From Planctomycetaceae bacterium (GTDB lineage Bacteria > Planctomycetota > Planctomycetia > Planctomycetales > Planctomycetaceae), in contig JADZEF010000314.1 of the NCBI GenBank assembly GCA_020850695.1, forward strand, positions 1-44,802: a stretch of DNA of 44,802 bases, written 5' to 3'. The translations under genes and the position numbers were made by a program. The notes beneath the pieces were generated by a model, which was given only the letters and a program-made list of their open reading frames with translations, was not told the origin of the DNA and did not search any database. Positions 1-44,802 of the stretch are shown here, piece after piece. Each line of letters opens with the position of its first letter. Within the stretch, counting starts at the first letter, position 1.

Positions 1-380
1 AAGACCCCGGCGAGCGGGACCGCCGCGTGATCCTGCCGGTGAAGAACAACCTGACGCAGACCCCGTCCGGCTACGCCTACCGCATCAAGGACGCGGTGGT
101 CACCTGGGAGATCGACCCGGTCGCCGTCACGGCCGACCAGTTCCACGCCTGGTGCGAAGCCAACACCCGCACCGAAGAAATCCTCGAAGGTCTGCGTCTC
201 CTCCTGCAACCCGGCCCCGTCCTCTACGCCGAAATCGAAAGCTGGGCGACCGAAAAGGGCTACCCGACGGCAACCCTCATCGAAGCGAAGCGCCGCCTGG
301 GCGCGACGACAACGAGAAACCCGGAAGGTCGAATGCTGTGGGAACTCCCCGCCGACGCAAGCGAAGGACAGAACGGCTGA
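1..380 (+). CDS. C-terminal part of a RepA-like AAA family ATPase (5' end outside window)
   Basis: The frame is open from the left edge (codons begin at base 3), so this is the C-terminal ~125 residues of a longer protein; the GTG at 27 is internal. The residues LPVKNNLT followed by SGYAYRI are, from memory, typical of the end of RepA-like AAA ATPases found next to primase-type genes on integrated elements. The last ~70 residues look like a small winged-helix domain (ILEGLRLLL, then YAEIESWATEKGY, then IEAKRRLG). Such ATPases are thought to act in replication of plasmids or integrated elements. The next gene at 456 follows on the same strand, fitting one mobile or prophage-like block. The family call rests on a short stretch and the ATPase core is not visible. 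Confidence 0.6.
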   Translation, partial: DPGERDRRVILPVKNNLTQTPSGYAYRIKDAVVTWEIDPVAVTADQFHAWCEANTRTEEILEGLRLLLQPGPVLYAEIESWATEKGYPTATLIEAKRRLGATTTRNPEGRMLWELPADASEGQNG

Positions 381-455
381 GCCACGCACATCGGCCCACG
401 CGAGCCATTGTCTTCATCCCCCCATCTCCCCCTCGCCCCATCCCCCCATCCTTGG

Positions 456-902
456 ATGATCGACCTCCAAAGCCTCGCCGACCTCCTGATCCGTGGCGCC
501 TCCCTCCAGATAGCGCTCGCGCAACTCGGCCGCACGCCGATCGACATCCTCGACGACGTCTCGCGTCCGGAGATCCAGGGCTTGCTGGTGTCGGTGCGTC
601 GGGTGCTGACGAACAACCTGACGGCCTCGCTCTACCGCCGCGCGATGGAAGGAAGCATCCCCGCCCTCACCTTCTGGCTGGCCCACTTCCCCGACTCCCC
701 GTTCCACCACCAGGGGGAAGGGTCGAAGGACCGCTACGCCACGATGAGCGATGCCGAGTTGATGGCTGAGGCCAAAGCCCTCGGCATGACCCTCGAAGAC
801 CTGACCGCCCCACTCCCCGGCGACAACCTCACGATCGCGAGCCCACCCGACCCCTTCGACTTTCCGGAAGAGTTTCCGGAACCCGGGGTGGAGCAGAAAT
901 AG
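456..902 (+). CDS. Hypothetical protein, terminase-small-subunit-like
   Basis: 148 residues, mostly helical with an acidic, proline-rich tail. The frame is also open from 408, but residues coded by 408-455 are proline/serine filler, so ATG 456 (MIDLQSLADL) is preferred. The stretch SLYRRAMEGSIPALTFWL resembles the helical region of some phage small terminase subunits and of unnamed proteins that follow RepA-like ATPases. That comparison is from memory and weak. The C-terminus (DFPEEFPEPGVEQK) matters because a close DNA copy of its coding sequence lies about 2.5 kb downstream at 3398-3428. It lies 76 bp after the ATPase on the same strand and may be co-transcribed with it. Function unknown. 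Confidence 0.55.
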   Translation: MIDLQSLADLLIRGASLQIALAQLGRTPIDILDDVSRPEIQGLLVSVRRVLTNNLTASLYRRAMEGSIPALTFWLAHFPDSPFHHQGEGSKDRYATMSDAELMAEAKALGMTLEDLTAPLPGDNLTIASPPDPFDFPEEFPEPGVEQK

Positions 903-1045
903 AGGCCGAAGCGCGAGCAAACACGAGGAGCGGATGACACTTATAATAGCCTTGGATCGCCAGTGCGTTTTTGCGAGCGTTCTCAACTGTCGGAATCGGA
1001 TTGCCAACCTAAGACAATCAGTTGCCACCCCTCCGATATCCCGAC

Positions 1046-1450
1046 TCAGGTTGATCTACGACTTCCCTTGCGCCTTGTTTGACCTTGCGCGTCGAGAATG
1101 ATCGCGTTGGACTTCATGGCCTTCAGTTGCTTTTCTGTTGGTTCACGCCCGTCGTGGTGGTTACCGTCAAATTTCGTGGGCTTGCTTGACTGATGGCGCA
1201 AAATCCGAGCTCTTGCGTGGACGGCGTTGAAGTCTCGCAACATCCGAACACATGACTCAACTGCCTGGATCGCGGCGAACAGATCTTGCTCGGTCGAATT
1301 CTCGCTCAACCGCTCAATACGCGCCGTGCAATCCGCCCATCGTTCCGGCAATACCTTTAGAATTCCGGGAATAACGACAGATGGATCGGCGTATGTTCGA
1401 CTCCTACGCTTGTTCTTTTTGCTTTTCTTGGCAATCTTCTTTTTACTCAT
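1046..1450 (-). CDS. Small basic hypothetical protein downstream of the Shedu gene
   Basis: 134 residues with a strongly basic N-terminus (MSKKKIAKKSKKNKRRSR), a helical middle (IERLSENSTEQDLFAAIQAVESC) and a second basic tail (GQTRRKGSRRST). ATG 1450 is preceded by AAGGAA at good distance. No family recognised; the charge suggests nucleic-acid binding, which is inference. It is on the same strand as the Shedu gene and starts 173 bp after it, so both may belong to one acquired block. Base composition here is visibly less GC-rich than in neighbouring housekeeping genes. Confidence 0.55.
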   Translation of the reverse strand: MSKKKIAKKSKKNKRRSRTYADPSVVIPGILKVLPERWADCTARIERLSENSTEQDLFAAIQAVESCVRMLRDFNAVHARARILRHQSSKPTKFDGNHHDGREPTEKQLKAMKSNAIILDAQGQTRRKGSRRST

Positions 1451-1623
1451 CTCACTATTTCCTTAGCGACATGAAAACGTCTTCAACACGCGGCAGTCTA
1501 AACAACGCGTCTTCATGCGACGGGTGGCACGCCCTGAGTCTTCGAAGGCCGTGATCGGAACGCTCGCTGGGCTCCAAGCATGTCGCTCGAAAACTCAGCG
1601 CCTGCCACCAGACCCGGCTTGCA

Positions 1624-3024
1624 TCACTGCGGATTCTCTCGTGTTAGTACGAACCCTTCTGGGATATAGTATGTTCTAGCGTTGCCGCCGACCCCGACGA
1701 GAGGGCCTAATAAGTTCTCAAGCACGGCCCTCGCATTGTCATAGACATCATCATACGTGTAGATACGCCTCGTCGGCACCTCCTTCTGTAATGCGACGAG
1801 CTTTCGACGATTTTCTTCCGTCAGTGTGCTGGAGCGACCAATAACGACGAGGCTGTTGGGGTTCGCTGTTATGCCCACCAAGCCTAGTTCGCTCTGCACC
1901 GTCTTCAGATTATCTTCGATGTACCGCTTCCAGTCTGTGATCTGCGAACACGCGTGGTTGAGATCGGCGGATTGGTCTCCACTCTTGATGAAGAGGGGAA
2001 GCGTTGAGCGTTCGATCTCTACGAGCAGGTACTCGCCGGTTGCCTCGCGGAACACAAAATCACTTGCTCTCGCCCCAAATGAAAGCTTTGACCACATTGC
2101 AACCTTGGTGGGACAGAGCAAATGCGGCTTGCTCTTGAGGAACTGGTGAAGTTCCTCTTCACGTTCAGGGTTTGAATCGAGGATGACTTTGAACTCATCC
2201 ATCTCGGCGGCGAATTTCCTCCTGGCTGCCGCTGATGGATCGAGCTCGGACAACTGCGATTCTTGATGTTGAAGGGCAGCAACGGAAGCGAGCAGATCCC
2301 TTTCCGCCCAGATCTCGGCGTAGTCCGGGTCCCATTGCTTCAGATCCGTGGTGGGGTAGATCTCAATGCAGTCCCACCCGACTGGAATCTTCATCCTAGA
2401 GTGCGAAATAAATGGCTGATCGCGGATGGTTTTTCCTCCGATGAGTTCGCCCTGAAGGAAGAACGAGACCTCACTTCGAATGGATGCGAGACGGAACGGC
2501 TTCCTCGGAGATGAAAGTGCAGCCTCGGGCGTTGTTGGTTCGACGTCGATAAGTAGCCTTGTACGAACGATTGTCTTGTGTTCGCCTGTAACGGGATTGT
2601 CTGACGACAACGTCAGTTCCACCCCATCGGCGTCGGTGCGCTCGCGAGATTGGCCTGGTGAAAGGAGTCGCACGACATTTTGGGACAGGAACTTCACACT
2701 ACTGGCAAGATTCTCGTCATTCCAAGTGCCGCCTACTGCAAATTCGTTGACCCGCGACTCGTATCGAATCACAACGCCATCAGCTGAGCAAAAAGCGATG
2801 GCACGGCCCGGCGAAACCAGATAGGTGGGCGCGAATTCCTTCAAATGTGAATACCGCGTCTGGACAAGAGTCTCTGACGCGATGAGGTAGGCTTTTACTG
2901 TCTGACCAACCGCACGGACGAGTGCTGCTTTTCCATCGTCTAGAGCCTCGAAGGCTTCACCTGTTTCGAGGATCTCTGCTGGTTTCTCGCCGTCTAGGTT
3001 CAAGAATGCTCGTTTTATAGCCAT
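1624..3024 (-). CDS. Shedu-type anti-phage defence protein (DUF4263, SduA-like)
   Basis: 466 residues. The C-terminal half carries the DUF4263 pattern: a helix with EEELHQFLKSKPHLL, then ASDFVF (Asp322), the strand YLLVEIERS (Glu336, Glu338), LFIKSGDQSADLNHA, and QITDWKRYI (Gln361). This order fits a PD-(D/E)xK nuclease fold; Shedu is an established single-gene anti-phage system built on it. The usual ExK lysine is Glu here (E-I-E), so catalysis cannot be assumed. The first ~200 residues, which in this family usually form the sensing part, match nothing I recognise. The frame opens with GTG 3030, but GAGGTGA at 3031-3037 is too close to it and sits 6 nt before ATG 3024, so ATG 3024 is chosen. 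The gene is AT-richer than its neighbours and lies in an accessory block, consistent with acquisition. Confidence 0.8.
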   Translation of the reverse strand: MAIKRAFLNLDGEKPAEILETGEAFEALDDGKAALVRAVGQTVKAYLIASETLVQTRYSHLKEFAPTYLVSPGRAIAFCSADGVVIRYESRVNEFAVGGTWNDENLASSVKFLSQNVVRLLSPGQSRERTDADGVELTLSSDNPVTGEHKTIVRTRLLIDVEPTTPEAALSSPRKPFRLASIRSEVSFFLQGELIGGKTIRDQPFISHSRMKIPVGWDCIEIYPTTDLKQWDPDYAEIWAERDLLASVAALQHQESQLSELDPSAAARRKFAAEMDEFKVILDSNPEREEELHQFLKSKPHLLCPTKVAMWSKLSFGARASDFVFREATGEYLLVEIERSTLPLFIKSGDQSADLNHACSQITDWKRYIEDNLKTVQSELGLVGITANPNSLVVIGRSSTLTEENRRKLVALQKEVPTRRIYTYDDVYDNARAVLENLLGPLVGVGGNARTYYIPEGFVLTRENPQ

Positions 3025-3129
3025 AACCACTCACCTCAGCGGCAATTCGTAGTCCCGCAGCCACCTTTGCTCGGGCGTCGTTCCATACTACAGCCTCGAG
3101 ACTGGAACAGACCAACGAAAGGATTCGCC

Positions 3130-3372
3130 ATGACGACTGGCTATTCGGCCCGCGTCGAGCTGACGCTGACGATCGGCGACGGCACTCACTCCCTGGGCGC
3201 TGTCGACCCCGACTCCATTCGCTTCCGCCATCCCCCGCACCTCCCGCCGTGCGAAGGAACGCTGACCGTCACGATCGACGGCCACCCGCACTCCACCCGC
3301 GTCTCCCTTCCCCGCGGATCATCCCCCACCGACAACGAAGCCCCCCTCCTCTGCCTCCCCGACGCCGCCTGA
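3130..3372 (+). CDS. Small hypothetical protein
   Basis: 80 residues with alternating short strands (YSARVELTLTIGDG, EGTLTVTIDGHPHSTRVSLP), suggesting a small beta-rich fold. ATG 3130 follows a good AAGG ribosome site (ACGAAAGG at 3115-3122); the upstream in-frame extension from 3067 has no support. It is divergent from the Shedu gene with about 100 bp between starts, so both promoters must lie in 3025-3129. No function can be assigned. Confidence 0.55.
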   Translation: MTTGYSARVELTLTIGDGTHSLGAVDPDSIRFRHPPHLPPCEGTLTVTIDGHPHSTRVSLPRGSSPTDNEAPLLCLPDAA

Positions 3373-3439
3373 CCCGCCTGACCCGCCAACCCGCCCCGAC
3401 TTTCCGGAAGACTTTCCGGACCCCGGAGTCGCCGATTAG
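3371..3439 (+). pseudogene. Remnant of a second copy of the 456-902 gene's 3' end
   Basis: In frame 2 this stretch reads DPPDPPTRPDFPEDFPDPGV and ends in TAG at 3437. That closely matches the end of the protein at 456-902 (PPDPFDFPEEFPEPGVEQK). At DNA level 3398-3428 matches 858-888 at 28 of 31 bases. No start codon or body of the gene precedes it in this frame. It looks like the surviving tail of a duplicated gene, or one half of a direct repeat around the block at 903-3397. Confidence 0.5.
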
Positions 3440-3457
3440 GGGGTCCCTTCCGAACAG

Positions 3458-3709
3458 TTAGGGATTCCAGAGGTGCGGACGCAGCCGCCGGTCGACCCAG
3501 TGGACCGGCGCGAAGAGGACGCTGAAGCGATCGATCGTGCGGGGAAGGAGCACTTCACCAGCCCATGGCGGGCGGTGCATCGGGAAGACCTTCCCGGAGC
3601 TCAACCGATAGGGGATCACGGTCGCGTAGTACGCTCCGACATAGGCACAGACCAGCAGGACGGCGACGACGCAGATCATGACTGACGGATAAAGCTTGCG
3701 TTCTGACAT
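3458..3709 (-). CDS. Small single-pass membrane protein
   Basis: 83 residues from ATG 3709 (MSERKLYPSV), with one clear hydrophobic segment at about residues 9-27 (VMICVVAVLLVCAYVGAYY) and a positively charged end (DRRLRPHLWNP). The frame is open further upstream to 3937, but that part is translated non-coding DNA. No family recognised. A weak GGGGAA precedes the start. Confidence 0.5.
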   Translation of the reverse strand: MSERKLYPSVMICVVAVLLVCAYVGAYYATVIPYRLSSGKVFPMHRPPWAGEVLLPRTIDRFSVLFAPVHWVDRRLRPHLWNP

Positions 3710-3893
3710 CGAAAATTCCCCGGCAATTCGACTCTCGGCCTCAGCGTAACCTTCGACCTGCCAACGGCGTGCGGGCACCCGCGCGAGGCGTGCATCCTGC
3801 CATTTCATTCTCGCGGCGAGTCCCGCACAATTGTATCCCGGCGCGGTGGCACCGAACCCGATTCGGCGAGGCGTCGTCTCTCCTTCCGGACGG

Positions 3894-3921
3894 TTGACGC
3901 CCCCCGATTTGTGCGTATGAT
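3894..3921 (+). promoter_or_regulatory. Sigma70-type promoter of tRNA-Gly
   Basis: TTGACG at 3894-3899 and TATGAT at 3916-3921 are separated by 16 bp, close to the consensus -35 and -10 boxes. Transcription would start near 3928, giving a leader of about 45 nt before the mature tRNA 5' end at 3974. It is the best promoter match I found in the window. Confidence 0.6.
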
Positions 3922-3973
3922 CTTCCCCGTCCAACAATTTGTTCGACTGGCTGACGTTGTCGACCGGTCCCGT

Positions 3974-4045
3974 GCGGGTGTAGCTCAGTGGTAGAGCACC
4001 ACGTTGCCAACGTGGATGTCGTGGGTTCGAACCCCATCACCCGCT
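3974..4045 (+). tRNA. tRNA-Gly (anticodon GCC)
   Basis: A full cloverleaf can be drawn. The acceptor arms GCGGGTG (3974-3980) and CACCCGC (4038-4044) pair perfectly. The D arm has TAGCTCAGTGGTAGAGC. The anticodon arm is CCACG, loop TTGCCAA, CGTGG, with GCC at 4006-4008. The T arm contains GTGGGTTCGAACCCCAT. The 3' CCA is not encoded. A T-rich stretch (CTCTTTTCTATTTCTCC) just after the tRNA may act in termination. Confidence 0.97.
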
Positions 4046-4197
4046 CTTTTCTATTTCTCCGCCGCCGGTTTGCGTTCGTCCCTGCCCCGCTTCGTGTGCG
4101 GCAGGACGGCCGACCGCCCAACCGGTAGCGGTCCGATCGGGGTTGAGGGCGTTCGGATCACCTGAGGTGACGCACCCTCCGCCCGAAGGAGACGGTT

Positions 4198-5661
4198 GTG
4201 ACCTCTGCCACTGACGACGCTCAAACCGAAACCCCCGAAGCCGAAAAGCCCCGCGAGCTGAACCTCGGGGTGAAGGTGACCGACTCGGGCCCCTGCCGCA
4301 AGCACATCGCCATTACGGTACCGCGGGCCGATATCGACTGGTTCTACGAGCAGGAACTCGACGGCCTCATTGATAGTGCGGTCGTCCCCGGGTTCCGTGC
4401 GGGGCACGTCCCGCAGAAGCTCGTCGAGCGGCGGTTCAAGAAGGAACTCGGCGACCAGGTTCGCCAGAAGATCCTGGTGCAGAGCCTCGATCAGGTCGCC
4501 CGCGACCAGAAGATCGACCCGATCAACGAGCCCGAGATCGACGTCGAGAACCTCGTCATCCCCGAAGAAGGGGATTTCGAGTACGAGTTCTCGGTCGAAG
4601 TCCGCCCGCAGTTCGACCTGCCGAACTACAAGGGGCTGTCGATCAAGCGTCCCGTCCGCGACATTTCGGACGCCGACGTCGCCCGGGCCCAGGACCGCTT
4701 CCTGCTGCAGTACGGCACCCTGACCGAGCGGGAAGGGGCCGCCCAGGCCGGCGACTGGATCCAGATTTCCGGCGAATTCAAGCGCGAAGGCCGCCCGATC
4801 GGCTCGTTCCCGCGGACCGGCGTTCGCATCCTGCCGAAGCTCCGCTTCCAGGACGCCGAACTCGACGGCTTCGACAAGCTGATGGTCGGCGTCACGAAGG
4901 GGGAAACCCGCGAGACGCAGGTCGTCGTTTCGAGCGAAGCGACGAACCTCGAACTTCGCGGCGAGAAGGTCGATGTGACGTTCCACGTCCACGACGTGAT
5001 GGTCCGCAAGGTTCCCGAACTCGACACGCGGTTCCTGACGCGGTTGGGTTTTGAGTCGGAAGAGGAACTGAAGGACGCGGTGAAGAGCGCCCTGGAGCGG
5101 CAGCTGAAGCACGAGCAGCGTCAGTCGGCCCGCCGCCAGGTGGTCGAGCAGATCACTGAATCGGCGACGTGGGAGCTGCCGGAAGGGGCTGTGCGGCGGC
5201 AGGTCGAGAACGCGATGCGTCGAGACATTCTCGAAATGCAGCAGGCCGGCTACACGATGCAGGAAATTCGCTCGCGTGAAAACGCGTTGCGGCAGCAGGC
5301 CATCTCGTCGACCCGCCAGGCGCTGAAGGAGCACTTCGTGCTCGACAAGATCGCCACGGCCGAAGAGATTCAAGTCACCGATTCGGACCTCGAGCATGAG
5401 ATCCGCGTGATGGCCGAGCAGATGGGCGAGAACCCGCGCCGCGTGCGGGCCCGCATGCGTCGCTCGGGAATGATCGAGAACCTCGAGGCGGAAGTCCGCG
5501 AGCGGAAGGCGATCGACCTGATCTTCGACGCCGCGACCTACACCGACGTTCCGACGCCGGCCAAGCACGACGACGACACCGAAGCGGTCTCGGTCTCGGT
5601 GTGCGGCGACACGGCGGCCCCGGTCGCGGCGGAGTCGACGGAAGAAGGGGACGAGGAGTGA
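4198..5661 (+). CDS. tig: Trigger factor (ribosome-associated chaperone / peptidyl-prolyl isomerase)
   Basis: 487 residues, somewhat longer than the ~430 of the E. coli protein, with an acidic tail (ESTEEGDEE). The N-terminal ribosome-binding domain carries the signature GFRAGHVP at residues 65-72. A PPIase-like middle domain covers about residues 155-280 and the helical C-terminal substrate-binding arms follow. It binds at the ribosome exit tunnel and assists folding of nascent chains. The start is GTG 4198 with AAGGAGA just upstream. A 13-nt palindrome (TCACCTGAGGTGA, 4158-4170) lies upstream and could be an operator, though nothing else supports that. The usual clpP and clpX neighbours are absent; a terminator follows at 5694. 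Confidence 0.95.
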
Positions 5662-5693
5662 TCCTCGGCCTTGCCGGTTGACGAAGAGAAAGC

Positions 5694-5728
5694 AACAGCC
5701 CGTCGGCTCAACCCGGCGGGCTGTTTTT
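5694..5728 (+). terminator. Rho-independent terminator of the trigger factor gene
   Basis: The 12-bp stem ACAGCCCGTCGG / CCGGCGGGCTGT (one T-G wobble) has loop CTCAAC and is followed directly by a run of T. It lies 33 bp after the stop codon. Confidence 0.9.
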
Positions 5729-5901
5729 CGTTGGGTGTGCTCAAAGAGAGTACCCTCTTGCTCCGCATGAGGTTAAGCCGCCCGCAGAATCGGTACATCA
5801 GAAACTCCAGCCCCGATCGCAGGTACGACTCGGCGAGTGTCTGCGCGGCGCAACCGACTGCAAAGTAGTGAGATGACCCGCGCCGTCCGGACCTGCTCGC
5901 A

Positions 5902-7077
5902 ATGCCCCTCCCCGAGCGATTGCTGCTGATCGGAGCCAGCACGCGGGCGGCCGCCTGGTCGGCGCTGCGTGCGGGAGTGCGACCGATCTCCATCGATCTC
6001 TTCGCCGATGAGGACCTGCGAGCCGTCGCCGACGTCATCCCGTGCCCCAACTTTCCGCACGACATCCTGCAAGCAGCCCGCACCGTCCCCGCGGACATTC
6101 CCTGGCTCTACACCGGGGCCATCGAAAACCAACCGCGACTCATCGGCCGCCTCTCCTCCACGCGACTGCTTGCCGGCATCAGCGCCGAGTCGGTCCGCGG
6201 CGTCCGCAACCCGCAACGACTCTCCGAAGTCGTCGCCAGCGGCGATCTCAACCACATCCGCACGCCAGCGCTCTGGGGCGGCGAATCTCCCCCGCCAACC
6301 GATAGCCGCTGGATGGTGCGATCGCGACGAAGCGCCGCAGGACGCGGAATTGCCCTGTGGGATGGCTCGCCGCGCACTGAGCGTGTGCAGCGCGAGCCGC
6401 ATTTCTTCCAGCAGCGCGTCGCAGGCTGGCCAATCTCGGCATTGTGTCTCGCAACAAGTGACGGCGCATGCGTCCTCGGATGGTCGCAGCAATGGATCGG
6501 CGAAACGGCGTGGGGGGCGGCGGAATATCAATACTGCGGATCACTCGCCCCGATCGCGATGCGGGGCGAAGTCGCCCGGGAAGGTGAGACGCTCGCCACA
6601 GCACTGACAACGCAATTCGGTCTGCGAGGCCTCTTCGGCTGCGACTTTCTCGATGACGGCCGCACCGTGTGGCTGACCGAGGTCAACCCGCGCTACACTG
6701 CGTCCGTCGAGACATTCGAGTTGGCCAGCGGTCATTCGCTGCTGATGCCTCACCTCGCCGCCACCCTCGGCCTCGCGATAGAGCACCCGCTTCCCATGGC
6801 AACGGCAACGAAAAGTCTCTGTATCGGCAAAGCGATCCTCTACGCCCCGCACGATCTCCACGCACCAACGCTGCCCCTGACGACATTCGACCCGACGCAC
6901 AACGACCTTCCGCGAGCCGCCGACATCCCGATCCCCGGAAGCCTGATTCCCAACGGTGCCCCGGTCTGCACGGTCTTTGCGAAAGGCACGACTGCTACCG
7001 AGTGTGAAACCAAACTGCGATCTACCGTTGATCGCTGGATGACGTTTCTCCGCCAGTCCCCCGAGGCCCCGAGATAG
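5902..7077 (+). CDS. ATP-grasp family protein (COG2232-like)
   Basis: 391 residues. The N-terminus has a pre-ATP-grasp pattern (LLLIGASTRAAAWSALRAG, then ISIDLFADEDL). The C-terminal half has the ATP-grasp metal-binding pattern: GLFGCDFL, then WLTEVNPRYTAS. Such enzymes join a carboxylate to an amine or thiol with ATP. Relatives grouped as COG2232 occur in methanogens and, as I recall, within tetrahydromethanopterin-linked C1 gene sets of planctomycetes and methylotrophs; the substrate is not established and no other C1 gene is visible here. No strong ribosome site precedes ATG 5902. It converges on the small membrane protein that ends at 7083. Confidence 0.75.
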   Translation: MPLPERLLLIGASTRAAAWSALRAGVRPISIDLFADEDLRAVADVIPCPNFPHDILQAARTVPADIPWLYTGAIENQPRLIGRLSSTRLLAGISAESVRGVRNPQRLSEVVASGDLNHIRTPALWGGESPPPTDSRWMVRSRRSAAGRGIALWDGSPRTERVQREPHFFQQRVAGWPISALCLATSDGACVLGWSQQWIGETAWGAAEYQYCGSLAPIAMRGEVAREGETLATALTTQFGLRGLFGCDFLDDGRTVWLTEVNPRYTASVETFELASGHSLLMPHLAATLGLAIEHPLPMATATKSLCIGKAILYAPHDLHAPTLPLTTFDPTHNDLPRAADIPIPGSLIPNGAPVCTVFAKGTTATECETKLRSTVDRWMTFLRQSPEAPR

Positions 7078-7082
7078 CGTTC

Positions 7083-7424
7083 TCACAGGACGCGACTCTC
7101 GGGGTAGTACCGCTTTCTTACATGTCGTCGAACCGCCAGCAACACCAAAAGGTTGATCCCCTTCAGCCAGATCAACCACGACGTCTGGCGAGACGCCTCG
7201 ACGAAGTCTGTCATCCCGAACATCAGGAACGCCGCCGCGTAAAGCACCTCGAAACCGCTGTGGCGATGCACCAGAAATCGTCGCAGCACAATCCCCGCGC
7301 AGACCGTCCACGCCACTCCTTCGGCCAGATTGAACCCGCGATAAACAAAGGAATACGGAATCGCCGCATCCCGCGGCCAACTCCACCACGTGTGCGTAAA
7401 GAGCAGGTCAATCCAGTCCGGCAT
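7083..7424 (-). CDS. Small multi-pass membrane protein
   Basis: 113 residues from ATG 7424 (MPDWIDLLFTHTWWSW), preceded by GGAAGG at 7435-7440. Three hydrophobic stretches are visible: GVAWTVCAGIVL, VLYAAAFLMFGMTDFV, and SWLIWLKGINLLVLLAV, followed by a basic end. The frame continues upstream to 7754, but that part overlaps the divergent gene at 7636 and is rejected. No family recognised. Its stop lies 5 bp from the end of the convergent ATP-grasp gene. Confidence 0.6.
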   Translation of the reverse strand: MPDWIDLLFTHTWWSWPRDAAIPYSFVYRGFNLAEGVAWTVCAGIVLRRFLVHRHSGFEVLYAAAFLMFGMTDFVEASRQTSWLIWLKGINLLVLLAVRRHVRKRYYPESRVL

Positions 7425-7635
7425 CCGCGGTCGGCCTTCCACGAAGCTATACCCGCCCCAACCACATCGTCCGCACGAAGAGGCGCTGCTCTGCAGGAAA
7501 CGGAGCAGCGATGCCTCCGTCAACAAGCGATACCCAGGTCTTGCCTCTCCAATCGGCGGCAGGCAAAACTGGCCAATCCCGGCTTCCCGTGCGACACCCA
7601 ACCTCTGCAAACCGCGGCTTACGCGGAGACAACTC

Positions 7636-7893
7636 ATGGCCGTTCGCAGTAACGTCCAATGGAAAGACCTGCGGCAGCTCCTTCTCGACGTTGGTTTCGT
7701 GGAGACGAAGAAGCTTAAGGGCCTCACGATCTTTGAGCATTTCGAGAAAGGCACGGGCTATTCGTGCAGTCCGTATCGATTGAGAGAGCGTGTCTCGGTG
7801 CTGGACGTTCAAACTGCACGCCGCACGCTTCACGCCACGGACCTCGTGCCGAAGCAAACCTTCGATGAGCGGCTGAGTTATGAATCTCGCTGA
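7636..7893 (+). CDS. HicA-like small protein (possible orphan toxin)
   Basis: 85 residues from ATG 7636 with GGAGA just upstream. The order WKDLRQLLLDVGFVETKK, then GLTIFEHFE, then a basic patch (SPYRLRERVSVLDV) and ARRTLHATDLV recalls the HicA double-stranded-RNA-binding-like fold (helix, GF turn, strand with His, final helix). HicA proteins are mRNA interferases normally paired with HicB. No HicB candidate lies in 7894-8076 or upstream, so if this is HicA-like it is an orphan. The similarity is by eye only. Confidence 0.45.
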   Translation: MAVRSNVQWKDLRQLLLDVGFVETKKLKGLTIFEHFEKGTGYSCSPYRLRERVSVLDVQTARRTLHATDLVPKQTFDERLSYESR

Positions 7894-8076
7894 CGGTCGA
7901 CGACGGTCTGCACCACGCTCCGATGGCGACGTCCGCGAACCGAGCCCGTAACGAGACTTCGCCCCTGGTCTATTGTTAGTATGGAATCGCGGCAACTCTC
8001 CCGATTTTACCGTGTCACGTCCCATTGAGCGGCTGACCGAGCCTCCTACGATCCTCACACATCGATCCGCCCCCTC

Positions 8077-9108
8077 ATGACCACCGAACAGCCCACCCGT
8101 GACGATCTCGCCGCTGTCCAGAAGTGCGAGCAGGCCTACAACCGCATCCGCGACGAGCTCTCGAAGGTGATCGTCGGGCAGAGCGACGTCATCGAGCAGG
8201 TGCTGGTGGCGATCTTCGCCCGCGGGCACGCTCTCCTCGAAGGGGTCCCGGGGCTCGCCAAGACGCTGCTCGTCAGCTCGCTGGCGCAGTCGCTTCACCT
8301 GACGTTCAAGCGCATCCAGTTCACCCCCGACCTGATGCCGAGCGACGTCACTGGCACCGAAATCATTCAGGAAAACCTCGAAACGCGGGCCCGCGAGTAC
8401 AAGTTCCTCCCCGGCCCCATCATGGCCAACCTGGTGCTGGCGGATGAAATCAACCGCACCCCGCCCAAAACCCAGGCCGCCATGCTCGAAGCCATGCAGG
8501 AGCGGCAGATCTCGGCCGGCGGCAAGACCCACCGCCTCCCCGATCCATTCTTCATCCTCGCCACGCAGAACCCCCTCGAGCAGGAAGGAACCTACCCGCT
8601 TCCCGAAGCCCAGCTCGACCGCTTCCTGCTCTACATCAAGGTCGATTACCCCAGCGGGGCCGAAGAGTGGGAAATCGCCCGCCGCGTCACCACCGCCCAG
8701 ATGGGCAAGATCACCCCGGTGATGACCGAAGAGGAGATCATCACGATCCAGGACCTCGTGAAGCGAGTTCCCGTCAGTGACCAGGTCCTCGGCTATGCGT
8801 GGGCCCTCGTCCGCAGTTCGCGTCCGGGCACCAAGGAAGCCCTCGATTTCGTCAACCGCTGGGTCAGCTGGGGCGCCGGCCCTCGCGGCGTGCTGACGCT
8901 GGTGACGGCCGCCAAGGCCCGCGCCCTTCTCTACGGTCGCTACCACGCCACGGTCGGGGACATCCAGGCGGTCGCCCGCCCCGCCCTCCGGCACCGCATC
9001 GCAGGAAACTACGCCGCGCAGGCCGCCGGTGTGAACAGCGAGAAGATTATCGAAATGCTCATGGAAGATCTCCCGGCCGACCGCAAGTACGAAAAGCCCG
9101 CCGCGTGA
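8077..9108 (+). CDS. MoxR-family AAA+ ATPase
   Basis: 343 residues. Walker A is GVPGLAKT (56-63), Walker B is LVLADE (119-124), sensor 1 is in ATQNP (163-167), and GTYPLPEAQLDRF (171-183) is the family hallmark. The lid domain has GAGPRGVLTLVTAAKARAL. MoxR ATPases act as chaperones that help assemble or activate partner proteins, usually VWA-domain proteins encoded beside them with a DUF58 gene. No such partner follows here: the next gene is a small antitoxin-like protein. ATG 8077 has no clear ribosome site but matches the family's usual start region. Confidence 0.93.
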   Translation: MTTEQPTRDDLAAVQKCEQAYNRIRDELSKVIVGQSDVIEQVLVAIFARGHALLEGVPGLAKTLLVSSLAQSLHLTFKRIQFTPDLMPSDVTGTEIIQENLETRAREYKFLPGPIMANLVLADEINRTPPKTQAAMLEAMQERQISAGGKTHRLPDPFFILATQNPLEQEGTYPLPEAQLDRFLLYIKVDYPSGAEEWEIARRVTTAQMGKITPVMTEEEIITIQDLVKRVPVSDQVLGYAWALVRSSRPGTKEALDFVNRWVSWGAGPRGVLTLVTAAKARALLYGRYHATVGDIQAVARPALRHRIAGNYAAQAAGVNSEKIIEMLMEDLPADRKYEKPAA

Positions 9109-9162
9109 TTTCGGATGTCGTATCGTCGATCCTGAGTTAAGATGGTCTCAGGAGGATCTTCG

Positions 9163-9399
9163 ATGCCAGCGACCGTCGCTCATGGCACAGTGCACGGGAA
9201 AACCGTGCTGCTCGATGATGATGCGCCAGCGCTCCAGGAAGGGACGAAGGTCATGATCGTGCCGTCGACTCACCCTCTTTCCGGAGCAGAGCTTGTCGCG
9301 GCGCTTCGGGCGTTGCCGCCGGTCACTCGTGAGGATGTCGAAGCATTGAATGCTGCATGCGTCACGGGCCCCGTCCAGCCGGGAGGCGAGACCCCGTAG
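9163..9399 (+). CDS. Small antitoxin-like protein (DUF104/AF2212-like)
   Basis: 78 residues from ATG 9163, preceded by a perfect AGGAGG at 9150-9155. The pattern GTVHGKTVLLDDDAPALQEG then TKVMIVP matches the beta-rich N-terminal domain seen in DUF104-type antitoxins, where a strand and 'LPEGTKV' precede a helical tail. The rest (ALRALPPVTREDVEALNAA) is helical. No toxin gene follows; the next 670 bp hold only a hairpin element and the leader of the gene at 10072. An orphan antitoxin or a regulator are both possible. Confidence 0.5.
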   Translation: MPATVAHGTVHGKTVLLDDDAPALQEGTKVMIVPSTHPLSGAELVAALRALPPVTREDVEALNAACVTGPVQPGGETP

Positions 9400-9506
9400 A
9401 ACGTCCAACAGCGGCGGCGGAGTGGGCTGCGAGATCTGATGCGAACAATCCGCATGCCCTCAGGTCCTGACCTTCATGCGGGGGGATGAATGACAGGGAA
9501 AGCGAA

Positions 9507-9643
9507 GGCAATTTAACAGGAGCAAGCAGAGGGAGCAGAGAATGACAAGCAGAGTCACGAAGCGCCATCACCCCATGCCGTTACGCTCGTGCCTCCGATA
9601 TCCGCATTCTCTCTGCTCCCTCTGCTTGCTCCTGTTCAAATGC
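9507..9643. repeat. Long hairpin element, family A copy 1
   Basis: The 27-nt core beginning AACAGGAGCAAGCAGAGG (9515-9541) recurs as a perfect reverse complement at 9610-9636. The match extends outwards with few mismatches (GGCAATTT / AAATGCC), giving arms of about 37 nt around a 61-nt spacer. The same core occurs again at 27604. It has no coding potential and lies in a gap after the antitoxin-like gene. Confidence 0.9.
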
Positions 9644-10071
9644 CTTTTCATCCCCTTCTTCTCGCCGCTGTGGCGTCGTCACAAATGTCTGGCAAGAGGG
9701 CAATAGCCACGTCGGATGCTCTTGGTGGATGATTGCTCCCGGGCAAAACCGAACTGCGAAGTGATCCTATCCCGCCCGCCCCGCGTTCTTTCAGACGATG
9801 GCGGCGCACTCGCACGGTCAATATTCGTCCGTTCATATTCTCGGTCGAGCCGAAATAATTGAGGAAATCTTTCCCGATTTCGCGCAAGATCGACAAAGGA
9901 CCGGCGAATAACCCTGTGTGAGGCCGGCCGCGAGTGGCGGTCGAGGCGAGCGAAACCAAGGAAACGTTTGCCTCAACGAGGTCGCCGAGTGCCGGGGTGC
10001 CCCCGGCGGAACGGTTGTTGTGTTCAGTCCCGTGTTGTGTCGAGAACAGGTGCCCTGAGGGGGAGTCAGTC
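9644..10071. other. Non-coding stretch upstream of the coiled-coil gene
   Basis: No convincing gene on either strand. The frame upstream of 10072 is open but reads as low-information sequence. It probably contains the promoter of the gene at 10072; no clear -35/-10 pair was found. Confidence 0.4.
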
Positions 10072-10860
10072 ATGAAAAAGGTCGTGGTCGGTGTGGTAGG
10101 TGCGGCGTTGATGGGTTTCGCCCTTCTGGGCTGGAACTTCTTCGGCTACGGCAAGACCGCCGTCGAGAAGCTGCAGCAGGAAGCCGATGACCGGATTCCG
10201 GTCAGCATGAAGGTGGCGAATGCCGAACGCCTCGTGCGTGATCTCGAACCCGAGATCAAGAAGTACATGCGGCTGATCGCCGAGCAGGAAGTCGACGTCA
10301 ACGTCATGGACAAGAACGTCGCACGGCGCGAAGCGACGATGAAGGACGCCAAGCGTCAGATCCTGGCTCTCAATGAATCGCTGAAGAAGGACGAAAAGGA
10401 ATACGTCTTCGACGGCCAGTCCTTCACTGCCGAGCAGGTCCGCAATGACCTCGCCAACAAGGTGACAAAGTTCAAGCTCGCGAACGAAACGCTGACCCGC
10501 GAGAAGGAGCTTCTCAAGGCCCGCCAGGACGCCTTGAAGACCAACGCCAGCAAGCTCGAGCAGATGATGACCATGAAGAAGGACATCGAGACTCAGCTCG
10601 AATTCCTCAAGACCCGCGTCGAGACCCAGAAAGCTGAGGAAGCGGTCGGCCTGCTCGACATCGACGACAGCAAGATGGCCCAGGCCCGCAAGCTGATCGA
10701 GCAGCTCAACAAGAAGCTCGACGTCGACGAGAAGGTGCGTGCGGCGGAAGGCCGTCTGCAGACGCAGATCACCGTTCCGGAGAAGAAGGAGATCCGGGAC
10801 GTTTCGGCTGAGGTCGAAGAGCTCTTCGGCGACGAAGCCAAGTCGAAGACCGACCTGTAA
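10072..10860 (+). CDS. Membrane-anchored coiled-coil protein
   Basis: 262 residues from ATG 10072, with GGGGGAG just upstream. An N-terminal signal anchor (VVVGVVGAALMGFALLGW) is followed by almost continuous heptad-rich helix: residues ~35-70, then ~80-215 including LANETLTREKELLKARQDAL and LEQMMTMKKDIETQLEFL. The C-terminus is acidic (SAEVEELFGDEAKSKTDL). Likely a periplasm-facing or membrane-edge elongated protein. It precedes the FHA and kinase genes on the same strand and may belong to the same signalling set. No named family recognised. Confidence 0.65.
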   Translation: MKKVVVGVVGAALMGFALLGWNFFGYGKTAVEKLQQEADDRIPVSMKVANAERLVRDLEPEIKKYMRLIAEQEVDVNVMDKNVARREATMKDAKRQILALNESLKKDEKEYVFDGQSFTAEQVRNDLANKVTKFKLANETLTREKELLKARQDALKTNASKLEQMMTMKKDIETQLEFLKTRVETQKAEEAVGLLDIDDSKMAQARKLIEQLNKKLDVDEKVRAAEGRLQTQITVPEKKEIRDVSAEVEELFGDEAKSKTDL

Positions 10861-11062
10861 GGAGTGGTGTCGTGGCCCGGCCTTCCAAGGCCGGGCGACT
10901 GACCGGCACGAACGCTTCGGGGACTGACAACCAGAGCAACGGGTTCAAAAAGGGGCCCGTTGCTCGTTCCCCGCGCAGACGGATGGTTGGACCTGATCAA
11001 GACTTTTCGCCGACGTCGACGCCTGCGACCGATTCGAAGTCCGTCATCCTTCGAGCTGCATC

Positions 11063-11698
11063 ATGGCTGCCTTCTTCTCACCCCCGAATCCTGCAGCGGT
11101 CGCAGTCGATGCCCGCTACCTGCTCTGGATCGATGGTGTGGGGGGCTTCCTGGTTTGCCTCGCTCCGCGAGTGACGATCGGAGGAAGTCGGCCCGACGGA
11201 CAGAACGCCGACCTGCCGCTGATGTCGAACCTGTCGCGGATCCACGCGACGCTGCTCCGAGGAAGCGAGGGCTACGTCCTCGAACCGCACGGAGCGCTGA
11301 AGGTGGCGGGACGGCCAATGAACGACCGGGTGTTCCTGACCAGCGACCGCGAACTGGAACTTGGCTCCAGCGTCAAACTCAAGTTTCGCCTTCCCAGCGT
11401 CCTCAGTATGACGGCCGCTCTCGAGTTTCAAAGTGCCCACCGTCCGCCCCACAGCCTGGATGGCGTGGTGCTGATGGAAGACAACTGCCTCATCGGACCA
11501 GGACGCGACAATCACATCCGCTGCCCCAACTGGACCGAAACCGTGCTTCTCTACCGCCGGGGCGACCAGCTCTGGTGCAAGTCGCGCGGAGACGTCTTCG
11601 TCGAAAAGTCCCTCGCCCGCAGCGGCGCCCCGCTGCGACCCGGACAGATCGTCACAGGAAAAGAATTACGCTTCCGGCTCGAAGCCGCCCCGTGGTGA
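11063..11698 (+). CDS. FHA-domain-like protein
   Basis: 211 residues. Residues ~35-115 fit a forkhead-associated domain: VTIGGSRPDGQNADLPL, then LSRIHATLL (Ser58, Arg59 and His61 of the SRxH phosphothreonine-pocket motif), then YVLEPHGALKVAGRP and DRELELGSSVKLKFRL. The usual first Arg (GR) is Gly here. A second half (LMEDNCLIGPGRDNHIRC, RRGDQLWCKSRG) looks like a second, degenerate FHA-type repeat, with GPGRDNHI resembling the GR motif better. FHA domains bind phosphothreonine, fitting the kinase gene that starts 242 bp downstream. No good ribosome site is seen at ATG 11063. Confidence 0.75.
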   Translation: MAAFFSPPNPAAVAVDARYLLWIDGVGGFLVCLAPRVTIGGSRPDGQNADLPLMSNLSRIHATLLRGSEGYVLEPHGALKVAGRPMNDRVFLTSDRELELGSSVKLKFRLPSVLSMTAALEFQSAHRPPHSLDGVVLMEDNCLIGPGRDNHIRCPNWTETVLLYRRGDQLWCKSRGDVFVEKSLARSGAPLRPGQIVTGKELRFRLEAAPW

Positions 11699-11706
11699 GA
11701 GCCGCG

Positions 11707-11893
11707 GAAATCCGAAGGTCTAAATACAAATGTCTAAGGAAAGACAAAAATCGAAATGACAAAAGGTCCTCATTGATCGCTCTTAGTTTCTCAGTAAGCA
11801 GATCGCCTCTCGAAATGCGGAAACGACATCACTCAGTACTTTAGACTTTTATCCTTTTGACATTTCCTTAGACATTTGAATTTCGACATTCGA
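11707..11893. repeat. AT-rich inverted repeat, family C
   Basis: The left arm (11716-11766) contains ACAAATGTCTAAGGAAAGAC. The right arm (11838-11893) contains its near complement (CATTTCCTTAGACATTTG). Both arms carry additional short motifs of the type GAAATGACAAAAGG. The stretch is clearly AT-richer than the genes around it and separates the FHA gene from the kinase gene. No gene is seen in it. Confidence 0.75.
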
Positions 11894-11940
11894 CTTTTCG
11901 AACTAGGGCCAGTCGGACAACGCACGGGGGCTGTCGCGTC

Positions 11941-13950
11941 ATGAAGTTCACATTCGCTCCGGAATCGAAGCCGCTGGCCGGATACACCATCAAGCGGGCC
12001 ATCCACAAGGGGGGCTTCGGCGAGGTGTATTACGCCCTGAGCGATGCGGGGAAGGAAGTCGCGCTCAAGCTGCTGCACGACAACACCGACGTCGAGCTCC
12101 GCGGCGTCAGCCAGTGCCTCAACCTGAAGCACCCGAACCTTGTCACGATCATCGACATCAAGCAGGACGACGATCGCGACTACTGGGTCATCATGGAGTA
12201 CGTCTCGGGCAAGACCCTGGACGAAGTCCTCGCCGGCTATGCGGGGGGCATGCCTCTCGCCGCCGTTCAGAACTGGATCGTCGGCATGTCCGGCGGCCTC
12301 GCCTACCTGCACGACCGCGGCATCGTCCATCGCGACCTGAAGCCCGCGAACGTCTTCGACGAGCACGGCCTCATCAAGATCGGCGACGTCGGGCTCGCGA
12401 AGTTCATTTCCGAAAGCCGCCGCAACGCCCAGACCGAGAGCGTCGGCACCGTCTACTACATGGCCCCCGAGGTCGCCCGCGGTCACTACGGCCACGAGGT
12501 CGACGTCTACAGCCTTGGCGTCGTTCTCTACGAGATGGTCACCGGCCGCGTCCCCTTCGAAGGCGAATCGGCCGCCGAGATCCTGATGAAGCACCTCACG
12601 CAGAAGCCCGACCTCTCGCTGCTGCCAGAGAAGCTGCGGCCGGTCGTCGAACGGGCTCTCGAAAAAGACCCGCTCCGCCGCACGTCGTCTGTCACGCAGT
12701 TGCGGGATGAATTCCTGGCGGCGGTCCGCGGTCGTGAAGTCCCCGTCGACATCCCCGCGAGCAGCTTCGAAGCCCGCCGCGACACCCCGCCGCCGATCCG
12801 GTCCGAGACGCCGAAGCCGCCGCCGCTTCCGCCCCTCGTCACAGGGCCGTATGCGGGTTATGCCGACAAGTACGTCCGCAAGTGGGAAAAGAAGCGTCAG
12901 AAGTACCAGGCCCGCGCCGAGCGCAAGGCCGAGAAATACCGCCGCCGCTACGAGAACCGCCAGTGGGCCGCGCACGACGGTTCCAGCTTCTGGGCCCGGC
13001 AGGGGCACTTCTGGATTCGGGTGATTGCGGTGGGCGTCATCCTCGCAGCCCTCTTCCGCCCGCACACGATCATGCCCATGTTCCGGGCCATCGCCATCGG
13101 CGGCGGCTTCGCGGCGATCGCCTACGGAGGCTATCGCCTGTTCGGCCTTCTCACCCCCTCGGTCCCCGCCCCGCACATCGCCGGTGCGGCACCGCCGGGA
13201 CTCGGCGCCACTCAGCCTTACGCCCCGCCGCCGGTACAGGTCCATCGCCCGCAGCCCATCATGGGTCGCACCGCCGTCGAATACACGGCGGCCGAGTATC
13301 GCGGGACGCACATGGACTCGAACACGCCGCGGTTTCTGTCGCTGCGGCAGCGAATGACCGAACTCACCGGCGGCATGACCTTCTCCATCGTCGTCACCGC
13401 CATCATCACCACGGTGCTGGCCACCGTCACCTCGCTTCTTCCCGATGCTGGCCGCATCGGCCTCTTCGGAATCGTCACCCTCGCCGCCGCCTGGCTGATC
13501 CAGGGAGCCTCGAAACTCCTCGAAGGACACGGCGAAGCGACGACCAGCCGCCGCATCGGTTTTCTGGGACTCGGCGTTGCCCTTGGCCTCGGAGCCTACT
13601 GGCTCGATCAGGCCCTGCTGGTCGACCTGCCGAAGGAACACCTCACCGGAACGATCTTCAAGGAAGTCGGAGCCCACCCGCTGGCGCTGGCCGGCCAGCC
13701 GACGCTCGTCGGCTACGCGCTCTTCTTCGGAGCCCTCTTCGCCCTTCGCGGCTGGTGGCGTCAGGCCGACGGCTATCGCAAAAAGCGGTTCCGCCTGATG
13801 TCGGTGCTGCTCACCGGCGGTCTGGCCTTCCTCCTCAGCTGGCTCTGGGCCTTCCCGCAAGTGATCGGCGTCGTGTGGGCCGTGGCCATCTCGGCGGTGG
13901 TCCACCTGTCGAGCGTGTGGGTCCCCCCCGCACAACGTCACGTGGGCTGA
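11941..13950 (+). CDS. Hanks-type Ser/Thr protein kinase with multi-pass membrane C-terminus
   Basis: 669 residues. The kinase domain is at about 12-262: Gly loop GGFGEVY (24-30), Lys43 in VALK, HRDLKPAN (130-137), a DVG variant of the DFG motif (149-151, metal-binding Asp kept), and APE (175-177). A proline-rich linker and a very basic helix (KWEKKRQKYQARAERKAEKY) follow. The C-terminal half has about seven hydrophobic segments, e.g. FWIRVIAVGVILAALF and LMSVLLTGGLAFLLSWLWAF. It should phosphorylate Ser/Thr of partner proteins at the membrane. The FHA gene upstream is a natural phosphopeptide reader. The sensory input is unknown because no extracytoplasmic domain is evident. Confidence 0.93.
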   Translation: MKFTFAPESKPLAGYTIKRAIHKGGFGEVYYALSDAGKEVALKLLHDNTDVELRGVSQCLNLKHPNLVTIIDIKQDDDRDYWVIMEYVSGKTLDEVLAGYAGGMPLAAVQNWIVGMSGGLAYLHDRGIVHRDLKPANVFDEHGLIKIGDVGLAKFISESRRNAQTESVGTVYYMAPEVARGHYGHEVDVYSLGVVLYEMVTGRVPFEGESAAEILMKHLTQKPDLSLLPEKLRPVVERALEKDPLRRTSSVTQLRDEFLAAVRGREVPVDIPASSFEARRDTPPPIRSETPKPPPLPPLVTGPYAGYADKYVRKWEKKRQKYQARAERKAEKYRRRYENRQWAAHDGSSFWARQGHFWIRVIAVGVILAALFRPHTIMPMFRAIAIGGGFAAIAYGGYRLFGLLTPSVPAPHIAGAAPPGLGATQPYAPPPVQVHRPQPIMGRTAVEYTAAEYRGTHMDSNTPRFLSLRQRMTELTGGMTFSIVVTAIITTVLATVTSLLPDAGRIGLFGIVTLAAAWLIQGASKLLEGHGEATTSRRIGFLGLGVALGLGAYWLDQALLVDLPKEHLTGTIFKEVGAHPLALAGQPTLVGYALFFGALFALRGWWRQADGYRKKRFRLMSVLLTGGLAFLLSWLWAFPQVIGVVWAVAISAVVHLSSVWVPPAQRHVG

Positions 13951-13990
13951 GCGACGGCATTGAGACTTTTCGGAAAACTCGAACTAGAGC

Positions 13991-14062
13991 GTAGCACGGG
14001 CACTCCTGCCCGTGAGTGAATGGATTCTCAGAGTTTCGCACGGGCAGGAGTGCCCGTGCTAC
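13991..14062. repeat. Perfect 24-nt inverted repeat, family D
   Basis: 13991-14014 (begins GTAGCACGGGCACTCC) is an exact reverse complement of 14039-14062, with 24 nt between. Each arm is itself partly palindromic (CACGGGCA / TGCCCGTG). It lies directly after the kinase gene and could form a transcript hairpin, but there is no T run. Confidence 0.95.
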
Positions 14063-14070
14063 GAATGCGA

Positions 14071-14160
14071 AGGGTGGCTGGGGTCGACCGAAGGGAGCCC
14101 CCAGCGGGGGTCTCGTGTGACATCACTGGGGGCTTGCAAAGCCTCGACCCCAGCCACCCT
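14071..14160. repeat. Inverted repeat, family E, adjacent to family D
   Basis: The outer 17 nt AGGGTGGCTGGGGTCGA (14071-14087) pair perfectly with TCGACCCCAGCCACCCT (14144-14160). Further inside, AGCCCCCAGCG pairs with ACTGGGGGCT. It begins 9 bp after the family D element, so two unrelated long hairpins sit back to back in one gap of 281 bp. Confidence 0.92.
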
Positions 14161-14231
14161 TCTGTGGCTTTGAAATCGAGACGAAAGCACGTTCACGCTC
14201 AACGAACCGACCCGCGGTTCTGGAGATTGCC

Positions 14232-15260
14232 ATGCCTTGGCTGATGACGCTCATCCTGGTGGCCGGGCTCGCGATGGTCGCGGGCTCGATCGGCTCGGTC
14301 TTCATCGATCGTCGCCGCTCCGCTCCCGTCGACAATCGCGACGAAACGCGGGTCGCCGTTCCGCCTCCGCTTCGCATCACCACGGGCAGCCTTGTCGCGT
14401 CCGTGGCCTGGGGCATTCCCGCCGTCGCCGTCCTGGCGCTCGTCGTCCTCCGCGCTGCCCCGCGATTCCAGGAAGCCCCGCCCCCGAAGGCGGAAGTCCC
14501 CGAAGCCGTGCATGTCGAAGTGAACGAACCCGCCGAAGTCTCGATCAAAACCGACTCGGTCAACACGGAATCAACCACCGAAGTCGACGGCGCCGTGGCC
14601 GAAACGCCGACACCGGCTGCCGGCACTCCGGAACCAATCAAAGAGAACCGGCTCAAGAAGGCCGCACGAAACCTTGTCGATAAGATCACCGGCAGGAAGG
14701 ACGACCCGCTCGAAGCCGCAGCTCCCGCGAACGCCAGCAACCTCCCCGAGTGGACCCGCACTCCGGTCAGCACCGAGGGGGACAAGACGCTGATCGTCCT
14801 CTCCAGCAACGAACACCCCACGCTCAGCGAAGCCGAAGCCGAGGTCCGCGAGCGCGCCATCCGCGCCATCAACGCCGACTTCGAGAAATCGCATCCCTCG
14901 TCGCGGGCTCCGTTCGACTGGAAGGTCCCCGAAGGCGCGATCCGCTTCAACCGCGCCCACGAAGAGAAGGTGGTCCACACCGTCGGAAACGTCACTTTCA
15001 CGATGTTCCGCCTGCACCGCCAGTTGGAGATCTCCGACGCGACGCGCGAAGTCGCGTACGGAGCATGGCGGCAGGGACTCGTCGCCTCGCGGCTGTGGGG
15101 TGCGGGAAGCGTCCTCGCGACACTCGCTCTGATTGTGGCAGCAGTCTCGTCCTATCTGCGTCTCGATGGAGCCACCCGTGGCGCCTACCGCACCCGCCTC
15201 AAGCTGGCGACGGTGGCCATCATCGTCACCGGCGGTCTTGCGGCCGGCAGTATGGTCTGA
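14232..15260 (+). CDS. Membrane protein of unknown function
   Basis: 342 residues. Two hydrophobic segments lie near the N-terminus (TLILVAGLAMVAGSIGSVF and SLVASVAWGIPAVAVLALVV). A Pro/Glu/Ala-rich linker of ~100 residues and a predicted folded extracytoplasmic domain (~170-275, e.g. LSEAEAEVRERAIRAINADF) follow. Two C-terminal membrane segments end it (WGAGSVLATLALIVAAVSSY and LATVAIIVTGGLAAGS). ATG 14232 fits. It is on the same strand as the kinase, 281 bp downstream, and may belong to the same set. No family recognised. Confidence 0.7.
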   Translation: MPWLMTLILVAGLAMVAGSIGSVFIDRRRSAPVDNRDETRVAVPPPLRITTGSLVASVAWGIPAVAVLALVVLRAAPRFQEAPPPKAEVPEAVHVEVNEPAEVSIKTDSVNTESTTEVDGAVAETPTPAAGTPEPIKENRLKKAARNLVDKITGRKDDPLEAAAPANASNLPEWTRTPVSTEGDKTLIVLSSNEHPTLSEAEAEVRERAIRAINADFEKSHPSSRAPFDWKVPEGAIRFNRAHEEKVVHTVGNVTFTMFRLHRQLEISDATREVAYGAWRQGLVASRLWGAGSVLATLALIVAAVSSYLRLDGATRGAYRTRLKLATVAIIVTGGLAAGSMV

Positions 15261-15301
15261 AACAGGGTCGCCCCAGCCATTGCACGCTGGAGGACGTCTC
15301 A

Positions 15302-16264
15302 TCAACTCGTCGTCGCCTCGGGCCGCAGCGCGATGAACGTCTCGTAGATCCCGTTGCCGATCTCGTTCAGCTTGTCCTGCAGCGAGTCGAGAAACTCGTG
15401 CAGCCCGCTGAGGATGATTTTGTTGACGTCGGCCGTCGCCAGCTCGGCCACCAGTTCGCCCATCCGCTGCTCGGCGATGTTGCGGACATCTCCCGTCGGC
15501 GTCCCGCTGATCGCCCGCAGGCTCTCGGCCGCCTCCGTCACGCAGAATCGGATCGCCCGCGGAAACTCCGGATCGAGCACCAGGAACTCGACCACGCGAT
15601 CCGGATGAATCACATGCTGCCGCTTCAGGTACATCTCGAACCCGCTGACGGACCGCAGCACGGCCGACCACTGCAGGTCGTCCGCCGGCGAGCCGACGTC
15701 CCCCGGTTGCGGGAGCAGCACGAAGTATTTGACGTCGAGAATCCGCGACGTCTTGTCGGCCCTCTCGAGGAACTGCCCGAGGCGATGGAAGTGCCATCCC
15801 TCGTTGTGCGACATCGTATGGTCGGTGATCCCCTCAAAGAGGTGGCTGGCCATTTTGACTTCGTGGAAGAAGTCGTGCGGGTTGTTGGGAAGCGAGCCGG
15901 CGCGGGCCGCGTCGCGGACGGTGTAGTAGAACGGGTTGAGCTGCTCCCACATCTCCGACGAGATCGTCTCGCGAATCGAGCGGGCGTTTTCGCGGGCCGC
16001 GGTGAGCGACGAAAGGATCGAGTGCGGGTACTCGCGATCGAACGTGAGGAACTGAATCACGTTCTGCTGCGTGGGGTCGCCGTACCGGTCTTTGAAGTAA
16101 TCGTGGTCGCCGGTCGTCATGACGAGCGGCAGCCATTGCTCGGGAGTGCCGACCGGTTGATCGAGCGAAATGTTGAGGGCGACGTCAATGAAGCGGGCGA
16201 TGTTCTCGACCCGCTCGACGTACCGCGACATCCAGTAGATCGAATCGGCGACGCGGCTGAGCAT
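15302..16264 (-). CDS. Alpha-E domain protein (DUF403)
   Basis: 320 residues from ATG 16264. The start MLSRVADSIYWMSRYVERVE is the family's characteristic N-terminus, which decides the start; an upstream TTG/ATG at 16297/16294 adds only 11 atypical residues. The rest is all helical, including ARENARSIRETISSEMWEQL and FHRLGQFLERADKTSRILDV. Alpha-E proteins normally sit in operons with a circularly permuted ATP-grasp protein and a transglutaminase-like protease, and are suspected to act in peptide synthesis or modification. None of those partners is visible here. It is divergent from truD and converges on the membrane protein at 14232. Confidence 0.92.
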   Translation of the reverse strand: MLSRVADSIYWMSRYVERVENIARFIDVALNISLDQPVGTPEQWLPLVMTTGDHDYFKDRYGDPTQQNVIQFLTFDREYPHSILSSLTAARENARSIRETISSEMWEQLNPFYYTVRDAARAGSLPNNPHDFFHEVKMASHLFEGITDHTMSHNEGWHFHRLGQFLERADKTSRILDVKYFVLLPQPGDVGSPADDLQWSAVLRSVSGFEMYLKRQHVIHPDRVVEFLVLDPEFPRAIRFCVTEAAESLRAISGTPTGDVRNIAEQRMGELVAELATADVNKIILSGLHEFLDSLQDKLNEIGNGIYETFIALRPEATTS

Positions 16265-16409
16265 GAATGAGGTTTCCGGAACCCGCACGCCCATCAAGGG
16301 CCTTCGCCGCCGCCCGAGGCGCTGAACGACGCAAAGAGGTCACATCGCACTCTGCGGCGGTATCAGAAGAATGTCAAGTCCTCAGCGAAGGAGTGGGAAA
16401 TCAAGGCTC

Positions 16410-16552
16410 TGACGCAAAGGCGCGAAGACCGCAAAGTTTCGCAAAGAGGAAATCCTGAGACACGGAATCGAATCAACCCCCGCTGAAACTCCGTCCGGTT
16501 TTTTGCCTTACTTTGCGTGCATCCTTTGCGGTCTTTGCGTCTTTGCGTCAAA
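16410..16552. repeat. GCAAAG hairpin element, family B copy 1
   Basis: Left arm 16410-16450 (TGACGCAAAGGCGCGAAGAC, then CGCAAAG) pairs imperfectly with right arm 16503-16552 (CTTTGCGGTCTTTGCG, then TCTTTGCGTCA). Both arms are built from repeats of the short word CGCAAAGA. The element fills most of the 333-bp gap between the divergent alpha-E and truD genes, and creates the false N-terminal extension of truD. Confidence 0.9.
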
Positions 16553-16597
16553 GATGGGAGCTGCTTCCCACTTCACCAACCTTTCAAACCCCGACCT

Positions 16598-17791
16598 GTG
16601 AAACTCAAGCGGCTGCCGGAAGACTTTCGTGTGACGGAACTGTCCGAAATCCGGACAGACGGCGGAGAGTTCGCGCTCTACCGGCTTCGCAAGACGTCGA
16701 TTGGAACCCTCGAAGCCATCGAGGAGCTTCAGCGGCGATGGAACCTTCAGCGCAATCGCATCTCGTGGGGTGGCCTCAAGGACCGGCACGCGGTCACCGA
16801 GCAGTTCGTCACCGTCCGCGGCGGACCGCAGCGCAACCACCGCGAAAAGGGAATCGAGCTGACGTGGCTCGGCCGCACGCGAAAGCCGTTCACGCCGGCC
16901 GACATCCACGGCAACCGCTTCGAGATCGTCATCCGCGACCTCTCGACCGCCGAAGCCCTCCGCAGCCAGGCGGCTCTCGGACAGGTGGCCGAGTCAGGCG
17001 TCCCCAACTACTTCGACGACCAGCGATTCGGCTCCGTCGGCGAATCGGGCGAGTTCATCGGCCGCCCGTGGTGCCAGGGAGACTACGAACGCGCCCTCTG
17101 GCTGGCCCTCGCCGAACCCCACCCCGACGACCCCGCCGACGAACGCGAACAGAAGCGGATCCTTCGCGAACACTGGGGACGCTGGCTGGAATGCAAGGCC
17201 GCCCTCGACCGCTCGCATCGCCGCAGCGTCGTCACCTACCTCGCCGACCGCCCCCCCGAGCCCCCGTTCGACTTCCGCGGCGCCTTCGCCCGCATCCGCG
17301 TCGACTTACGGGGGCTCTACCTCTCCGCGTACCAGTCCGCCCTCTGGAACCGCATGCTGGCCGCGTTCCTCCGCGATCGACTTCCCGCCGACGCCCTCTG
17401 CGATATCCCGCTCCAACTCGGTCCCGCCCCGTTCTTCCTGTCGCTGACGCCCGAGCAGCGCTCGCAGATCGCTACCGTCCTGCTCCCCCTCCCCTCCGCC
17501 CGCCAGCATCTCGAACCCGGCCCGATGCTCGACCTGATGCAATCGGTCCTGGCGCGGGAAGGACTCGAACTCCGCGAGTTGCGGGTGAAATATCCCCGCG
17601 ACAGCTTCTTTTCCAAGGGCGAGCGACGAGCCGTCACGATCCCCGCGGAAGCTGGCTCAACGATCTCGCCCGACGAGCTCTACCAGGGCCGATCAAAGCT
17701 GACGATGAGCTTCATCCTCCCGCGAGGGGCCTACGCGACGATCATCGTCAAGAGACTGACCGATGCCGCGGGTTGTGAGGTGGAACGATGA
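16598..17791 (+). CDS. truD: tRNA pseudouridine(13) synthase TruD
   Basis: 397 residues from GTG 16598, giving VKLKRLPEDFRVTE, the standard TruD opening. The frame is also open from 16517, but that part is translated GCAAAG repeat. The catalytic region is WGGLKDRHAVTEQ, with the nucleophilic Asp in KDRH, and NYFDDQRFG is the second family motif. The insertion (TRUD) domain lies roughly at 140-290. TruD converts U13 of tRNA-Glu to pseudouridine. It converges on the cytochrome/WD40 gene. Confidence 0.95.
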   Translation: MKLKRLPEDFRVTELSEIRTDGGEFALYRLRKTSIGTLEAIEELQRRWNLQRNRISWGGLKDRHAVTEQFVTVRGGPQRNHREKGIELTWLGRTRKPFTPADIHGNRFEIVIRDLSTAEALRSQAALGQVAESGVPNYFDDQRFGSVGESGEFIGRPWCQGDYERALWLALAEPHPDDPADEREQKRILREHWGRWLECKAALDRSHRRSVVTYLADRPPEPPFDFRGAFARIRVDLRGLYLSAYQSALWNRMLAAFLRDRLPADALCDIPLQLGPAPFFLSLTPEQRSQIATVLLPLPSARQHLEPGPMLDLMQSVLAREGLELRELRVKYPRDSFFSKGERRAVTIPAEAGSTISPDELYQGRSKLTMSFILPRGAYATIIVKRLTDAAGCEVER

Positions 17792-17877
17792 GTCGCGGGA
17801 CGATCGCTCCCCGGCCGCGGCTCTGAGCAGCCGGGAGCCCCGGAACCACCGACAGTCAGCGCTCTGCGAAAGAAGCG

Positions 17878-20685
17878 TTACGGCTTCGCGACGCTCCGCT
17901 CGGCCTTCACACGGAACAGGACGGGAACGGATGCCTGGTTCCCTTCGGACCGGCAGATGGCGTAGACCAGCCGCGTCGTCTCGGGAACCCAGTCGCGGGC
18001 CGAGATGAAGATGCGGCGCTCGGTCTGCCCCGGCAGCAGCGTGATGCCGTTGAGTCCGAGGTCGTCGACAATGACGCCGTGCGGGAGATTGTCGACGTCG
18101 AACCGCAGGTCGCCCGCCGCTCCGTTGCGCTCGATCCGCACGAAGGCCGACGTCTGCCGACCCGGCGTGACGACGATCTCGACGACCGGTTGGCCATCGA
18201 TTGCTCCAGTTCGTGCAGCGGGATCGAGTTCAAGCCGCACCAGGACTTTCGGCTTGTCCGCCAGCTTGATCTCGCCGAGGTTGCCGAGATCTTTTGTGAC
18301 GGGCTTCCCGGCGACGGTCGCCGTCGCGCGGACCTTCACCGCATCCCACGCTTCTTTGGGAGGTGCGGAGGCCTCGGCCGTGACATTGAGCACGCCGCGG
18401 GCTTCGACCTGGGTTCCCTGAATGACAACGGGCGTTGCGGCGCTGAAGCCGGGGGGCAGTCCTTCGATGTCCAGTGTCACGTCGCCATCGAAGCCATCGA
18501 CGCGATCGACGGTGAATGTCAGCCGCTGCCCGCTCCCTTTGCCAACGGTCGCCCCCTTGCCGCCGATGCTCACGTTGAAGTCAGGGCGCGGCCGCCGGAT
18601 CGACAGCGAGTAGACATACTCCTTGCCGCCGAAACCGCGAACGTCGGTCACCTGGACGTAGTAGACGCCGTCGGCCGGCGCAGTGAACGTCAGCCTGGAG
18701 TCGCTGCCGAGCTTGCGCTCGCTGTCGTCGTCGTTTTCGTAAAGGAGCGGAAAGACGGGGAGCCCATTGTCGACGAGCGGCGTGCCTGGCGGGTACGCCT
18801 CGACGATGTAGCACGGATCATCCATGGCGTGGACGGTCGGGTTGGTGTCGAACCAGGTCCGGCGCTTGCCGCCGATGGCATAGAACCAGAATCCCGAGTC
18901 GGGTCCTTCCGGCATCCGATGAAACTTTCCCACTTCGCCGTTCATGTAGAGGAACTGGTTGATCTCCATCTCTTCCCAGTTCTTGACCCGCACCTGTTCC
19001 TGGGACGAGTCGATGGGGCGGAACTCGATCATCGAAGCCCGTACCGCCTGCAGCAGGTGGCGGAGCACCGGCTTGCCGGCGGCGTCGAGCATGGCAAGCC
19101 GCGTGTCGGCCGGAGAGTTGCGGCGGGCGGCGTTCGTCTCGAGGATCCAGACCTCGCCCTTCTTCGCCTCGAAACGGTAGAGGTCGACATCGGCGTTCTT
19201 GCCGTCCGCCGATTGAAGAACTCCCTGGGCGACCGCGGGCGCCGCGAGCGGAGTGGACTGCGCGATGGAGTTGTTGGGTTCGGCTTCGGGAGTCTCTGGA
19301 AGCTTGTCGGCAGGAGTGTCGAGCGGCGTCTCGGGCACGATTGTCTTGAGAATGGGCGATGCCTGCTGCGCGGTGAGGACGCCCATGTCGACCAGCGAGA
19401 GTCGTTCGAGGCTTCCGTCGAGTCGACCGATCAGGGCGGTCTGTCGATCGGGCGAGAGCGCCAGAGCGGACGGCCAGTCGGCCTGCCCCTTGGAGACACG
19501 CTGCGGGGTGAAGGTGGCGGTCTCCCAGAACTTCACCGACCGATCCTCGCCGGACGTCAGCAGGAGCTTGCCGTCAAGCGAAAAGACGATCTTGAGAATC
19601 GGCCCTTCGTGGGCGAACCGCGAATAGATCAGCGGGTTGGTCCCTTCCTTGCCCCCCTGCGTCAGCTCCCACACCCGCAACCGGTTGTCGACTCCACCCC
19701 CCAGCACATACCGCCCGTCGGGAGTGAAGGCGACGGCGTACTGCTCCTTCTCGGGCTGGCCGAGCGTGTCGAGCCGCGTCCCCGTCGCGACATCCCAAAG
19801 TTTAATCGTCCGGTCACTCCCCGCACTGGCCAACAGTTTGCCGGAAGCATGAAAAGTGAGATCGTTGATCGCTCCGTTGTGCCCGTCGAGGTCCCGAAGC
19901 GGCTTGAGCGTCTTGAGGTCCCACACCGTGATCCGCTGGTCATAGCTGCCCGTGGCCAGCAATGTCCCATCCGGGCTGAGATCGATGGCGTCGATGCTGT
20001 CGCGATGACCCCGGAGCGTGCCGGCACGCTCCCACGTCGCGGTATTCCACAGCGTGACTTCGCCCGACAGCCCCGTCTCTCCCGCAGCCACCGCCAGCAG
20101 CTTGCCGTCGCGCGAGACCGCGAGATCGTTGACGCGCCCTGTGTGGCCTTCGAGCACCTTCAACGTCTTTCCGTCGGATGATTGGATCTCGACCGTTCCG
20201 TAACGTCCGATCGCAACAAAACTGTTCGTTGGCGACCAGGAGGCCGCATGAATCGCCCGCCTGACGTTCCCTTTCACCGCCACCTTCGGCGTCACGAGAG
20301 TCGGCGCAGAGGCAATCCCTTTCGACGGCTTCGCTCCCGCCTTGATCCATGCCCGCAACACGCCGATCTCTTCCGCCGACGGACCCTTGCTCCCTTCCGG
20401 AGGCATGAAGGGCTCCGCCTTGCGCTCGACCAGCCGCACCAGCAGACTCTTGTCCGGATCGCCCGCGACAATCGGCGCGCCGTGCTCGCCCCCCTTCATC
20501 AGCCGCTCATAGCCGTCCAGGACGAACTCGCCGTTCGCCTCCTTGGCGTCATGGCACGCCAGGCAGTATTTCTGCAGCAGCGGTGCGACGTGAGTGGCGA
20601 AGTCCGGCGGCGCCTCGGCAGCGTCCGCACCGACAGTGACCAGCACCACAACGACTGACGCAAACATCCCGTTCCGCATCTTCAT
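17878..20685 (-). CDS. Exported PSCyt1-type cytochrome c fused to WD40 propeller and PPC-like domains
   Basis: About 935 residues. A signal peptide (MFASVVVVLVTVGADA) is followed by a planctomycete cytochrome C domain with one haem site, CLACH, near residue 43 and a likely distal Met in EPFMPP. A WD40 beta-propeller covers about 125-435 (repeated GH...LAVS.DG...LA..G....VTLWN). Two PPC-like beta domains follow (AEPNNSIAQSTPL; RLTFTAPADGVYYVQVTDVR). Large exported planctomycete proteins of this type are common and their substrates mostly unknown. The frame opens at 20691, but GAGGTGA at 20692-20698 touches that ATG and is well spaced for ATG 20685. The peptidase gene upstream on the same strand ends 38 bp before this start, so they may be co-transcribed. 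Confidence 0.9.
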   Translation of the reverse strand: MKMRNGMFASVVVVLVTVGADAAEAPPDFATHVAPLLQKYCLACHDAKEANGEFVLDGYERLMKGGEHGAPIVAGDPDKSLLVRLVERKAEPFMPPEGSKGPSAEEIGVLRAWIKAGAKPSKGIASAPTLVTPKVAVKGNVRRAIHAASWSPTNSFVAIGRYGTVEIQSSDGKTLKVLEGHTGRVNDLAVSRDGKLLAVAAGETGLSGEVTLWNTATWERAGTLRGHRDSIDAIDLSPDGTLLATGSYDQRITVWDLKTLKPLRDLDGHNGAINDLTFHASGKLLASAGSDRTIKLWDVATGTRLDTLGQPEKEQYAVAFTPDGRYVLGGGVDNRLRVWELTQGGKEGTNPLIYSRFAHEGPILKIVFSLDGKLLLTSGEDRSVKFWETATFTPQRVSKGQADWPSALALSPDRQTALIGRLDGSLERLSLVDMGVLTAQQASPILKTIVPETPLDTPADKLPETPEAEPNNSIAQSTPLAAPAVAQGVLQSADGKNADVDLYRFEAKKGEVWILETNAARRNSPADTRLAMLDAAGKPVLRHLLQAVRASMIEFRPIDSSQEQVRVKNWEEMEINQFLYMNGEVGKFHRMPEGPDSGFWFYAIGGKRRTWFDTNPTVHAMDDPCYIVEAYPPGTPLVDNGLPVFPLLYENDDDSERKLGSDSRLTFTAPADGVYYVQVTDVRGFGGKEYVYSLSIRRPRPDFNVSIGGKGATVGKGSGQRLTFTVDRVDGFDGDVTLDIEGLPPGFSAATPVVIQGTQVEARGVLNVTAEASAPPKEAWDAVKVRATATVAGKPVTKDLGNLGEIKLADKPKVLVRLELDPAARTGAIDGQPVVEIVVTPGRQTSAFVRIERNGAAGDLRFDVDNLPHGVIVDDLGLNGITLLPGQTERRIFISARDWVPETTRLVYAICRSEGNQASVPVLFRVKAERSVAKP

Positions 20686-20723
20686 CGGCATTCACCTCGC
20701 GCTGCAGTGTGCGGGACGATCCA

Positions 20724-21203
20724 TCAATCGGACGCGTCCTTCATTGCCAGATCGAACAGGTGGCGGGCCGCACGACCGCTGATCGTCGTACACCGCATCA
20801 GCTCGTCGGCAATCCGTTCGACGGCCCCCCAGACCCCCGTCTGCTCCAGCAGATGTTCGACCTTGTCGAGCATCCGTTTCTCCACCCGCTCCGCCTTCCG
20901 GGAGTCCCCCGCACGGCGGGCCGCCAGGATTCGCACTTCCCTCAAATCCTGCGAGGCCTCATCCCATCCGTAGAGTCCGGTGTGCCGCGCTTCGGCCGCC
21001 AGTCCGCCCAGCAGGATCAGGATCTCCATCTCGACGATGTCATCCGACGGCCGAAATGAGGCCTTTTTGAATTCGCAATGTCCCAGCCGCATCTCGTTCG
21101 GCTCGATGCTCACGCGTTGAATTGAACGCCCCAGCGCCAGTGCGATCACCGCATGACCGGCTTCGTGATAGGCGGTTGCGAGAGGAGAAGATGGAGAGGA
21201 CAT
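20724..21203 (-). CDS. Stand-alone FtsH-type (M41) zinc peptidase domain
   Basis: 159 residues from ATG 21203. HEAGH (13-17) is the zinc and catalytic motif. LILLGGLAAEARHTG and the third-ligand pattern DEASQDLRE (Asp86) match the peptidase domain of FtsH. There is no AAA+ module and no membrane segment, so it is about a quarter of FtsH length. Without the ATPase it cannot unfold substrates itself and may act on loose peptides or with a separate partner. The frame extends upstream to 21344 without family support. It is followed after 38 bp by the cytochrome/WD40 gene. Confidence 0.85.
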   Translation of the reverse strand: MSSPSSPLATAYHEAGHAVIALALGRSIQRVSIEPNEMRLGHCEFKKASFRPSDDIVEMEILILLGGLAAEARHTGLYGWDEASQDLREVRILAARRAGDSRKAERVEKRMLDKVEHLLEQTGVWGAVERIADELMRCTTISGRAARHLFDLAMKDASD

Positions 21204-21388
21204 GCGGACATTGTAACGGCCGCGGCGACGTCCGAAAGCGCCCCAACCTGTGCCCGGCAGGTGCCGGCCAATTCGACGCTGCCTCGCGTTTGCCGAATCG
21301 GGACAGAAGTCATGACATCTGAAGGAATACGTTGACTTGGGCAACTCCCTACCCGACTCATCAACCTCTCAATCTCGATTCGAGGATG

Positions 21389-21505
21389 TCGCCGCGAAGA
21401 GGCACAACGGACGCAAGAAAGGAGCCCTCGCAAGCCCTGTAGCGAGGGTTTCAACTCCCCCTTCTTTTTTGCGGCTTCTGTGCGTTCTTGCGGCCTTTTC
21501 TTCCG
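21389..21505. repeat. GCAAAG-type hairpin element, family B copy 2 (divergent)
   Basis: The left arm (CGCCGCGAAGAGGCACAACG, then ACGCAAGAAAGGAG) pairs imperfectly with the right arm (CTTCTTTTTTGCGGCTTCTG, then TGCGTTCTTGCGGCC). A small perfect inner hairpin CCCTCGC / GCGAGGG sits at 21425-21448. It lies in the long gap upstream of the M41 gene. Confidence 0.75.
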
Positions 21506-21531
21506 AAAACTCGGAGCCTCGGAGACGGCGG

Positions 21532-21586
21532 CCTGATGAGTCAGGTAGGCAATCGCCTTTGATTGCCCTCGCCTGAAGCCATCAGG
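21532..21586. repeat. Nested stem-loop of 55 nt
   Basis: Three stem blocks nest on one axis. CCTGATG (21532-21538) pairs with CATCAGG (21580-21586). TCAGG pairs with CCTGA. GGCAATC (21548-21554) pairs with GATTGCC (21561-21567) around loop GCCTTT. Together they give about 19 base pairs with small internal loops. No poly-T follows, so it looks more like a structured element or repeat than a terminator. Confidence 0.7.
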
Positions 21587-22335
21587 AGCCGCGAGGTGAA
21601 GAAATCGTCAGGCGGGGGGGTCCCCTGAGCGTCCATAAGGGCTATGATTCCATTCCGACGAAAATCCAGAAAAACCGGAGGAACTTCTGACCGAGTTCTG
21701 GCGTTCAATTCATGGTGCGCAGATATCATTATGGGAAGGGTCGTGCGACCGCATTGAGCAGGAAAGGGATGGCTCATGCATCCGATTTCCAACGCCCTTC
21801 GCCTTCGTGAACTTCGGCGTGGACGATGAGTGGTTCGCCTTCTCAGCGGGCAACCCATGCAGCCTCTCAGTGCAATTCCTAACCTTTTTCAGAGAAAGCC
21901 AGACCCTACTGTTTTCAGCCTAACTTGTTCAATTGCAACCACTAAGATCGACGGCCCGGGTCCCTGGCACGAAAACTGCTTTTCCAGCGAGTCACCCGAT
22001 CACGGGTCGCTCGCCTGTGAGAAACGACGGAAAGCCCAGACTGTGCCTCTCGATCATTCTCCTGCGATTCTGACCGATTGATCCCTGGACCGAGTCCAGG
22101 TGACCGGTCTCCCGCCCGCCCCACCTGCCTTCGGCTGCTCGAAGATTTCGACAGCCGGTCCATTGTCATCCGTATTTCACCCGCTGTTCATCGTCACGGT
22201 CGCCGATGCCGAAGCGATGCCCGTCCGGCATCCTTGCGGTCATCTTCTGCGCCTAAGCGACCGTTGCGATGACCAGCCATACCGGACCGGGTCGCCCATG
22301 CGCGATTCCGTCCGGTTCGCCTGAAGGAGTTCACG
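21587..22335. other. Non-coding gap of about 750 bp
   Basis: Short open frames on both strands lack any plausible protein. A small hairpin CCTGGA / TCCAGG lies at 22084-22100. The last bases carry AAGGAG, the ribosome site of the next gene. Nothing else recognised. Confidence 0.4.
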
Positions 22336-23433
22336 ATGATTGGCCAGAGCGACATCCGGGGAACACGTCGCACGATGCGAATCGCATCGGGCCCCCGCCG
22401 CTCCTGGGGATTTCTGCTGCTGGACCTCATCCCTGAGCTGGTCTGCGGGTCGCTCCTGTTCGTCGGCATCGGCCTGGCGCTGGCATGGCACCCGTCGGAA
22501 TCGAACCAGTCTCCGGCCGACCCGCAAGAGTCGGCGGCCGCCCCTGCGGACACCGACGGTGCAACTCAAGACCCCATCTACGACCTGGCTCTGATGGGCG
22601 ATGGCCGGGCAGCCTTCTGCACCGTCGACCGCCGGATGTGGACGACGGATCTGAACCATCCGGCCGCAGCCTCGTCAAGCTCCAGGTTTCAGCAGGTGAT
22701 GCGGGTTGCAGCCAGTTCGCAGACCGGCCGCGTGGCGGTCGGAATGCAGGATGGGACGGTGATGATCCAGGCGGACCGTGCCAGCGAACCGGTAAGACTC
22801 GGCCAGCACCAGGGATTTGTCGCCTCGATGGCCATGGATGCGGCGGGCGCCACGGTGGCTTCGTCCGCCGCCGACATGAAGGTCCGCGTGTTCGACGTCG
22901 AACGGATCAAGGAAGTCGAAGTCATCGACTGCGGGAAAGCCATCTGCCGCTCGCTCGCGCTGACCGACGATGGCCGGACGCTTGTGTTCGCGTTGGAAGA
23001 GAAAATCCTGGTGTGGGACTGCCAGAGTCACACACGCCAAGCGACTCTCGAGTCGTCGAAATCGGCCGGGGATCTGTGTTCGCTGGCGATCTCGTCCGAC
23101 AACCGATATGTGGCGGCGGGCCGCTTCGAAGGAAGCGTCGAAATGTGGGATCTGAAGACCGGCGAGCTCGTGTGGGTTGATGCCGTACGCGAAGGGCCGT
23201 GCCTCGCGATCGAGTTCTCGACGGACGGCCGGTCGCTCTTCAACGGGACGATCAGCGGCCGTCTGGTCGAGCGCGACGCCCGCACCGGCGAGCGCGGCTA
23301 TGTGCTCCAGGCCCACGCCGGGGCGCTTCGCGGCATCCGCATGATCGACCCGTCGACCTTCCTGACCTTCGGCTACGACGGACAGATCCGCCGCTGGAAT
23401 GCCGAAACCGGAACCGAGGTGGTCGCACACTGA
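22336..23433 (+). CDS. Membrane-anchored WD40 repeat protein
   Basis: 365 residues, ATG 22336 with GAAGGAG just upstream. Residues ~24-51 form a membrane anchor (LIPELVCGSLLFVGIGLALAW). A Ser/Pro/Ala linker and a propeller of about six or seven degenerate WD40 blades follow: VWDCQSHTRQA, MWDLKTGELVW, RRWNAETGTEV. WD40 propellers are protein-interaction platforms. It stands alone on its strand and converges on the DUF1501 gene, with a terminator hairpin between. Confidence 0.8.
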   Translation: MIGQSDIRGTRRTMRIASGPRRSWGFLLLDLIPELVCGSLLFVGIGLALAWHPSESNQSPADPQESAAAPADTDGATQDPIYDLALMGDGRAAFCTVDRRMWTTDLNHPAAASSSSRFQQVMRVAASSQTGRVAVGMQDGTVMIQADRASEPVRLGQHQGFVASMAMDAAGATVASSAADMKVRVFDVERIKEVEVIDCGKAICRSLALTDDGRTLVFALEEKILVWDCQSHTRQATLESSKSAGDLCSLAISSDNRYVAAGRFEGSVEMWDLKTGELVWVDAVREGPCLAIEFSTDGRSLFNGTISGRLVERDARTGERGYVLQAHAGALRGIRMIDPSTFLTFGYDGQIRRWNAETGTEVVAH

Positions 23434-23472
23434 ATCGCCAGTCGTCCGCCGGAAACCCCGCTTTGCCGATCA

Positions 23473-23523
23473 CAGTCGATGAACGCCGCCCGGTCCATGA
23501 GGCCGGACGGCGTTCACTGTTTC
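23473..23523. terminator. Strong hairpin between convergent genes, probable bidirectional terminator
   Basis: CAGT and GAACGCCGCCCGG pair with CCGGACGGCGTTC and ACTG around a short loop (GTCCATGAGG region), with one mismatch. A short T run (CTGTTTCG) follows on the plus strand. It lies 40 bp after the WD40 stop and 49 bp before the DUF1501 stop. Confidence 0.7.
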
Positions 23524-23571
23524 GTCGAAGCGATCGACGTGCCGGAGTGCTCTGTCACACGGTCGCATTCT

Positions 23572-25041
23572 TCACGCGATGATGTCGTGCACGACGCGGC
23601 CGTGGACGTCGGTCAGACGGAAGTCGCGGCCGGCGTAGCGGAACGTCAGACGCTCGTGGTCGAGCCCCAGCAGGTGCAGCAGCGTCGCGTGCAGGTCGTG
23701 CATGTGGACTTTGTTGATCACCGCATGATGCCCGAACTCATCCGTCTCGCCGTACTGGAATCCCGCCTTCACCCCGCCGCCAGCCAGCAACACGCTGAAC
23801 CCGTCCGGGTTGTGATCGCGGCCTGTGCCGTTCTTCTCCGCATAGGGCGTGCGGCCGAACTCGCCGCCGAACCACACCAGCGTGTCTTCCAGCAATCCGC
23901 GCTGCTTGAGGTCGGCGATCAGCGCCGCCGCGGGACGATCGACATTGAACGCGTGCTCGGCGTGCTTGGGCAGATTCGAATGCTGGTCCCACGCGGGATT
24001 GGCCGAGTTGTCTCCGTAGTTGACCTGAACGTACCGCACGCCCGATTCAAGCAGCCGCCGCGCCATCAGGCACTGACGTCCAAAACTGTCGGTCCCCTTC
24101 TCGCCGATGCCATAAGACTTCTGCGTCTCCTTCGATTCCTGCGAGAGGTCGAGGATGCCGGGGGCGGTATTCTGCATGCGGAAAGCGAGCTCATACGAAT
24201 CAATGACGGCGTCGAGCTCGGGGTCTGCGGCATGAGCTGCGGTCTGACCGCGATTCAGTTCCTGGAGAAGCTCAAACTGACGCCGCTGCTCTGCGGTGCT
24301 GAGCCGCTCGTTGGTCAGGTTGCGGATCCGGGCTTCCGATGCCGGGATGCCGGCCCGGCCGATGGTCGTCCCCTGGTAGACGGTGGGCAGGAATGCGTTG
24401 CTCCAGTTGCGCGGTCCCCCGTTTCCCATCGACGGACAGATCGACACGAAGCCGGGCAGGTTCTGGTTCTCGGTTCCGAGCCCGTACTGCACCCACGCCC
24501 CCACCGACGGCCGCACCAGATTGATGGCCCCTGTGTGCATGAAAAGCGTGGCAGGACCGTGGGCGATCCCTTCGGTGTACATCGATCGGACGAGACACAA
24601 ATCGTCCGCGTGATTCTGAATGTGCGGGAAGAGTTCGGACCCCCACATTCCCGACTCGCCGTGCTGCCGGAACTTCCACGGCGACTTCATGACGCGGTGC
24701 TCGATCACCTTCCGCGTCTTGGCGAGGGTGCGGGCATCGTCGAACGTCCGCATCTTCCCGTCGTGTTCGACCATCGCCGGCTTGTAGTCGAACGTATCGA
24801 CGTGGCTGGGTCCCCCCTGCATGAAGAGGAAAACCACGCGCTTGGCCCGCGCGGGAAAATGCGTGGGACGCGGGGCGAGCGGGTCGGCGTTGACCGCTGC
24901 GGGGTTTGCCGCCCCGGCATCATCGGCCCCGCGCGCCAGCCCGGCGAGCGCCAGCATTCCAAACCCGCACGAAGTGGACTGCAGGAAGTGACGGCGAGTC
25001 GCCGAATCCCTGAACCAATGCTTGGAATCCATCGGGAACAT
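23572..25041 (-). CDS. DUF1501 family Tat-exported protein
   Basis: About 489 residues. A Tat signal (TRRHFLQSTSCGFGMLALAG) is followed by the family's alkaline-phosphatase-like core: RVVFLFMQGGPSHVDTFDYK, GAWVQYGLGTENQNLPGFVS, LVWFGGEFGRTPYAE, GRDHNPDGFS. Function unestablished. Planctomycetes usually encode these beside a PSD1/DUF1549-DUF1553 cytochrome-type protein, which is missing here. The frame opens with GTG 25056, abutting the upstream stop codon. ATG 25041 and ATG 25032 are alternatives, and none has a strong ribosome site. The upstream neighbour on the same strand is the HEPN gene. Confidence 0.9.
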   Translation of the reverse strand: MFPMDSKHWFRDSATRRHFLQSTSCGFGMLALAGLARGADDAGAANPAAVNADPLAPRPTHFPARAKRVVFLFMQGGPSHVDTFDYKPAMVEHDGKMRTFDDARTLAKTRKVIEHRVMKSPWKFRQHGESGMWGSELFPHIQNHADDLCLVRSMYTEGIAHGPATLFMHTGAINLVRPSVGAWVQYGLGTENQNLPGFVSICPSMGNGGPRNWSNAFLPTVYQGTTIGRAGIPASEARIRNLTNERLSTAEQRRQFELLQELNRGQTAAHAADPELDAVIDSYELAFRMQNTAPGILDLSQESKETQKSYGIGEKGTDSFGRQCLMARRLLESGVRYVQVNYGDNSANPAWDQHSNLPKHAEHAFNVDRPAAALIADLKQRGLLEDTLVWFGGEFGRTPYAEKNGTGRDHNPDGFSVLLAGGGVKAGFQYGETDEFGHHAVINKVHMHDLHATLLHLLGLDHERLTFRYAGRDFRLTDVHGRVVHDIIA

Positions 25042-25056
25042 GGGACGGCAATCCAC

Positions 25057-25467
25057 TTAGTTTGGAAGGGCTGCGATCGCGGCCGATCGACGAGAGGCGT
25101 CCGCCTCAATATCGGCCAGCAGTCGGAGCGAATCATGAACGGCAGAGACACTGTGGGCGCCGCGATGCACCCAAGGTGTCGTCGACAGGTTGTTCAGATC
25201 ATAGGAGGCCTGGTTGCGGGCTCTCACCAGCGTGTCCAGAGTCCCTCCGATCGCAATCAGATCGGCAACCGAAGCATAAGCGAATTGAAGTCGAACCCAC
25301 GCATGGACATTCTGCCGCGGTGGAACGGATCGACCCCAGCGTCCCAGCGCGTCACGACATTCGAGCATCAAGGCATAGTAAGCATGGATGACCGCCGCCC
25401 GCCAGTACGCTTCGCTCGGGCCGGATGCCAGACTTCGGGCGACGTCGAGAAAAGCCGAGCCGCGCAT
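25057..25467 (-). CDS. HEPN-domain-like protein (possible toxin)
   Basis: 136 residues, nearly all helical: FLDVARSLASG, then YWRAAVIHAYYALMLECRDA, then LDTLVRARNQASYDLNN. The HEPN fold pattern is an early helix with AYYA, then a late helix with R-x4-(H/Y). Here Arg84-Asn-Gln-Ala-Ser-Tyr89 occupies that place, with Tyr instead of the ribonuclease His. HEPN proteins are often RNA-cleaving toxins or their inactive relatives. ATG 25467 starts 2 nt after the stop of the gene at 25470-25784, so the pair is tightly coupled. Whether it is toxic is inference. Confidence 0.65.
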   Translation of the reverse strand: MRGSAFLDVARSLASGPSEAYWRAAVIHAYYALMLECRDALGRWGRSVPPRQNVHAWVRLQFAYASVADLIAIGGTLDTLVRARNQASYDLNNLSTTPWVHRGAHSVSAVHDSLRLLADIEADASRRSAAIAALPN

Positions 25468-25469
25468 TC

Positions 25470-25784
25470 TCAGCCTTTCGTCGCCGTCAGAAACCCGAAA
25501 TGGCGGGCCACCTCAGCAGGAAACGTTCGAAACTTCCAGGCGTTCCAATCGGACTCCGTCCGGTCGTCGGGAGAAAGCGGGATATCGCGATGCCCAGTGA
25601 TCAACACAATCGCTCCGTCATCCGTGTCATAGGACGGGTCGACGGTCACTCCGATCTTCGTCAGGTCTCGCACAGAATCGGCCGTATGTTCCATCATGCG
25701 ATCGAACTCATCGCGCAATCCGAGTTCGGCGATCAGTTCGTTCGCGTCGGCCGAGATTCTGATGGGAACGGTCGTCACCGCCAT
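25470..25784 (-). CDS. Small partner of the HEPN protein, unknown family
   Basis: 104 residues from ATG 25784, with GGAG in range; the upstream GTG 25799 has no ribosome site of its own. A helical N-terminal part (ANELIAELGLRDEFDRMMEH) is followed by a strand (KIGVTVDP, then AIVLITGH) and a Trp/Phe-rich end (WNAWKFRTFPAEVARHFGFL). It is the first gene of a two-gene unit with the HEPN gene. From memory, similar pairs recur in planctomycete genomes. An antitoxin role is inferred from arrangement only. Confidence 0.55.
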   Translation of the reverse strand: MAVTTVPIRISADANELIAELGLRDEFDRMMEHTADSVRDLTKIGVTVDPSYDTDDGAIVLITGHRDIPLSPDDRTESDWNAWKFRTFPAEVARHFGFLTATKG

Positions 25785-25915
25785 GAGGTGCTTCTCCACG
25801 GACGAGCTTCGCGGCCTCTGCCTGTTGAATTGTGGATCGGCTGATTCGACATGGCCAGATCAGATTCGATCCGTCGTCCGACCGAATTCTCATCCCGATA
25901 AATTGATCTGGAGGG

Positions 25916-26998
25916 CTACAGGATCTCCAGCGTCGGCATCTGCGGGGATTCGAGGAGAGACTTCGCGATCTGAATCGCGATCCGCTCGCAGACATTCAGC
26001 AGGTGCGGACGGGCGGGGCTGCCTTCGGCGAAGAGGGCCGCCATCTGGCCGTCGTCCCCCTTGATCCGCACGTCCGCCTCGATCGGCACTTCACCCAGGA
26101 ACGGCAGTCCCAGTTCCTCGGCCTTCTTCTTCGCTCCACCCCGGCCGAAAATGTCACCCGACATATTCTCGACGATCCCCAGCACCGGGATCTTCACCTG
26201 CCGGAACATGCTGATCGCCTTCACTGCATCCAGCAGCGCGACCTGTTGCGGGGTGCAGACGACGACGGCGCCGGAGAGTCCCAGCAACTGCGACAGCGTC
26301 AGCGAAACGTCGCCCGTGCCCGGAGGAAGGTCGATGATGAGGTAATCGAGTTCGCCCCAGTCGGTCTGCTGCAGGAACTGCGTGAGGAGCTTGTGGAGCA
26401 TCGGCCCGCGCCAGATCACCGCCTGGTCGGGCTTCACCATGAAGCCGATCGACATCAGCTTGAGGCCGTCCGCCTCCACCGGCTGGATGCGATGATAGAC
26501 CTGCCCGTCGGGAGCCGTCCGCTCGAGCATCGCCGGCTCGCCGTGGGCGCCCAGCAGGTGCGGAACGCTTGGGCCGTAAACGTCGGCATCCATCAGGCCG
26601 ACCTTCGCGCCAAAATGCTTGAGCCCCAGCGCCAGCGACGCCGCAATGGTGCTCTTGCCGACGCCCCCCTTGCCGCTGCCCACCGCGACGACGTTCTTCA
26701 CCGTCAGGCCAATGGCCCCGCCGGTGTTCTTCCCTTGCACGAAATGCGAAAACTTCACGACCGGCTGCGGGATGCCAGGAAATCGGGTGGTCAGTTTTCG
26801 GGCGATCGCCTCGGTAATCCGCTCGCGACCGGGATAGGCGGGCGTCGGAAGGACGATGTCGACTTCGACCGTTCCATCGGGGCGGACCGTCGCCGCGGGC
26901 GCCATCTTGAGTTGCCCCAGCGGCCGCGCCAGTTCGGGATCGGGAATGCTCCGCACAAGGTCCAGAACGGCGGATTCGGTCAGGTCGGGATTCGTCAT
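25916..26998 (-). CDS. Mrp/ApbC family iron-sulfur cluster carrier ATPase
   Basis: 360 residues from ATG 26998. An N-terminal MIP18/DUF59 domain (~5-90) is followed by a P-loop domain with the deviant Walker A GSGKGGVGKST (107-117), DADVYGPS (137-144) and DLPPGTGD (223-230). Family members carry Fe-S clusters to apoproteins. The usual CxxC after the ENMS motif is absent: ENMS (277-280) runs directly into GDIFGRGGA, a deletion of the short Cys-containing segment. The dimer-bridging [4Fe-4S] site therefore seems missing. ATG 26998 fits the family start. The receiver-like gene upstream on the same strand ends 79 bp before it. Confidence 0.93.
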   Translation of the reverse strand: MTNPDLTESAVLDLVRSIPDPELARPLGQLKMAPAATVRPDGTVEVDIVLPTPAYPGRERITEAIARKLTTRFPGIPQPVVKFSHFVQGKNTGGAIGLTVKNVVAVGSGKGGVGKSTIAASLALGLKHFGAKVGLMDADVYGPSVPHLLGAHGEPAMLERTAPDGQVYHRIQPVEADGLKLMSIGFMVKPDQAVIWRGPMLHKLLTQFLQQTDWGELDYLIIDLPPGTGDVSLTLSQLLGLSGAVVVCTPQQVALLDAVKAISMFRQVKIPVLGIVENMSGDIFGRGGAKKKAEELGLPFLGEVPIEADVRIKGDDGQMAALFAEGSPARPHLLNVCERIAIQIAKSLLESPQMPTLEIL

Positions 26999-27077
26999 GG
27001 AACCATCAAGAGAAAATGCGACAGGGGACGCGACGGCGGGAACGGCCGACAGCCAGGATCGCGCCCATATCCCGATC

Positions 27078-27452
27078 TTATCGGGTCTCGCGCACTGCCT
27101 GCCACTGACGCTGACACACACGGGCGACTTCGTCCGCCGTGCTGGTGTCGCTCAGGACCGCACCAATCCCCAGATCCCGCATCATCCATTCCAGATCCAC
27201 GACGCCGGGCGGTGCGATCGTCACGATCGCATCACGCCGATCGTCGCGCGTCCGCTCACCCATCCAGGCGAGGCAGGCCTCAGGAGTGACCGAGAGATCC
27301 AGAAGCATGACGCAGGGAAGCGCGGAGCGTCGAGCCGCCTCCCGCGCGTCGCTCAGCGAGCGGCAGGCGCGGACCGGAATCGGCGGCTCCACCAGTCGCC
27401 GGCGCAACTCGGGAACCCACCGCGGCCGACCTTCAAGAACGATCACGCTCAC
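27078..27452 (-). CDS. Receiver-like small protein
   Basis: 124 residues from GTG 27452 (VSVIVLEGRPRW), which has GAGGATGG upstream; an in-frame GTG 27500 is possible but adds unstructured residues. The pattern is alternating strand and helix: SVIVLEG, RRLVEPPIPVRACRS, CVMLLDLSV, DAIVTIAPP, GIGAVLSD. It resembles a receiver (CheY-like) fold with Asp in MLLDLS at the phosphorylation site, but the paired acidic residues after the first strand are missing. It may be a non-phosphorylated pseudo-receiver. It sits upstream of mrp on the same strand. Confidence 0.55.
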   Translation of the reverse strand: MSVIVLEGRPRWVPELRRRLVEPPIPVRACRSLSDAREAARRSALPCVMLLDLSVTPEACLAWMGERTRDDRRDAIVTIAPPGVVDLEWMMRDLGIGAVLSDTSTADEVARVCQRQWQAVRETR

Positions 27453-27576
27453 CAGACATCCATCCTCGCTGCTGCCCCGATTCGCATCAGGTGCATTCAC
27501 ATTTGTGGGAAGTCAGAGAGCCATGGCGATCGGCTGGCAAAAGCAATTCAGAACTCGTCGTTCCACCACCGAGACA

Positions 27577-27760
27577 CGCCGTCATGGAGAAGAAAAACCA
27601 TTGAACAGGAGCAAGCAGAGGGAGCAGAGAAAATGCATGTGTCGCTCCGCGCTGCAAGTGCCAGGATCCCGTTCCTCATGACTTGTCTTCCCTCTGCTTC
27701 CTCTGCTTGCTCCTGTCAAATGCCTTTCGCATTTCTGCCTTGGTTTTCTCCGTGACTCCG
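27577..27760. repeat. Long hairpin element, family A copy 2
   Basis: The core beginning AACAGGAGCAAGCAGAGG at 27604-27630 is identical over 27 nt to copy 1. The right arm (27689-27717) ends CTGCTTGCTCCTGTC and carries a few changes. Flanks extend the pairing (GTCATGGAGAAG and AACCA on the left, TGGTTTTCTCCGTGACTC on the right). It lies between divergent genes at 27452 and 27848. Confidence 0.88.
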
Positions 27761-27847
27761 CACCGTTGTCGACACCCCCTCATTGACTTGTCGGGCAGGC
27801 TCGTCCACAGTGACTCCGGTTCTCAACGTATCACAGGAGTTCATCGC

Positions 27848-29536
27848 ATGGCATCCCGCTCTGCTCTGCCGGCGCTTGTGAGCGTCATCTTGGGGATCGC
27901 TTCCACCTCCCCCGCCGACGACGCCTTCGTCTTCCGCAACACCGCGAAGGACGTGGGACTCTTCCCCGCCCTCGAAGGCATCCAGGGGCACGGGGCCGCG
28001 TGGGGGGACGTCGACGGAGACGGCTGGATCGACCTCTACGTCGCCACATTCCATTACGGCGACACGAAGCCGAACCAGTTCTTCCGCAACCGGAAGGGGA
28101 AGTTCGAGGCCGACACGCAGCCCGCGCTCGCGGCCTCCATGCGGGCGACGGGTGTCGTGTTCGCCGACCTCGACAACGACGGCGACCTCGACCTCTACGT
28201 CGCCAGCATGCCGCAACCCATATCGAAAAAGGGATCGAGCGGCGAGCCCCGCGTCATCTCGGGATGCCAGCTCTATCAGAACGACGGCAAGGGAAGCTTC
28301 ACTAACGTGAGCGAAGGGAACGAAGCCTGTCCCGCGGCATTCGGCGGGCGAAGTGTTGCCGTCCTCGACTACAACGGCGACGGGTTGCTTGATCTGGCGG
28401 TCGGCGAAGATCCAAACCCCGGCTACAACGGATCGAAGACGAAAAGTTCGCGGCTCTTCCGCAATGCGGGGGGGCTGAAGTTTGTCGATGCCTCGCGCGA
28501 AGCCGGCATCCCCGAAGGAATTCCTGGGTTGGGCGTTGCGGCAGCCGATGTCAACAACGACGGCTGGCCCGATCTGTTCCTCGCGTCGAGTGCCGGTGGA
28601 AACGTCCTGCTGCTGAACGACGGAAAGGGAAAGTTCTTCGAGCCGGAAGGGTCGCGGCCGGTCTTTGCGTGGGAAGGAGCGGTGGGGGACAACATGGTGT
28701 GCGGGGCGTGCTTCGGCGACGTCAACCGCGACGGACTGCTCGACCTGGTCCTCGGCCAGCACTTCAAGAACCCGTGGGTCACGCCGGTCGCCAACCGCCT
28801 GTATCTCAATCGCGGGATCGTAAAGGGAATGCCGAAGTTCGAAGAAGCGACCGAATCCGCGGGACTGGTCGCGATGCCTCTCAAATCCCCGCACGTCGAG
28901 ATCCAGGACTACGACAACGACGGCTGGCCCGACATCTCGTGCAGCCTCGTCAAACTGCAGGACGGCGTCCCGCACCCGATCATCTTCCGGCACACCGGAC
29001 TTCAAGGGAGCATCCCCCAATTCCGGGCCGACGGCCTCGACGTCAACGACTACCCGACCGACAGCGACCGCAGCCTCAAGCGGAGCGGCGACTTCTTCAA
29101 GCGGATGCTGCAGGAAGGGAAGGTCACTTACTCGGCCCCCGGACCGACGGGGGACTACGACAACGACGGCCGCCTCGACATGGTCCTGCCCAGCTGGTGG
29201 ACCGAGACCGGAACGCTGCTGCTGCACAACGAGACGAAGGGGGGCAACTGGCTCGACGTGCGGGTCGAAGGGAACGACGGCGTCAACCGCATGGGAATCG
29301 GCTCGCGGATCCGCCTTTACACGGCGGGAGGGATCGGCGATTCGAAGGCGCTGATCGGCTGCCAGGACCTGAGCGTCGGATTCGGCTATGCCTCGGGTCA
29401 GACGGCGATTGCCCACTTCGGATTGGGCAAGGCTGAGACGGTTGATGTCGAAATCACCTACCCGCACGGCAAGGGGCGCGCCGTTCGCAAAGGGGTGAAA
29501 GCGGGACAGCGGCTGATGATTTCGCGCGAGAAATGA
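27848..29536 (+). CDS. Exported FG-GAP / ASPIC-UnbV (CRTAC1-like) protein
   Basis: 562 residues from ATG 27848, with AGGAG upstream. A signal peptide (LPALVSVILGIASTSPADD) is followed by seven calcium-loop FG-GAP motifs, e.g. GDVDGDGWIDLYVA, ADLDNDGDLDLYVA, LDYNGDGLLDLAVG, GDYDNDGRLDMVLP. The C-terminal ASPIC/UnbV domain has GGNWLDVRVEG, NRMGIGSRIRLYT and QTAIAHFGLGKA. These proteins form calcium-binding propellers outside the cytoplasm and are abundant in planctomycetes; ligands are mostly unknown. The upstream in-frame extension is translated family A repeat. The stop overlaps an ATG of the next frame, but the next gene probably starts at 29608. Confidence 0.92.
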   Translation: MASRSALPALVSVILGIASTSPADDAFVFRNTAKDVGLFPALEGIQGHGAAWGDVDGDGWIDLYVATFHYGDTKPNQFFRNRKGKFEADTQPALAASMRATGVVFADLDNDGDLDLYVASMPQPISKKGSSGEPRVISGCQLYQNDGKGSFTNVSEGNEACPAAFGGRSVAVLDYNGDGLLDLAVGEDPNPGYNGSKTKSSRLFRNAGGLKFVDASREAGIPEGIPGLGVAAADVNNDGWPDLFLASSAGGNVLLLNDGKGKFFEPEGSRPVFAWEGAVGDNMVCGACFGDVNRDGLLDLVLGQHFKNPWVTPVANRLYLNRGIVKGMPKFEEATESAGLVAMPLKSPHVEIQDYDNDGWPDISCSLVKLQDGVPHPIIFRHTGLQGSIPQFRADGLDVNDYPTDSDRSLKRSGDFFKRMLQEGKVTYSAPGPTGDYDNDGRLDMVLPSWWTETGTLLLHNETKGGNWLDVRVEGNDGVNRMGIGSRIRLYTAGGIGDSKALIGCQDLSVGFGYASGQTAIAHFGLGKAETVDVEITYPHGKGRAVRKGVKAGQRLMISREK

Positions 29537-29607
29537 CCGTGCAATTCAAGGCGGGTTTCTTTTCGCCCCATCCTGCAACAACAGGCCTTCCCTGCTCGCG
29601 ATCATTC

Positions 29608-30456
29608 ATGAAAGCCTCCCCCAAGAAGACTAAGGGCAAGTTGCAAAAGGCGGAACTGCCCGAGGTAGGAAGCGCCTTCGCGTTTCCATTTCCTGACGGT
29701 CGCCTGGGTGTGTGTCGCGTGGTGCGACGCCAGCAGAAAGGCGTTCTCCGTGACGATGCTCAAGGATTGGATGCCGCTTTACTCCTCGATTGCGACTGGG
29801 CCGGATCATCGATCCCCTCGATCGATGATCCAGACTTGAAGCGTTCCTTGACCGAAGTGGACAACTTCAAGCGTCGACGAGCGGTGACGATGTGGGTTTT
29901 CTCTCCGCCTGCCTTGGAGTTCACAAGGATCGGCAAAATCGCTCCTTCGTCTTCGAACCGTCGAATCGAGTCTAAGACATTCGGCGGGTGGCAGAGTCTG
30001 CCATCAGTCGCTTTCCTTGCCTGGCGAAAAATGCACGACCACCAGGCCCTGATGGAGGAACTGGAAGCTGCACAGAAGAGACGGCTTGCCGCACTGGACC
30101 TGGAAGACAAGCTGCGCCGCCGCAAGCTGAGTACCGTCAATCTGGCCCGACTTTCCAAGGGAAAACGATTCACATCCTGGAAATCCACGGTCTCTGCGCA
30201 GGCGATTCAGTCCGTCAGGGAGTTGTTCGATTTGACGACTCAGAAGTTGATCGCGCTGGGCCCGTCCCGAACTGAAAAGCAGGTGGCCAAAGCGATTCAC
30301 GAGTGCATCGAGCGCCTGAACAAGCTCGACCGCAAATTTGGCTACTTCATCTGCACTGAAGAACGCGAGGATCTGTGCGAAGCAATCAGCCAGCTCGTTC
30401 ATGCCTGCGGGTTTGAAGAGCTTGGGGAGATCGCTGACCAGTGGCGAAACTGGTAG
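29608..30456 (+). CDS. Two-domain protein of unknown function (Imm26-like N-terminus)
   Basis: 282 residues from ATG 29608; the frame is open from 29533, where ATGA overlaps the previous stop, but those 25 residues look untypical. The N-terminal part (VGSAFAFPFPDGRLGVCRVV) recalls the start of Imm26-type immunity proteins. A Lys/Arg-rich coiled coil follows (ALMEELEAAQKRRLAALDLE). A C-terminal helical domain ends it (KQVAKAIHECIERLNKLDR, then EEREDLCEAISQLVHACGFE), of a type I have seen in other planctomycete proteins but cannot name. Composition is somewhat less GC-rich than its neighbours. An immunity role is a guess from the first 40 residues. Confidence 0.5.
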   Translation: MKASPKKTKGKLQKAELPEVGSAFAFPFPDGRLGVCRVVRRQQKGVLRDDAQGLDAALLLDCDWAGSSIPSIDDPDLKRSLTEVDNFKRRRAVTMWVFSPPALEFTRIGKIAPSSSNRRIESKTFGGWQSLPSVAFLAWRKMHDHQALMEELEAAQKRRLAALDLEDKLRRRKLSTVNLARLSKGKRFTSWKSTVSAQAIQSVRELFDLTTQKLIALGPSRTEKQVAKAIHECIERLNKLDRKFGYFICTEEREDLCEAISQLVHACGFEELGEIADQWRNW

Positions 30457-30603
30457 CCCGATTCTGAGCGCAGAGAATAGCCTCGTCGCACCCAGTGTGC
30501 TGGCGGCTGGAAGACTATCCCACGGCAGCAATCCTTGATGCGTTCATTCGCGGCAAGTCGACGCCGATGTTCCCCTACGCGTTTCTCCCGCAACCCGTTC
30601 GGC

Positions 30604-30609
30604 TATAAT
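30604..30609 (+). promoter_or_regulatory. Candidate -10 box upstream of purD
   Basis: A perfect TATAAT lies 57 bp before the purD start. No good -35 box is found 16-18 bp upstream (GTTTCT is the nearest), so the call is weak. Confidence 0.3.
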
Positions 30610-30665
30610 GCGGACGTCATGATGCGGCCCCTTTTTTGAGCCGCGCGGTTCGCAGGATGAGGCTC

Positions 30666-31940
30666 ATGAAAGTTCTGGTCGTTGGAAACGGGGGTCGCGA
30701 ACACGCGCTGGCGTGGAAGCTCACGCAATCGCCGTCGGTGTCAAAAGTGCTGGTGGCGCCCGGCAATGCGGGGACCGCGCTCGACGCGGAGAACGTCGAT
30801 ATCCAGGCGACCGACATCCCGCGGCTGATCAAATTCGCCCAGAAAGAAAAGATCGACCTCACCGTCGTCGGCCCCGAGGCCCCGCTGGTCGCCGGCATCG
30901 TCGACGCCTTCGAAGCCGCCGGCCTCAAGGTCTTCGGTCCCTCGAAGGCCGCCGCCGAGCTGGAGGGGAGCAAGGTCTTCTCGAAGGAGCTGATGCGGCA
31001 GGCGAACGTTCCGACCGCCGATTACCGCATCTTCCAGAGCCATCACGAGGCGATCGAGTACGTCGAAGAACGCGAGCAGCGCCCGCTGGTCATCAAGGCC
31101 GATGGCCTGGCCGCCGGCAAAGGGGTCATCGTCTGCCGCAATCGCACCGAAGCCGTCGACGCCATCAAGCGGACGATGGTGATGAAGGAGTTCGGTTCCG
31201 CGGGCGACCGCATCGTCATCGAAGAGCGGCTCGAGGGAGAAGAGGCGAGCATCCTGGCAGTAGTCGACGGCAGCACGATCATTCCGCTCGAGTCGGCGCA
31301 GGACCATAAGCGGGCGTGGGACGGGGACGAGGGCCCCAACACCGGCGGCATGGGCGCCTATTCGCCGACCCCCGTCATTACGGGCGAACTGATGGACGAG
31401 GTGATCGCGAAGATCCTCGTCCCGACGGTACACACCATGCGGAAGATCGGCCGGCCGTTCCGCGGCGTCTTGTATGCGGGGCTGATGCTGACGTCGCAGG
31501 GACCGAAAACGCTCGAGTTCAACGTCCGCCTCGGCGACCCCGAGACGCAGCCGGTGCTGATGCGATTGAAGTCCGACCTTGGCCAGCTGCTGATGGCGGC
31601 CGCCTCGGGGACGCTGTCGAAGCTGCCGCCGCTCGAATGGGACCCGCGCCCGGCGGTGTGCGTGGTGATGGCCTCCGAGGGTTACCCGGGCAATTATCCG
31701 AAGGGAAAGCCGATCCGCGGGCTGGTCGAAGCCGACCAGCAGCCGGGGGTCAAGGTGTTCCATGCGGGGACGCAGCGACTGGGCGACCAGTCGGTGACCG
31801 ACGGCGGCCGCGTCCTGGGCGTGACGGCTCTGGGAGACAACATCGCCGACGCGAAGCTCAAGGCGTACCAGGGGGTGAAGTGCATCCGCTGGGACGGCGC
31901 CTGGTGCCGCAAGGACATCTCGGACAAGGCCCGCGTCTGA
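30666..31940 (+). CDS. purD: Phosphoribosylamine-glycine ligase (GAR synthetase)
   Basis: 424 residues, the normal length. MKVLVVGNGGREHALAWKL is the diagnostic N-terminus. GPEAPLVAGIVDAFEAAG, the ATP-grasp segment VIKADGLAAGKGVIV, GPNTGGMGAYSPTP and the metal-binding EFNVRLGDPETQ follow. It catalyses the second step of purine synthesis, joining glycine to phosphoribosylamine with ATP. ATG 30666 is chosen from the family start, with GAGG just upstream; an ATG at 30657 would add three residues. No other pur gene is nearby. It converges on the MFS gene. Confidence 0.97.
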   Translation: MKVLVVGNGGREHALAWKLTQSPSVSKVLVAPGNAGTALDAENVDIQATDIPRLIKFAQKEKIDLTVVGPEAPLVAGIVDAFEAAGLKVFGPSKAAAELEGSKVFSKELMRQANVPTADYRIFQSHHEAIEYVEEREQRPLVIKADGLAAGKGVIVCRNRTEAVDAIKRTMVMKEFGSAGDRIVIEERLEGEEASILAVVDGSTIIPLESAQDHKRAWDGDEGPNTGGMGAYSPTPVITGELMDEVIAKILVPTVHTMRKIGRPFRGVLYAGLMLTSQGPKTLEFNVRLGDPETQPVLMRLKSDLGQLLMAAASGTLSKLPPLEWDPRPAVCVVMASEGYPGNYPKGKPIRGLVEADQQPGVKVFHAGTQRLGDQSVTDGGRVLGVTALGDNIADAKLKAYQGVKCIRWDGAWCRKDISDKARV

Positions 31941-32068
31941 GCATCGTGACGGACGAGCGTGTCTCTCCAGGGAATTCACGACTCCCTCAGAGGAATCCGC
32001 GCGGATCACCGCAGGACCTTTTTCGAGCGCCGGAGAGGGCGACTTTGAACACCGCCTCTCCAACCTGC

Positions 32069-33364
32069 TCATTCGAGTGGCGTGGGAATGAGCGGTGCGG
32101 ACGTCGGGGCGATGTCGAGCGCCGCTTCGTGTTGTCCTTGCTCGCGCTGCGGACTCCTGGCGAGGGTTGAGCTCTCGTCGTGTGCGGACGGTCGTTTCCA
32201 GATCCAGTTCGAAACGATCTGAAGTCCCAGCAGCACCACCGTGAAGACCCCCGCCAACAGGTACGGGATCCGGTGATTGATCCTAGACCCCAGCACACCG
32301 CCGAGGAGCGTTCCCGCCGCCATACCAAGGGCGAGCGTCGCTTCGTGGATGCCGGCCGCCAGGGCTCGCTTCGCCGGCGGACTGCCCGCCGTGCTGTAGA
32401 AGAGCCCCGAGAAGTAGTTGTAGCCGACGAGCTGGCCGAGCATTGTCAGGCCGACCATCAGCATCGTCTCGGACTGCGCCTGACTGATGACGACCAGTCC
32501 ACCCGCGGCCAGCAACTGCGAAACGATGGACGTTCCAAAGCGAAAGTGCCAGAAACTGGAAGCATACATCAGCGTGTAGGTGGCAATGACCACACCCCGC
32601 CACACCGCCAGGATACGCCCGTGATCGGTCGACGGGATGTTGAGGTGCACCGCCAGATCCGGCAGAAGATGCACGACGAGGCTGCCGCCGAACATGCCGC
32701 CAAGGTTCGCCAGCCAGCTCAGCCGTCGGAAGCGGTTCGCCCGCTCGATTTGTGCGACAGGCGTCGGTTCGTGGTCGACGCTGGCTTCCACAACTTCGCC
32801 CACGTTCGAACGGCGGATCGCCGCAACGATGGCCAGAAGCAGATTGATGAGCGCGACGGCGAATGACGCCATCAGGGCGACCGAGCGTCCCCGCTCGAAA
32901 AGTCGTCCCGCAGTCAGCACCCCGCACACCATGCCAATGTTCCACGCCACGCAGAACAGGAACAGGGTCCGGCTGACGCCGCTGCGGTTCTGGTGCGGGT
33001 CGTTCCCTTCGTTGAGCCATCCGATGAGCGGCGGGTAGAGACATCCGAGGGCGATGCCGATGAGCCAGTAGGCGGGAAGAAACCAGAGGCTCGCGGGAGA
33101 GACGCAGCGGCAGAGGATGATGCTGACGACGTTGAGGGCCGCCCCCGAGACGAAGACGCGGCGGGCGTCGAAGCGGTGCGAGAGCCACCCGCCGAGCAGA
33201 CTGCCGAGCCCCTGGACGAGCGCGAGGCTGCCGCCGAGAAGACCGAGATACATCGGATCGGCGCTGGCTTCGGCCAGGCTGCGCGACGCGACGAAGACGA
33301 CGATAAACGCCGAAAAATCGGTCAGAGCCGAGATGACGTACAGAAGCGACCGCTGGTGCGGCAT
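32069..33364 (-). CDS. MFS transporter
   Basis: 431 residues from ATG 33364 (MPHQRSLLYVISALTDFSAF); a TTG 33376 would add four residues. About twelve hydrophobic segments are visible. LGGWLSHRFDARRVFVSG between segments 2 and 3 fits the MFS loop signature. A polar central loop (~185-215) divides the two halves. Substrate unknown. The C-terminal tail (LARSPQREQGQHEAALD) is coded by DNA that, from memory, resembles a short repeat common in planctomycetes (SPQREQG peptides), so the last ~30 residues may be a recent addition. It lies downstream of the Gfo/Idh/MocA-like gene on the same strand. Confidence 0.88.
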   Translation of the reverse strand: MPHQRSLLYVISALTDFSAFIVVFVASRSLAEASADPMYLGLLGGSLALVQGLGSLLGGWLSHRFDARRVFVSGAALNVVSIILCRCVSPASLWFLPAYWLIGIALGCLYPPLIGWLNEGNDPHQNRSGVSRTLFLFCVAWNIGMVCGVLTAGRLFERGRSVALMASFAVALINLLLAIVAAIRRSNVGEVVEASVDHEPTPVAQIERANRFRRLSWLANLGGMFGGSLVVHLLPDLAVHLNIPSTDHGRILAVWRGVVIATYTLMYASSFWHFRFGTSIVSQLLAAGGLVVISQAQSETMLMVGLTMLGQLVGYNYFSGLFYSTAGSPPAKRALAAGIHEATLALGMAAGTLLGGVLGSRINHRIPYLLAGVFTVVLLGLQIVSNWIWKRPSAHDESSTLARSPQREQGQHEAALDIAPTSAPLIPTPLE

Positions 33365-33403
33365 GGGGAAGCTCAAGAAGCGCTCGTGCAGCGGGCTGCT
33401 GGA

Positions 33404-33469
33404 AAGTAGCCCTCATGCTCAATACCTGCGAAAGAAACGTGCCGAACAGTATTGAGACGGGCGGCTACT
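33404..33469. repeat. Inverted repeat, family H, overlapping a stop codon
   Basis: AGTAGCC and CTCAATAC on the left pair with GTATTGAG and GGCTACT on the right, with unpaired bases between the two blocks. The right arm includes the stop codon (33465-33467) of the Gfo/Idh/MocA-like gene, so the element reaches into its 3' end. It fills most of the gap before the MFS start. Confidence 0.75.
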
Positions 33470-34739
33470 TCGGGGTCGACGGCCCCGGCACGCCCTTCGC
33501 AAAGGGCCAGTCGGCGGGCGTGTACTTCACGTCGAGCCACGGGGTCTCCAGGAACTTGTGGTCGTCCGCCAGGCTGTGCATCGCCGCATCGAGAATGCCG
33601 GTCGTCAGCAGCGTCCGCTCGAACGGGTACGACGGCTTGCCGGTGTGGATCATATTCTCGATCGCCCGCAACAGGTGCTCGAAGTGCCGGAAGGGACGAT
33701 CCTCTTCGCCCAGGTAGGCGACCACAAACGGATCCTTCCCGCGAATGCTCACCCCGCACGTGAAGTCGTGCGAGAAGCCGGTCCCCATCGCAACCGTCCC
33801 CTTCGTCCCGTCCTTGTATTCAATGAGATAGAACACCGCATCCTTGCTCATCTCGGTCGGACGTTTCTGCTTCCCGTTGTAGGGCGTCGGCGACGCCTTC
33901 ACGACCGCGTCGAACAGCGCCCGCGACCACCGCCCGTCCTTCTCGGCCTGCAGAATCCCCTCGCCGGAAACCGACTGCACCGACTTCACGCCGGTCTCGC
34001 CCCCCTTGCGGCGCTCGATCAGACACTGCAAGCCCTCCGTCGCATGAAAACCATAATGCTCCAGCCCGCCATAACCCAGGGCGATGGCCTCGGTGATTTC
34101 CGACCCCATCGGCACGCTCGCCGACGGCTCGCGCCACATCACGGGAACCGACGACCCCGCCATGAACGGAATCTTCATCTCGTAGATCGTGTCGGCCATG
34201 TGCTTCGCGTCAGCCCAGTAGGCCGAGAGGTGCTTGTCGCTGAACGTCGGCACCACCTTCCCGCACCGCTTGTACGTCGCCGCGACTTCATCGAACAGCC
34301 GCCGCCGCGGGTAAAGCGTCTGCTTCGTCTTCGGATCTTCGGGGTATTTGCCATGCTCTCCCACGATGATGACGCCGGCGACAGGCACCGTGTTCGTCCC
34401 GAGGCTCACCGCTTCGTCAATCGTCTTCGTGATCTTGAACCCGTGCTTCTTGGAGAGCGGCTCGCTCATGTCATCCTTGCCGACCTGGTCGACGTAGAGC
34501 GAGACAAGCTCAAGGTCGGGGCCGAGACCGCCATCCTGGTTCCACCCTTCGAGGATCTTTCCAATGATCACGTCGGCGTGCGAGTTGCGACGGTAGACGG
34601 TGACGACCCCCGCCACGGGGAGTTTCTTTCGCGGCTTCTCTTCACCAAAGGCCGGCCAGGATCCCGCACCAGCCATGGCAAGCCCGGCGGCTCCGAGGGA
34701 CCTGTGAAGAAACCGGCGGCGAGTGAGCGAGTGCGTCAT
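33465..34739 (-). CDS. Tat-exported Gfo/Idh/MocA-like protein
   Basis: 424 residues. The Tat signal TRRRFLHRSLGAAGLAMAGA is followed by a Rossmann-like region (PVAGVVTVYRRNSH, then DEAVSLGTNTVPVAGVIIVG). Conserved-looking blocks follow: PFMAGSSVPVMWREP, GYGGLEHYGFHATEGLQC, RRKGGETGVKSVQS. The layout fits secreted oxidoreductase-like proteins common in planctomycetes. A textbook GxGxxG nucleotide motif is not obvious, so enzymatic activity is uncertain. It heads a minus-strand pair with the MFS transporter and is divergent from the gene at 35045. Confidence 0.75.
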   Translation of the reverse strand: MTHSLTRRRFLHRSLGAAGLAMAGAGSWPAFGEEKPRKKLPVAGVVTVYRRNSHADVIIGKILEGWNQDGGLGPDLELVSLYVDQVGKDDMSEPLSKKHGFKITKTIDEAVSLGTNTVPVAGVIIVGEHGKYPEDPKTKQTLYPRRRLFDEVAATYKRCGKVVPTFSDKHLSAYWADAKHMADTIYEMKIPFMAGSSVPVMWREPSASVPMGSEITEAIALGYGGLEHYGFHATEGLQCLIERRKGGETGVKSVQSVSGEGILQAEKDGRWSRALFDAVVKASPTPYNGKQKRPTEMSKDAVFYLIEYKDGTKGTVAMGTGFSHDFTCGVSIRGKDPFVVAYLGEEDRPFRHFEHLLRAIENMIHTGKPSYPFERTLLTTGILDAAMHSLADDHKFLETPWLDVKYTPADWPFAKGVPGPSTPK

Positions 34740-34803
34740 GGGAATGCTGTCGGGTGAGAGGTGGGAGAGGGCAGTGGAACGCAGGGCAGGAGGACGCGTG
34801 ACA

Positions 34804-34838
34804 GCACCCAGGGTGCGGCTTGGAGCACCCTGGGTGCC
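34804..34838. repeat. Perfect 13-nt inverted repeat, family G
   Basis: GCACCCAGGGTGC (34804-34816) and GCACCCTGGGTGC (34826-34838) are exact reverse complements with a 9-nt spacer, and each is nearly self-palindromic. It lies in the 305-bp gap between divergent genes; nothing else was recognised in that gap. Confidence 0.85.
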
Positions 34839-35044
34839 GGATCAATGCATGTCTTAAATCCGCGGAATTCCGGGGGAAGGCGTCATCGAAGCCGCATCGG
34901 ACATGAGAGCGCTCGCGGAACGAGATGGGACCTCTGGAGAACGCCGCCGATCATATGTTGAACGATTGATGATTCCGAGCGTGCGAGATAGTAGACGGCG
35001 AGAGGGTCAGACGTCTGTGTGTGTTCCGATGCTAGGATGACCTG

Positions 35045-35338
35045 ATGGAAAACCGCCCGCCGCTCCATTCCCTGCCACCGGAAGAACTCGTTTTTCGCGT
35101 GACTTTGTGGAGCGCCGCAGTTCTTCTTGCGACTTACGTCGTTCCCGTCTGGCCGATCACGCTCCTCGCAGCGATGGTCGGCCCGCTCCTCTCCGGAACC
35201 GCGGTCGGACTTGGCATCTACGGATCGGCGCGATACCCGTCACTACGCATGTGGCGCACGACGACCGCGGCCGTATTGATCACGAGTCTTCTCGCTCTTC
35301 AACTTTGGCGGATTATTCTGGCGATCCCGCCACGATGA
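35045..35338 (+). CDS. Small membrane protein
   Basis: 97 residues, ATG 35045 with AGGATG upstream. Three hydrophobic stretches are visible: TLWSAAVLLATYVVPVWPIT, LLAAMVGPLLSGTAVGLGIY and TAAVLITSLLALQLWRIILA. No family recognised. It converges on the P450 gene with 36 bp between stops. Confidence 0.6.
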   Translation: MENRPPLHSLPPEELVFRVTLWSAAVLLATYVVPVWPITLLAAMVGPLLSGTAVGLGIYGSARYPSLRMWRTTTAAVLITSLLALQLWRIILAIPPR

Positions 35339-35374
35339 ATGAGGGACCTTCAACTGCGGCCGAAACGCACATCG

Positions 35375-36730
35375 TCAACCCGCCTTAGTGCGAATAGTCA
35401 TCATCAGCCCGCCCTTCGGCCGGATGGCGAGCAGCGGCTCGGGGACGACGGGTTCGGTTCGCGGGACCGCTTCAAGCCGGAATCGCTGCAGCGTCGTGGC
35501 GACGATCAGCGACATCTCGGCCAGAGCGAGCCCCTGGCCGATGCAGATGTGCGGGCCAGCGCCGAAGGGGATCCAGCTGTATTGCGGGATCGAGCTGATC
35601 CGCTCTTCGGAGAAGCGGTCGGGGTCGAAGCGGAGCGGGTCGGGAAAGAACCGCGGATCGCGCTGCGTGACCCACGGAAGGATGTAGATCCACGTCCCTT
35701 TCGGAAGCTGGAAGTTTCCGAGTTCGATGTCCTCGACCGTCTGCCGCACGAACAGGATCCAGACGGGCGGATACAGCCGGAGCGATTCGCGAATGACGCA
35801 GTCGGTGTATTTGAGCTTGGGAAGATCTTCGGCCGTGGCGGGGCGGTCGCCGAGGACTGTTGCCACTTCCTCGCGCAATCGTCGCTCAACTTCGGGATGG
35901 GTGGAGATGAGGTGCCACGCCCATGCGAGCCCCGCGGCGGACGAATCGTGTCCGGCGTTGAACATCGTGATGGCTTCGTCGCGGGCCTGCTGGTCGGACA
36001 TCCCGCGGCCGTCCCCTTCCTCGTCGACCGCCATCAGCAGCATCGAGAGGAGGTCCCCCTTGTCTTGGCCCGAGGCCCGCCGTTCGCGGATTGTGTTCCG
36101 CATGAGGGTGTCGAGCGTGCGGATGGCCCACCGCTTGCGGCGCTTGGTGCGCGTGGGCACCCAGTCGGGCACCTTGATGAGCGTCGAAAGCTCGGCGGCG
36201 AAGATCTCCGAGAGTGTCCGCACCGCCTCGCCCATCTCGGACGCCTGCCCCGTCAGTTCGAGGTCGTAGAACAGCTTGGCGATGATCTCGAGAGTGAGGT
36301 GCGTCATCTCGTCAACGATGTTCCGCGTCTCGCCCGGCTTCCAGCGATCGAGAAACTGCGTCGTCCGCTCGACGATGGTCGCGGCATACTTGCCGAGCCG
36401 CCGCGGATGAAAGGCGGGTTGCAGAAGTCGACGCTGCCGCAGCCAGAAATCCCCTTCCGTCACGACAAGCCCTTCGCCGTCGATCTGACGCAGCGCATTG
36501 AGCGTTCGCGGTTCCTTGCGGAAGAACCGCGCCCGCGTCACCAGCACCTCGCGAATCAGATCGGGGTTGTTGCACAGACACGCCTTCACCGGCCCCATCC
36601 GCAGCCCCGCGAGGTCGCCGTAGGTCCGCGAGACCTCGGTCAGGAATCCGAGCGGGTCGCGGGAGAACTCCCGCGCGAGGGACATGCCGAAGAACGATCC
36701 CGTCGGGCCGGAGGGAAAGTGACGTGTCAA
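35375..36730 (-). CDS. Cytochrome P450
   Basis: 451 residues. The C-helix motif is WLRQRRLLQPAFHP (97-110). The I-helix AGHDSS (259-264) has Ser where Thr is usual. ExxR is ESLR (315-318). The haem loop is FGAGPHICIGQ with Cys396. It should be a soluble monooxygenase using electrons from a ferredoxin or similar; no redox partner is encoded nearby. The start is TTG 36730: the residues FPSGPTGSFFG before the first internal ATG (36685) match a normal P450 N-terminus, and a stop lies in frame upstream. Substrate unknown. Confidence 0.95.
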   Translation of the reverse strand: MTRHFPSGPTGSFFGMSLAREFSRDPLGFLTEVSRTYGDLAGLRMGPVKACLCNNPDLIREVLVTRARFFRKEPRTLNALRQIDGEGLVVTEGDFWLRQRRLLQPAFHPRRLGKYAATIVERTTQFLDRWKPGETRNIVDEMTHLTLEIIAKLFYDLELTGQASEMGEAVRTLSEIFAAELSTLIKVPDWVPTRTKRRKRWAIRTLDTLMRNTIRERRASGQDKGDLLSMLLMAVDEEGDGRGMSDQQARDEAITMFNAGHDSSAAGLAWAWHLISTHPEVERRLREEVATVLGDRPATAEDLPKLKYTDCVIRESLRLYPPVWILFVRQTVEDIELGNFQLPKGTWIYILPWVTQRDPRFFPDPLRFDPDRFSEERISSIPQYSWIPFGAGPHICIGQGLALAEMSLIVATTLQRFRLEAVPRTEPVVPEPLLAIRPKGGLMMTIRTKAG

Positions 36731-36904
36731 GGGAGGAACGCTCCGAAGGGTCGCCGGTCGTCGTCAATCAACAAAGAGGCCCATCACCAGGGATAAACGA
36801 ACGACCCCCCTGTCGAACCATTCCCGAACTCGGGAAATCGAGCCATTCTCTCGTGCAAACCATCGTTGATCCGGGGAATCGCTCACTTCGGGCCACTCTT
36901 GCAA

Positions 36905-36987
36905 ATGACAACTGACCAATGATCAATGACCAACGATCAATTGGTCCTTGGTCCCTGGTCATCGGCCGTTGGTCATTGTTCATTGGC
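36905..36987. repeat. Inverted repeat built from ATGACCAA words, family F
   Basis: The left arm contains CCAATGATCAATGACCAACG. The right arm contains its complement with one change (CGTTGGTCATTGTTCATTGG). Both arms repeat the word TGACCAA / TTGGTCA. A small hairpin GGCCTG / CAGGCC follows at 36985-36999. No gene is seen in the whole gap 36731-37081. Confidence 0.82.
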
Positions 36988-37081
36988 CTGCAGACAGGCC
37001 GGAAAACTGCCGTTTTGGCTTCCGATGGCATTTTCTACAATCCCCGCCCGCCCCAGGGAACCGATCCGCACGGAGTCGCGC

Positions 37082-37999
37082 ATGTCGGCCGTTCGATCCT
37101 CACGTCATCGCCGCCGCACTAACCCCGTCGAACGGATGCTGTCCCTCGCCCGCCCCGGCTCATCGCTGCCCGAAGCCGCCGATTCCATCGTCCGCCTCGT
37201 GAGGCCGCGGCACATCGGTATGGCAGTCCGCGACTTCTCGCACGCGTGCCTCATCCGCCTCGTCGACTTCCCCGAGATGCCCCTTCGCACCGCGGCCGTC
37301 GAAACCGTGAAGGCCGGCCACACGGCCCTCATCATCCGCAGCGAGTTTCCGGTCAACGATCATCCCGTTCCCGCCGCTTACAAACGCGTGCGGCGCTCGG
37401 CCTGGTGGAAGCGGATCGGCGATCTCTTCCGCCGCAATGCCTGCCAGCGCAACTTCGAACTCGGGCTCGAACTGCTGCGGCGCGGCATCGCCACGGCGCG
37501 GCCGCTGGCGGTGATCATCCCGCGCCGCGGGAGCGGGTCGGTCGACAGCTTCCTCGCGACCGAGTGGATCGAAGGGGGCTCGAACCTCTATCGCTTTCTG
37601 GGTGAACTTCAAGCGATGCCCGTCGAGCAGCGTCGACTTGTGCTGCCGAGCGTCTGCCGTGCGGTGGGGTCGCTGCTCGGACGCATGCATGGACAAGGGG
37701 TCGCTCATCGCGACCTCAAGCCGGGGAATATCCTCGTGCGGAGTGGGCGAACGATCTCCGAAGCATTCGTCGTCGACCTCGACGGGGTGACGCTGCACCG
37801 CGATGTGAACCCCGCGTTGCGTGCCCGCAACGTGTCGCGGCTGGTCGTGACGCTCACGTCGAAGTGTCGACTCGTGAGCCTCAGCAATCTGCGCCGCGGG
37901 TTGGCGGCTTATCTCGCGGGTTGTGGCGGGACGGCTGCCGACTGGAAGACGGTGTGGCGCGCGATCGCCAGAGAAACCGCGCGCCGCGCGAAGCACTGA
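37082..37999 (+). CDS. Lipopolysaccharide kinase (WaaP/Kdo kinase)-like protein
   Basis: 305 residues from ATG 37082; the longer open frame from 36926 is translated repeat. The kinase-like core has a basic N-lobe (AYKRVRRSAWWKRIGDLFRR, ACQRNFELGLELLRRGIATA), LATEWIEGGSNLY, the catalytic loop GVAHRDLKPGNILV and a metal-binding VVDLDGV. This is the pattern of the WaaP/Kdo-kinase family that phosphorylates lipid A core sugars. The physiological substrate in planctomycetes is not known to me. It is a single gene, divergent from the P450. Confidence 0.85.
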   Translation: MSAVRSSRHRRRTNPVERMLSLARPGSSLPEAADSIVRLVRPRHIGMAVRDFSHACLIRLVDFPEMPLRTAAVETVKAGHTALIIRSEFPVNDHPVPAAYKRVRRSAWWKRIGDLFRRNACQRNFELGLELLRRGIATARPLAVIIPRRGSGSVDSFLATEWIEGGSNLYRFLGELQAMPVEQRRLVLPSVCRAVGSLLGRMHGQGVAHRDLKPGNILVRSGRTISEAFVVDLDGVTLHRDVNPALRARNVSRLVVTLTSKCRLVSLSNLRRGLAAYLAGCGGTAADWKTVWRAIARETARRAKH

Positions 38000-38113
38000 C
38001 GGCTTCATCTTGGACCGTCGCAAGGGCACGAGTGCCCGCGCTCCGTCCCGACGCCCATTCCCCGCGAAGCTTCGCCTGGATTCCCGAGACTATTCGACGG
38101 CCGGGCTCGTTCG

Positions 38114-38776
38114 TCAGCCAATCGCCCGCTTGGCCCCACGCACAAACGCCCGCATCCGCTCCGGGTTCTTCACGCCCGGCGACGACTCGATCCCACTGCT
38201 CACGTCGACACCCCACGGCTTCACGCGTTCAATGGCCGCGGCGACATTCTCCGCTTCGAGTCCTCCCGCCAGCACGAGCGGCGGCCACTCGCCCGACCGG
38301 TATTCCAGGGCCACGATCTCCCAGGGAGCCGTCGCGCCGGTTCCGCCATAACTGCCCGAAACGCGGGCATCGATCAGGCACCTCCACGGGATAGCCCCCA
38401 GCCGCCCGCACGAGGCGAGATACTCCGCGACCTCCCCGCACCCTTCCTCACCCACGCGAAAGGCCCGCATCACCCGCGCCGCGGGAAGCCGTTCTTTCAG
38501 CGATGCCACAAACGCCGGCGGCTCGTCCCCATGCAGCTGAATCGTCGTCAGCCCGCACGACGCCGAGATCGACTCAATCTGCTCGACGTCGGCATTCACA
38601 AAGAGCCCGATCGCTTCGACGGACGGCGGCAACACCTCGACGATCTGCCGGGCCATCTCCGGAGCGACATAGCGGGGCGAGCGGGCGAAGAAATTCAGCC
38701 CAATCGCATCGGCCCCGCACTCGGCGGCGAGCCGAGCCGTCTCAACATCCCGAATCCCGCACAGCTTCACCCACAT
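38114..38776 (-). CDS. trpF: Phosphoribosylanthranilate isomerase
   Basis: 220 residues. VKLCGIRDVETARLAAECGA at the N-terminus contains the catalytic Cys. GADAIGLNFFARSPRYV, QLHGDEPP, LAGGLEAENV and GVDVSSGIESSPGVKN are the standard TrpF motifs. It catalyses the third step of tryptophan synthesis from anthranilate. ATG 38776 is the family start. No other trp gene is in the window. A 9-bp hairpin lies in its upstream region at 38853-38882. Confidence 0.96.
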   Translation of the reverse strand: MWVKLCGIRDVETARLAAECGADAIGLNFFARSPRYVAPEMARQIVEVLPPSVEAIGLFVNADVEQIESISASCGLTTIQLHGDEPPAFVASLKERLPAARVMRAFRVGEEGCGEVAEYLASCGRLGAIPWRCLIDARVSGSYGGTGATAPWEIVALEYRSGEWPPLVLAGGLEAENVAAAIERVKPWGVDVSSGIESSPGVKNPERMRAFVRGAKRAIG

Positions 38777-38852
38777 CCTCGCAACCGCCCTTACTCAAAG
38801 CGCCGTGATCAGCGGTAATGGAAGATGGGTGCCCGGCTCTGAGGCTTCGCGA

Positions 38853-38882
38853 AGGCCCGGAACGCCCGCAGAATCCGGGCCT
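38853..38882. other. Perfect 9-bp hairpin between trpF and the YaiI gene
   Basis: AGGCCCGGA (38853-38861) pairs exactly with TCCGGGCCT (38874-38882) around a 12-nt loop. It sits 77 bp upstream of trpF, so it would lie in the trpF leader if transcription starts above it. No T run follows in either direction. A leader peptide with Trp codons was not found. Confidence 0.5.
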
Positions 38883-39038
38883 CCCCTTCGGTCAGACCCG
38901 GCCACCCATGACATCTCTCGAAGGCGACGTGCCTTCATGATACCGCATTCTTCGATCGCCCGAGGTGTCACACGTCGCCCGGCCATGTGTTACCATCAGA
39001 AATGTGCTACGAAACCCTTCCCGAGAGAGTCGGTGCCG

Positions 39039-39485
39039 ATGCGAATCTGGGTTGATGCCGATGCCTGCCCGGGCGACGTCAAAGAATTGCTCTACCGGGC
39101 CGCCGACAAACGCAAGGTGACGATGATCTTCGTCGCCAACCAGCCGGTGCGAACGCCTCGCTCCGAGTATCTCTCGAGCATCTGCGTCCCCGGCGGCATG
39201 AACATGGCCGACCGCCACATCGTCGACCAGGTGGAGCCGGGAGACCTTGTCATCACGGCCGACATTCCGTTGGCAGCCGCCGTCATCGACAAAGGGGCCG
39301 AAGCCCTCGAATTCCGCGGCGAACTCTTCACCGCGACCAGCATCGGCGAGCGGCTGGCGGCCCGCAACTTGCTCGACCAGCTTCGCGGCGGCGGCCTGAT
39401 CACCGGCGGCCCGGCGGGCTACTCGTCCAACGACCGCCAGGCGTTCGCCAACCAGTTTGACCGCTGGCTGACGAAGAAGCGATAA
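39039..39485 (+). CDS. YaiI/YqxD family protein (UPF0178)
   Basis: 148 residues from ATG 39039; GAGAGAG lies upstream. MRIWVDADACPGDVKELLYR is the family hallmark and the residues around GDLVITADIPLAAAVI complete a PIN-like acidic pattern. The longer open frame from 38805 is non-coding leader. The family resembles PIN/NYN nucleases by acidic residues, but its function is not established. Confidence 0.92.
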   Translation: MRIWVDADACPGDVKELLYRAADKRKVTMIFVANQPVRTPRSEYLSSICVPGGMNMADRHIVDQVEPGDLVITADIPLAAAVIDKGAEALEFRGELFTATSIGERLAARNLLDQLRGGGLITGGPAGYSSNDRQAFANQFDRWLTKKR

Positions 39486-39513
39486 CACGGACCGTCCGGT
39501 GTTCGAGGAAGCC

Positions 39514-39792
39514 ATGGTGATCGAACTCAGCATCTGCGCAGCGATCGTGATCGGTCTGTTCGGGCCGAGGATCTGGTACCACATCCGGCGTCACATCGGC
39601 TATCGCTGTGAGTGCGGACAAGGGCGGGTGAAATCATACCCCGATCTTTTGACTGATACGTTTGGCGTGACCACACGCCCGCCTCGCCATTGGGATTGTG
39701 ACTTGTGTGGCGCAGGTTTCGTCGAGACCAGAACCAGGTGGAGCTACAAGTTGGTCCGAACTCAGAAGGCTCGCGCCGGTTACACTGCCTGA
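39514..39792 (+). CDS. Small membrane-anchored zinc-ribbon-like protein
   Basis: 92 residues from ATG 39514, with GAGGAAG upstream. An N-terminal hydrophobic segment (IELSICAAIVIGLFG) is followed by CECG (Cys32, Cys34) and DCDLCG (Cys62, Cys65), a plausible four-Cys zinc site, and a basic tail. It starts 28 bp after the YaiI-like gene on the same strand. No family recognised. Confidence 0.6.
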   Translation: MVIELSICAAIVIGLFGPRIWYHIRRHIGYRCECGQGRVKSYPDLLTDTFGVTTRPPRHWDCDLCGAGFVETRTRWSYKLVRTQKARAGYTA

Positions 39793-39858
39793 TGTCCTTC
39801 GAATGTTCTTATCGTCCAGCGCTCGCATCCTTCCTGAAAGTCGTTTCTGGAGTCTCTC

Positions 39859-40536
39859 GTGCTGGCCTCTCCGACCGCAGCGGTCATCTTCGACGTCGAT
39901 GGCGTCCTGGTCGATTCCTACAACGCGCACCGCAACGGCTGGATGCGGCTGGCGAATGAACTCGGCGTCCCCTACAGCGAGCCCGAGTTCCTGCGCGACT
40001 TCGGCCGCACCGCCCGCGAAGTCCTGACCGAAGTCTTCGCCCCGCACTGCGCCCTCCTCACGCCCGACAAGATCCCCGAGGTCGAAGCCCGCAAGGAAGC
40101 CCTCTATCGCGAAGAAGTCGACATGGACTTCCCCGCGATGGATGGAGCCCTGGAACTGATCGAATCCCTGCTCGCCGCGGGAATCAAAGTCGGCGTCGGC
40201 TCGTCGGGTCCGCCGGAGAACGTGGCGCTGGTGCTGCGACACTTGCGCATCACCGATCGCATCCAGGCGGCGGTGAACGGTTCCGAAGTCCCCCGCGGAA
40301 AGCCCGACCCGGCGATCTTTTTGACGGCCGCCAGCCGCCTGGGCGTCGACCCGAAGCGTTGCGTGGTGGTCGAAGATGCCCGCCCGGGACTGAAGGCCGC
40401 TCGCGCTGCGGGGATGAAGTGCATTGCACTGGTGAGCACCGGACACACTCCGGAAGAGCTTTCCGAAGCCGATGAAGTGGTCGCGTTCTTGCGCGAAGTC
40501 ACTCCTGACCGCATTCGCCAGTTGTTGACGAAATGA
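39859..40536 (+). CDS. HAD superfamily phosphatase/phosphomutase (subfamily IA)
   Basis: 225 residues. Motif I is FDVDGVLVDS (Asp12, Asp14). Motif II is VGVGSSGPPENV, and the Lys is in RGKPDPAIF. Motif III/IV is CVVVEDARPGLKAARAAG. This pattern is shared by beta-phosphoglucomutase and phosphoglycolate phosphatase-like enzymes; the substrate is open. The start is GTG 39859, with GGAG 7 nt upstream. ATGA at its end overlaps a possible ATG of the next gene's frame. Confidence 0.92.
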   Translation: MLASPTAAVIFDVDGVLVDSYNAHRNGWMRLANELGVPYSEPEFLRDFGRTAREVLTEVFAPHCALLTPDKIPEVEARKEALYREEVDMDFPAMDGALELIESLLAAGIKVGVGSSGPPENVALVLRHLRITDRIQAAVNGSEVPRGKPDPAIFLTAASRLGVDPKRCVVVEDARPGLKAARAAGMKCIALVSTGHTPEELSEADEVVAFLREVTPDRIRQLLTK

Positions 40537-40580
40537 ATCGGTGGCTCGAAGTTCTGCCATTCCTTGCGCCGGGTGACAGC

Positions 40581-41474
40581 ATGCGAACTTTCTTTTCCAT
40601 GTCGATGTTTGTGGTGATGACAGGCCTTCTATTGACGTCGGCCGGCTGCGGCGTCGACACGGCGGGCCCTGGCAAGGCACCGGGAGCCGTTGCGGGTGGA
40701 CCGCCGGCCGTCGCCGGGCCGAAGACTTATCCGGTTCCGCCGCCCGACACGTCGCTCTCAATCGACGAGTATCTCAAGGCGGGAATGCCGGCTCCCGATC
40801 GGGAATGGCACAGCGTCGACATGGAAACCGCTGACCGGATTCTGACGTCGCTGACGACGACGGACTACGCCGCTCTTCCCCGCTTTCAGAGCAGCAGATC
40901 GGGAGCCATGTTCGACCGGATCACGAGTCGGGACAATCTGGTCCTGTTCAAGACGGATGCGTTACCGAACGAGTTGCGCGTTCCGACGTTTCTGGCCTAC
41001 TACAAGTCACACAATGAGATCTACAAGAGATACCTTTCCGGATATATCCAGAAGAAGGTCACTGTGAACGAGTTGATCGAGCTGAGCGGTTCCACGTTGC
41101 GAGGCTCCGCCCTGCTGGCGGAGTTGGTGAACCAGTTTTCTCCGCCGCTCGACAAGAACGATCCCAACTTCGCCACGCGTTCGCAGGGGTTGACTCAGGC
41201 GAAGCGCGGTCTGGCGATCACCGTCGGCGGCGCGTTGACCATGGTCTCGGACACTCAAAACAGTCCGCCCTCGGACCGAAAAAGATTGCTGGCGGCGCTG
41301 GACGAAACGTTTCCCGTGATCCTGCCCGAGCTGCTGGAAGCCAGTCAGACGGAGATCGTCACACGGCTCCGAACGATGTCGCAGAGTCCTGATCTGCAGG
41401 AGCTGCAGCCCGAACTGGGAGCGTTGGCGGAGAAGGCCAAGGCCCTCACCGAACGAAAGAAGCCGACCCCGTAA
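40581..41474 (+). CDS. Lipoprotein of unknown function
   Basis: 297 residues from ATG 40581. The signal peptide MRTFFSMSMFVVMTGLLL is followed by the lipobox TSAGC (Cys23). A Pro/Gly/Ala linker leads to a mostly helical domain, e.g. YLSGYIQKKVTVNELIELSG and KRLLAALDETFPVILPELLE. ATG 40533 overlaps the previous stop, but would put 16 residues ahead of the signal peptide. It would be anchored by a lipid outside the cytoplasmic membrane. No family recognised. Confidence 0.75.
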   Translation: MRTFFSMSMFVVMTGLLLTSAGCGVDTAGPGKAPGAVAGGPPAVAGPKTYPVPPPDTSLSIDEYLKAGMPAPDREWHSVDMETADRILTSLTTTDYAALPRFQSSRSGAMFDRITSRDNLVLFKTDALPNELRVPTFLAYYKSHNEIYKRYLSGYIQKKVTVNELIELSGSTLRGSALLAELVNQFSPPLDKNDPNFATRSQGLTQAKRGLAITVGGALTMVSDTQNSPPSDRKRLLAALDETFPVILPELLEASQTEIVTRLRTMSQSPDLQELQPELGALAEKAKALTERKKPTP

Positions 41475-41597
41475 TTTCGGATTCAAGGAGATTTGTTCAG
41501 AGTGGGGCAGCCGCAGTTCAGTTCTCTCCTGGAGTCGGTGTTCGTTACATTTCCGGAGTTCGCCCGCCGGATTCTCCCTAGACCAATTCCACGCCAC

Positions 41598-43082
41598 ATG
41601 CGCAACACCCTCGCCACGCAGCTCCTCTTCGATCTCTCTCACAAGGGACGCCGCGCCACGCTGTTCCCCAAGAGCGATGTCCCCGCCCAATCGCTCGACA
41701 AGCTCCTTCCGAAAGCTCAGCGAGCGGACGCTCCGCCGCCGCTTCCCGAGGTGACCGAGTCGGACGTCATCCGGCACTACGTCAACCTGTCGACCCTCAA
41801 CATGTCGGTCGACACGCACTTCTACCCCCTCGGTTCGTGCACGATGACGTACAACCCGAAGCGGCACGAGCGGCTCTCGCGCCTGCCCGGGCTGGTCGAC
41901 CTTCATCCGCTTCAGGTGGATGAGGATGCTCAGGGGATGCTCGAAATCCTCTACGAGATGCAGCAGATGCTCGGCGAGATCGCGGGGTTGCCTGCCGTTT
42001 CGCTGCAGCCGGCGGCCGGGGCCCAGGGCGAACTGGCGGCTCTGCTGGTCGCTGCGGCGTACTTCAAGAGCCGCGGCGAGAAGCGGACCCGCGTCCTGTT
42101 CCCCGCCAGCGCTCACGGCACCAACCCCGCCAGCGCGGCCATTGCGGGATTCGAGTGCGTGCAGCTTCAGCCGTCGGCCAACGGCCTCGTCGACCTGAAG
42201 GAGCTGAAGTCGCTGCTGAATGAAGAGACGGCCGTCTTCATGGTGACCAACCCGAATACGCTGGGCCTCTTCGAGAAGGACATCGCGCAGGTCTCGAAGA
42301 TGCTGCACGACGTCGGCGGCCTCGTCTACATCGACGGCGCCAACATGAACGCCATCCTCGGCATCACCCGCCCCGGCGACTTCGGCGGCGACATGATGCA
42401 CTACAACGTCCATAAAACCTTCACCGGCCCGCACGGCGCCGGCGGCCCCGGCTCGGGGCCGATTGCGGTCCGCGACTTCCTCGGCGAGTTCCTCCCCGGC
42501 CCGGTCATCACAAAGGAAACCGCCGACGGGAGCGGGAAGGGGACCCCGTTCTACCGCCTCACCAACCCGCCGAAGTCGATCGGCCGGATGCGGTCGTTCT
42601 TCGGCAACGTCGGCATCCTGCTCCGCGGCTATTTCTACCTGCGGACGCTCGGCCCGGCCGGCGTGAAAGCGGTCTCGGAGCATGCGGTCCTCAACGCCAA
42701 CTACCTGAAGGAAGCCCTGAAGGACGTGCTTCCGGTCCCGCACGGCACGCGCTGCATGCACGAGTTCGTCGCGACAGCCAAGCCGCTGAAGGGCGAAAAG
42801 GGGATCTCGGCGATGGACATCGCCAAGCGGCTGCTCGATTTCGGCTTCCACGCTCCAACGGTTTATTTCCCGCTCGTCGTCCCCGAGGCGATGATGATGG
42901 AGCCGACCGAGACCGAATCGAAGGAGACGATGGACGCCTTCGTCGAAACGATCAAGCGGATCGTCCAGGAAGACGCCGACTTCCTGCACCACGCCCCGCA
43001 CTCCACCCCCGTCTGCCGCCCCGACGAAGTGAAGGCCGCCCGCAAGCCCATCTCACGCTGGACCGAAGGCCCCGTGGGATAG
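41598..43082 (+). CDS. gcvPB: Glycine dehydrogenase (decarboxylating) subunit 2
   Basis: 494 residues from ATG 41598 (MRNTLATQLLFDLSHKGR), the usual start for this subunit. STLNMSVDTHFYPLGSCTMT, the PLP-binding HYNVHKTFTGPHG (Lys273) and AHGTNPASAAIAGF are diagnostic. With subunit 1 it forms the P-protein of the glycine cleavage system, which decarboxylates glycine. The gcvPA, gcvH and gcvT genes are not in the window, so the system is split or lies elsewhere. The frame upstream of 41598 is not conserved-looking. No glycine riboswitch was seen in 41475-41597. Confidence 0.95.
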   Translation: MRNTLATQLLFDLSHKGRRATLFPKSDVPAQSLDKLLPKAQRADAPPPLPEVTESDVIRHYVNLSTLNMSVDTHFYPLGSCTMTYNPKRHERLSRLPGLVDLHPLQVDEDAQGMLEILYEMQQMLGEIAGLPAVSLQPAAGAQGELAALLVAAAYFKSRGEKRTRVLFPASAHGTNPASAAIAGFECVQLQPSANGLVDLKELKSLLNEETAVFMVTNPNTLGLFEKDIAQVSKMLHDVGGLVYIDGANMNAILGITRPGDFGGDMMHYNVHKTFTGPHGAGGPGSGPIAVRDFLGEFLPGPVITKETADGSGKGTPFYRLTNPPKSIGRMRSFFGNVGILLRGYFYLRTLGPAGVKAVSEHAVLNANYLKEALKDVLPVPHGTRCMHEFVATAKPLKGEKGISAMDIAKRLLDFGFHAPTVYFPLVVPEAMMMEPTETESKETMDAFVETIKRIVQEDADFLHHAPHSTPVCRPDEVKAARKPISRWTEGPVG

Positions 43083-43107
43083 CCTTCCAGGCTGTCAGGC
43101 GGAAGAC

Positions 43108-43268
43108 TTCAACGCAAAGACGCAAAGCCCGCAAAGGGGGAACGCAAAGAAAGGCAATGGGCAAATGAGGAAAGAAACTGTTTAGGGATCGAGATCGGTA
43201 TCCCACTCTGGATTTTATTCTGGTTTCCCTTTGCGACTCTTTGCGCCCTTCGCGTCTTCGCGTTAAAA
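43108..43268. repeat. GCAAAG hairpin element, family B copy 3
   Basis: The left arm (AACGCAAAGACGCAAAGCCC, then GCAAAGG and ACGCAAAG) pairs with the right arm (CCCTTTGCGACTCTTTGCGC, then CTTCGCGTCTTCGCGTT). The spacer is about 75 nt. It fills most of the 295-bp gap between gcvPB and the sugar kinase gene. Confidence 0.9.
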
Positions 43269-43377
43269 ATTCTTCCTTGGTTGAGAGGCCTATTCGCACC
43301 GGCTACGCTCGCGCGATTGGCTACGTCCATTCGTCGTCTGTCCTTTTCCCGTTTGCCTCTTTCTCCCGATCTCTCCC

Positions 43378-44469
43378 ATGCGCGTTGTGACGTTTGGCGA
43401 AGTGATGTTGCGTCTCTGCCCGGAGGATTTCCTGCGGGTTCGCCAGTCGATTCCCGGACGGCTCGAAGCGACGTTCGGCGGGGGAGAGCTCAACGTCGCG
43501 GTGTCGATCGCCTACCAGGGAGGGAAGTCGGCCTACCTCACCGCTGTCCCGGATAACCCGATCACCGACTGCCTTGTGCAGGAGATGCAGAAGCTCGGAG
43601 TCGATTCGAGCCTCATCCTCCGCCGCAAGGAGGGCCGCTTCGGCGTCTACTTCGTCGAGACGGGAGCCAACCAGCGCGGCGGGGCGGTGATCTACGACCG
43701 CGAGGGAAGCAGCATTGCCCGCGCGGCCGCGTCCACCTATCCGTGGGACAAGGCGTTTGCGGGGGCGGGGTGGCTGCATATCACGGGCATCACGCCGGCG
43801 ATCAGCGGGGCCGCGGCGGAATCGGGGCTGGCGGCGGTGAAGGAAGCCAAGCAACGCGGGCTCACCGTTTCGTGCGACCTTAACTTCCGCAAGAAACTCT
43901 GGAACTGGAAGCCGGGGACGAAGCCGGTCGACCTCGCCCGCGAGACGATGCGCGGAATGATGCCGTTCATCGATGTCGTCATCGCCAACGAGGAAGACGC
44001 CGACCTGGCCCTCGGCATCAAGGCGACCGAGACCGACGTTGACTCGGGGCATCTCAACATCGCCGGGTACGAGGACGTCGCCCGGCGGATCGTGCAACAG
44101 TTCCCCAACGTGAAGCGAGTGGCCATCACGCTCCGCGAGAGCATTTCGGCGAGCCACAATAACTGGGGCGCGCTGCTCTACGATGCGGCGGCCGGCAAGG
44201 CGTGGGTCGCTCCGAAGAATGCCACGGGCGAGTACGAGCCGTACGAGATGCGGAACATCGTCGATCGCGTCGGTGCGGGGGATTCGTTCGCCGGAGGGCT
44301 GGTGTTCGCGTTGACGACTCCCGAATTGAGCGACCCGGAGACGGCACTGCGGTACGCGGTCGCAGCGAGCTGCCTCAAGCACAGCATCAAGGGGGACTTC
44401 AACTACTCGACGCGCGAGGAGATCGAAGCCCTCATGAAGGGAAGCGGCTCGGGACGCGTGCAGCGTTAG
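43378..44469 (+). CDS. PfkB-family sugar kinase, probably 2-keto-3-deoxygluconate kinase
   Basis: 363 residues from ATG 43378 (MRVVTFGEVMLRLCPEDF). GGGELNVAVSIAYQGGKSAY is the first PfkB signature and DRVGAGDSFAGG (296-307, catalytic Asp302) the second. VSCDLNFRKKLW is typical of KDG kinases, which make 2-keto-3-deoxy-6-phosphogluconate, but other sugars cannot be excluded. No partner aldolase is nearby. Its stop codon lies 3 nt before the end of an antisense group II intron. Confidence 0.9.
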   Translation: MRVVTFGEVMLRLCPEDFLRVRQSIPGRLEATFGGGELNVAVSIAYQGGKSAYLTAVPDNPITDCLVQEMQKLGVDSSLILRRKEGRFGVYFVETGANQRGGAVIYDREGSSIARAAASTYPWDKAFAGAGWLHITGITPAISGAAAESGLAAVKEAKQRGLTVSCDLNFRKKLWNWKPGTKPVDLARETMRGMMPFIDVVIANEEDADLALGIKATETDVDSGHLNIAGYEDVARRIVQQFPNVKRVAITLRESISASHNNWGALLYDAAAGKAWVAPKNATGEYEPYEMRNIVDRVGAGDSFAGGLVFALTTPELSDPETALRYAVAASCLKHSIKGDFNYSTREEIEALMKGSGSGRVQR

Positions 44470-44508
44470 AGATAGGGGTAGGAGAGCCATGTTGGCTCTC
44501 CTCCCTCC

Positions 44509-44541
44509 GAACCGGACGGGCGGATCTCCCGCATCCGGCTC
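44509..44541 (-). ncRNA. Group II intron domain V
   Basis: 33 nt with the conserved domain V layout. The lower stem GAGCCGGA / TCCGGTTC is 8 bp with one G-T pair, and its AGC is the catalytic triad. An asymmetric internal bulge follows, then an upper stem with a GAGA-type loop. This is the active-site hairpin of a self-splicing intron. Confidence 0.8.
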
Positions 44542-44580
44542 TCCGGTCGAGGGTTGACCTTCATGAGGGTTGAACGTTCG

Positions 44581-44802
44581 CCCGGCCGCCCTCAGACTGA
44601 TCAGGCCGTGGGCGTGGAAGAAACCGTTCGGCCACCGATGATGGTCGGCGCCCCGGCCTCGACCGCGTCCCCCAGACCGCTGGCGCAGCAGGCTTCGCAG
44701 TCGCCTCCGCAGCCAGCCGTCCACATCCTGGAACACGTTGCGGTAGCTGCTGTGACGGAAGTACTCGAACCCTCCGCGAAGCGTCCGGTTCACGTCCCCC
44801 AC
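44581..44802 (-). CDS. ltrA: Group II intron reverse transcriptase/maturase, C-terminal part
   Basis: About 74 residues of the intron-encoded protein are visible; the rest lies beyond the right edge. DVDGWLRRRLRSLLRQRSGG, RGRGADHHRWPNGFFHAHGL and ISLRAAG match the C-terminal end of the maturase/DNA-binding part of these proteins. The full protein reverse-transcribes and helps splice its own intron. Unusually, no stop codon appears where the family ends: the frame stays open through domains V and VI and on into the antisense of the sugar kinase gene. The end given here is where family similarity stops. Confidence 0.85.

What the first reader, a model, noticed from the sequence alone, without database searches (positions are those of the whole stretch)
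1624..3024. Shedu-type defence gene in an accessory block
The C-terminal half has the DUF4263 order of residues (DF, VEIE, SGDQSADLNHA, QITDWKRYI). The gene is AT-richer than its neighbours and is flanked by an unknown basic protein and remnants of a mobile-type gene set. The N-terminal ~200 residues do not match a known sensor domain, so this may be a new architecture within Shedu.
Basis: partly seen in the sequence, partly recalled or inferred. Interest (0 to 1): 0.55.

Follow-up and report, generated by a model that had tools for sequence, protein, structure and literature searches.

The report
Shedu-family gene with unfamiliar N-terminal half
A horizontally acquired bacterial gene that very probably makes a Shedu-type antiphage DNA-cutting protein, with an N-terminal half that no reference library recognised and an altered active-site residue, sitting in an interchangeable accessory block; it extends a known defence family rather than founding a new one.

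Summary
Window 1624-3024 (minus strand) is an intact 466-aa gene whose C-terminal half is a Shedu domain: Pfam SduA_C 69.4 bits against a cut-off of 27, 19 PADLOC SduA models, and a predicted PD-(D/E)XK core aligning to E. coli and B. cereus SduA at VIA Z 13.0 and 12.7. Residues 1-230 match nothing in Pfam, NCBIfam or the PDB, but recur in three relatives in Planctomycetota and Chloroflexota (27-31% identity, against 52-62% in the nuclease): a conserved, fast-evolving domain, probably the sensor. Shedu proteins are known for diverse N-terminal domains, so 'new architecture' holds only in that sense.

New here: the canonical catalytic lysine of ExK is glutamate (E336-x-E338) in all four relatives. 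Of 24 SduA_C genes in a planctomycete sample, 9 are ExE and all 9 carry Q-x-x-D-W in the next helix; the other 15 are ExK or DxK, 13 with Q-x-x-x-Y and 2 uncovered.

The gene is foreign (GC3 0.59 against 0.75-0.87), behind a phage-type primase. A second copy of its flanks, on contig C180, carries a GmrSD/DUF262-type gene instead. Defence activity is untested.

The parts
1624..3024 (-). SduA (Shedu-family) gene, 466 aa
1705..2163 (-). C-terminal PD-(D/E)XK-type domain (residues 288-440) with D322, E336-x-E338, Q361-x-x-D364-W365
   Evidence: Pfam SduA_C residues 288-427; predicted fold aligns 8ps4, 8ti9; residue columns
2164..2334 (-). helical linker, residues 231-287, predicted two long helices
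2335..3024 (-). N-terminal domain, residues 1-230, unrecognised, conserved in three relatives; presumed sensor
   Evidence: model confidence too low to read the fold
1046..1450 (-). 134-aa lysine/arginine-rich orphan ORF downstream of sduA on the same strand; within the swapped insert
   Evidence: found in 1 of 199 genomes, its own
921..3111 (.). inserted block (GC 0.534 against 0.634 for the rest of the window to its right) absent from the second copy of the flanks
27..380 (+). C-terminal piece of a primase/helicase-like gene cut by the contig end
   Evidence: 98% identical DNA on C180; that copy hits AAA_25 and phrog_239
408..902 (+). 164-aa ORF of the carrier, unknown; its C-terminus is translated repeat
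858..880 (+). left copy of the dispersed 23-base hairpin repeat
3398..3420 (+). right copy of the same repeat, same orientation
3130..3372 (+). 80-aa ORF of the carrier, whose DNA recurs on C180, C4 and C291

Best explanation
The gene encodes a single-protein Shedu-type defence nuclease acquired horizontally inside an accessory block. The C-terminal domain folds as a PD-(D/E)XK nuclease core and most likely forms a Shedu-like oligomer. The N-terminal 230 residues, joined by a long helical linker, most likely act as the sensor or clamp that keeps the nuclease off until it meets a phage-specific cue; DNA ends are the cue in E. coli SduA. Once released, the nuclease would nick or cut phage DNA. 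Shown here: family membership by profile, predicted nuclease fold, conserved separate N-terminal domain, foreign composition, swapped block. Inferred: oligomerisation, sensing, DNA cutting, defence. The ExE site implies that catalysis, if present, works without the canonical lysine, as recalled for BamHI.
For: SduA_C 69.4 bits over a cut-off of 27; 19 PADLOC SduA models, 13 at E <= 0.001. All four N-terminal-sharing proteins hit SduA_C and the same top PADLOC model. Model residues about 262-441 align to E. coli SduA 8ps4 (Z 13.0, rmsd 3.8, 178 aligned) and B. cereus 8ti9 (Z 12.7, rmsd 3.8, 168 aligned), well above the first non-Shedu row at 8.7. The N-terminal domain is conserved but diverges faster (27-31% against 52-62%), as expected of a sensor. 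D322, E336, E338, Q361, D364, W365 are invariant in 4 of 4. GC3 0.589. The same flanks carry a GmrSD_N gene on C180.
Against: The catalytic lysine position is glutamate, and K557A abolished defence in V. cholerae SduA (PMC12137116 passage), so nuclease activity is not assured. The N-terminal fold is unresolved (pLDDT mostly under 50 outside residues 31-90), and the model dips to 48-57 at residues 311-330, which hold D322. None of four searches of viral contigs and phage records found a relative. No other defence gene was identified inside the window itself, though only some window ORFs were scanned.
Confidence: 0.66

Rival explanations
1. The ExE branch is a nuclease-dead or altered Shedu offshoot: the domain binds DNA ends or a partner and blocks the invader by binding or signalling rather than cutting.
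For: Canonical Lys is Glu in all four relatives and in 9 of 24 sampled genes, each with Q-x-x-D-W; the Lys is needed in VcSduA.
Against: D322, both glutamates and the DW motif are invariant across two phyla, which a dead site would not need; ExE is, from memory, the active site of BamHI.
Confidence: 0.2
2. A two-gene system: SduA with the downstream basic 134-aa protein as DNA-binding or regulatory partner.
For: Same strand, 173 bases downstream, within the same foreign low-GC insert.
Against: The basic ORF was found in 1 of 199 phylum genomes, its own, and no similar ORF is seen beside the relatives in L002 or L003 by eye.
Confidence: 0.08
3. A nuclease serving the mobile element itself (competition with other elements, or processing of its own DNA) rather than phage defence of the host.
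For: It lies between pieces of a primase-type replication module.
Against: Relatives in L002 and L036 lie beside housekeeping genes; the block is variable cargo relative to the module.
Confidence: 0.12

Closest known systems
Shedu (SduA), type I: E. coli SduA (PDB 8ps4/8ps5) and B. cereus SduA (8ti8/8ti9)
   Same: C-terminal PD-(D/E)XK core behind a helical linker and a separate N-terminal domain
   Different: No significant sequence-level hit to the PDB; N-terminal half unrelated by sequence; ExE in place of ExK
VcSduA, type I-D Shedu with GHKL ATPase N-terminus (PMC12137116, passages read)
   Same: Single protein, DUF4263 domain at the C-terminus behind a different N-terminal domain
   Different: No GHKL or other enzyme domain recognised here; VcSduA needs K557, this protein has Glu at the lysine of its motif
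Short planctomycete SduA_C proteins of the ExE/Q-x-x-D-W kind (L014, L017, L018, L019)
   Same: Same active-site signature
   Different: Open frames of 203-236 aa, too short to hold the N-terminal domain
GmrSD_N/DUF262 gene in the equivalent block on contig C180
   Same: Same carrier flanks in the same genome
   Different: Different cargo family

Membership tests
SduA_C / DUF4263 protein family (Pfam PF14082) | Profile score over the curated cut-off | tested here: met
   69.4 bits against 27; three relatives also over it
SduA_C / DUF4263 protein family (Pfam PF14082) | PD-(D/E)XK core fold | tested here: met
   Predicted model, pLDDT about 70-88 for most blocks of residues 271-440 with a dip to 48-57 at 311-330; Foldseek 8ti9_B E 2.9e-6, VIA Z 13.0 with 8ps4. 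A prediction, not a structure.
Shedu nucleases of the characterised ExK kind | D...ExK active site with the catalytic lysine | tested here: not met
   E336-I-E338; Glu at the lysine column in 4 of 4 relatives. Not filed under this subgroup.
Shedu defence system (type I) | N-terminal regulatory domain ahead of the nuclease | tested here: inconclusive
   A separate conserved 230-residue domain exists, but its regulatory role is inferred and its fold unresolved
Shedu defence system (type I) | Tetramer or higher assembly, DNA-end cleavage | not testable with these tools
   Needs biochemistry
Shedu defence system (type I) | Protects against phage | not testable with these tools
   Needs plaque assays
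Shedu type I-D (enzymatic N-terminus) | GHKL ATPase or other enzyme domain at the N-terminus | tested here: inconclusive
   No Pfam or NCBIfam hit in residues 1-230; profile search only

The most novel reading that the evidence does not exclude
The gene belongs to a separate Shedu branch with an ExE/Q-x-x-D-W active site whose catalysis differs from the characterised ExK enzymes; its N-terminal 230 residues are a sensor fold not yet described; and in this genome repeat-bounded blocks behind a primase-type module exchange whole defence genes.
Probability: 0.25. Interest if true: 0.55.

Novelty: new variant of a known kind. Interest (0 to 1): 0.36.

Why it matters
It gives Shedu a conserved N-terminal domain with no recognised relative. 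It also marks a clean two-way split of the nuclease core (ExE with Q-x-x-D-W against ExK with Q-x-x-x-Y) that can be tested with single substitutions. If the ExE branch cuts DNA, the catalytic model drawn from E. coli, B. cereus and V. cholerae SduA does not cover the whole family. If it does not, many genes labelled Shedu may defend in another way. The swapped block also suggests how a genome can refresh its defence genes at a repeat-flanked site.

Tried and rejected
Phage or prophage origin of sduA: tblastn against 50,697 phage records gave no match and three scans of viral contigs gave no relative. Plasmid relatives: 6 records, all only over residues about 257-433 at 31-34% identity, none covering 80% of the query.

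N-terminal fold: AlphaFold on three rows gave mean pLDDT 48, on four rows 59. Weak PDB sequence hits of its profile (E 0.27 and 0.99) were taken as chance, as was the one hit of the full profile (E 0.97).

Apparent 718-aa relative L036 with a 257-residue extension: rejected as a fusion, because the extra frame runs back through a tRNA-Leu gene; the ATG used gives 491 aa.

Repeat as an integron site: set aside. The copies can form hairpins (z -1.5 and -2.7; 15 and 2 of 200 shuffles fold as well, so the first is weak). On contig C119 two inverted copies lie beside a fragment resembling a REP-associated transposase (33.4 bits, below its cut-off of 80, 35 residues), so a REP element is the better reading.

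Common genomic neighbourhood near tig/clpX in 3 of 4 relatives: noted, not explained. Sigma-70 promoter scan: nothing found.

Literature: the two primary Shedu structure papers are not held. Searches for Shedu/SduA/DUF4263, sensor domains, Planctomycetes and REP transposase listed no paper whose title or shown abstract start mentions the ExE branch. That is no proof that it is unpublished.

Full report
The ORF at 1624-3024 lies on the minus strand and is intact, 466 aa. It scores 69.4 bits with Pfam SduA_C (cut-off 27, residues 288-427) and hits 19 PADLOC SduA models at E up to 10, best 95 bits, of which 13 are at E <= 0.001. No NCBIfam family is hit at E up to 10 and no PDB sequence by phmmer. 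It is the only SduA_C match in its genome.

Fold. On a four-row alignment (A3) AlphaFold gives mean pLDDT 59.3, with most blocks of residues 271-440 between 70 and 88, a dip to 48-57 at 311-330, and the N-terminal half mostly low. Foldseek's best matches are B. cereus Shedu nuclease chains (E 2.9e-6). VIA puts E. coli SduA 8ps4 at Z 13.0 (rmsd 3.8, 178 aligned) and 8ti9 at 12.7 (rmsd 3.8, 168 aligned), above N.BspD6I at 8.7. So a PD-(D/E)XK core is supported as a prediction.

N-terminal half. Residues 1-230 match nothing recognisable. Three proteins share it over its length: L002, a Planctomycetota MAG (45% overall); L003, a Chloroflexi MAG (43%); and L036, from a genome in the same phylum as L003 (37%). 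Identity to the window protein is 27-31% in this domain against 52-62% in the nuclease. It is rare: its profile rings in 1 of 392 genomes of the window's phylum, the own genome, while SduA_C is found in 21 of those 392. The full-length profile hits 4 of 301 genomes of the Chloroflexi MAG's phylum, of which 2 cover the N-terminal domain. In two order-level searches only the starting genomes carry the full protein: 1 of 18 and 1 of 151; in the first a second genome matches over the nuclease part only.

Active site. All four proteins have D322, E336 and E338 where the characterised enzymes have D and ExK. I read the alignment of the phylum sample by eye. The 25 matches are 24 genes, as two matches are halves of one. 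Nine are ExE (the window gene, L014, L016, L017, L018, L019, L021, L024/L033, L031), 14 are ExK and one is DxK (L020). All 9 ExE genes have Q-x-x-D-W in the following helix. Of the other 15, 13 have Q-x-x-x-Y and 2 (L026, L027) are not covered there. Cautions: the profile used for this alignment was built from sequences resembling the window protein, so remote members are less well aligned; and 4 of the 25 matches lie below the Pfam cut-off. That BamHI has ExE is recalled, not from a call. K557A abolishes defence by V. cholerae SduA (PMC12137116, passages read).

Surroundings. The block 921-3111 has GC 0.534 against 0.634 for the rest of the window to its right, and sduA GC3 is 0.589 against 0.75-0.87 for the eight genes measured outside the insert. 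The DNA to its left and right recurs in the same genome. On contig C180, window 1-343 (98%), 778-920 (93%) and 3112-3253 (96%) recur in the same order, with about 2.3 kb of other DNA in place of 921-3111. That DNA encodes a GmrSD_N protein (68.3 bits; best PADLOC model NsnA 98.9 bits) and a 198-aa protein with at most a sub-threshold nucleotidyltransferase hit. The right flank also recurs on C4 and C291; the ORFs listed beside those copies did not look like defence genes by eye and were not scanned. So 2 of 4 copies of the right flank adjoin defence-type cargo.

Carrier. The left flank is the end of a gene whose fuller copy, cut off at the end of contig C119, is a toprim-AAA_25 protein (AAA_25 122 bits over its cut-off; toprim hits below theirs). 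The C180 piece matches phage primase/helicase families (phrog_239, E 3.3e-10). C119's end stops at position 8834 of the reversed C180 stretch and the window's start begins at 8853, so C119 and this contig are probably neighbours; this is an inference. A 23-base hairpin repeat lies at 858 and 3398 in the same orientation. The genome has 13 such sites at up to 2 mismatches against 0 for the reversed control.

Mechanism. The best reading is a one-gene Shedu-type nuclease whose N-terminal domain senses an infection cue and releases the nuclease. For E. coli SduA, DNA-end binding by an N-terminal clamp and nicking at a fixed distance are described in a review (PMC12904381, passages read). A second paper states that Shedu is a shared nuclease with diverse N-terminal domains (PMC12137116, passages read). 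The primary papers were not held. Sensing, assembly, cutting and protection are inferred here.

Verdict. It is a member of the SduA_C family, in an ExE sub-branch that does not meet the canonical-lysine feature, with an unrecognised N-terminal domain. It is a new variant of a known kind, of moderate interest.

Noticed in passing
L057 (contig C180) 607-2231: In the same carrier flanks a GmrSD_N/DUF262 gene plus a 198-aa protein, possibly a nucleotidyltransferase, replaces sduA.
   Followed up: partly
window 4198-5661 and tRNA-Gly 3974-4046; L036; L003: Three of four relatives lie beside tig or clpX: the window gene near tRNA-Gly and tig, L036 between tRNA-Leu and tig-clpP-clpX, L003 beside clpX. 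The arrangements differ; unexplained.
   Followed up: partly
window 858-880 and 3398-3420; L073 2297-2416; L074 7767-7886: Dispersed hairpin repeat, 13 sites in the genome; two contigs carry inverted pairs, one beside a REP-transposase-like fragment.
   Followed up: partly
window 410-453 and 1521-1575: Two other short repeats recur many times across the genome.
   Followed up: no
window 17878-20691: Planctomycete cytochrome C (PSCyt1) domain fused to WD40 repeats, which fits a planctomycete host.
   Followed up: no
window 23479-25632 and 35339-36796: Large ORFs (717 and 485 aa) with no Pfam hit at E <= 0.001.
   Followed up: no
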